Positions 1 through 38,236 of a stretch of DNA of 38,236 nucleotides are shown one piece after another (positions within the stretch are counted from its first letter, which is position 1; the number at the start of each line of letters is the position of its first letter). The notes below the pieces were generated by a model, which ran no database searches, was not told the DNA's origin, and saw only the letters and a list, made by a program, of their open reading frames with translations. The stretch is from Herbiconiux sp. (GTDB taxonomy: Bacteria; Actinomycetota; Actinomycetes; Actinomycetales; Microbacteriaceae). The translations under genes and the position numbers were made by a program. Location of the stretch: contig NZ_JAHFUW010000043.1 in NCBI RefSeq assembly GCF_023264855.1, forward strand, positions 1 through 38,236. The letters run 5' to 3'.

Positions 1-551
1 GCAGCAGCACCGGCGTTGATGTGAACGGCGGTTCCACCGGCGAAGTCGTTGACGCCCCAGACCGGAGCCCAGCCCTCGGAGAGGTTGAAGACCATGAACG
101 CCACGGGGAAGTAGACGACGGTGACCCAGATGCCCGCGAAGACCATCCAGGCGCCGAACTTGGCGCGGTCGGCGATCGCACCCGAGATCAGGGCGACGGT
201 GATGATGGCGAAGGTCGCCTGGAAGCCCGCGAATGCCAGGCCGTTCAGGTCGGGGTCCATCGCGCCGCCCTCACCGAGACCGAGCAGGCTGCCCAGTCCG
301 ATCGAGCCGTCGAAGGGGTTTCCGACGATGCCCGGGATGGCGGGGGTGCCGAAGACCATGCCGTAGCCGTAGATGACCCACAGCACGCCGACGAGGCCCA
401 TGGCGCCGAAGCTCATCATCATCATGCTGATGACCGACTTCGCCTTGACCATGCCGCCGTAGAAGAATGCGACACCCGGCGTCATCAAGAGGACGAGGGC
501 CGCTGCGACCATGAGCCACAGGGAGTCCAGGTTGGTTGTTACTTCTTCCAT
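1..551 (-). CDS. amt: Ammonium transporter Amt (5' part; gene runs off the window start)
   Basis: Reading the minus strand from the ATG at 551 gives 183 open codons to the window edge. The protein begins MEEVTTNLDSLWLMVAAALV. It continues with hydrophobic segments and Amt/MEP/Rh hallmarks: FYGGMVKAKSV near residues 30-40, a run of methionines (MMMMSFGAMG), WVIYGYGM, FAGFQATFAIIT, and GGTAVHINAGAA at the cut end. These match the first five or so membrane helices of the trimeric ammonium channel, including the conserved region before the first pore histidine. In actinobacteria amt is usually followed by the PII gene glnK, which would lie outside this window. The start is the first ATG of the conserved N-terminus; a purine stretch (GAGAGG, in RC 563-570) lies 11-13 nt upstream. 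A weak -10 (TATAGA, 569-574 on the minus strand) fits a short leader. Family assignment is secure; the 3' two thirds is not visible. Confidence 0.93.
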   Translation of the reverse strand, partial: MEEVTTNLDSLWLMVAAALVLLMTPGVAFFYGGMVKAKSVISMMMMSFGAMGLVGVLWVIYGYGMVFGTPAIPGIVGNPFDGSIGLGSLLGLGEGGAMDPDLNGLAFAGFQATFAIITVALISGAIADRAKFGAWMVFAGIWVTVVYFPVAFMVFNLSEGWAPVWGVNDFAGGTAVHINAGAA

Positions 552-700
552 TGTGAAATGGCTACCTCTCTATATCGTGCCGGCGGGTACGACCGGAATT
601 GCTGTGACGCCGACGGGTGGCACTGTCCCGATGGCGCAATTGCAGGCAAGGGCAGTCTGTCGAAGAGAGGTTTCGCCGGGCGACGAACTATGTGTACGCC

Positions 701-737
701 GTGTTACACGGACGGCCCGTATGTAAACACTGTGTTT
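701..737. promoter_or_regulatory. Pair of short palindromes upstream of amt, candidate nitrogen-control operator
   Basis: In the 270-bp gap between zapE and amt there is GTGTTACAC (701-709) and the perfect 6-1-6 palindrome AAACACTGTGTTT (725-737). GTGTTAC and GTAAACAC also face each other across 15 bp. They lie 150-190 bp upstream of the amt start codon. amt genes in actinobacteria are controlled by GlnR or AmtR. The elements resemble the GTnAC / GAAAC half-sites of GlnR only partly, so the regulator is not identified. Calling this an operator is inference. Confidence 0.35.
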
Positions 738-750
738 CGCACCCCGGAGA

Positions 751-772
751 ATCCGGCGAGAGGATGCCGGAT
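751..772 (-). terminator. Hairpin downstream of zapE
   Basis: ATCCGGC (751-757) and GCCGGAT (766-772) form a perfect 7-bp stem with an 8-nt loop, 50 bp past the zapE stop codon on the minus strand. There is no T-run, so it would be an atypical actinobacterial terminator or a processing hairpin. Confidence 0.35.
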
Positions 773-821
773 GCCCGTTGCGGAACTCAGACCGTCGAGA
801 ACCGGAACGTCGAGTACCGGA

Positions 822-1856
822 TCAGAGCGTCGCGGAGGCGATCAGCCGCGAGACCGCGCGCAGGTACTTCTTGCGGTAGCCGCCGTTCACCATGTCGCCC
901 GCGAAGACCTCGTCGAACGGGATGCCGGAGGCCAGGATGCTGATCTGGGCGTCGTAGACCCGGTCGATGAAGGCCACCAGGCGCAGAGCATCCGCCTGAT
1001 CGGTGAGCGGGGTGACATCGCGGATGGCGATGGCGGTGAGGCCGTCGAGCATCTTCACGTAGCGCGAGGGGTGGATGCTGCCGAGGTGCGCGATCAGCGC
1101 GCCGAAGTCGTCGAAGGTGATGCTCTCCCCCGCGGCGACGCGCGCCTCGACCGCGACGGTGAGGTCGGCGTCCGTGGCGAAGGAGACGGCGTGGCCCTCG
1201 ATGTCGCGGCGGCGGTAGTCGAGGCCGTCGATGCGCATGATGTCGAAGCGGTCGGCGATGGCCTGGATCTCACGCAGGAAGTCGCTCGCCGCGAAGCGCC
1301 CCTCTCCCAGCGCGTTCGGCGGGGTGTTGGAGGTGGCGGCCAGCCGGGTGCCCTTGGCGACGAGTTCGCCGAGGAAGCGGGTCATCAGCATGGTGTCGCC
1401 CGGATCGTCGAGCTCGAACTCGTCGATGGCGATGAACTTCGCACCGGTGAACAGCTGCACGGCGTTGGCGTAGCCGAGGGCGCCGACCAGCGCGGTGTAC
1501 TCGATGAAGGTGCCGAAGTACTTGGGGCCGGGCGCGGCGTGCCAGAGCGCGGCGAGCAGGTGGGTCTTGCCCACGCCGAAGCCGCCGTCGAGGTAGATGC
1601 CGGGCTTGGCGGCGGGCGTCTTCTTGCCGCGGCCGAAGAAACCGCCGGCCTTGGCGGGCTTGAAGCCCTCGCCGAAGGCGCGGAGCTTGGCCAAGGCCTC
1701 GCCCTGCGAGGGGTAGTCGCGGTCGGGCCGGTAGCTCTCGAACGACGCCGTGTCGAACTGGCGCGGCGGCACGAGCGTCTTGGCGAGCTCCGCCGCCGAC
1801 ATCGAGGGGGTGCGCTCCGTCAAGCGCGGGGCGACGGCCTGCCGCTCACTGGTCAT
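822..1856 (-). CDS. zapE: Cell division protein ZapE / AFG1-like ATPase
   Basis: 344 residues from the ATG at 1856. Walker A is GGFGVGKTHL at residues 91-100 and Walker B is FIAIDEFELDD at 141-151, in the arrangement of the AFG1/ZapE P-loop ATPases. The segment LAATSNTPPNALGEGRF downstream is typical sensor-1 territory. In E. coli ZapE associates with FtsZ at the division site; in actinobacteria the role is not established. The open frame extends upstream to 1937, but those 27 residues are arginine-rich, unlike family N-termini, and would overlap the divergent promoter region. I prefer the ATG that begins MTSERQAVAP. Its ribosome site is weak (GGAATCAG just before it), so the start is only moderately certain. 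The gene is divergent from the sulfurtransferase gene, with a 152-bp gap (1857-2008) that must hold both promoters. Confidence 0.85.
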   Translation of the reverse strand: MTSERQAVAPRLTERTPSMSAAELAKTLVPPRQFDTASFESYRPDRDYPSQGEALAKLRAFGEGFKPAKAGGFFGRGKKTPAAKPGIYLDGGFGVGKTHLLAALWHAAPGPKYFGTFIEYTALVGALGYANAVQLFTGAKFIAIDEFELDDPGDTMLMTRFLGELVAKGTRLAATSNTPPNALGEGRFAASDFLREIQAIADRFDIMRIDGLDYRRRDIEGHAVSFATDADLTVAVEARVAAGESITFDDFGALIAHLGSIHPSRYVKMLDGLTAIAIRDVTPLTDQADALRLVAFIDRVYDAQISILASGIPFDEVFAGDMVNGGYRKKYLRAVSRLIASATL

Positions 1857-2008
1857 CTGATTCCGAGCCGATCGTTCGTGTCGAAGTCTTACACTCGCCT
1901 GGCCCGCCGGCCGCCGATGCGGAATGCTGGAAACCATCAGGGAGTTGGATCTACCCTAAACCGCCTCGGTGCCGACCCTGGCCCGGCGGTGCTCACAGGA
2001 GGTAACAG

Positions 2009-2926
2009 ATGGCCGTCGCAGCCGATTCGTCCGAGAAGTTCGCGGGATACGCGCATCCGGAACGGCTGGTGTCGGCCGACTGGCTCGAAGCGCACCTGTC
2101 CGAGGCCGGTCCCGGCCGCGAGCTCGTGATCGTGGAGTCGGATGAGGACGTGCTGCTCTACGAGACCGGCCACATCCCGTCCGCGGTGAAGATCGACTGG
2201 CACACCGAGCTCAACGACCCGGTGCAGCGCGACTACATCGACGGTGCCGGATTCGCCGCGCTCGTCGGGGGCAAGGGGATCTCGCGCGACGCGACCGTGG
2301 TGATCTACGGCGACAAGAACAACTGGTGGGCGGCGTACGCCCTCTGGGTGTTCACGCTCTTCGGTCATGAAGACGTGCGGCTGCTGGACGGCGGACGCGA
2401 CAAGTGGATCGCCGAGGGCCGCGCCATCACGACCGACCGGCCCGCGGCATCCGAGGTCTCGTACCCCGTCGTGGAGCGCCGCGACGACGAGATCCGCGCC
2501 TTCAAGGACGACGTGCTCGCCCACCTCGGGCACCCGCTGATCGACGTGCGCTCACCCGAGGAGTACAGCGGAGAGCGCACGACCGCTCCCGCCTACCCCG
2601 AGGAGGGCGCGCTGCGCGCCGGTCACATCCCGAGCGCGGCGAACGTGCCGTGGGCGAAGGCGGCCGCCGAAGACGGCACCTTCAAGCCGGTCGGCGACCT
2701 CGATGCGATCTACCGCGACGGAGCGGGCCTCGGCCTCTCCGGCGACGAGCCCGTGATCGCCTACTGCCGGATCGGCGAGCGGTCGAGCCACACCTGGTTC
2801 GTGCTCACCCACCTGCTCGGCTTCGAGAACGTGCGCAACTACGACGGTTCGTGGACCGAATGGGGCTCCGCGGTGCGGGTTCCGATCGTGACGGGCGCCG
2901 AGCCCGGTGCCGTTCCCTCGCGCTGA
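2009..2926 (+). CDS. sseA: Thiosulfate/3-mercaptopyruvate-type sulfurtransferase (tandem rhodanese)
   Basis: 305 residues with two rhodanese domains, about 22-140 and 165-290. The C-terminal domain carries the active-site loop CRIGERS with the persulfide cysteine at residue 253, the form typical of actinobacterial thiosulfate sulfurtransferases. The N-terminal domain has Asp (in [11 protein letters not shown], about residue 102) where a cysteine would sit, so it is structural, as is normal for tandem rhodaneses. A strong Shine-Dalgarno AGGAGGT (1997-2003) sits 5 nt before the ATG. The gene lies 17 bp upstream of sufE and is probably co-transcribed with it, pairing a sulfur-transfer enzyme with a sulfur acceptor. 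Substrate preference (thiosulfate or mercaptopyruvate) cannot be read from sequence alone. Confidence 0.92.
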
Positions 2927-2943
2927 GGGCGATACTGGACGGG

Positions 2944-3384
2944 ATGACTGAGACGACCCTCCCCGAATCCCTGGCCGAGATCCGAGACGACTTCCTCGCG
3001 CTCGAGCAGCGCGAGCGGCTCGAGATGCTGCTGGAGTTCTCGAACGAGCTGCCGGAGCTCCCGGCGCGCTACCAGGAGCATCCAGATCTCTTCGAGCGCG
3101 TCGAGGAGTGCCAGTCCCCCGTGTTCATCTTCGTGGAGGTGAACGACGGCATCGTGCAGCTATTCGCGACCGCGCCGCGCGAGGCGCCGACCACGCGCGG
3201 CTTCGCGTCGATCCTGGTGCAGGGCATCGACGGCCTCACGGTCGAGCAGGTGCTCGGAATCCCCGACGACTTCCCGAACACGCTCGGCCTCACCGCCGCC
3301 GTCTCCCCCCTGCGCATCCGCGGGATGACGGCCCTCCTCGGCCGCACCAAGCGCCAGGTGCGCGAGCGCGTCGCCGCCGCGTAG
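2944..3384 (+). CDS. sufE: SufE family cysteine desulfuration protein
   Basis: 146 residues, the usual SufE length. The acceptor cysteine is Cys56 in VEECQSPVF, followed by the conserved SufE core FASILVQGIDGLTVEQVLGI and a basic C-terminus. SufE accepts persulfide sulfur from the desulfurase SufS and passes it on for Fe-S cluster assembly. Many actinobacteria place this sufE next to a rhodanese rather than in the suf operon, as here, so the partner could be the upstream sulfurtransferase. The start is the ATG 17 bp after the upstream stop, preceded by GGACGGG. The same reading frame stays open far upstream, but inside the sulfurtransferase gene that reading is a shadow. The last codons run straight into a hairpin shared with the convergent hydrolase gene. 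Confidence 0.93.
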   Translation: MTETTLPESLAEIRDDFLALEQRERLEMLLEFSNELPELPARYQEHPDLFERVEECQSPVFIFVEVNDGIVQLFATAPREAPTTRGFASILVQGIDGLTVEQVLGIPDDFPNTLGLTAAVSPLRIRGMTALLGRTKRQVRERVAAA

Positions 3385-3399
3385 CCCTCCTCAGAGGGC
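3384..3399. terminator. Shared hairpin between sufE and the convergent hydrolase gene
   Basis: GCCCTC (3384-3389), loop CTCA, GAGGGC (3394-3399). The stem starts with the last base of the sufE TAG and its loop contains the stop codon of the hydrolase gene (TCA at 3391-3393 on the plus strand). Outer bases GCCGCC and GGCGGT can extend the structure. It has no T-run and could act on both strands. Confidence 0.5.
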
Positions 3400-4572
3400 G
3401 TTGGCGGTGAGCCAGGAGGAGATCGCAGCGTTCCACTTGGCGCGGTCGTAGTTCCAGAGCTTGGTGTGGCGGGCGACCCAGAACGGCACGAAGGTGACCA
3501 GGTCGGGGCGCGCCTCGGCGAGCTTGCGCGAGCCCGTCGAGGGCACGTAGCCGTCGTCGTCGCTGTGCATCAGCAGCACCGGTACGTCGACCTCGTCGGA
3601 GCGCTTCACGAAGTCGAGGCGGTCGAGGTCCAGGGGCTGGTCCTGGCCCGTGACCACCGTGCCCCACGGATGCGTGATGGTCGCGAACGCGGCATCCCCC
3701 ACCAGCTCCGGCGCATGCCGGGCCCTCCCGTGGTACCGCAGCACGTCGCGCCAGTCGACCGCGGGCGATTCCAGCGCGATCGCCCGGATGCGGTCGCGGT
3801 GCACGGCCCGGCCCATCGCCTGCAGCGTGATGGCGCCGCCCATCGACCAGCCCATCAGCACGATGTCGGCGGCACCGTGGTCGACGGCATAGGTGATCGC
3901 GGCGTCGAGGTCTTGCCACTCCGTGTCGCCCAGGGCGTACTTGCCGTCGGCCGAGCGCGGCGCCTCGCCGTCGTTGCGATAGGAGATGAGCAAGGAGTTG
4001 TATCCGTGGTCACGGAACACCGGCACCCCGCGGATGGTCTCACCGCGGCGGACGCCACGACCGTGCACCTGGATGACCCACTTGGTGGATGCCTCATCCG
4101 GAGCAGGGACGAACCACGCCGGAGCCGGCCCGACCGAGGTGCTCACCTCGACCTCCTCCACCGGAACGCCGAGTTCGCGCGGGTGGATGTAGAACCAGCC
4201 GCTGATCCGCCCGGCACGAGCGGTGGCGAGGTCGCCGTAGTCGACCGTGACGACGGGCCGGCGCACCACGCCGTCCGCCACCGAGAGCACCTCGCCCAGG
4301 CGCGCGTGCCCCGTGTCACCGGAGAAGCGCAGGCTGTACGCGCCCGGCAGGATCGAGTCGGCCGTCACGGAGAGCGACACGACACCGGCCTCGGCGTCGT
4401 AGCCGAGGATGCGCACGTCGTCGACGGGAACGGAGGGGGTCACGATGGCCCGCGACATCTTCGCGGTGGCGAACGCCGCCCCCGCCGTGACCAGCGTCGC
4501 GACGGTGCCCGCGGCCATCGCCACGATCGCCCAAGCCGGAACGCGGGCCGGTTCGGATGCTCGCTGACTCAT
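3391..4572 (-). CDS. Membrane-anchored alpha/beta hydrolase
   Basis: 393 residues. An N-terminal hydrophobic stretch (about 13-37) with few charges before it looks like a signal anchor or uncleaved signal peptide, so the enzyme domain is probably outside the membrane. After an all-beta-like N-terminal section (50-150), the hydrolase fold starts near KWVIQVHGRG (oxyanion region, 164-173). The nucleophile elbow is GWSMGG with Ser243. An acid in HSDDDGYVP (338-340) and His369 in VARHTKLW complete a plausible triad. It resembles serine aminopeptidase/lysophospholipase-like hydrolases (S9/Hydrolase_4 type), but the substrate is not predictable. The ATG at 4572 follows GAAGGGCGG. The gene converges with sufE (6 bp between stops) and is divergent from the DUF3000 gene. 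Confidence 0.85.
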   Translation of the reverse strand: MSQRASEPARVPAWAIVAMAAGTVATLVTAGAAFATAKMSRAIVTPSVPVDDVRILGYDAEAGVVSLSVTADSILPGAYSLRFSGDTGHARLGEVLSVADGVVRRPVVTVDYGDLATARAGRISGWFYIHPRELGVPVEEVEVSTSVGPAPAWFVPAPDEASTKWVIQVHGRGVRRGETIRGVPVFRDHGYNSLLISYRNDGEAPRSADGKYALGDTEWQDLDAAITYAVDHGAADIVLMGWSMGGAITLQAMGRAVHRDRIRAIALESPAVDWRDVLRYHGRARHAPELVGDAAFATITHPWGTVVTGQDQPLDLDRLDFVKRSDEVDVPVLLMHSDDDGYVPSTGSRKLAEARPDLVTFVPFWVARHTKLWNYDRAKWNAAISSWLTANAL

Positions 4573-4690
4573 GGTCGCCGCCCTTCAGGCCCACGGCGGG
4601 CGGCTCGTCGCCACCCGATCGCACCGGCTCGTCTCGTCACTGCCTCCGCGTCATCCGGCGTGCCTTCGCCTCGCGGAACCTAAAGAACTC

Positions 4691-4696
4691 TAGTCT
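4691..4696 (+). promoter_or_regulatory. -10 element for a leaderless DUF3000 transcript
   Basis: TAGTCT fits the actinobacterial TANNNT -10 consensus and ends 6 nt before the GTG at 4703, where transcription would be expected to begin. No ribosome-binding site precedes the start. No clear -35 is seen. Confidence 0.6.
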
Positions 4697-4702
4697 GCAG
4701 AC

Positions 4703-5299
4703 GTGCCCGATTCCCCTTTCACGCCGGATCTCCCGGCGGCGTTCGGCGCAGCGCTCGACTCGCTGCGCCGGGCCGACACGCGGGAGGAGCTCGTGATCCA
4801 CGAGATCCCCGCCCCCGCGAACCTGGCCCCGAACGCGGTCGCCCTCTCGGCCGACGTGAGTCCCCGCCGCCACGGCGCCGACTCCGAGCTCGGTACGGGC
4901 CGGTTCATCCTGCTGCACGACGCCGACGAGCCGGAAGCCTGGGGCGGTGAATTCCGGGTGGTCTGCTTCGCGCAGGCCCCGCTGGAGACCGAGATCGGGC
5001 TCGATCCCTTCTTGGCCGACGTGGCCTGGTCGTGGCTGGTCGACGCTCTCGACGCCCGGGGGGCGAACTACACCAGCGCATCCGGCACCGCGACGAAGAT
5101 CATCTCGACCGGTTTCGGCGAGCTCTCCGCCCAGGGAGACGGTGCGCAGATCGAGCTGCGCGCATCCTGGACCCCCACAGACCACAACCTCCAAGCCCAT
5201 GTCGAGGGCTGGAGCGAACTCCTCTGCATGCTGGCCGGTCTGCCACCCGTCGTCGATGGCGTGACGATGCTGCAGACCAGGCGAGCACGACGTGAGTGA
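4703..5299 (+). CDS. DUF3000 family protein
   Basis: 198 residues starting at a GTG. The protein is a compact alpha/beta polypeptide with conserved-looking segments RFILLHDADEPEAWGGEFRV (about 72-91), DVAWSWLVDAL (109-119) and LQAHVEGWSELLCMLAGLPP (163-182). This is the actinobacteria-specific family DUF3000, whose function is unknown and which is commonly encoded directly in front of an RNase D-like gene, as here. Its stop overlaps the next start by 8 nt (GTGAGTGA), implying translational coupling. The start is supported by the -10 hexamer 6 nt upstream (leaderless). No signal peptide or membrane segment. Confidence 0.88.
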   Translation: MPDSPFTPDLPAAFGAALDSLRRADTREELVIHEIPAPANLAPNAVALSADVSPRRHGADSELGTGRFILLHDADEPEAWGGEFRVVCFAQAPLETEIGLDPFLADVAWSWLVDALDARGANYTSASGTATKIISTGFGELSAQGDGAQIELRASWTPTDHNLQAHVEGWSELLCMLAGLPPVVDGVTMLQTRRARRE

Positions 5300-6512
5300 A
5301 GAAGAACTGAGCGAGACACCAGAACGCACCGTCATCACGACGGTCGATGACTTCCATGACGCCGTCGAGGCACTGGCCGAGGGCCACGGGCCCGTCGCGG
5401 TCGACGCCGAGCGGGCGAGCGGCTTCCGCTACTCCCAGCGCGCGTACCTGATCCAGCTGTACCGGAGGGGTTCGGGCAGTTTCCTGATCGATCCGCCGGC
5501 CATCCGGGAGTTCGCTCCCCTGCAGTCGGTGATCGGCGACGTCGAATGGGTGCTGCACGCGGCCAGCCAGGACCTGCCGTGCCTGCGCGAAGTGGGGCTC
5601 GACCCCGTCACCGTCTTCGACACCGAGCTGGCCGCCCGGCTGCTGGGCCTGCCTCGGGTGGGCCTGGGCGCGGTGGTGGAGGAACTGCTCGGCATCCACC
5701 TGAAGAAGGAGCACTCGGCCGCGGACTGGTCGACCCGGCCGCTGCCCGCATCCTGGCTCGAATACGCCGCCCTCGATGTGGAGCTGCTGATCGACCTGCG
5801 GGATGCCATGGCCGACCTGCTCGTGCAGCAGGGCAAGGTCGAGATCGCCGAGCAGGAGTTCGCCGCCGTCGTGAGCAAAGAGGAGAAGGCGCCGCTGGCG
5901 GAGCCCTGGCGCCGGCTGACCGGCGTGCAGGCACTGCGCCCCGATCGGCACCTCGCCGCCGCCCGGGAGCTCTGGCTCGCCCGCGACGCCCTCGCCCGCG
6001 AGACCGACATCGCGCCGGGCCGGCTGGTTCCGGATGCCTCGCTGATGGTGGCCGCGCGCGCCCTGCCGGCCTCGCGCCGCGAACTGGCGAGCCTCAAGCA
6101 GTTCTCCGGCCGTGCCAGCCGCAGCGAACTGGACCGCTGGTGGGCCGCGATCGAGCGCGCCCTCACGACCGACGAGATCCCGGTGCACCGGCGAGCCACC
6201 GACACCCTCCCGCCCCCACGCAGCTGGTCGGACCGCAATCCCGAGGCGGATGCCCGCCTGAAGGCCGCACGCGCCGCCCTCACGACCGTCTCCGAGGAGC
6301 GGTCGATCCCCCTCGAGAACCTGCTCACCCCCGACTTCCTGCGGCGTGTGGCCTGGAATGCACCCGATCCGGTGACCGTCGAGTCGGTGTCGGAGGCCCT
6401 CGCGGCGCTCGGGGCGCGTCCCTGGCAGATTGAACTGACTGCACAGCCGATCGCCCTCGCCTTTGTAGAACCACTCCAAGAGCCCGAGAGCGACCCGGAA
6501 GCCCAGTCGTAG
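5292..6512 (+). CDS. rnd: RNase D-like 3'-5' exonuclease with HRDC domain
   Basis: 406 residues. The DEDD exonuclease motifs are in order: Exo I VAVDAERASGF with Asp38 and Glu40, Exo II LHAASQDLPCL with Asp94, and Exo III EYAALDVELL with Tyr158 and Asp162. This makes it a DEDDy exonuclease of the RNase D type, which trims 3' ends of structured RNAs such as tRNA precursors. An HRDC domain follows (about 215-292), then a helical tail resembling the RNase D C-terminus. The start is the GTG overlapping the DUF3000 stop, so the two are likely made from one leaderless mRNA. Actinobacteria usually have one such protein; the exact RNA targets are not known for this group. Confidence 0.92.
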   Translation: MSEEELSETPERTVITTVDDFHDAVEALAEGHGPVAVDAERASGFRYSQRAYLIQLYRRGSGSFLIDPPAIREFAPLQSVIGDVEWVLHAASQDLPCLREVGLDPVTVFDTELAARLLGLPRVGLGAVVEELLGIHLKKEHSAADWSTRPLPASWLEYAALDVELLIDLRDAMADLLVQQGKVEIAEQEFAAVVSKEEKAPLAEPWRRLTGVQALRPDRHLAAARELWLARDALARETDIAPGRLVPDASLMVAARALPASRRELASLKQFSGRASRSELDRWWAAIERALTTDEIPVHRRATDTLPPPRSWSDRNPEADARLKAARAALTTVSEERSIPLENLLTPDFLRRVAWNAPDPVTVESVSEALAALGARPWQIELTAQPIALAFVEPLQEPESDPEAQS

Positions 6513-6584
6513 GAACAATCAAACGATTCCGGGGTGTCAGGGGTCGCTTCTAGGATCGAAGTCGATCCAATCCCAGGAGGCATA

Positions 6585-7826
6585 GTGGCCGAACGATCTG
6601 AAGTCGTCTTCGTCGATGGAATGCGCACCCCATTCGGGCGTGCGGGCGAAAAGGGCATGTACTGGCAGACGCGAGCAGATGATCTCGCGGTGAAGTCGAT
6701 CACGGGGCTGCTCGAGCGCAACCCCGGCGTTCCGAAAGACCGCATCGACGACGTGGCGATCGCCGCCACCACGCAGCAGGGCGACCAGGGGCTCACCCTC
6801 GGCCGCACGGCCGCGCTGCTGGCCGGCCTTCCGCTCTCGGTGCCGGGCTACGCCATCGACCGGATGTGCGCGGGCGCGATGACGAGCGTCACCACCGTCG
6901 CCGGGGCCATCGCCTTCGGTGCCTACGATCTCGCGATCGCGGGCGGCGTCGAGCACATGGGCCGGCATCCGATGGGCTTCAACGCCGACCCCAACCCCCG
7001 GTTCCTCGCCGAGAAGCTGGTGAGCGTCGACGCGCTCAACATGGGCAACACGGCCGAGCGCATCCACGACCGCTTCCCGCAGCTCACCAAGGAGCGCTCC
7101 GACCGCTACGCGCTGCGCAGCCAGCAGAAGGTGGCGGCGGCCTACGAGGCCGGCAAGATCCAGCCCGACCTGGTGCCGGTCGCCATCCGCAGCGCTGCCG
7201 GATGGGGGCTCGCCACGCGCGACGAGGCTCCCCGCCCCGAGACCACGCTGGAGGGCCTGGCCGGCCTCCGCACGCCGTTCCGCCCGCACGGCCGGGTCAC
7301 GGCGGGCAACTCGTCCGGTCTGAACGACGGCGCCACCGCATCGCTGATCGCAAGCGAGGCGGCCGCCAAGGAGTTCGGTCTCCCCGTGAAGATGCGTCTC
7401 GTGTCGTTCGCGTTCGCGGGCGTCGAGCCCGAGATCATGGGCATCGGCCCGGTTCCCTCCACCGAGAAGGCGCTGCGCAAGGCGGGTCTCTCGATCGACG
7501 ACATCGGCCTGTTCGAGCTGAACGAGGCGTTCGCCGTGCAGGTGCTCTCGTTCCTCGACCACTTCGGCATCGACGACGACGACCCCCGGGTCAACGAGTA
7601 CGGCGGGGCCATCGCCCTCGGCCACCCGCTCGCCTCCTCGGGCGTGCGGCTGATGATCCAGCTCGCCCGCCAGTTCGAGGAGCACCCCGAGGTGCGCTAC
7701 GGCGTCACCGCGATGTGCGTGGGCCTCGGCCAGGGCGGCACGGTCATCTGGGAGAACCCGAACTTCGGCGGCAAGGCGGCCAAGTCCGACATGAAGACCG
7801 GCGCGAGCAAGAAGGCGGCACGATGA
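6585..7826 (+). CDS. fadA: Acetyl-CoA C-acyltransferase (thiolase)
   Basis: 413 residues. The thiolase catalytic set is complete: acyl-accepting Cys95 in DRMCAGAMTS, His347 in GGAIALGHPLASSG, and the proton-exchanging Cys378 in VTAMCVGLGQGG. NEAFA is present at 313-317. It cleaves 3-ketoacyl-CoA with CoA in the last step of beta-oxidation. I start it at GTG 6585 because CCCAGGAGG ends 4 nt before it; the longer open frame from 6534 has no ribosome site. TAGGAT (6551-6556) is a plausible -10. The stop overlaps the fadB start by 4 nt (ATGA), so the two subunits of a trifunctional-type complex are coupled. The order fadA-fadB is the same as in Mycobacterium. Confidence 0.95.
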   Translation: MAERSEVVFVDGMRTPFGRAGEKGMYWQTRADDLAVKSITGLLERNPGVPKDRIDDVAIAATTQQGDQGLTLGRTAALLAGLPLSVPGYAIDRMCAGAMTSVTTVAGAIAFGAYDLAIAGGVEHMGRHPMGFNADPNPRFLAEKLVSVDALNMGNTAERIHDRFPQLTKERSDRYALRSQQKVAAAYEAGKIQPDLVPVAIRSAAGWGLATRDEAPRPETTLEGLAGLRTPFRPHGRVTAGNSSGLNDGATASLIASEAAAKEFGLPVKMRLVSFAFAGVEPEIMGIGPVPSTEKALRKAGLSIDDIGLFELNEAFAVQVLSFLDHFGIDDDDPRVNEYGGAIALGHPLASSGVRLMIQLARQFEEHPEVRYGVTAMCVGLGQGGTVIWENPNFGGKAAKSDMKTGASKKAAR

Positions 7827-9970
7827 CCGACTACTCCACCATCGATTTCTCCCCGCTCGAGAAGATGTCCGAGGGCGAGGTGGTCACGCACTCCTACGTG
7901 CGCGATATCCCGCTGCCCAGCGGCAAGACGCTGGCGCTGATCACCCTCGACAACGATCGCGACCACACCCGGCCGAGCACCCTCGGCCCGGTCACCCTGC
8001 TGGAGTACGCCGCCACGCTGGACGCCCTCAAGGCGCGGGCGGCGGCCGGCGAGATCGACGCGGTCGCCGTCACGGGCAAACCGTACATCCTCGCGGCCGG
8101 CGCCGACCTCAGCAAGGTGGGCGAGCTCGAGAGCAAGGCCGTCGCACTGCAGATGGGTCAGCTCGGGCACTTCGCCTTCGGCAAGATGAAGCAGATCGGT
8201 GTTCCCACCTTCGCCTTCATCAACGGCCTGGCGCTCGGGGGCGGTGTGGAGGTGGCCCTGGCCGCCGACTACCGCACGATCGACTCCTCGATCCCCGCCC
8301 TGGCGCTGCCGGAGGTCTTCCTCGGCATCATCCCCGGCTGGGGCGGCGCGTACCTGCTGCCGAACCTCATCGGCATCGAGAACGCCCTCAAGGTGATCAT
8401 CGAGAACCCGCTGAAGAACAACCGCACCCTGAAGGGGCAAGAAGCCTTCGATCTGGGTATCGCGGATGCGATCTTCGGGCCGGGCAACTACCTCGAAGAC
8501 TCGCTGCGCTGGGCCGACTCGGTGCTCACGGGTGCGCACAAGGTGAAGCGCCCGAACGAGCCCGGCAAGGTGGAGCGCCTGGTCAAGTGGGACGCGGCCA
8601 TCGCCATCGCCCGCAAGATGCTCGAGTCGCGCATCGGCACGGTCGCCAAGTCGCCCTACAAGGCGCTCGACCTGCTGAAGGCCGCGAAATCCGGAACCCC
8701 CGAAGAGGGCTTCGCCCGCGAAGACGAGGCGCTGGCCGAGCTCATCGCCGGCGACCAGTTCCGTGCCTCGATCTACGCCTTCAACCTGGTGCAGAAGCGG
8801 GCCAAGAAGCCCGCCGGCGCACCCGACAAGGCGCTGGCGAAGCCGGTCACCAAGGTCGGCATCATCGGCGCCGGTCTGATGGCCTCGCAGTTCGCGCTGC
8901 TGTTCGTGCGCCGCCTGCAGGTGCCCGTGGTCATCACCGACCTCGACCAGTCGCGCGTCGACAAGGGCCTGGAGTACATCCGGGGCGAGATCGGCGCACT
9001 GGCCTCGAAGGGGCGCATCTCCTCCGACGAGGCGAACCGCCTGAACGCGCTCATCCACGGCACCACCGACAAGTCGGAGTTCAACGACGCCGACTGGGTG
9101 ATCGAGGCCGTGTTCGAAGAGCTCGGTGTGAAGCAGGATGTCTTCGCCGAGATCGAGAAGCACGTCTCCGAGACCGCGGTGCTCGCGACGAACACCTCGT
9201 CGCTCTCGGTGGAGCAGATCGGCGCGAAGCTCGCTCATCCCGAGCGCCTGGTGGGCTTCCACTTCTTCAACCCGGTGGCCGTGATGCCGCTGATCGAGGT
9301 CGTGAACGCCCCGGCGACGGATGACGCCACGCTCTCGACGGCCATGGTCACGGCGGCGAAGCTGCGCAAGAACGCGGTCATCACGCGCGACACCCCGGGC
9401 TTCGTGGTGAACCGCATCCTGGCCAAGGTGCTGGGCGAGGCGATGCACGCGGTCGACACCGGAACCTCGTTCGAGGTGATGAACCGGGCGCTGGATCCCT
9501 TCGGCCTTCCGATGACCCCGTTCGAGCTGCTCGAGCTCGTGGGGCTCAAGGTCGGCGCGCACGTGCTCGACACGCACCACGCGGCCTTCCCCGACCGCTT
9601 CTTCGAGAGCACGAACCTGCACGAGCTGGCCGAGCACGGCAAGATCTTCGATCGCGACGGCAAGGGCAAGATCACCGGCTTCGACAAGAAGGCGGTGGCG
9701 ATCGTGACGCCCGCGAAGGGTGCGGAGTCCACGCCGATGACCGAGGCGGAGATCCAGCGCCGGGTCGAAGACGGCCTGGCCGACGAGGTGCACCGCATGC
9801 TCGAAGACGACGTCGTGCACGCGGCGGAGGACATCGACCTCTGCCTCATCCTCGGTGCCGGCTACCCCTTCCAGATGGGCGGCCTCACGCCCTACCTCGA
9901 CCGCGTCGGAGCCTCGGAGCGCGCCTTCGGCGACACCTTCCACCACCCCGTCATCCGCGGCGTCGAGTAG
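7823..9970 (+). CDS. fadB: Multifunctional enoyl-CoA hydratase / 3-hydroxyacyl-CoA dehydrogenase
   Basis: 715 residues. The N-terminal crotonase domain (about 35-230) has the two catalytic glutamates, Glu143 in LGGGVEVALAADY and Glu164 in LPEVFLGIIPGWGG. The NAD-binding dehydrogenase domain starts at KVGIIGAGLMASQFALLF (344-361), with catalytic His480 in GFHFFNPVAVMPLIEV. C-terminal 3HCDH domains follow to the end. The dinucleotide motif reads GAGLMA rather than the textbook GAGxMG, but the first two glycines are intact. It performs hydration and oxidation in beta-oxidation and partners with the thiolase encoded 4 nt upstream. The gene ends at a strong hairpin 21 bp after the stop. Confidence 0.95.
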   Translation: MTDYSTIDFSPLEKMSEGEVVTHSYVRDIPLPSGKTLALITLDNDRDHTRPSTLGPVTLLEYAATLDALKARAAAGEIDAVAVTGKPYILAAGADLSKVGELESKAVALQMGQLGHFAFGKMKQIGVPTFAFINGLALGGGVEVALAADYRTIDSSIPALALPEVFLGIIPGWGGAYLLPNLIGIENALKVIIENPLKNNRTLKGQEAFDLGIADAIFGPGNYLEDSLRWADSVLTGAHKVKRPNEPGKVERLVKWDAAIAIARKMLESRIGTVAKSPYKALDLLKAAKSGTPEEGFAREDEALAELIAGDQFRASIYAFNLVQKRAKKPAGAPDKALAKPVTKVGIIGAGLMASQFALLFVRRLQVPVVITDLDQSRVDKGLEYIRGEIGALASKGRISSDEANRLNALIHGTTDKSEFNDADWVIEAVFEELGVKQDVFAEIEKHVSETAVLATNTSSLSVEQIGAKLAHPERLVGFHFFNPVAVMPLIEVVNAPATDDATLSTAMVTAAKLRKNAVITRDTPGFVVNRILAKVLGEAMHAVDTGTSFEVMNRALDPFGLPMTPFELLELVGLKVGAHVLDTHHAAFPDRFFESTNLHELAEHGKIFDRDGKGKITGFDKKAVAIVTPAKGAESTPMTEAEIQRRVEDGLADEVHRMLEDDVVHAAEDIDLCLILGAGYPFQMGGLTPYLDRVGASERAFGDTFHHPVIRGVE

Positions 9971-9990
9971 CCCTCAGGGAGCTCGAGCAG

Positions 9991-10031
9991 AGAAGCGGCC
10001 ACCACACCTTCGGGTGTCGGTGGCCGCTTCT
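9991..10031 (+). terminator. Strong terminator hairpin after fadB
   Basis: AGAAGCGGCCACC-ACACC (9991-10008), loop TTCG, GGTGT-C-GGTGGCCGCTTCT (10013-10031). An 18-bp stem with a single bulged C and a stable UUCG tetraloop. It lies 20 bp past the fadB stop. Its last base is the first base of the -10 hexamer of the next gene. Confidence 0.85.
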
Positions 10032-10036
10032 ATGCT
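10031..10036 (+). promoter_or_regulatory. -10 element of the RibD/DHFR-like gene
   Basis: TATGCT ends 6 nt before the ATG at 10043, fitting a leaderless start, although the G-rich CGGGGG between them could also bind ribosomes weakly. The hexamer abuts the 3' arm of the fadB terminator. Confidence 0.5.
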
Positions 10037-10042
10037 CGGGGG

Positions 10043-10582
10043 ATGACGAAGACGCAGTACTACGTGGCCAGCAGCCTGGACGGGTTCATCGCCGATCGGG
10101 AGGGCGGGCTCGAGTGGCTGATGCAGTTCGGGTTCGAGGAGTTCGGCACCGGCTACGAGGCATTCCTCGCCGAGGTCGGTGTGGTGGTGATGGGGTCGGC
10201 GACGTACGAATTCGTGCTGCGCGATTCCCCTGACGCATGGGCCTATCCCGAGCAGGTGAACTGGGTGCTCTCGAGCCGGCCGCTGCCGGTGGTGCCGGGC
10301 GGCGACATCCGGTTCGCGCGCGGTGACGTGGCCGAGCTGCATCCGCACTGGGTGGAGGCGGCGGCCGGCAAGAACATCTGGATCGTCGGCGGCGGAGCCG
10401 TGGCCGCTCAGGTGGCCGACGCCGGACTGCTCGACGAGATCCTGCTCACCACGATGCCCGTGGTGCTCGGCGCCGGCACTCCCCTGTTGCCGCTGACGAG
10501 CGTTTCCGGCGTCTACGATGTGAGCGGCACGACGGTGTACCCCTCGGGCGCGATCGGTTCGGTCTACCGCACCAGGCGGTAG
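10043..10582 (+). CDS. Dihydrofolate reductase / RibD C-terminal domain family protein
   Basis: 179 residues. The N-terminus YYVASSLDGFIADREGGLEW is the signature of the RibD_C/DHFR-like reductase family. The NAD(P)-binding glycine motif IWIVGGGAVAAQ is at about 112-123, followed by LLDEILLTTMPVVLGAGTPLLP. Such stand-alone proteins are widespread in actinobacteria; most are not true folate reductases and their substrates are unknown. The C-terminus overlaps the end of convergent dxs by 19 bp, and the shared segment is a perfect hairpin. The short transcript and adjacency to fadB and dxs do not suggest a pathway. Confidence 0.88.
   Translation: MTKTQYYVASSLDGFIADREGGLEWLMQFGFEEFGTGYEAFLAEVGVVVMGSATYEFVLRDSPDAWAYPEQVNWVLSSRPLPVVPGGDIRFARGDVAELHPHWVEAAAGKNIWIVGGGAVAAQVADAGLLDEILLTTMPVVLGAGTPLLPLTSVSGVYDVSGTTVYPSGAIGSVYRTRR
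10564..10582. terminator. Hairpin made of both stop codons of the overlapping convergent genes
   Basis: CTACCGC (10564-10570), loop ACCAG, GCGGTAG (10576-10582). The 7-bp perfect inverted repeat coincides exactly with the 19-bp overlap of the reductase gene and dxs. The right end is the reductase TAG; the left end, read on the minus strand, is the dxs TAG. It may act in both directions. Confidence 0.5.
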
Positions 10583-12534
10583 GAGGGGTTCTCCCCCGTA
10601 TCGGTGCTCTCGCCGTCGCCCGGGCGAGCCGCGAGCGGGCGCGCGATCGGGATCTTGTCACCGCGCACCTGGGCGATCAGGTCTTCGGCGATCTGCTGCG
10701 GAGTGAGGCCGACCCGCTCGAGGATCTGCTCGCGGGTGGCGTGCTCCAAGAACTCGTCCGGCAGGCCCAGCTCGGTGACCGCGGTGTCGACACCGGCCTG
10801 ACGCAGATCCTGGCGGATGCGGGTTCCGATACCACCCACGCGCACGCCGTCTTCGATCGTCACGACGATGCGGTGCGCATCCGAGAGCTCGATGATCGAC
10901 CACGGCACCGGCACCACCCAGCGCGGGTCGACGACGGTGGCGCCGATCCCCTCGGCCGAGAGCAGCTGAGCCACATCCAGAGCCAGCTGCGCCATGGTTC
11001 CCACGGCCACGATCAGCACGTCATTGCGCTCGTCTTCACGCAGCACGTCGACGCCGTCGCGCGTGCGGCGCAGAGCGGGCAGCTCGGCCCCCACGGTGCC
11101 TTTGGGGAACCGGATGACCGTCGGCGCATCCGTCACCCGCACGGCCTCGCCGAGCTCCTCACGCAGCCGCTCGGCGTCACGCGGGGCGGCCAGGCGGATG
11201 CGCGGTACGACCTGCAGGATCGCGAGGTCCCACATGCCGTGGTGGCTCGCGCCGTCGGGACCGGTGACCCCGGCGCGGTCGAGTACGAAGGTGACTCCGG
11301 CCTCGTGCAGGCCGACATCCATCAGGATCTGGTCGAAGGCCCGGTTCACGAAGGTGGCATAGAGGGCGACGACCGGATGCAGGCCTCCGAAGGCGAGGCC
11401 GGCCGCCGAGGTGGCGGCGTGCTGCTCGGCGATGCCCACGTCCAGAACCCGGGCCGGGTACTTCTCGGCGAACTTGTGCAGACCGGTCGGGCGAAGCATG
11501 GCCGCGGTGATGCCGACGATCGTGGGATCCTCCGAGGCCAGCGACACGATCTCGTCGGCGAACACGCCTGTCCAGGATGGCGCGCCCGAAGGCGCCGACA
11601 GCGGCTCACCCGTCTCGGGGTCGATCTGGCCCACCGCGTGGAACTGGTCGGCCGCATCCGTTCGGGCCGGTTCGTAGCCGCGGCCCTTCTCCGTGATGGC
11701 GTGCACGATCACGGGCGCCGCGTATTCCTTGGCCTGGCGCAGCGCCTCCTCCATCGCGTGCACGTCGTGCCCGTCGATGGGGCCGAGGTATTTGATGTCG
11801 AGGTTCGCGTACAGCGAGGAGTTGTTGGTCATGCGGCTGAGGAAGCCGTGCAGACCGCCCCGCGCACCGCGGTAGAGCGCCCGCGCCGGCGCGCCCAGGC
11901 GGTCGAACAGCTTACGGCTGGACTGGTGCAGGTCGTGATAGCCCTTGCGGGTGCGCACGCCGTTCAGGTACCGCGCCATGCCGCCGATCGTGGGGGCGTA
12001 GGAGCGGCCGTTGTCGTTGACCACGATCACGAGGTTGCGGGAGTTGTCGTCGCTGATGTTGTTCAGCGCCTCCCAGGTCATGCCGCCGGTGAGCGCCCCG
12101 TCGCCCACGACCGCGACCACGTGCCGATCCTTCTGGCCGGTCATGTCGTAGGCACGCGAGATGCCGTCGGCCCAGGAGAGCGAGCTGGAGGCGTGCGAGC
12201 TCTCGACCACGTCGTGCGGGCTCTCGGAGCGCTGCGGGTAGCCGGCGAGGCCGCCCTTCTGGCGCAGCATCGAGAAGTCCTGTCGGCCCGTGAGGAGCTT
12301 GTGCACATAGGACTGGTGCCCGGTGTCGAACACGATCGAGTCACGCGGGGAGTCGAACACCCGGTGGATGGCGATGGTCGTCTCGACCACGCCGAGGTTC
12401 GGACCGAGGTGACCGCCGGTCTTGGAGACCTCCGCGATCAGGAACGCCCGGATCTCCCCGGCCAGCTCTTCCAGCTGTTCCGGGGTCAGGGTGTCGAGGT
12501 CACGGGGTCCGTTGATCCCTTCGAGCAGGCTCAT
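10564..12534 (-). CDS. dxs: 1-deoxy-D-xylulose-5-phosphate synthase
   Basis: 656 residues. It makes DXP from pyruvate and glyceraldehyde 3-phosphate with thiamine diphosphate, the entry step of the MEP isoprenoid pathway. Motifs in order: GGHLGPNLGVVE (40-51), HASSSLSWADGISRAY (114-129), the ThDP motif GDGALTGG (144-151) with Asn174 in NDNGRS, and the transketolase pyrimidine domain with DRAGVTGPDGASHHG. The ATG at 12534 is chosen over an in-frame GTG at 12543 because GGGAAGG lies 8 nt before the ATG and is too close to the GTG. The upstream gene is acnA, separated by 170 bp holding a large inverted repeat that probably ends acnA transcription. Its last 19 bp overlap the convergent reductase gene. 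Confidence 0.96.
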   Translation of the reverse strand: MSLLEGINGPRDLDTLTPEQLEELAGEIRAFLIAEVSKTGGHLGPNLGVVETTIAIHRVFDSPRDSIVFDTGHQSYVHKLLTGRQDFSMLRQKGGLAGYPQRSESPHDVVESSHASSSLSWADGISRAYDMTGQKDRHVVAVVGDGALTGGMTWEALNNISDDNSRNLVIVVNDNGRSYAPTIGGMARYLNGVRTRKGYHDLHQSSRKLFDRLGAPARALYRGARGGLHGFLSRMTNNSSLYANLDIKYLGPIDGHDVHAMEEALRQAKEYAAPVIVHAITEKGRGYEPARTDAADQFHAVGQIDPETGEPLSAPSGAPSWTGVFADEIVSLASEDPTIVGITAAMLRPTGLHKFAEKYPARVLDVGIAEQHAATSAAGLAFGGLHPVVALYATFVNRAFDQILMDVGLHEAGVTFVLDRAGVTGPDGASHHGMWDLAILQVVPRIRLAAPRDAERLREELGEAVRVTDAPTVIRFPKGTVGAELPALRRTRDGVDVLREDERNDVLIVAVGTMAQLALDVAQLLSAEGIGATVVDPRWVVPVPWSIIELSDAHRIVVTIEDGVRVGGIGTRIRQDLRQAGVDTAVTELGLPDEFLEHATREQILERVGLTPQQIAEDLIAQVRGDKIPIARPLAARPGDGESTDTGENPSYRLVR

Positions 12535-12602
12535 ACCTTCCACCTTCCCATGACAACGTGATCTCGCAGTCTACGCCGCCGTCTTTCTGACATCCTGCCC
12601 GA

Positions 12603-12684
12603 CCAAAACGAAGGAGATCTTCCCCGACTCGCCGAGCCCAGGAGGGCCGAACCGGCGTGTCGAAGAAAATCTCCTTCGTTTTGG
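12603..12684. repeat. Long inverted repeat between acnA and dxs
   Basis: The arms are 12603-12626 and 12661-12684. Sixteen bases are perfectly complementary (CCAAAACGAAGGAGAT against ATCTCCTTCGTTTTGG), and 21 of 24 match over the whole arm. The 34-nt GC-rich centre can fold further (CGGCCC / GGGCTCG). It lies 20 bp past the acnA stop and 68 bp before the dxs start. It may be the acnA terminator, or a mobile small palindromic repeat that serves as one. Confidence 0.75.
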
Positions 12685-12704
12685 ATACCCCTAAGCCACA
12701 GGGA

Positions 12705-15548
<2,844 letters not shown>

Positions 15549-15654
15549 GTCGACCTCACCTTCGCTGACTCACGCCAATCTTTGTGCGCGAGAGGGGTGA
15601 ATGGCTAGCAAGGCGAACCTAAGAGAAGGCCGGAATCGCTGGTCACACCCAGAA

Positions 15655-15682
15655 ATATTTATCTTGACGTCAAGATAAATAT
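15655..15682. promoter_or_regulatory. Perfect 28-bp palindrome upstream of acnA, candidate operator
   Basis: ATATTTATCTTGAC (15655-15668) is followed with no spacer by its exact reverse complement. It is AT-rich in a GC-rich region. It lies in the 183-bp gap between the P-type ATPase stop and the acnA start, 107 bp from the latter. The core TCTTGACGTCAAGA has the size and style of a MarR-family operator; this regulator assignment is inference. Confidence 0.7.
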
Positions 15683-15731
15683 AGCACTGCGACGGATGCC
15701 GGGGGTCGCGACGCGCAGACCCGGCTGCGCA

Positions 15732-18176
15732 TCACTCGCGGTCGGAGACGAGACCGCGGCGGCGAGCGATCCGGTACCAGACCTCGACGCCGAGCGCGCC
15801 GGCGATGCCGACGGCGACGGCCACACCCAGGGCGGGCAGGCTCTGCACCTCGAGCGCGAAGAAATCACGGGCGAGCGGGATGACGTAGGCCAGCACGAAC
15901 GCGGCCGTCACCGCCCCGATCATCCCGAGTCGCCAGCCGCTCAACGGCCGGGCCAGCACGCAGAGGATCCACAGCGACACCGCGAACAGCGTGATGCACA
16001 CCAGGCTGCGCGCCTCGTCGAGGTGCACCATCCGCTGCAGCACCGAGAACGAGGCCACGATCGCCGCCGAGGCGATCAGGCCGGTGGGGATCGAGAAGCC
16101 CAGCACGCGCTTCAGCACGCCGGCCCGGTACCGGCGCCGGTTCGGTGCGAGGGCCAGGAAGAACGAGGGGATGCCGATGGCCAGCGTGGAGACCAGCGTC
16201 ATCTGACGGGGCAGGAACGGGAACTTCCAGAGCAGGAACGCGCTCGCCAGTGCGAGCACGACGCCGTAGACCGTCTTGGCGAGGAAGAGGTTCGAGACCC
16301 GCTCGACGTTCGCGATGACCCGGCGGGCGCACGAGAGCACGGTCGGCAGGCGGTCGAAACGCCCCTCGAGGAGGACGATCCGCGACACGGCCCGGGTGGC
16401 GGGCGTGGCGTTGCCCATCGCGATGCCGAGGTCGGCGTCTTTGATGGCCATGGCATCGTTCACGCCGTCGCCGGTCATGGCGACCGTGCGACCCTGCGCC
16501 TGGAGCGCGTGCACGACCCGGCGCTTCTGCTCGGGCGCGACCCGGCCGTAGACGCTCGCGGCCTCCAGCGAGGCATCCAGTTCGGCGTCGTCGCGCAGGC
16601 TGCTGGCATCCACGGCCTCCGAGGCGAGGCCCAGCTCCCCCGCGATCGCGCCGACGGTCACCGGGTTGTCGCCGGAGAGCACGACCACGCGCACCTCCTG
16701 CTCGTCGAAGTAGTCGAGCGTGGGGCGGGCATCCGGTCGCACCGATTCGTGGAACACCGCGATCGCGGCCGGGCGCACCCCGTCGCCGAGGCCCTGCTCG
16801 AGCTGCCAGTCGGCGAAGTCGCCGGCCTCGCTGCCGCGGCCGGTGATGCCGTCGATCCCCACGGAACGGGAGAGCGCCAGAGTGCGCCGGCCACTGGATG
16901 CCACGCCCATCGCCTCGGCCAAGGCGTCCGGATGCCCCGCCAGCAGCCGTTCCGGTGCGCCCAGCAGCCAGGTCTCGCGCACGCCCGCACGTTCGAAGGT
17001 GAGGGCGCTGAAGGCGCGCCGCGAGCTGAACGGGAGCCGCTCGATCACGGTCTCGCCGTCGTCGGCGAAATGCGGCCGCAACGCCTGAGCCGTGGGATTG
17101 GCGGCCACGTCGTGGGCGATCAGGCCGAGCACGGTGTCGATGGCCTGCGGCGGGATCGCCGCGTCGAGGGTGATCAGGCGCTCGAAGCCGATCTCACCGG
17201 TGGTGAGCGTGCCGGTCTTGTCGAGGCAGAGCACGTCGACCCGGGCCAGCACCTCGACGGCCGCGAGTTCCTGCACGAGCACCTTCTGGCGACTGAGCTG
17301 CACGACCGCGACACCGAAGGCGAGACTGGTCAGCAGCACGAGTCCCTCGGGGATCATGCCGACGACGCTCGCCACGGCATCCAGAGCGGCGAGCCGCCAC
17401 GACTCCCAGGGCACCAGCGGGAGGTCGCTCAACTCGAACACGCCATCGGGCCCCGCAGCCCCGTAGACGAGGATTCGCCCCACCAGCACGATGACGATCA
17501 CCGGGATCAGCAGCCAGCTGAGGTACACCAGGATCTTCGTGGTGGCGGCGCGCAGCTCGGAGTGCACGAGCGTGTGCTTCTTGATCTCCCGGGTGAGCTT
17601 GTTCGCGTAGGAGTCGGCCCCCACGGCGGTGACGACCGCCTCGGCGGTACCGGAGACCACGAACGATCCCGAGAGCAGCGGGTCGCCCGCCTTCTTGGCG
17701 ATCGGCTCCGACTCCCCCGTCAACATCGACTCGTCGACCAGCAGGTCGGCCGTGGCGGAGAGTTCGGCGTCGGCCGTGATCTGGTCGCCGGGTCGCAGCA
17801 GCAGCAGGTCGTCTTGCACGACCTGCTCGGGACGGATGACGCGCACCTCGCCGTCGCGGCGCACCGCGGCCTCGGGGGCGGCCAGCAGGGCGAGGCGCTC
17901 GAGGCTCGCCTTGGCCCGCAACTCCTGCACGATTCCGATCAGCGAGTTGACGACGACGATGCCGAAGAACAGGCCGTCGCCGATGTCGCCGAGCAGCACC
18001 ACCGCCAGGAAGCAGACCGTGAGGATGCCGTTGAAGAAGGTGAGGATGTTCTCCCGCAGGATGCTGCCGATCGACCGCGAGGTCGTGCTGTCGGCGACGT
18101 TGCTGAGCCCTCGCGCGACACGCTCGGCCACCTCGGCCGATGTCAATCCCCCTTCGGCCCTCCCCACCGTCGGCAT
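15732..18176 (-). CDS. Cation-translocating P-type ATPase (CtpE-like)
   Basis: 814 residues from the ATG at 18176. Order: cation-ATPase N-domain (GLTSAEVAERVARGLSN, 10-26), actuator motif TGES (153-156), membrane helix 4 with MIPEGLVLLTS (274-284), phosphorylation site DKTGTLT with Asp319, and the hinge motif TGDGVND followed by AMAIKDADLGIAMG. Six or so C-terminal helices follow. Helix 4 has PEG rather than the CPC of heavy-metal pumps, and the protein resembles mycobacterial CtpE, which has been linked to calcium uptake; the ion here is uncertain. It is the last gene of dut-DUF3710-DUF3159-ATPase: only 7 nt separate its ATG from the DUF3159 stop, and it lacks a good ribosome site of its own. 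Longer in-frame starts would run into the DUF3159 gene. Confidence 0.9.
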   Translation of the reverse strand: MPTVGRAEGGLTSAEVAERVARGLSNVADSTTSRSIGSILRENILTFFNGILTVCFLAVVLLGDIGDGLFFGIVVVNSLIGIVQELRAKASLERLALLAAPEAAVRRDGEVRVIRPEQVVQDDLLLLRPGDQITADAELSATADLLVDESMLTGESEPIAKKAGDPLLSGSFVVSGTAEAVVTAVGADSYANKLTREIKKHTLVHSELRAATTKILVYLSWLLIPVIVIVLVGRILVYGAAGPDGVFELSDLPLVPWESWRLAALDAVASVVGMIPEGLVLLTSLAFGVAVVQLSRQKVLVQELAAVEVLARVDVLCLDKTGTLTTGEIGFERLITLDAAIPPQAIDTVLGLIAHDVAANPTAQALRPHFADDGETVIERLPFSSRRAFSALTFERAGVRETWLLGAPERLLAGHPDALAEAMGVASSGRRTLALSRSVGIDGITGRGSEAGDFADWQLEQGLGDGVRPAAIAVFHESVRPDARPTLDYFDEQEVRVVVLSGDNPVTVGAIAGELGLASEAVDASSLRDDAELDASLEAASVYGRVAPEQKRRVVHALQAQGRTVAMTGDGVNDAMAIKDADLGIAMGNATPATRAVSRIVLLEGRFDRLPTVLSCARRVIANVERVSNLFLAKTVYGVVLALASAFLLWKFPFLPRQMTLVSTLAIGIPSFFLALAPNRRRYRAGVLKRVLGFSIPTGLIASAAIVASFSVLQRMVHLDEARSLVCITLFAVSLWILCVLARPLSGWRLGMIGAVTAAFVLAYVIPLARDFFALEVQSLPALGVAVAVGIAGALGVEVWYRIARRRGLVSDRE

Positions 18177-18183
18177 CCGCGAT

Positions 18184-18948
18184 TCAGTCGCTGCTCGGCG
18201 CGGGAGGTACCGCCGGTACCGCGGGGGCGGCGGGTGCCGGGGCAGCGGGCTTGGCGTACGCGGCCCGCACCAGCAGCCAGGTGATCCAGAGCACGATCGC
18301 ATAGAACGGCACACCCAGGATGAGCTTCACCGAGCCGAGCAGCTCGGTCTCGCCCGCGAAGTAGAGCGGCAGCTCGGCACCGAGCCGGATGGCGAACAGC
18401 CCGACCCAGCACCAGGTCGCCACGAGCACCACGCGGCCCTTGGCGCGGTCTTTTCGATAGCCGCCCGGGTCGTTCGAGAGCAGGCTCACGATGATGCCGA
18501 TCAGCGGCCGGCGCACCGCGAGCGAGATCAGCAGGGCCAGCAGGCAGACGACGTTGATCACGATGCCCAGCAGGAAGTTGTCCTCCGCACGGCCGGTGAA
18601 CAGCGCCAACCCGGCCGAGACGCCCACGCCGATCAATCCGGCGACGGCGGGCATCACGGCACTGCGAGTGACCAGCCGCACCACCACGAAGATCACCGAG
18701 ACGGCGATCGGGGCGATCACGGCCAGAGGCAGGTTCTTGGTGAAGGTGTAGAGCACGAGAAAGCCGAGCCCCGGCAGGATCGACTCGATCAGGCCGCGTA
18801 CGCCCCCGATGGCGCGCAGAAGGGATGCCCCGTCAGGGGTCTCCCCCGGCGCGACCTGCCCGATACCCGCGTTCCGCGCGGCCTGGGCGAACGCCTCATG
18901 GAAGGTGGGGCGCTCGGCCTCGCCATCCGGAGCCGGCGTTCCGCTCAT
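18184..18948 (-). CDS. DUF3159 family membrane protein
   Basis: 254 residues. A soluble N-terminus of about 60 residues (MSGTPAPDGEAERPTFHEAF) is followed by five or six hydrophobic helices, and an Ala/Pro-rich tail ends the protein (PAAPAPAAPAVPAVPPAPSSD region). Family-typical segments include LLRAIGGVRGLIESILPG (44-61) and LLGIVINVVCLLALLISLAV. This is the actinobacterial family DUF3159; its function is unknown. The ATG is 2 nt after the DUF3710 stop, so translation is coupled. In other actinobacteria the neighbours are often potassium-uptake proteins, and here a cation ATPase follows, which hints weakly at an ion-transport link. Confidence 0.88.
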   Translation of the reverse strand: MSGTPAPDGEAERPTFHEAFAQAARNAGIGQVAPGETPDGASLLRAIGGVRGLIESILPGLGFLVLYTFTKNLPLAVIAPIAVSVIFVVVRLVTRSAVMPAVAGLIGVGVSAGLALFTGRAEDNFLLGIVINVVCLLALLISLAVRRPLIGIIVSLLSNDPGGYRKDRAKGRVVLVATWCWVGLFAIRLGAELPLYFAGETELLGSVKLILGVPFYAIVLWITWLLVRAAYAKPAAPAPAAPAVPAVPPAPSSD

Positions 18949-18950
18949 GG

Positions 18951-19646
18951 TCACGAACCGGCCGGCTGCGCGCCGCCCGCCGTCTTGGGGATGGTCAGCG
19001 GGATGAGGTCGCGCGGCGGCATCGGCTGCGATCCGCGCACCACGACCACGCTGCGGAACAGCTCTTCGATCGCGGCCTTGGCCGCCGGGTTGGTGTTGGC
19101 CTCGCCGGCGATCACTCCGCGCAGCAGCCAGCGCGGACCGTCGACGCCCACGAAGCGGGCCACGCGCAGTCCCTGCGTGCCGTCGGGCGCGGTGGCGGGA
19201 ACGCCCGCCACGAGTTCGGGCCCGAACACACCCACCTGGGCCGTGCTCTTGCCGCCCTGCTTGAGGATCTGGTCTTCGATCTGCTCGCGGATCTCGTGCC
19301 ACAGGCCGGTCGAGCGCGGGGCGGCGAAGGCCTGCACCTGCAGCGTGGAACCGGCGTAGTCGAGGCCGACGGCGACGACCCGGTTGGTGCCCTCCTCCAC
19401 CTCGAGGCGGAGGTGCAGTCCCTCGCGAGGGAGGATCTTGAGGCCGCCCAGGTCGACGTAGGGGCGGGCCGGATTGGCCTCGGTCGCGTCGAAGGGCCCC
19501 TCGGTCTCGCGGTCGGCGGGAGCGGACTTCGCGTCGCGGTCCTCCACCTCGGCCGACGTGGTGTCGATGTCGGCGGAGGTCTCGCTGGTCGCGAGCTCGG
19601 CCGCGTCGTCGCCGGAATCCTCGGGAACGATGTCTTTGTCGGTCAT
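18951..19646 (-). CDS. DUF3710 family protein
   Basis: 231 residues. The first 50 or so are acidic and low complexity (rich in Asp, Glu, Ser, Thr), probably disordered. The folded part begins at ARPYVDLGGLKILPREGLHL (60-79) and includes GLWHEIREQIEDQILKQGG and RFVGVDGPRWLLRGVIAGEA, the DUF3710 signature. The function of this actinobacteria-specific family is unknown. The ATG at 19646 overlaps the dut stop (ATGA), and its own stop is 2 nt from the DUF3159 start, so it is the second gene of the dut unit. Confidence 0.9.
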   Translation of the reverse strand: MTDKDIVPEDSGDDAAELATSETSADIDTTSAEVEDRDAKSAPADRETEGPFDATEANPARPYVDLGGLKILPREGLHLRLEVEEGTNRVVAVGLDYAGSTLQVQAFAAPRSTGLWHEIREQIEDQILKQGGKSTAQVGVFGPELVAGVPATAPDGTQGLRVARFVGVDGPRWLLRGVIAGEANTNPAAKAAIEELFRSVVVVRGSQPMPPRDLIPLTIPKTAGGAQPAGS

Positions 19647-20101
19647 GACTGGTTTCCGTTCGTGGGCGACGAATATCCGGTGGAGCCGAAGCCGCCCTCG
19701 CCGCGATGGCTTCCAGGAAGCTCCTCGACGGGCACGAACACGGCTCGCGTCACCGGCATCACGATCAGTTGCGCGATTCTGTCGCCGACGGCGATATCGT
19801 ACGGCACCGAGCTGTCGGTGTTCAGGAGGGCGACCTTGATCTCTCCGCGGTAGCCGGCATCGACCGTTCCCGGGGCGTTCACCACGGTGATCCCGTGCTT
19901 GGCGGCGAGGCCGCTGCGGGGCACGACGAAGGCGACGTAGCCGTCGGGCAGGGCGATCGAGACCCCGGTTCCCACCGTCTGCCTCTGCCCGGGGGCGAGC
20001 GTCAACGATTCGGTGGAGAGCAGATCGGCGCCGGCGTCGCCCGGATGGGCGTAGGCGGGCACCTGGTCTGCGCGGATCAGGATCTCGATGGAAGACGTCA
20101 C
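19643..20101 (-). CDS. dut: dUTP diphosphatase
   Basis: 152 residues from a GTG at 20101. All five trimeric dUTPase motifs are present: DAGADL (22-27), PRSGLA (61-66), the uracil-binding hairpin with VNAPGTVDAGYRGE (74-87, catalytic Asp81), GDRIAQL (106-112) and the C-terminal arm RGEGGFGSTG (133-142). It hydrolyses dUTP to dUMP and PPi, keeping uracil out of DNA and feeding thymidylate synthesis. A -10 hexamer 6 nt upstream of the GTG and the lack of a ribosome site indicate a leaderless transcript. It heads the unit dut-DUF3710-DUF3159-ATPase. Only 39 bp separate its start from that of divergent DUF3093. Confidence 0.96.
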   Translation of the reverse strand: MTSSIEILIRADQVPAYAHPGDAGADLLSTESLTLAPGQRQTVGTGVSIALPDGYVAFVVPRSGLAAKHGITVVNAPGTVDAGYRGEIKVALLNTDSSVPYDIAVGDRIAQLIVMPVTRAVFVPVEELPGSHRGEGGFGSTGYSSPTNGNQS

Positions 20102-20107
20102 GAGTCG

Positions 20108-20113
20108 AGGGTA
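20108..20113 (-). promoter_or_regulatory. -10 element of dut (leaderless)
   Basis: TACCCT on the minus strand, 6 nt before the dut GTG. The matching -35 would fall around 20131-20136, right at the DUF3093 start region. Confidence 0.55.
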
Positions 20114-20140
20114 GTGCAGAAAGAATGGTCGAATAGAGAC

Positions 20141-20599
20141 ATGACGCACTATCGGGAGAGGCTCTCTCCGGCCCTGTGGGTATTCCTCGCCACCGCCCTC
20201 GTGCTGCCCGCCAGCATCATCATCTTCGCCCCGCTGAGCACCGTTCCCGGCGTTCTGCTGGGCACCGTGGTGGGAGTCGTGCTCTACGCCGGGATGATCG
20301 GCCTGCTGCTGTTCGGGGCGCCCGTGATCGAGGTGTCGCCCGGCCAGGTACGCGTCGGCCGCGCCACCATCCCTTCCGGGCTGATCGGTGAGTGCACCGT
20401 CTACACCGGAGACGCGGCCACCGCGCAACGCGGCCGGCTGCTGGATGCGCGGGCGTATCTGGCCATCCGGGGCTGGATCAAACCGGTCGTTAAAATGACA
20501 ATCGCCGATCCGCAGGATCCGACACCGTATTGGTTGGTGTCGACCCGGCGTCCCGGCGATCTCATCGATGCGGTGACAGCCTCGCAGAGGGCCCAGTAG
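20141..20599 (+). CDS. DUF3093 family membrane protein
   Basis: 152 residues with two adjacent hydrophobic helices near the N-terminus (about 11-32 and 36-60), then a cytoplasmic-looking domain with IEVSPGQVRVGRATIPSGLIG and WLVSTRRPGDLIDAV. The pattern matches the actinobacterial family DUF3093, often encoded opposite dut. Function unknown. The ATG at 20141 has no ribosome site; TCGAAT (20129-20134) sits 6 nt before it as a weak -10, so it may also be leaderless. The open frame upstream of 20141 is a shadow of dut. It converges with the DUF4193 gene, with a hairpin in the 22-bp gap. Confidence 0.88.
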   Translation: MTHYRERLSPALWVFLATALVLPASIIIFAPLSTVPGVLLGTVVGVVLYAGMIGLLLFGAPVIEVSPGQVRVGRATIPSGLIGECTVYTGDAATAQRGRLLDARAYLAIRGWIKPVVKMTIADPQDPTPYWLVSTRRPGDLIDAVTASQRAQ

Positions 20600-20600
20600 G

Positions 20601-20619
20601 CCGTACCTCTTCGGTACGG
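20601..20619. terminator. Bidirectional hairpin between DUF3093 and DUF4193
   Basis: CCGTACC (20601-20607), loop TCTTC, GGTACGG (20613-20619). A perfect 7-bp stem that fills the 22-bp space between the two convergent stop codons. Confidence 0.65.
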
Positions 20620-20621
20620 GA

Positions 20622-20915
20622 CTAGGAGGCGCACTCCACGCAGATGGCGCCGATCTTCTCTTCGTGATCGATCTGCGAGCGGTGCTTCACCAGGAAGCAG
20701 CTCACACAGGTGAACTCGTCGGCCTGCGGAGGCAGGACGACGACATCGAGGTCGAGGTCGGAGAGGTCGGCGCCCGGCAGCTCGAAGCCACCCGGGTTGT
20801 CGGCGTCATCGACGTCTACGACACCGGACATCTTGTCCGGGACTCGCTCCTTCAGCGCTTCGATCGAGTCCGAGTCGTCGTCGGTCTTGCGCGGTGCGTC
20901 GTAATCAGTCGCCAT
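20622..20915 (-). CDS. DUF4193 family zinc-ribbon protein
   Basis: 97 residues from the ATG at 20915 (MATDYDAPRK). The middle is acidic (VVDVDDADNPGGFELPGADL), and the C-terminus holds two CxxC pairs, Cys70/Cys73 in TCVSC and Cys92/Cys95 in CVEC, spaced for a zinc ribbon. This is DUF4193, an abundant and conserved actinobacterial protein of unknown function. An upstream in-frame ATG would add 32 residues that are unlike the family; GGATGG precedes the chosen start. It is divergent from sepH across 202 bp (20916-21117), which contains TAATAC-type -10 sequences on both strands and small inverted repeats but no gene that I can see. Confidence 0.92.
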   Translation of the reverse strand: MATDYDAPRKTDDDSDSIEALKERVPDKMSGVVDVDDADNPGGFELPGADLSDLDLDVVVLPPQADEFTCVSCFLVKHRSQIDHEEKIGAICVECAS

Positions 20916-21117
20916 GCCCATCCACTTCTTGAATACAGCCGTATTAACCAAATCGGCGGCGTTAGTTTGCATCAAAGCCGCCGGAATAGCAAACCGGTTC
21001 GTGAGCATCAATTACTCACGCCGCCCTCAACTTGCGGCACGCCCGGAACATTCCCGTAATACAGGGGTCGAGCGTGCGATCCTGTCAGCGAACAGTGACC
21101 TCTGGAGGCCTTTCAGC

Positions 21118-22299
21118 ATGCAGGATTTGACGGTAATCGGAGTCGAGAACGGGGCGTTGATCGTCGCCAGCGACGGGGGCGAGCGGTATCGCATCGTCAT
21201 CGACGATGTGCTCCAGTCGCGCCTGCGCCAGGGCATCGCGTCCGCTCAGGGCGGAAAGAAGGTCTCGCCGCGCGAGATCCAGACGCACATTCGTGCCGGA
21301 CTCTCAGCCTTCGAGGTGGCCGAGCTCACCGGAGCCGACATCGACTACATCGAACGCTTCGAGGGCCCCGTGGTCGCCGAACGCCAGTTCATGGTCGATT
21401 CGGCCCTGCGCGTGCCCGTGCAGCCGACCACGCTCGCCGACCCGCTGGGCGAAGAGCCCCTCACCACTTTCGGCGACGCCCTCGAGGAGCGGCTGGAGAG
21501 CCTCGACGCGCGCGACGTGCGCTGGGCGAGCTGGAAAGACGAGACCGGATGGATCGTCAAGCTCACCTTCACCTCGCGCGAGATCGACCACGACGCCCGC
21601 TGGCAGTTCGACCCGAAGCGGCACGTGCTCACGCCCCTGAACAACGAGGCCACCACCCTCTCCCGCCACGGCGAGCTGACGGAGGGCCTCATCCCGCGCC
21701 TGCGCGCTGTGTCGCTCGGCGACGACGGCATCGATGCCCGCTTCGACAGCGGTGCGTTCGCCACCATCGAGGCCGCCACCGATGCTCCGGATGCCGCAGA
21801 CGGCGGTTCCTCCGACACCGAAGACACGGCCGCCTCCCTCGCCTCGAAGACGCCGGATGATCCGGCCGCGTCCCCGGCACCGGCACCCGCCCCCCTCGCT
21901 CCCGCAGCGACGATCGGCGTGCCGAGGCAGAAGGAGCAGGCCAAGCACTTCGACGCGTACGCCGTGAACCGTGCGCCCGACACCACAGACACCGCCGACC
22001 ACAACCAGACCGCCGATCTGCTGGAGGCCCTGCGCCGCCGCCGTGGTGAGCGGGAGGCCGCGGCCTTCGAGCCGCCGCAGGAGCAGGTCGAGCCCTCGCT
22101 CTTCTCCGGTCCGCGCCCCATCGCTCCCGAAGCCGACACCCCGCTGCCCGGTCTCGAACCCGAGTTCGTGCCACCGGCTCCGCACGCCGAATCCGCCGGC
22201 TCGTCGTCGAAGTCCTCGGCCCCCAAGCGTCAGCGAGCCGCGATGCCGAGCTGGGACGAGATCGTCTTCGGCGCCCGCAGCGACGACGACCCCGCCTGA
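21118..22299 (+). CDS. sepH: Septation protein SepH (DUF3071)
   Basis: 393 residues. The N-terminal DUF3071 domain begins MQDLTVIGVENGALIVAS and contains a helix-turn-helix-like segment (VSPREIQTHIRAGLSAFEVA, 49-68, continuing to about 83). A long disordered Ala/Pro/Asp-rich section follows (about 225-310), then charged helical residues to the C-terminus. In Streptomyces, SepH binds FtsZ and promotes filament assembly during septation; the neighbourhood is conserved there too. The ATG at 21118 has GGAGG (21104-21108) 9 nt upstream; the longer open frame from 20914 crosses the DUF4193 promoter region. TAATAC (21057-21062) with TTGCGG 19 nt upstream is a possible promoter. Confidence 0.93.
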   Translation: MQDLTVIGVENGALIVASDGGERYRIVIDDVLQSRLRQGIASAQGGKKVSPREIQTHIRAGLSAFEVAELTGADIDYIERFEGPVVAERQFMVDSALRVPVQPTTLADPLGEEPLTTFGDALEERLESLDARDVRWASWKDETGWIVKLTFTSREIDHDARWQFDPKRHVLTPLNNEATTLSRHGELTEGLIPRLRAVSLGDDGIDARFDSGAFATIEAATDAPDAADGGSSDTEDTAASLASKTPDDPAASPAPAPAPLAPAATIGVPRQKEQAKHFDAYAVNRAPDTTDTADHNQTADLLEALRRRRGEREAAAFEPPQEQVEPSLFSGPRPIAPEADTPLPGLEPEFVPPAPHAESAGSSSKSSAPKRQRAAMPSWDEIVFGARSDDDPA

Positions 22300-22303
22300 C
22301 GCC

Positions 22304-22334
22304 CCGCCTTCTGGCAGCCTGTCAGGGCAGGCGG
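22304..22334. terminator. Hairpin between sepH and the convergent phosphodiesterase gene
   Basis: CCGCCT (22304-22309) pairs with AGGCGG (22329-22334), with an inner CTGGC/GTCAG stem (one G-U pair). It begins 4 bp after the sepH stop and covers the phosphodiesterase stop codon. Confidence 0.5.
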
Positions 22335-23467
22335 TAGGCGCCGGCTCGGAGCAGCGGCACCAGGGTCTCCTCGGGCGTGAGCGAGCCGTGCTGGCCGATC
22401 ATCGACTGGCCCGTGGTGTCGCCGTCGCGACCGTCGTAGTAGGCCACGAGTTTGCGCGCCGCCACGATCACATCTCCGATACGCGGGCCCACGGCGGGAT
22501 CGACCTCGCCGAACCAGCCGGCTGCGATCGCCTCCTCGCGGGTGGCGATCCAGGATCGGGCGTCTTCGCGGGCGCGCCAGGCCTCGGCCAGCCGCCGGCG
22601 GGCATCCGGCGTGGAGTCGTGCAGGTGCAGTTGCAGGCACCTCGGATCCCCCGCCACGTGCGCCACCCCCTCCACCAGCGACGGCACCTCGCCGAAGAGC
22701 ACGTGCCCCGTGGCGGGCACGTCGACGATGCCGTGGTCGGCGGTCAGCAGCATCCCCTCGCCCCGGCGCAGCACCGCCGTGAAGCGGCCGTACTCGGAGT
22801 CGAGCTGCTCGAGCGTCGCGAGCCAGCGGTCGCTCTCCCAGCCGCGCGAGTGCGCCAGCTGGTCGAGCTCGGGCACGTAGAGGTAGACCAGCCGGCTGCC
22901 GCCCTCGTCGAAGAGGCGGCGGGCGGCGGCGAAGCGGTCGGCGATCGTGGCGGCCGGCACGTAGTCGGCTCCGCGCAGGATGGCCCGCGTCAGCCCCGAG
23001 TCGGCGTATCGAGCCGGCCCGATCGTGTTGCTCGGCACCCCGTCCGCCGCCAGCTGCTCGAACACGGTCGGGCGGCGCTGCCAGGTCGCCGGCGGCATCA
23101 CGTCCGACCAGCCGGAGAGCTGGTTCAGCACCACGCCGGCATCCGGCACCAGGGCCGTGTACCCCACGATGCCGTGCGTTCCCGGCCGCTCCCCCGTGGT
23201 CAGGCTCGCCAGAGCGGCGGCGGTCGTGGTGGGGAACCCGCTGATCAGCGTGGTGCGCTTGGTCAGTCCCGCGGCCAGATGGCGCGCGTGGCCGGCCCGG
23301 GAACGCAGGGCGGATGCCCCGAGCCCGTCGACGAGCACGACGAGCACGCGATCGGCGGCCGGCAGCCCCAGCGCGTTCTGCTCGCCCTGCAGCGAATGCA
23401 CGCAACTCGGCAACACGTCGGCCAGCGTCAGCTCGCCTGACCCGCGCGTCGGTAGCATGGTGGACAT
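22322..23467 (-). CDS. Alkaline phosphatase superfamily protein / nucleotide pyrophosphatase-phosphodiesterase
   Basis: 381 residues from the ATG at 23467. Metal and nucleophile motifs of the NPP/AlkP superfamily are visible: [14 protein letters not shown] with Asp47, then [16 protein letters not shown] where a threonine around 80-82 is the likely nucleophile, [13 protein letters not shown] with Asp/His ligands, [12 protein letters not shown], and a late histidine in IGQHGSL. There is no signal peptide, so it probably acts in the cytoplasm; the substrate is unknown. Orthologues are often beside sepH in actinobacteria. Upstream in-frame TTG at 23497 would enter the parC promoter region. Only 41 bp separate its start from that of parC. 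Confidence 0.87.
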
Positions 23468-23508
23468 TCGGCCAAGTCTGGCATAGCACCCGCTCAAGAA
23501 ATACAGGA

Positions 23509-25977
23509 ATGACAGCAGCCACGAACGATCCGAGCGGCACCGCCGTCGAGAAGATCCTCGATGTAGACGTCTCCACCGAGATGCAGGACTCGTTCCTCGA
23601 ATACGCGTACTCGGTCATCTACTCCCGCGCCCTGCCCGATGCGCGCGACGGCCTGAAGCCGGTGCAACGCCGCATCCTGTACATGATGAGCGACATGGGC
23701 CTTCGCCCGGATCGCGGTCACGTCAAGAGCGCCCGCGTGGTGGGCGAGGTGATGGGCAAGCTGCACCCGCACGGCGACACCGCCATCTACGACGCCCTGG
23801 TGCGCCTGGCGCAGTCCTGGACCATGCGCGTGCCGCTGGTCGACGGCCACGGCAACTTCGGCTCGCTCGACGACGGACCGGCCGCCGCCCGGTACACCGA
23901 GGCGCGGCTGGACGCCGTGGCGATGTCGATGGTGCAAGACCTCGACGAAGACGTCGTCGACTTCGTGCCCAACTACGACAACCAGCTGCTGCAGCCCGAC
24001 GTGCTGCCCTCCGCCATCCCGAACCTTTTGGTGAACGGCGCCAGCGGCATCGCGGTCGGCATGGCCACGAACATGGCGCCGCACAACCTGATCGAGGTCG
24101 TCGCGGGCGCGCGCTACCTGATCGAGCATCCGGAGGCCACGCTCGACGAGCTGATGTCGTTCATCCCGGGCCCCGACCTGCCGGGCGGCGGCACCATCGT
24201 GGGGCTCGCCGGCATCCGCGACGCCTACGAGTCCGGCCGCGGAGCCTTCAAGACCCGCGCCAAGGTCTCTGTCGAGAACCTCACGGCCCGCAAGACCGGC
24301 CTGGTGGTCACCGAGCTGCCCTATCTCGTCGGCCCCGAGAAGGTGATCGCCAAGATCAAGGACGGCGTCACCTCGAAGAAGATCCAGGGCATCAGCGACG
24401 TCACCGACCTCACCGACCGCACGCACGGCCTGCGGCTGGTCATCGGCATCAAGACCGGCTTCGATCCGGATGCCGTGCTCGAGCAGCTCTACAAGCTCAC
24501 CCCGCTCGAAGACAACTTCAGCATCAACAACGTGGCACTGGTCGACGGCGGCCCGCTCACGCTGGGGCTCCGCGACCTGCTGATCGTGTACGTGAACCAC
24601 CGCATCGAGGTCGTCACCCGGCGCACCCGCTACCGCCTCGACCGACGGCGCGAGCGCCTGCACCTGGTGGAGGGTCTGCTGATCGCGATCCTCGACATCG
24701 ACGAGGTCATCCAGGTCATCCGCACGAGCGATGACACGGATGCCGCGCGCACCCGCCTGATCGAGGTGTTCGAGCTCAGCGTGCTGCAGGCCGAGTACAT
24801 CCTCGAGCTGCGCCTGCGCCGGCTCACCCGCTTCTCCCGGATCGAGCTGGAGACCGAGCGCGACAAGCTGCGCGCCGAGATCGCCGAGCTGGAGGCGCTG
24901 CTGGCCGATCCGGCCCTCATCCGTGCCGCCGTCTCGAATGAGCTCGAGGAGGTGGCCGACCGCTTCGGCACCCCGCGCCGCACCCTGCTCACCGAGGCGC
25001 GGCCGGCCGTCGCCGGCACCTCGAAGCGGGCCCAGCCCGTGCTCGAGGTCGCCGACGTGCCCTGCACCGTGTACCTCAGCACCACCGGACGTGTGGTGCG
25101 GGTCGACCGCGCCGACGACGAGGAGCCGAGCGGCGGCCCCGCCGTCACCGTGCGCCGCAGCAAGCACGACGCCATCCGCAGCGAGGTCGAGACCACCCGC
25201 CGCGGCGAGGTGGGCGCCGTGACCGACACGGGACGGGTCATCCGGATGCCCGTCATCGATCTGCCCGCCGTGCCGGTGAACTCGGTGCAGCTGGGCGCGG
25301 GCGTGCGGATCGGCGACTACCTCACGATGGACTCCAAGCGCGAGAGGATCGTCGGCCTGGTGTCGCTCACCTCGCCGGTGCCGATCGCTCTGGGCACGGC
25401 TCAGGGCATCGTCAAGCGGGTCGCCGCCGGCGCCTATCCCCCGAAGCCCGACTTCGAGCTGATCGCGTTGAAGCCCGGCGACAAGGTCGTGGGCGTCACG
25501 CAGCACTCGGAGGACGACGAGCTGGTGTTCATCACCTCGGACGCGCAGCTGCTGCGCTTCTTCCAGGCCAGCGTGCGGCCGCAGGGACTCGCCGCGGGCG
25601 GCATGGCGGGGATCAACCTCGGTGCGGGCGCCTCGGTGATCTGGTTCGGCTCGGTGCCGGACGGCCCGGATGCGGTGGTCGTCACGATCGCCGCCAGCAC
25701 CTCGACGCTGGCCGGCACGGATGCGGGCTCGGGCAAGGTCTCGGAGTTCGCCGAGTTCCCGCCCAAGGGCCGCGCCACCGGCGGCGTGCGGGCGCATCGC
25801 TTCCTGAAGGGTGAGGACGTGCTCACCGTCGCCTGGGCCGGACACGGGCCCGCTCTCGCCGTCGCGAACGACGGAGCCGCGCGCGTGCTGCCCGAGCCGG
25901 GTGCGAAGCGGGATGCCTCGGGCGTCGCCCTCGCCGCGGTCATCGGGTCGATCGGCTCCGCACGGTCGGTGACCTGA
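23509..25977 (+). CDS. parC: DNA topoisomerase IV subunit A
   Basis: 822 residues. The breakage-reunion domain has [33 protein letters not shown], the quinolone region [15 protein letters not shown] (86-100) and the catalytic tyrosine Tyr129 in [10 protein letters not shown]. The C-terminal part has beta-propeller-type repeats ([22 protein letters not shown]) but no GyrA-box (QRRGGKG-like), so it is ParC rather than GyrA. It cuts and rejoins DNA to unlink daughter chromosomes together with ParE. The start at ATG 23509 is preceded only by ACAGGA, too close to be a strong ribosome site, so the 5' end is less certain than the family. parE lies 519 bp downstream, past a convergent small gene. Confidence 0.94.
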
Positions 25978-25997
25978 GCCGGATACGGCTTAAACAC

Positions 25998-26034
25998 CGA
26001 ACGGCCGGTCCCCTCGAAGGAGATCGGCCGTTCG
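25998..26034 (+). terminator. Terminator hairpin after parC
   Basis: CGAACGGCCG (25998-26007) and CGGCCGTTCG (26025-26034) form a perfect 10-bp stem with a 17-nt loop, 20 bp after the parC stop. It stands between parC and the convergent zinc-ribbon gene and could serve both. Confidence 0.8.
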
Positions 26035-26061
26035 TACGTGTCGGATCCAGTCCGGCTGAGT

Positions 26062-26289
26062 TCAGTCGTTCAGCTTGGCGGACTCGTCGTGCCACCCGGT
26101 CGCGACCTGGGACAGCTTGTCTTGGTACTTGCGGCCGTGGTGAGCGCAGAAGAGCAGCTCACCGCCGGAGGGCATGTCGACTCGGATGTAGGCCTGCGCG
26201 CCACAGCTGTCACAACGGTCGGCCGCGGTGAGCTGGTACGCGTTCTCCAGGTCGGAAACAGTGCTGTTATCTGCAGTAACTGACGGCAT
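26062..26289 (-). CDS. DUF7455 small zinc-ribbon protein
   Basis: 75 residues. Cys26 and Cys29 (RCDSCGAQAY) with Cys48 and His50/His51 (LFCAHH) look like a one-zinc ribbon. The rest is short and helical. It matches the small actinobacterial family DUF7455, function unknown, often found beside parE or the sigA region. I start it at the ATG at 26289 because AAGGAG lies 6 nt before it; a GTG at 26319 would add ten residues without a ribosome site. It is divergent from parE over 207 bp (26290-26496), which holds no further gene that I can see. Confidence 0.88.
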   Translation of the reverse strand: MPSVTADNSTVSDLENAYQLTAADRCDSCGAQAYIRVDMPSGGELLFCAHHGRKYQDKLSQVATGWHDESAKLND

Positions 26290-26496
26290 CTTCTGCTCCT
26301 TAGCGGCTCGAACGATCACTGGCTGGTAGTCACATCAAAGCACTCTTCTGAGGGAGCGAGCCCCCATTCCGCTGTGTTTCGCTCTGCGCGTACCGGGAAT
26401 ACGCCGCCGGGTGTCGCGCGCAGGCGGGGGCCACGGGGCGGTTAGCCTTGGAGATCGGGGCCGTCCGCTGCCCCGACAGCACCCGAAGGAGACCCG

Positions 26497-28584
26497 GTGG
26501 CATCACCGTCCGACTACTCTGCCCGGCACTTGTCCGTTCTCGAGGGACTCGAGGCTGTTCGCAAACGCCCCGGCATGTACATCGGCTCCACCGACTCCCG
26601 CGGTCTCATGCACTGCCTGTGGGAGATCATCGACAACTCGGTCGACGAGGCGCTCGGCGGCTTCGGCACGAGCATCGACGTGGTGCTGCACTCCGACGGC
26701 AGCGTCGAGGTGCGCGACACCGCCCGCGGGGTGCCCGTCGACATCGAGCCGAAGACCGGTCTCTCCGGCGTCGAGGTGGTGTTCACCAAGCTGCACGCCG
26801 GCGGCAAGTTCGGATCGGGTTCGTACGCCGCATCCGGTGGCCTGCACGGTGTGGGCGCTTCGGTGGTGAACGCGCTCTCCGAGCGGCTCGACGTGGAGGT
26901 CGACCGCGGCGGCAAGACCTGGGCGATGTCGTTCCACCGCGGCGAGCCCGGCATCTTCGACGACAAGGGCGCCGCCCCGAGCCCGGATGCGCCGTTCACG
27001 CCGTTCGAGAAGCGGAGCGAACTGCGCGTGGTCGGCAAGGTCGCCAAGGGCGTCACCGGCACCCGCGTGCGCTATTGGGCCGACCGGCAGATCTTCACCA
27101 AGGGTGCCGAGTTCCAGACCGACGACCTCTTGGTGCGCGCGCGCCAGACCGCCTTCCTCGTGCCGGGCCTCGCCATCACCATCGACGACGAGCGCGGTGA
27201 GGAGCCCCGCCGCGAGTCGTTCCGCTTCGACGGCGGCATCTCCGAGTTCGCGGAGTACCTGGCTCCGGATGCCCCGCTCACCGACATCTGGCGCATCACC
27301 GGAACGGGCGAGTTCAAAGAGACCGTCCCCGTGCTCTCGGATCACGGCGCGATGGTGCCCACCGAGCTCACCCGCGAGGCGACGGTCGATGTGGCCCTGC
27401 GCTGGGGCATCGGCTACGAGACCTCGTTCCGCAGCTTCGTGAACATCATCTCGACGCCCAAGGGCGGCACCCATCAGGCCGGCTTCGAGGCCGGGCTGCT
27501 GAAGTTCCTGCGCACCAACGTCGAGGCGAACGCCCGGCGGCTGAAGGTGGGCAACGACAAGCTGGAGAAGGACGACGTGCTCGCCGGCCTCACGGCCGTG
27601 CTCACCGTGCGCCTGCCCGAGCCGCAGTTCGAGGGCCAGACCAAGGAGATCCTCGGTACGCCCGCGGTGCGGAACATCGTCTCGCAGGTGCTCACGAAGG
27701 GCCTCGCGGAGCGATTCACCTCACCGAAGCGCGACGACAAGGCGCAGTCGGCGCTCATCCTCGACAAGGTCGTGGCCGAGATGAAGTCACGCATCTCGGC
27801 GCGGGCGCACAAGGAGACGCAGCGCCGCAAGAACGCGCTGGAGTCCTCCTCGCTGCCCGCGAAACTGGTCGACTGCCGCTCCTCCGACGTGACGAACAGC
27901 GAGCTGTTCATCGTGGAGGGCGACTCGGCGCTCGGCACCGCCAAGCTGGCGCGCAACAGCGAGTTCCAGGCGCTGCTGCCGATCCGGGGCAAGATCCTGA
28001 ACGTGCAGAAGGCGTCGATCGCCGACATGCTCTCCAACGCCGAGTGCGCCTCGATCATCCAGGTGATCGGCGCCGGATCGGGCCGATCCTTCGACCTCTC
28101 GGCCGCGCGCTACGGCAAGATCATCCTGATGAGCGACGCCGACGTCGACGGCGCGCACATCCGCACCCTGCTGCTCACGCTGTTCTTCCGGTACATGCGG
28201 CCGCTGATCGAAGACGGCCGGGTTTACGCGGCGGTTCCGCCGCTGCACCGCGTGGTGGCGATCAACCCCGGATCCAAGCCGAACGAGACGATCTATACCT
28301 ACTCCGAGGCGGAGCTGCAGGGCGTGCTCGCGCAGCTGAAGAGGTCGAACCGCAAGTACCAGGATCCGATCCAGCGCTACAAGGGCCTCGGCGAGATGGA
28401 TGCCGACCAGCTGGCCTCCACCACGATGGACAAGCGCTACCGCACCCTGCGCCGGGTCGGCGTGGCCGATGCCGCGGTGGCCGAGAAGATGTTCGAACTC
28501 CTGATGGGCGACGACGTCGCCCCCCGCAAGGAGTTCATCATCACCGGCTCCGAGACGATGTCCCGAGACCGCATCGACGTCTGA
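26497..28584 (+). CDS. parE: DNA topoisomerase IV subunit B
   Basis: 695 residues, starting at a GTG with AAGGAG 7 nt upstream. The GHKL ATPase domain has RKRPGMYIGS (22-31), LWEIIDNSVDEAL with catalytic Glu43 and Asn47, DTARGVP (74-80), and the lid GSYAASGGLHGVGASVVNAL. The toprim domain has EGDSALGTAKLAR, LPIRGKILNV and the metal motif DADVDGAHIRTLLLTLF. Gly75-equivalent of the DxGxG motif is Ala76 here. With ParC it forms topoisomerase IV. It is assigned as ParE rather than GyrB by length (no long insert) and by the parC partner nearby; a separate gyrBA would be expected near the replication origin. It converges with gatD, with 24 bp between stops and no obvious hairpin. Confidence 0.94.
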   Translation: MASPSDYSARHLSVLEGLEAVRKRPGMYIGSTDSRGLMHCLWEIIDNSVDEALGGFGTSIDVVLHSDGSVEVRDTARGVPVDIEPKTGLSGVEVVFTKLHAGGKFGSGSYAASGGLHGVGASVVNALSERLDVEVDRGGKTWAMSFHRGEPGIFDDKGAAPSPDAPFTPFEKRSELRVVGKVAKGVTGTRVRYWADRQIFTKGAEFQTDDLLVRARQTAFLVPGLAITIDDERGEEPRRESFRFDGGISEFAEYLAPDAPLTDIWRITGTGEFKETVPVLSDHGAMVPTELTREATVDVALRWGIGYETSFRSFVNIISTPKGGTHQAGFEAGLLKFLRTNVEANARRLKVGNDKLEKDDVLAGLTAVLTVRLPEPQFEGQTKEILGTPAVRNIVSQVLTKGLAERFTSPKRDDKAQSALILDKVVAEMKSRISARAHKETQRRKNALESSSLPAKLVDCRSSDVTNSELFIVEGDSALGTAKLARNSEFQALLPIRGKILNVQKASIADMLSNAECASIIQVIGAGSGRSFDLSAARYGKIILMSDADVDGAHIRTLLLTLFFRYMRPLIEDGRVYAAVPPLHRVVAINPGSKPNETIYTYSEAELQGVLAQLKRSNRKYQDPIQRYKGLGEMDADQLASTTMDKRYRTLRRVGVADAAVAEKMFELLMGDDVAPRKEFIITGSETMSRDRIDV

Positions 28585-28608
28585 CGCCTACGACCCCTTC
28601 GCCGGCGG

Positions 28609-29364
28609 CTATTCCGAGAGCGGGGCCGCGGCGATCGTGCCGCGGGCGTGGCGGGCGCGCTCGTCGATGGTGCGGAGCTCGCCGGGGTCGGGCGTGGTGT
28701 ACTCGAGGCCACGGCGGGCTCGCGCGGTGTCGAGCAGGGAGTCGGCCAGGATCGGGTTGTTCGCGAGGATCGGGCCGTGCATGTGGGTGCCGAGGAGGTT
28801 GTCCTCCCAGAAGCCCTCTTCGCCCGGGGTCTCGGTGTTGCCGCGCCCGTAGACCACGCGGCCGAGCGTGCCGTGCGGGCCGACGTCGACGAAGGATCCG
28901 CGGTTCTCGAAGCCGACGACCGGGCCGAGGCGGGGCGACTCCAGCACGAAGTCGCCGACGACGCGGGTGCCGCCGTGGCGGGTGGTGACTGGGAAGACGC
29001 CGGCGCCCTCGAGCACCTCGCCGCCCTCGAGCGTGATCCGCTCGCCGAGCAGCTGGAAGCCCGCGCCGATGGCGAGGAACGGCCGGCCGTCGGCGGCCAG
29101 CGCCTTCAGTTCGGGCGCGATCGCCACGACGAGCGGATGCGCGAGCAACTCGGCCGAGACCGGGCCGCTGCCGATGAACACCAGGTCGGCATCATCGAAG
29201 CTCTGAGGGGCTCCCCCGTCGTAGGTGGTGATCTCGACGGGCAGCCCGCGCCACTCCGCACGCAGGCGCAGGATCTCGACGTTGCCGCTCTCCCCGTTCA
29301 GGCCGAGCAGCCGCGGGAACAGGTGCAGGATGCGCAGGGCGTCGGTGACGGGTGTGCCGCTCAT
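28609..29364 (-). CDS. gatD: GatD-like class I glutamine amidotransferase lacking the catalytic cysteine
   Basis: 251 residues with the CobB/CobQ-type glutaminase fold seen in GatD: LHLFPRLLGLNGESGNVEIL at the N-terminus, VFIGSGPVS (oxyanion region), and GTHMHGPILANNPILAD with the expected catalytic histidine (His196). Canonical GatD has a nucleophilic cysteine in an ICGG/VCAG-type elbow before FQLLG. Here the elbow reads LAIGAGFQLLG, so position 100 is glycine; the codon is GGC (plus-strand 29065-29067 region). The whole protein has no cysteine. It should not be able to hydrolyse glutamine by the known mechanism. It overlaps the murT stop by 4 nt (ATGA), so it still pairs with MurT. Family assignment is strong; loss of glutaminase activity is inferred. 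Confidence 0.9.
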   Translation of the reverse strand: MSGTPVTDALRILHLFPRLLGLNGESGNVEILRLRAEWRGLPVEITTYDGGAPQSFDDADLVFIGSGPVSAELLAHPLVVAIAPELKALAADGRPFLAIGAGFQLLGERITLEGGEVLEGAGVFPVTTRHGGTRVVGDFVLESPRLGPVVGFENRGSFVDVGPHGTLGRVVYGRGNTETPGEEGFWEDNLLGTHMHGPILANNPILADSLLDTARARRGLEYTTPDPGELRTIDERARHARGTIAAAPLSE

Positions 29365-30701
29365 GCCGCTCCCCCGCCCTCGAGCTCTTTGAAACCCAGG
29401 ATCTTTCGGATCAGCATCATCTGCTCGTAGTTCAGGATCATCACCTTGTGTCCGGTGGCGGGCTTCGGGCGCGCGAGGAACTCCTTCAGGGCCTTGCGCA
29501 CGTCGAGGTCGACCGACCCGACCGGGATGTCGAGGTAGCCGAAGCGCACGGCGAACTGCCACGCCTTCGATCCGGTGATCCCGTCGACGTGGTCGAGCGC
29601 CGAGAAGTCGATGTCGTAGATCCAGGCCGGATCGGGCGTTCCCTCGTCGACCGCGAGGAAGACCTGCTCGGGAGCACTCTCGAGCGAGTCGAGGTTCAGC
29701 TGCAGCGAGGCCGGGTTCTTCATCATGATGATCTCGATCTGCTCGCCGTCGACCTCGAGCAGCTCGCCACGCCCGTAGACGGTCTCGAGCGAGTCGAGGG
29801 CCTGCGAGACCAGCTCGGGCCGGAAGCGGTCGCCGAGCACGCTGCGCGCTGCAGCTGCGGCACCGGCGGCGTCGAGCGCGTAGTGCATGCCTCTCGCGGG
29901 GAGCTTGACCTGGATCTCGGTGCGCTGGGCCGCCGGTGCATCCGCCACCGGCGAGCCGGCGGGCAGCGCTGCGGCCTCGATCGAGAGCGTGGCGCGTGCC
30001 CCGTCGAGGGCGATCACCTCGACCGCGGCGGGACGCGATCCGGGCTCGGCACCGACGTCGCCGAAGCGGTCGGCGGAGGCCACGCCGTGGCTCGCGCCGT
30101 CGACCAGGCTCGGTACGCCCCCGAAGAAGCTCACCGCCCGGCCCGGTCGGCCCGGGATGCGCGTGTCGAGGTCGACCAGGAAGTTGTCCTCACGATTGAG
30201 GATGAGCCCGTCGGTCGACGCCGCAGCCACCCGGCCGAGCATCACGGCGACGCGATCCGGCTCGTGGTATCGGTTCAGCTGGTCGATCTGGATGTTCAGC
30301 AGCAGCACCGTGCGCGGCTTCAGCAGCTCGGCGAGCCGGGTGCCGTACCCCTCGTCCACCTCGAGGATGGCGATGTCGGAGTCCAGCCGCCCGCTGGTGG
30401 AGACCTCGGAGAGCAGCGCCGAGGCGATGCCCTGCGGCAGGTTTCCGCCCGAGGGGTTCGTGAAGACCTTCAGGCCGTGGGCCCGGATGATCGCGGCCAG
30501 CATGTTGGTGGTGGTCGACTTGCCGTTCGATCCGGAGACCGCGACGACGCCATCCGGAATCCGGGCGATGGTGCGCTCGAGAAAACCGGGGTCGATCTTC
30601 AGAGCGATGTTGCCGGGGATGGCCGAGCCGCCGCCGCGCAAGCGCGCGGCGACCCGGACGGCCCGTCCGACGAGGACGGCGGCCGTGGTGCGGAGGGCCA
30701 T
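29361..30701 (-). CDS. murT: MurT-like Mur ligase domain protein (lipid II D-Glu modifying subunit)
   Basis: 446 residues. The Mur ligase ATP site is VSGSNGKSTTTN (55-66), with NPSGGNLPQGIASALL (82-97) and NIQIDQLNRYHEPDR (136-150) after it. The C-terminal DUF1727 domain has MMKNPASLQLNLD (326-338) and DPAWIYDIDF (357-366), where Asp357 matches the region of the conserved catalytic Asp. Canonical MurT carries a four-cysteine zinc ribbon in the middle domain; this protein has no cysteine anywhere, and the corresponding stretch (about 190-225) is a Gly/Ala/Pro loop. The ATG is 4 nt after the sigA stop, so it is likely read through from sigA. MurT-GatD normally converts D-Glu of lipid II to D-isoglutamine in the cytoplasm. 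Confidence 0.9.
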   Translation of the reverse strand: MALRTTAAVLVGRAVRVAARLRGGGSAIPGNIALKIDPGFLERTIARIPDGVVAVSGSNGKSTTTNMLAAIIRAHGLKVFTNPSGGNLPQGIASALLSEVSTSGRLDSDIAILEVDEGYGTRLAELLKPRTVLLLNIQIDQLNRYHEPDRVAVMLGRVAAASTDGLILNREDNFLVDLDTRIPGRPGRAVSFFGGVPSLVDGASHGVASADRFGDVGAEPGSRPAAVEVIALDGARATLSIEAAALPAGSPVADAPAAQRTEIQVKLPARGMHYALDAAGAAAAARSVLGDRFRPELVSQALDSLETVYGRGELLEVDGEQIEIIMMKNPASLQLNLDSLESAPEQVFLAVDEGTPDPAWIYDIDFSALDHVDGITGSKAWQFAVRFGYLDIPVGSVDLDVRKALKEFLARPKPATGHKVMILNYEQMMLIRKILGFKELEGGGAA

Positions 30702-30705
30702 CGGC

Positions 30706-31995
30706 CTACTCGAGGTAGTCGCGCAGCGACTGCGAGCGGGACGGGTGGCGAAGCTTCGCCATGGTCTTCGACTCGATCTGACGGATGCGCTCGCGCGTCA
30801 CACCGAAGGTGTCACCGATCTGGTCGAGCGTCTTGGGCATGCCGTCGCCGAGCCCGAAGCGCATCCGGATGACGCCGGCCTCGCGCTCGGAGAGCGAGTC
30901 GAGCAGCGACTCCAGCTGCTTCTGCAGCATCGTGAAGCCCACCGCGTCGGCCGGAACGACCGCTTCGGTGTCTTCGATCAGGTCGCCGAACTCGCTGTCG
31001 CCGTCTTCACCCAGTGGGGTGTGCAGGGAGATGGGCTCGCGGCCGTACTTCTGCACCTCGACCACCTTCTCGGGCGTCATGTCGAGTTCGCGGCTGAGCT
31101 CTTCGGGCGTGGGCTCACGACCCAGGTCTTGCAGCATCTGGCGCTGCACGCGGGCCAGCTTGTTGATGACCTCGACCATGTGCACCGGGATGCGGATGGT
31201 GCGCGCCTGGTCGGCCATCGCACGGGTGATGGCCTGACGGATCCACCAGGTGGCATAGGTCGAGAACTTGAAGCCCTTGGTGTAGTCGAACTTCTCGACC
31301 GCACGGATCAGGCCCAGGTTGCCCTCCTGGATCAGGTCGAGGAACTGCATTCCGCGGCCGGTGTAGCGCTTGGCGAGCGACACGACCAGGCGGAGGTTCG
31401 CGCCGAGCAGGTGGCTCTTGGCGCGCTGGCCGTCTTTCGCGACCCACTGCAGCTCACGCTTGGCGGAGGGGCTGAGGTTGTCGGTGTTCGCCAGCTTGTC
31501 TTCGGCGAACAGACCCGCCTCGATGCGCATGGCGAGCTCGACCTCTTCGGCCGCGTTCAGCAGTGCGACCTTTCCGATCTGCTTGAGGTAATCCTTCACC
31601 GGGTCAGCGGTGGCGCCCGTGATCGTGGAGGAATAGACCGGCACGTCGTCTTCGTCGTCGACCAGCGAGAGCACGAGTGCACCGGTGGGCAGTGTCTCCG
31701 CGACGGCGGCGGGCTTGACCTTGCCGCCTTCTTCGGTATCGGAGGACTCGTCGTCGGACACCGCTTCGGTGTCGTCGGCGACCTCTTCGACGACGTCGAC
31801 CTCCGCCTCGTCGCCGGGCTCGATCTCCTCGTCGTCGTCGTCCGACTTCGCCTTGGCCTTCGTGGCGCGCTTGGGGGCCGCCTTGGCGGCGGTCTTCTTC
31901 GCCGGAGCGCGCTTGGCCGGAGCCTTCGCGGCCGGCGCGACCTCGTCAGGCGCCGTTGCCTGCTCGAGTGTGTCTGCGGTCTTGGGGGTGGCCAT
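30706..31995 (-). CDS. sigA: Principal RNA polymerase sigma factor
   Basis: 429 residues from the ATG at 31995, with AAAGGTGA 5 nt upstream. A basic Lys/Ala/Pro stretch (22-50) and an acidic stretch (51-90) form the N-terminus. Then: region 1.2 ([20 protein letters not shown], 131-150), region 2 with [20 protein letters not shown] and the -10 reader [17 protein letters not shown] (244-260), region 3, and region 4.2 [20 protein letters not shown] (389-408), ending LRDYLE. This is the group 1 sigma factor that directs housekeeping transcription. Its -10 preference (TANNNT) fits the promoters seen across the window. It is followed 4 nt later by murT, implying a sigA-murT-gatD transcript. Confidence 0.97.
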
Positions 31996-32075
31996 TAGTT
32001 CACCTTTCATGCCACACGGGGAACCCGGGGCGATGGTGTCAGCCCTGGCGAAACGTCCGCCGCGTGAAGATGTTT

Positions 32076-32101
32076 TTGGACATTACTAAGACCCATGTCA
32101 A
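32076..32101 (-). promoter_or_regulatory. Candidate sigA promoter region with imperfect inverted repeat
   Basis: On the minus strand a perfect TTGACA -35-like hexamer lies at 32096-32101. It is part of an inverted repeat, TTGACAT and ATGTCCAA around an 11-nt centre. No good -10 is found at 16-19 nt, only TAGTAAT inside the repeat, so the promoter is uncertain. The rest of the 250-bp gap (31996-32245) shows no gene. Confidence 0.35.
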
Positions 32102-32245
32102 GTGCGGGATTCGCGCAGCTTGAACAGCGGCTGCATCCGTGCACAGGAACGGGTCTACATCATCAATTATTGCACGGAACCAACCGGGTCTTGCACCGGC
32201 CGCCGTCCTGCGCTAGGAAGTGCGACATCACAGAGCCCGGCCCCG

Positions 32246-33565
32246 CTATCGGGCCCGTCGACGCTTCCATGCTCTGGAGAGTGCAACCCAGATCGGCCCC
32301 ACCGATATTCCCTCGTCCTCTTCCAGCTTGCGCCGGGTGCGGTGCCGGGCCCGCACCAGCATCACGACTCCGAAACCGATCACGACGTACTGCACCGCGA
32401 ACGCCAGCCGGAAGGCATTGAGGTCGTAGAGGCTCGCGCTCAGACCGCTGTCGAACTGCGCGTCGAGGATGATACCCACCAGGAACATCACGACGAAGCT
32501 CGCCGTGAACCCTCCGACGTTCACGATGCCGTTCGCGGAGCCGAGCGACCGGATCGGATTGAAGGATCGGGCGAAGTCGAACCCGATCAGTGACGCCGGG
32601 CCGCCGAGACCCATCGAGACCAGCAGCACGATCACCAGCCAGGTCGGTGGGGTGCCCGGCCACAGCAGCACAGCTGCCCACACCACGCCCAGCATCGTCA
32701 TGATCGCGAGCACCACGTTCGAGCGCCGCAGCGGGAAGCGGGCGGTCACCAGCCCCAGGATCGGGCCGGCCACCACCCCGGTCAGCACGATCAGCACCAG
32801 GCAGAAGGATGCGAACCCCGGGTCGAAGCCGAGAGCCGACACCAGGAACGGAAAGCCCCAGAACAGGGCGAACATCGTGCCGGAGGACTGGGTCGTGTAG
32901 TGCGCCCAGAAGCCCAGCTGGGTTCCCGGCCGGCGCAGGGTCTGCACCAGGCCGTGGAGAGCATCCTTCACCGAGGCGACCCGCGGAGGCTCGGGTACCT
33001 CGGGCGGCCGGTCGGCGAGGAACGCCAGGGCGAGCACGAACGCGGCGAACGAGAGCGCCGCCGCCGCGGAGAACGCCACCGACCAGCCGGCCTCGTGCAG
33101 CAGCCAGGCGAACGGGACGGCCGAGAGGATCTGGCCGAGCTGGCCGATGTTGCCGATCCACTGCGACAGCACCGGGACCGTGCGCCCCTGGAACCAGGAG
33201 TTGATCAGGCGGATCAGGGAGATGAACACGGCGGCGTCACCGGCGCCCACGAGCATTCGCCCGAGAATCGCGACGCCGATGTTCGAGGCGAAGGCCAGGG
33301 TGAGCTGCCCGGCGACCATCACCACCGACCCCACCGTGATCAGCAGCTTGGGGCCGACGCGGTCGATCAGCAGTCCGATCGGGATCTGCAGGCCGGCGTA
33401 GACCACCAGCTGCAGCACCGCGAGGGTCGACAAGAGCGCCGCGGTCGTGTCGAACCGTTCTGCGGCGGACACCCCGGCGACCCCGAGCGTGGAGCGCTGC
33501 ATCACGGCTGCCATGTAGGCGAACACGCCGACGGCGAAGATGAGCCAGGATCGACGGGAATTCAC
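32246..33565 (-). CDS. MFS transporter
   Basis: 439 residues with about 12 hydrophobic helices in two halves, joined by a soluble loop around residues 190-215. The loop after helix 2 has the major-facilitator signature form IGLLIDRVGPKLLITVGS. Later helices include FWGFPFLVSALGF and SMGLGGPASLIGFDFARSFN. It probably moves a small molecule across the membrane by proton coupling; no substrate can be assigned. The start is GTG 33565, where a TACATT -10 lies 7 nt upstream and no ribosome site is present, a leaderless configuration. The end is highly basic (WKRRRAR). It lies between sigA and the PAC2 gene but appears to have its own promoter. Confidence 0.9.
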   Translation of the reverse strand: MNSRRSWLIFAVGVFAYMAAVMQRSTLGVAGVSAAERFDTTAALLSTLAVLQLVVYAGLQIPIGLLIDRVGPKLLITVGSVVMVAGQLTLAFASNIGVAILGRMLVGAGDAAVFISLIRLINSWFQGRTVPVLSQWIGNIGQLGQILSAVPFAWLLHEAGWSVAFSAAAALSFAAFVLALAFLADRPPEVPEPPRVASVKDALHGLVQTLRRPGTQLGFWAHYTTQSSGTMFALFWGFPFLVSALGFDPGFASFCLVLIVLTGVVAGPILGLVTARFPLRRSNVVLAIMTMLGVVWAAVLLWPGTPPTWLVIVLLVSMGLGGPASLIGFDFARSFNPIRSLGSANGIVNVGGFTASFVVMFLVGIILDAQFDSGLSASLYDLNAFRLAFAVQYVVIGFGVVMLVRARHRTRRKLEEDEGISVGPIWVALSRAWKRRRAR

Positions 33566-33572
33566 TGACTCA

Positions 33573-33578
33573 AATGTA
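33573..33578 (-). promoter_or_regulatory. -10 element of the MFS gene (leaderless)
   Basis: TACATT on the minus strand, 7 nt before the GTG start. The 61-bp space to the PAC2 gene also contains a tandem repeat. Confidence 0.5.
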
Positions 33579-33594
33579 GCGGCTCCGCCGCGAG

Positions 33595-33639
33595 GGTCAG
33601 GGCTGCGAAGGTCAGGGGCGCGAAGGTCAGGGGCGCGAG
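33595..33639. repeat. Three 15-bp tandem repeats across the PAC2 stop codon
   Basis: Units GGTCAGGGCTGCGAA (33595-33609), GGTCAGGGGCGCGAA (33610-33624) and GGTCAGGGGCGCGAG (33625-33639). Units 2 and 3 differ at one base and unit 1 at two. The third unit contains the stop codon and last codons of the PAC2 gene; the other two lie just past it, in front of the MFS promoter. Confidence 0.9.
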
Positions 33640-34562
33640 TCGCCGGACGGGAAGTCGTCGCCCGGCCGGTTTCCGGCGAGGAAGCGCTCGAGCTCGTCGG
33701 CGATCTCGTCGGCCGAGGGCAGTTCGCCGTCGCTGTCGGTGAGGGGCGACCGCAGGCTGGTGCCCTCCATGTAGGTGTCGTGGCGCTCTTCGAGCGTGTG
33801 CACGAGCCGCGCGAGCTCGGCGTTCGACTCCACCTGCTCGTCGATCTTCGCCGCGAACGTGCGGGTCTCCTGCCGCAGTCGATCGGTCGGGAAGATCAGG
33901 CCGGTGGCCGCGCTGATGCTCTCGAGCGCGACGAGCGTCGTGGCCGGGTACTCGGTGTCGGCCAGGTAGTGCGGAACGAGCAGCACGAAACCGGCGATCG
34001 GATGCCCGAGTGCCTGCAGGCGGTATTCGACCAGGTGGAGCACGTTGGCGGGTGCCTGGGTGGTGGGGCGCCACACCGAGAGGGCATCCGTGATCTCGAC
34101 GCGGTTGCCGCTCACGGTCACGTTGACGGGACGGGTGTGCGGCACCGGCATGGGGATGGCGTGCACCCAGGTGGTGGTCTTCACCTGGAAGCGCTGCACG
34201 AGTTCGATCACGGCCGCCGTGAACCGCTCCCAGAGGAAGTCGGGCTCGTAGCCGTTCAGGAAGAGGAAGCGCTGACCGAGCTCATCCGTCATCAGGTAGA
34301 GGCGCAGGGTCTGCGGCTCGTAGTCGCTGATGTGGTCTTCGTCGAACGTGATGATCGGCCGCCGGGCGCGGTAGTCGAGCAGGGCGTCGTTGTCGAACTC
34401 GGCCACGATCTGGCTGTCCAGCGTGTCGATCAGGTACTCGCCGAGCTGCGCCACCGCGCCGCCCGCGTCGGTGAACCCGGTGAGTGCCGCGACGAGGTTC
34501 AGCCCCTCCGGCACCACGCCGGATTCGGCCACCAGCTCGTAGAGCGCGCTCGGTTCGTCCAT
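33627..34562 (-). CDS. PAC2 family protein
   Basis: 311 residues. The fold-defining N-terminal part (LNLVAALTGFTDAGGAVAQL, 21-40, then YLIDTLDSQIVAEFDNDALL) and VHAIPMPVPHTRPVNVTVSG in the middle match the PAC2 (proteasome-assembly-chaperone) superfamily. In actinobacteria these are soluble proteins of unknown job; a proteasome link is not shown and many Microbacteriaceae lack one. The C-terminal 80 residues are helical, with acidic residues at the end. The start at ATG 34562 is leaderless by the TAGAGT hexamer 6 nt upstream. It is divergent from pepA (92 bp apart). Confidence 0.88.
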   Translation of the reverse strand: MDEPSALYELVAESGVVPEGLNLVAALTGFTDAGGAVAQLGEYLIDTLDSQIVAEFDNDALLDYRARRPIITFDEDHISDYEPQTLRLYLMTDELGQRFLFLNGYEPDFLWERFTAAVIELVQRFQVKTTTWVHAIPMPVPHTRPVNVTVSGNRVEITDALSVWRPTTQAPANVLHLVEYRLQALGHPIAGFVLLVPHYLADTEYPATTLVALESISAATGLIFPTDRLRQETRTFAAKIDEQVESNAELARLVHTLEERHDTYMEGTSLRSPLTDSDGELPSADEIADELERFLAGNRPGDDFPSGDSRP

Positions 34563-34568
34563 GCATCA

Positions 34569-34574
34569 ACTCTA
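34569..34574 (-). promoter_or_regulatory. -10 element of the PAC2 gene (leaderless)
   Basis: TAGAGT on the minus strand ends 6 nt before the ATG at 34562. No ribosome site precedes the gene. Confidence 0.55.
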
Positions 34575-34642
34575 AACCGGGGGTCGGCGGCCGACTCCGC
34601 TCCTCGGCATGCCGAGAGCGAACAGCGCCCGGATGCGATGGA

Positions 34643-34648
34643 TAGCAT
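34643..34648 (+). promoter_or_regulatory. -10 element of pepA (leaderless)
   Basis: TAGCAT ends 6 nt before the ATG at 34655, the reason for choosing that ATG over the GTG three bases earlier. Confidence 0.55.
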
Positions 34649-34654
34649 GGCGTG

Positions 34655-36205
34655 ATGACTTCGGCATCGATCTCCGTCCGCCCGTCCGCCGCGCCCGCCG
34701 CCCCCGAGGAGGTGCTGGTGATCGCCGCCTCCGGATCGGGCGACGCGATCGTCGTGCGCGGAGACCTGCCGTTCGCCGGCGATCTGAAGGCGTCGCTGGC
34801 CGCCGTGGGCTTCGGCGGCAAGAAGGACGAGGTCGTGCGCCTGCCCGCACCGGCCGGCGTGAGCGCGAAGAGCATCGCCGTGGTGGGCCTCGGAACCGCC
34901 GCCGGCGAGGCGGATGCCGCGGCACTGCGGTACGGCGCGGGCACGGCGGCACGGCGTCTCGCGGGGCGCGATCCGCTGACCGTCGAATTCGCCGTCCGGG
35001 ATGCGGTCGAACTCGAAGCCGTGATCGAAGGGGCCGCTCTCGGCTCGTACGACTTCACCGATTACCGCGGCACCGGCACCACGGCGGCGGCCGCTACGGG
35101 CGACGTCGAAGGCGCCGACACGGATGCCGTCGGCATCCCGCCGGTTCGCGCCGTCACCGTGCTGGCCGGCGAGCTCTCGGCGGAGGCGACGGCGACGGCA
35201 CTCGCTCGCGCCACGGCCTCGGCAGACGCGGTGAACCTCGTGCGCGACCTCGTGAACATCCCGGCGCTCGACCTCTACCCCGAGGTGTACGCCGACCGGG
35301 TCCTCGAGCTGGCCGAAGGGCGCCCGCTCGACGTGCGCGTCTGGGACTACGAGCAGCTTCTGGCCGACGGCTTCGGCGGCATCGCGGGCGTGGGCCAGGG
35401 ATCGACCAGGCTCCCCCGCCTGGTGCGGGTCGACTACAACCCGGCCGGTGCCACCAAGCACATCGCCCTGGTCGGCAAGGGCATCACCTTCGACACGGGC
35501 GGCCTCTCGCTCAAGCCGCCGGTGTCGATGATCGGCATGAAGTACGACATGGCCGGATCGGCGACCGTGCTGGCGACGGTGCTCGCCGCCGCCTCGCTCG
35601 AGCTGCCCGTGCACATCACCGCCTGGCTCTGCCTGGCCGAGAACATGCCCTCGGGCGTGGCCATCCGCCCGGGCGACGTGCTGCGCATCAAGGGCGGGCG
35701 CACGGTCGAGGTGCTGAACACCGACGCCGAAGGACGGCTCGTGCTCGCCGACGGGATCGTCGCCGCGAGCGAGGAGCAGCCCGACGCCATCATCGACGTG
35801 GCGACGCTCACAGGCGCCGCGGTCGTCGCGCTCGGCAACCGCTACATCGCCACCATGGGCGACGAGGATCTCGTGGCATCCGTCGTCGCCGCCGGCCGCT
35901 CCGCCGGTGAGCCGCTCTGGCCGATGCCGCTGCCCGAAGAGCTGCGGCCCCTGCTCGCCTCGGACATCGCCGACCTCGCGAACGTGAAGCCCGGAAACAC
36001 GGCGGGCGGGATGCTCGTGGCCGGTGTGTTCCTCAAGGAATTCGTCGGCACCCGGCCCGACGGCACGCCCATCCCCTGGGCGCATCTGGACATCGCCGGC
36101 GCCGCCCAGAACACGGACGGCGGCTACGGATACACCGTCAAGGGGCCGACCGGAGCCACCGTGCGTACCCTCCTGCGGTATGCCGAGGCGGTCTCCGGAG
36201 AGTAG
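34655..36205 (+). CDS. pepA: Leucyl aminopeptidase (M17)
   Basis: 516 residues. The C-terminal catalytic domain has LVGKGITFDTGGLSLKPP (272-289) with Lys275 and Asp280, KYDMAGSATVLATV with Asp298, and the M17 signature NTDAEGRLVLADG (355-367) with Asp357, Glu359 and Arg361, together the two-metal site. The N-terminal domain (1-165) is less conserved. It removes N-terminal residues from peptides in the cytoplasm as a hexamer. The start was chosen from the leaderless promoter; a GTG at 34652 would add one residue. It is followed 91 bp later by lpdA, which seems to have its own promoter, so functional linkage is not implied. Confidence 0.95.
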   Translation: MTSASISVRPSAAPAAPEEVLVIAASGSGDAIVVRGDLPFAGDLKASLAAVGFGGKKDEVVRLPAPAGVSAKSIAVVGLGTAAGEADAAALRYGAGTAARRLAGRDPLTVEFAVRDAVELEAVIEGAALGSYDFTDYRGTGTTAAAATGDVEGADTDAVGIPPVRAVTVLAGELSAEATATALARATASADAVNLVRDLVNIPALDLYPEVYADRVLELAEGRPLDVRVWDYEQLLADGFGGIAGVGQGSTRLPRLVRVDYNPAGATKHIALVGKGITFDTGGLSLKPPVSMIGMKYDMAGSATVLATVLAAASLELPVHITAWLCLAENMPSGVAIRPGDVLRIKGGRTVEVLNTDAEGRLVLADGIVAASEEQPDAIIDVATLTGAAVVALGNRYIATMGDEDLVASVVAAGRSAGEPLWPMPLPEELRPLLASDIADLANVKPGNTAGGMLVAGVFLKEFVGTRPDGTPIPWAHLDIAGAAQNTDGGYGYTVKGPTGATVRTLLRYAEAVSGE

Positions 36206-36211
36206 TAAGGT
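36206..36211 (+). promoter_or_regulatory. Candidate -10 for lpdA
   Basis: TAAGGT directly after the pepA stop codon fits the TANNNT form and would give an leader of about 80 nt. The leader contains a small hairpin, GGGCG (36217-36221) and CGCCC (36232-36236), with an A-rich loop. No clear -35. Confidence 0.35.
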
Positions 36212-36296
36212 CGTATGGGCGGAAAAAATCTCGCCCTATCTCCGGTGCCCGTCGCGCTGATGCGGCACGGATCCTGACGCACGAGGGAGTTTCTAG

Positions 36297-37670
36297 GTGT
36301 CGGAACAGAACTTTGACATTGTGGTTCTCGGTGGCGGCAGCGGCGGCTATGCAGCCGCTTTGCGCGCCAGCCAGCTGGGCTTTTCAGTGGCGATGATCGA
36401 GAAAGACAAAGTCGGTGGCACGTGCCTGCACCGCGGGTGCATCCCCACCAAGGCGCTGCTGCACTCGGCCGAGGTCGCCGACGTGTCGCGCGAATCGGCC
36501 AAGTACGGCGTGAAGACCACCTTCGAGGGTGTCGACATCGCCGCGGTCACGGCCTACCGCGAGGCGATCGTCTCGTCCAAGTACAAGGGCCTCGAAGGTC
36601 TGGTGAAGGCGCGCAAGGTCACCACGATCGCCGGCGAAGGCCGACTGACCTCCCCCACCACCGTGCAGGTCGGCGACGACACCATCACCGGCAAGAAGGT
36701 CATCCTCGCCACCGGTTCGTACTCGCGCACGCTGCCCGGGCTCGAGATCGGCGGCCGGGTCATCACCTCGGAGCAGGCGCTCGCGCTCGACTTCATCCCC
36801 AAGAAGGTCGTCATCCTCGGCGGCGGCGTGATCGGCGTGGAGTTCGCCAGCGTCTGGAAGTCGTTCGGCGCCGAGGTCACCATCGTCGAGGCACTGCCGC
36901 ACCTGGTGCCCAACGAAGACGAGGCCATCTCCAAGCAGTTCGAGCGCGCGTTCCGCAAGCGCGGCATCGCGTTCAACCTGGGCACCCGCTTCTCGGGCGT
37001 CACCCAAGACCAGAACGGCGTCGTCGTGACGCTCGAAGACGGCAAGACCTTCGACGGCGAGCTGCTGCTCGTGGCCGTCGGTCGTGGCCCGGCGACGCAG
37101 GGCCTCGGCTTCGAGGAGGCCGGCGTCACCGTCGACCGCGGCTTCGTCATCACCAACGAGCGCCTCGAGACGAGCGTTCCCGGCGTCTACGCCGTGGGCG
37201 ACATCGTCCCCGGCCTGCAGCTGGCGCACCGCGGCTTCCAGCAGGGCATCTTCGTGGCCGAGGAGATCGCCGGCCTGAACCCGCAGGTGGTCGAAGACGT
37301 CAACATCCCGAAGGTCACCTACTCCGACCCCGAGGTGGCGTCGGTGGGCCTCACGGAGGCCAAGGCCGCTGAGAAGTACGGCGCCGACAAGATCTCGTCG
37401 TACGACTACAACCTGGCCGGCAACGGCAAGAGCCACATCATCGGCACCACCGGTTCGGTGAAGGTCGTGCGCGTGAACGACGGCCCGGTCATCGGCATCC
37501 ACATGATCGGCGCCCGCGTGGGCGAGCTGATCGGCGAAGGCCAGCTGATCGTGAACTGGGAGGCGTACCCCGAAGACGTCGCCTCGCTGGTGCACGCCCA
37601 CCCCACCCAGAACGAAGCGCTCGGCGAGGCCCACCTGGCCCTCGCGGGAAAGCCGCTGCACGCGATCTGA
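36297..37670 (+). CDS. lpdA: Dihydrolipoyl dehydrogenase
   Basis: 457 residues from a GTG with GAGGGAG about 8 nt upstream. The FAD site is VVLGGGSGGYAAALRASQLG (9-28), the redox disulfide is Cys43 and Cys48 in GGTCLHRGCIPTK, the NAD site is VVILGGGVIGVEFASVW, and the second FAD motif is VYAVGDIVPG. The C-terminal dimer domain carries the catalytic base His435 in HAHPTQNE with Glu440. It is the E3 subunit that reoxidises dihydrolipoamide in the pyruvate, 2-oxoglutarate and branched-chain dehydrogenase complexes. It is followed 75 bp later by sucB, which has its own plausible promoter. This pairing fits a joint role in central metabolism. Confidence 0.97.
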   Translation: MSEQNFDIVVLGGGSGGYAAALRASQLGFSVAMIEKDKVGGTCLHRGCIPTKALLHSAEVADVSRESAKYGVKTTFEGVDIAAVTAYREAIVSSKYKGLEGLVKARKVTTIAGEGRLTSPTTVQVGDDTITGKKVILATGSYSRTLPGLEIGGRVITSEQALALDFIPKKVVILGGGVIGVEFASVWKSFGAEVTIVEALPHLVPNEDEAISKQFERAFRKRGIAFNLGTRFSGVTQDQNGVVVTLEDGKTFDGELLLVAVGRGPATQGLGFEEAGVTVDRGFVITNERLETSVPGVYAVGDIVPGLQLAHRGFQQGIFVAEEIAGLNPQVVEDVNIPKVTYSDPEVASVGLTEAKAAEKYGADKISSYDYNLAGNGKSHIIGTTGSVKVVRVNDGPVIGIHMIGARVGELIGEGQLIVNWEAYPEDVASLVHAHPTQNEALGEAHLALAGKPLHAI

Positions 37671-37704
37671 GCGCCCCGCGCGCTTCCCTGAACGGCCGGG
37701 CCGA

Positions 37705-37710
37705 CTAGGC
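37705..37710 (+). promoter_or_regulatory. Candidate -10 for sucB
   Basis: TAGGCT fits the TANNNT pattern, about 36 nt before the sucB start. No clear -35. Confidence 0.35.
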
Positions 37711-37745
37711 TCGAAATCGAACGGTTCCATAAGGAGACAAAAGTC

Positions 37746-38236
37746 ATGAGCGAATCCGTCAACCTTCCCGCACTCGGTGAGAGTGTCACCGAAGGAACGG
37801 TCACCCGGTGGCTCAAGAACGTCGGCGATCGTGTCGAGGTTGACGAGCCCCTGCTCGAGGTATCGACCGACAAGGTCGACACCGAGATCCCCTCGCCGGT
37901 GGCAGGTGTGATCGAGGCGATCCTCGTGCAGGAAGACGAGACGGTCGAGGTCGGCACCGCGCTGGTCACGATCGGCGACGGATCGGGCGCTGCCGCGTCT
38001 GAAGCCCCGGCCGCCCCCGCGGCGGAAGAGCCCGCTCCGGCGGCTCCGGCCGAGGAGGCGCCCGCCGAGACGGTCACCCCGTCTGCCGAGGCACCGGCTC
38101 CCGCCGAGGAGCCCGCACCGGCTGCTCCGGCACCCGTTCAGGAGGCTCCGGCCGCCGCGCCCGCACCGGTGGCCGCTGCTCCGGCAGCCGCTCAGGCTCC
38201 GGCAGCAACCCCGGCTCCTGTGGCCGCCGCCCCGGC
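37746..38236 (+). CDS. sucB: Dihydrolipoamide acyltransferase E2, 2-oxoglutarate dehydrogenase type (5' part; runs off the window end)
   Basis: 163 codons are visible. The lipoyl domain (1-78) starts [20 protein letters not shown] and carries the lipoylated lysine Lys43 in [15 protein letters not shown]. The [12 protein letters not shown] form is typical of SucB-type E2. A long Ala/Pro/Glu-rich linker follows, which in actinobacteria often leads to a second lipoyl domain before the peripheral-subunit-binding and catalytic domains; these lie outside the window. AAGGAG (37731-37736) is 9 nt before the ATG. E2 transfers the succinyl (or acyl) group to CoA and works with the E3 encoded just upstream. 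Pyruvate or branched-chain specificity cannot be excluded without the catalytic domain. Confidence 0.92.

Follow-up and report, generated by a model that had tools for sequence, protein, structure and literature searches.

A MurT/GatD pair without its catalytic cysteine as a candidate ligase for the group B peptidoglycan bridge in Microbacteriaceae

Known MurT/GatD systems and the window pair

The closest described counterpart of the gene pair analysed here is the lipid II isoglutaminyl synthase MurT/GatD of Staphylococcus aureus and Streptococcus pneumoniae, with which it shares protein families, gene order, fold and the ATP and carboxylate residues. The pair and its relatives (termed dead pairs where GatD is without the Cys nucleophile, and live pairs where it is present) differ from the known enzymes in the absence of that nucleophile, the frequent absence of the triad His or Asp, a changed loop on the donor side of MurT and, in Microbacteriaceae, a fixed position between rpoD and parE. 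In group A walls, interpeptide bridges are built by the tRNA-dependent Fem/MurM enzymes, which act on residue 3 and have a different fold and chemistry from MurT-GatD. Group B walls are an old taxonomic character (Schleifer and Kandler 1972). Among the open-licence papers listed on MurT/GatD and group B walls, no enzyme named for the group B bond at D-Glu was found, nor was the idea of a repurposed pair found among those listed on MurT/GatD and Microbacteriaceae or group B walls. Passages of one study call the murT-gatD operon universal in Actinobacteria and leave Cys loss unmentioned (PMC6085368), and passages of two others treat MurT phylogeny but not the dead pair (PMC11915815, PMC12786226).

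The window is the whole analysed stretch of 38,236 nucleotides from Herbiconiux sp., and its murT-gatD pair is listed with the flanking genes in Table 1. Gly100 lies within the elbow of GatD (LAIGAGFQLLG) and aligns, gap-free nearby, with the Cys of S. aureus GatD, and the Cys count is zero both in GatD and in MurT. The Cys-His-Asp triad is incomplete, with His196 of GatD and Asp363 of MurT kept, and MurT has its KNP and WIYD motifs. These observations bear out the earlier note, which had described Gly100 in place of the nucleophilic Cys, two Cys-free proteins and the retention of His196, Lys61, the NP motif and WIYD. In S. aureus, in vitro amidation is lost or strongly impaired with the GatD substitutions C94G and C94S and the MurT substitution D349N (PMC6113224). 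Because C94G does not amidate, glutamine-fed amidation is not expected of the window pair.

Table 1. Genes and sites of the murT-gatD locus in the window
Feature	Position	Strand	Length	Evidence
gatD, GatD-fold pseudo-glutaminase without Cys	28609..29364	(-)	251 aa	
murT, ribbonless Mur-ligase subunit, ligase residues intact	29361..30701	(-)	446 aa	
Gly100 codon GGC, position of catalytic Cys	29065..29067	(-)		sequence and S. aureus GatD alignment
His196 codon, former triad His, kept in the window	28777..28779	(-)		sequence
Lys61 codon, MurT P-loop	30519..30521	(-)		sequence
ATGA shared by the murT stop and the gatD start	29361..29364	(-)	4 nt	sequence
rpoD, gene of the principal sigma factor, immediately upstream of murT, slot marker	30706..32010	(-)		sequence, synteny
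parE, topoisomerase subunit, far slot border, facing the pair	26497..28584	(+)		sequence, synteny

Pfam places the window GatD in GATase_3 (PF07685; 6e-20) and the window MurT in the Mur ligase middle domain (PF08245; 9.6e-10) and MurT_C (PF08353; 3.6e-7), and the closest PDB relatives by sequence are GatD and MurT from S. aureus and Streptococcus. The NCBIfam equivalog cut-offs were missed by GatD (143 against 450 bits and 91.5 against 400 bits) and by MurT (105.8 and 100 against 800 bits). The AlphaFold model of GatD (pLDDT 88.3) has S. aureus GatD as its top PDB matches (6gs2_A and 5n9m_A; TMq 0.82 and 0.86, respectively; 34% identity), and that of MurT (pLDDT 81.2) resembles MurT and MurC/MurF structures. 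By sequence family the window pair is MurT/GatD, yet it lies far below the amidase equivalog cut-offs. A second, intact gatD, which the earlier note had counted against its own reading, was not found in the assembly of the window's genome (97 contigs, 95% complete), where a broad GatD profile gave a single match at E 1e-6 and two other PF07685 matches had no GatD or MurT hit.

Cysteine loss and the rpoD-parE slot in Microbacteriaceae

The family sample comprised 60 drawn genomes, 40 of them with a GatD match, 130 drawn genomes, 106 of them with a MurT match, and a few more. The loci read amount to 110 GatD genes from 106 genomes and 65 genera; left out of the counts were the repeats (L001, L083-L086, L089-L092, L094, L096, L097, L102, L104-L106, L109 and L111), L166, in which gatD is cut by the contig end, and L002 and L003.

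The Cys is absent from 95 of the 110 Microbacteriaceae GatD sequences and kept in 15, so a fault in a single assembly does not account for its absence. It is replaced in the 95 dead copies by Gly (62), Ala (16), His (8), Ser (4), Asn (4) or Thr (1); the triad His is lost from 38 of these copies and kept in 57, and the triad Asp of MurT is lost from 48 and kept in 47. Cys, triad His and triad Asp are all retained in 15/15 Cys-bearing loci of the family and in 35/35 loci from other families of the order, and the P-loop Lys is present in all 111 family MurT loci read. Outside the family but within the class, Cys and His are kept in 90 of the 92 GatD sequences read, a comparison made on sequence. 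For the rest of the class, 57 of 121 further matching genomes were read, with Cys and His in 55 and Asp in place of Cys in two (family f39).

Dead pairs are kept across 58 genera, and 12 family genomes from nine genera, including Aurantimicrobium minutum KNC (G058; PMC4929513), have only a Cys-bearing pair. The tie that the earlier note had drawn between repurposing and this group B family is thus not complete, and these 12 genomes, which show a pattern that the note had listed as refuting, count against a function in bridge ligation. Genus g16 has a dead slot pair in one species (G189) and only a Cys-bearing pair in another (G016). Three genomes (G053, G212 and G161) encode a dead pair in the slot and a Cys-bearing pair elsewhere, so that the two must share or split the D-Glu carboxyl. 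No GatD match was found in G009, G012 and G022 (86-88% complete).

The loss of the zinc ribbon, which the earlier note had expected to track this change, does not do so. The ribbon occurs only in a subset of MurT proteins (PMC6113224); outside the family, 24 of the 35 MurT loci that are Cys-bearing show no CxxC pair, and the second of the two dead clades described below keeps the ribbon. On these ribbonless live loci and this ribbon-bearing dead clade, ribbon loss was rejected as a marker of new function.

The slot order in the family is rpoD, murT and gatD, followed by parE, and rpoD or parE adjoins 92 of the 95 dead pairs. Three dead pairs were found off-slot: the second of two in G210 (L148), one in genus g52 (L164) and a Firmicute-like one on a low-GC island (L165). 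Within the stretches fetched, rpoD or parE adjoins none of the 15 Cys-bearing family pairs and none of the 35 pairs from outside the family, and the surroundings of the Cys-bearing family pairs, judged by eye, hold nothing related to the wall bridge. In the 12 Cys-only genomes, the distance from rpoD to the start of parE is less than 0.8 kb, with no gene pair in the slot. Outside the family, this distance is less than 0.8 kb in G099 and about 1.1 kb in G066, and parE is absent within 7 kb of rpoD in G093 and G108.

In some members of the family, the slot holds a CofE-like gene (PF01996) instead. Among 130 family genomes, 106 have MurT, 20 have a CofE-like protein, two have both and six have neither (five of these six were re-searched with the GatD profile), a near-exclusion with a Fisher value of 4.5e-15; 18/130 have a CofE-like protein without MurT, and 104/106 MurT genomes are without a CofE-like match. 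Negatives of the MurT search are unsafe since only 13 candidates per genome were scored, and 23 genomes were re-searched with the GatD profile. A dead pair is consequently not found in every family member, given the Cys-only genomes, those with a CofE-like protein instead and those with neither. Seventeen of the 22 MurT-negative family slots fetched encode a CofE-like protein, accompanied in 15 by an ATPgrasp_ST-like gene and in 11 by Alr-like racemase genes; the remaining five are two short gaps, two slots with an ABC transporter (genus g48) and one contig end. Both kinds occur in different species of seven genera (g7, g9, g56, g57, g60, g61 and g124), with the slot read on both sides for g7, g9, g56, g57 and g61, and genus g52 has a CofE-like gene plus a dead pair.

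CofE is the coenzyme F420-0:glutamate ligase (PF01996), whose family couples amino acids to carboxylates, and the dead pair belongs to another protein family. The CofE-like protein of slot L241 scores 50.1 bits against the Pfam PF01996 threshold of 25, but with 34.8 bits it does not reach the TIGR01916 cut-off for F420 CofE (180.65). CofE-like proteins were found in 6 of 246 genomes outside the family (f12, f34 and f36). Two of the three inspected there adjoin, by eye, an asparagine synthase-like gene, which is a different context.

Two dead clades, conserved residues and wall types

A tree of 109 rows built from MurT alone requires two changes to the dead state. Type i, the clade of the window (35 rows, SH-aLRT 100), is ribbonless. 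Type ii (30 rows, SH-aLRT 99), consisting of 8 Microbacteriaceae and 22 Bacillota, keeps the zinc ribbon, is without the triad His and has elbows such as FTHNALEVLG and ITGNALEIFG. The same rpoD-parE slot holds type i and type ii in Microbacteriaceae, and type ii is common to Microbacteriaceae, Erysipelotrichales and Clostridia.

The Erysipelotrichales are the order of Merdibacter massiliensis and of Erysipelothrix, the wall of which is group B. In this order 105 of 196 genomes match the profile at E 1e-8, and among the best 30 of these 105 loci 29 are dead and one is Cys-bearing (L301); the Merdibacter locus (L269), a weaker match, has the Cys. In Clostridia 41 of 392 genomes match at E 1e-28, and all 29 of the best 29 of 41 that were read are dead. 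Vescimonas fastidiosa (NZ_AP023416) is also a carrier of a dead pair. A pattern scan of named genomes with a generic P-loop pattern gave 47 loci, 28 of which (L175-L202) were scored as MurT; the names included no Firmicute that is known for a group B wall.

In relatives without the pair, an EctB-type diaminobutyrate transaminase is present in two slots (L238 and L247, of which L247 was tested). In Clostridia, a gene of this type lies right beside the dead type ii pair of one Oscillospiraceae genome (L176). ATPgrasp_ST-like genes adjoin dead pairs at L066, L157-L159 and L162, and directly follow them in Erysipelotrichales (L284) and Clostridia (L272). An Asp/Glu racemase-like gene neighbours L289 and a PAP2 gene L297, a MurJ gene is present in the neighbourhood of L239, and flippase-like genes were seen at L283 and L286 (by eye) and at L304 (annotated). 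In many slots murT-gatD stands alone between rpoD and parE, as in that of Clavibacter nebraskensis (L008).

The MurT alignment compared dead sequences (35 type i and 30 type ii) with live ones (29 and 15). Both dead clades retain, each at 90% or more, Lys61, Asn82, Asn87, Glu114, Asp116, Glu117, Asn136, Asp140, Arg144, Asn169 and Arg311. Positions falling below 50% in both are Gly332 after KNP, the N352-D354-G355 loop and Trp362 before the triad Asp (numbered as in the window, with the letter giving the live form). In GatD, Cys100, Gly66, Asp69 and Gln104 fall below 50% in both dead clades, and 13 positions are kept at 80% or more in both. Pneumococcal MurT needs the P-loop Lys, an Asn and an Asp-Glu pair (PMC6085368), which were matched by motif to kept MurT residues. 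The DNAAD motif has been discussed for contact with the stem peptide (PMC6113224), and the changed MurT loop appears to overlap it.

Across 21 close pairs of dead GatD, omega (Nei-Gojobori) ranges from 0.08 to 0.34, compared with 0.18-0.20 in three Cys-bearing pairs, and in 19 of the 21 dead pairs the GatD value exceeds that of MurT. The view that these overlapping genes are both under selection, also put forward in the earlier note, agrees with the overlap in the window and with these values.

Dead pairs are present in two species with published B-type walls, Rhodoluna lacicola (L138) and C. nebraskensis. R. lacicola MWH-Ta8 (G010; genome PMC4156110) has a determined B2beta wall, and the wall of C. 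michiganensis is B2gamma with Dab, G034 being C. (michiganensis subsp.) nebraskensis (PMC5358740). B2 walls are given for Subtercola, Agreia and Frondihabitans (PMC5945732). The genome paper of Pontimonas salivibrio CL-TW6 (G030) infers direct cross-links from genes, and passages of it report no pentaglycine-bridge enzymology (PMC6106888). For almost all carriers the wall type is deduced from family membership, that of two species being determined.

Candidate function, alternatives and meaning

The pair is probably, at a chance of about three in four, a ligase that attaches the bridge's first amino acid to the alpha-carboxyl of D-Glu in group B peptidoglycan, with GatD as a non-catalytic partner. 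This reading draws on the family-wide Cys loss, the two origins, the fixed slot, the swap with CofE-like genes and the racemase, transaminase and ATP-grasp neighbours, as well as on the loss of glutaminase residues, the retention of ligase residues, the selection on both genes and the two B-type carriers. Weighing against it are the Cys-only genomes, the split within genus g16, the six genomes with neither gene, the three with a live and a dead pair, the direct cross-links proposed for Pontimonas, the persistence of the triad His and Asp in the window and in many dead copies, and the Asp that stands for Cys in family f39. A wider proposal is favoured with less assurance, namely that the dead pair founds the group B cross-link, arose at least twice, is common to Actinomycetota and Bacillota and may be exchanged for a CofE-like ligase at an rpoD-parE island that also makes the bridge amino acid. 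The family-wide Cys loss, the two origins, the slot, the swap and the neighbours lend good support to the central idea of the earlier note, a pair repurposed for group B walls as an amine ligase and not a glutamine-fed amidase, but its ribbon argument and the completeness of the change across the family did not stand.

On this reading, an ancestral amidase of lipid II would have become an amino-acid ligase. With ATP, MurT would convert the D-Glu2 alpha-carboxyl to an acyl phosphate, and the nucleophile, in place of glutamine-derived ammonia, would be the amino group of the bridge's first residue (glycine, or a diamino acid such as D-Dab, D-Orn or Lys). The product would be the amide by which group B cross-links are defined. 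GatD would cleave no glutamine and may stay bound as a partner that forms or protects the site of the amine. We infer the substrate carboxyl, the identity of the amine and this role of GatD. The chemistry would be like that of the MurE/MurF-type ligases, in which an acyl phosphate meets the amine of an amino acid, and the resemblance of the MurT model to MurF/MurC is in line with this. The dead pair would differ from them in its presumed target, the D-Glu alpha-carboxyl of the lipid-linked stem, and in having a GatD-fold partner, and MurT, unlike MurE/MurF, is without a UDP-binding domain (PMC6113224).

Ammonia could instead be taken up directly, since S. aureus MurT/GatD uses it at pH 8.5 with GatD still needed (PMC6085368), and MurT would then make isoglutamine from free ammonia with GatD as a structural partner only. 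This is quite unlikely, as it leaves unexplained the CofE-like swap, the racemase, transaminase and ATP-grasp neighbours and the occurrence in species with published B-type walls, and a Cys-bearing pair is kept beside the dead one in three genomes. Degeneration of a useless GatD that is being lost would fit the varied Cys replacements and the excess of GatD omega over MurT omega, but is highly improbable given the retention of the pair in 58 genera, the 13 conserved GatD positions and the good fold model; gatD is missing from 1/111 family loci only, at the contig end in L166. Pseudogene decay was rejected on the omega range.

The dead pair might also act later in bridge formation, adding a second bridge residue or a glycine cap, with the D-Glu bond made by the CofE-like or ATP-grasp enzyme where present. 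ATPgrasp_ST genes adjoin both cassettes and a CofE-like gene occurs together with a dead pair in genus g52, both of which would suit such a division. It is nevertheless unlikely, with murT-gatD alone in many slots and a CofE-like match absent from nearly all MurT genomes. One of the slots with the pair alone is that of C. nebraskensis, the bridge of which is a single residue.

If the pair does ligate the first bridge residue, it would be a candidate ligase for the group B bridge, with two origins and an alternative CofE-like route, and would show an amidotransferase becoming an amino-acid ligase through loss of its glutaminase. Its genes could then serve to mark group B walls in genomes and MAGs, and to annotate the pair as an amidase would be misleading in Microbacteriaceae.

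Genes accompanying the putative rpoD-parE ligases

Alanine-racemase-like genes occur in tandem 3' of the MurT-GatD pair or of cofE at L010, L014, L024, L115, L243, L251 and other loci, with one member of each tandem apparently reduced, and possibly encode a heteromeric racemase acting on the bridge diamino acid. Genus g52 (L163, L164 and L174) combines both systems: a CofE-like gene immediately precedes an aberrant dead pair (nucleophilic cysteine of GatD replaced) with the elbow FGTSIALF or FGTSVALF, a co-occurrence found only in this genus among the genomes examined, and at L174 these genes are followed by a racemase pair. In genus g48 (L257 and L258), the rpoD-parE gap contains an apparent ABC amino-acid transporter, and neither a MurT-GatD nor a CofE-like match was found in the genomes of these two loci.

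Nucleophile loss at other sites and possibly in another family

G210 carries, besides its rpoD-parE pair, a second dead pair of the ribbonless type i elsewhere (L148, contig G210:C3). A Firmicute-like dead pair of the zinc-ribbon type ii (L165, contig G005:C25) lies within a low-GC stretch (41.5% GC) of G005, a small member of Microbacteriaceae, adjoining a gene that by eye resembles HsdS. Outside Microbacteriaceae, GatD of family f39 (L391 in G480, L392 in G450) has Asp at the nucleophile position (AVDAGMAAL), a possible third loss of the nucleophile.

A plasmid-borne pair with its cysteine intact

A MurT-GatD pair with the cysteine intact is located on Leifsonia shinshuensis plasmid NZ_CP043642.1 (L303, 5932-8881), adjoining a gene for a weakly VanY-like M15 peptidase. 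Carriage on a plasmid points to a potential for mobility among the live amidase pairs of Microbacteriaceae.
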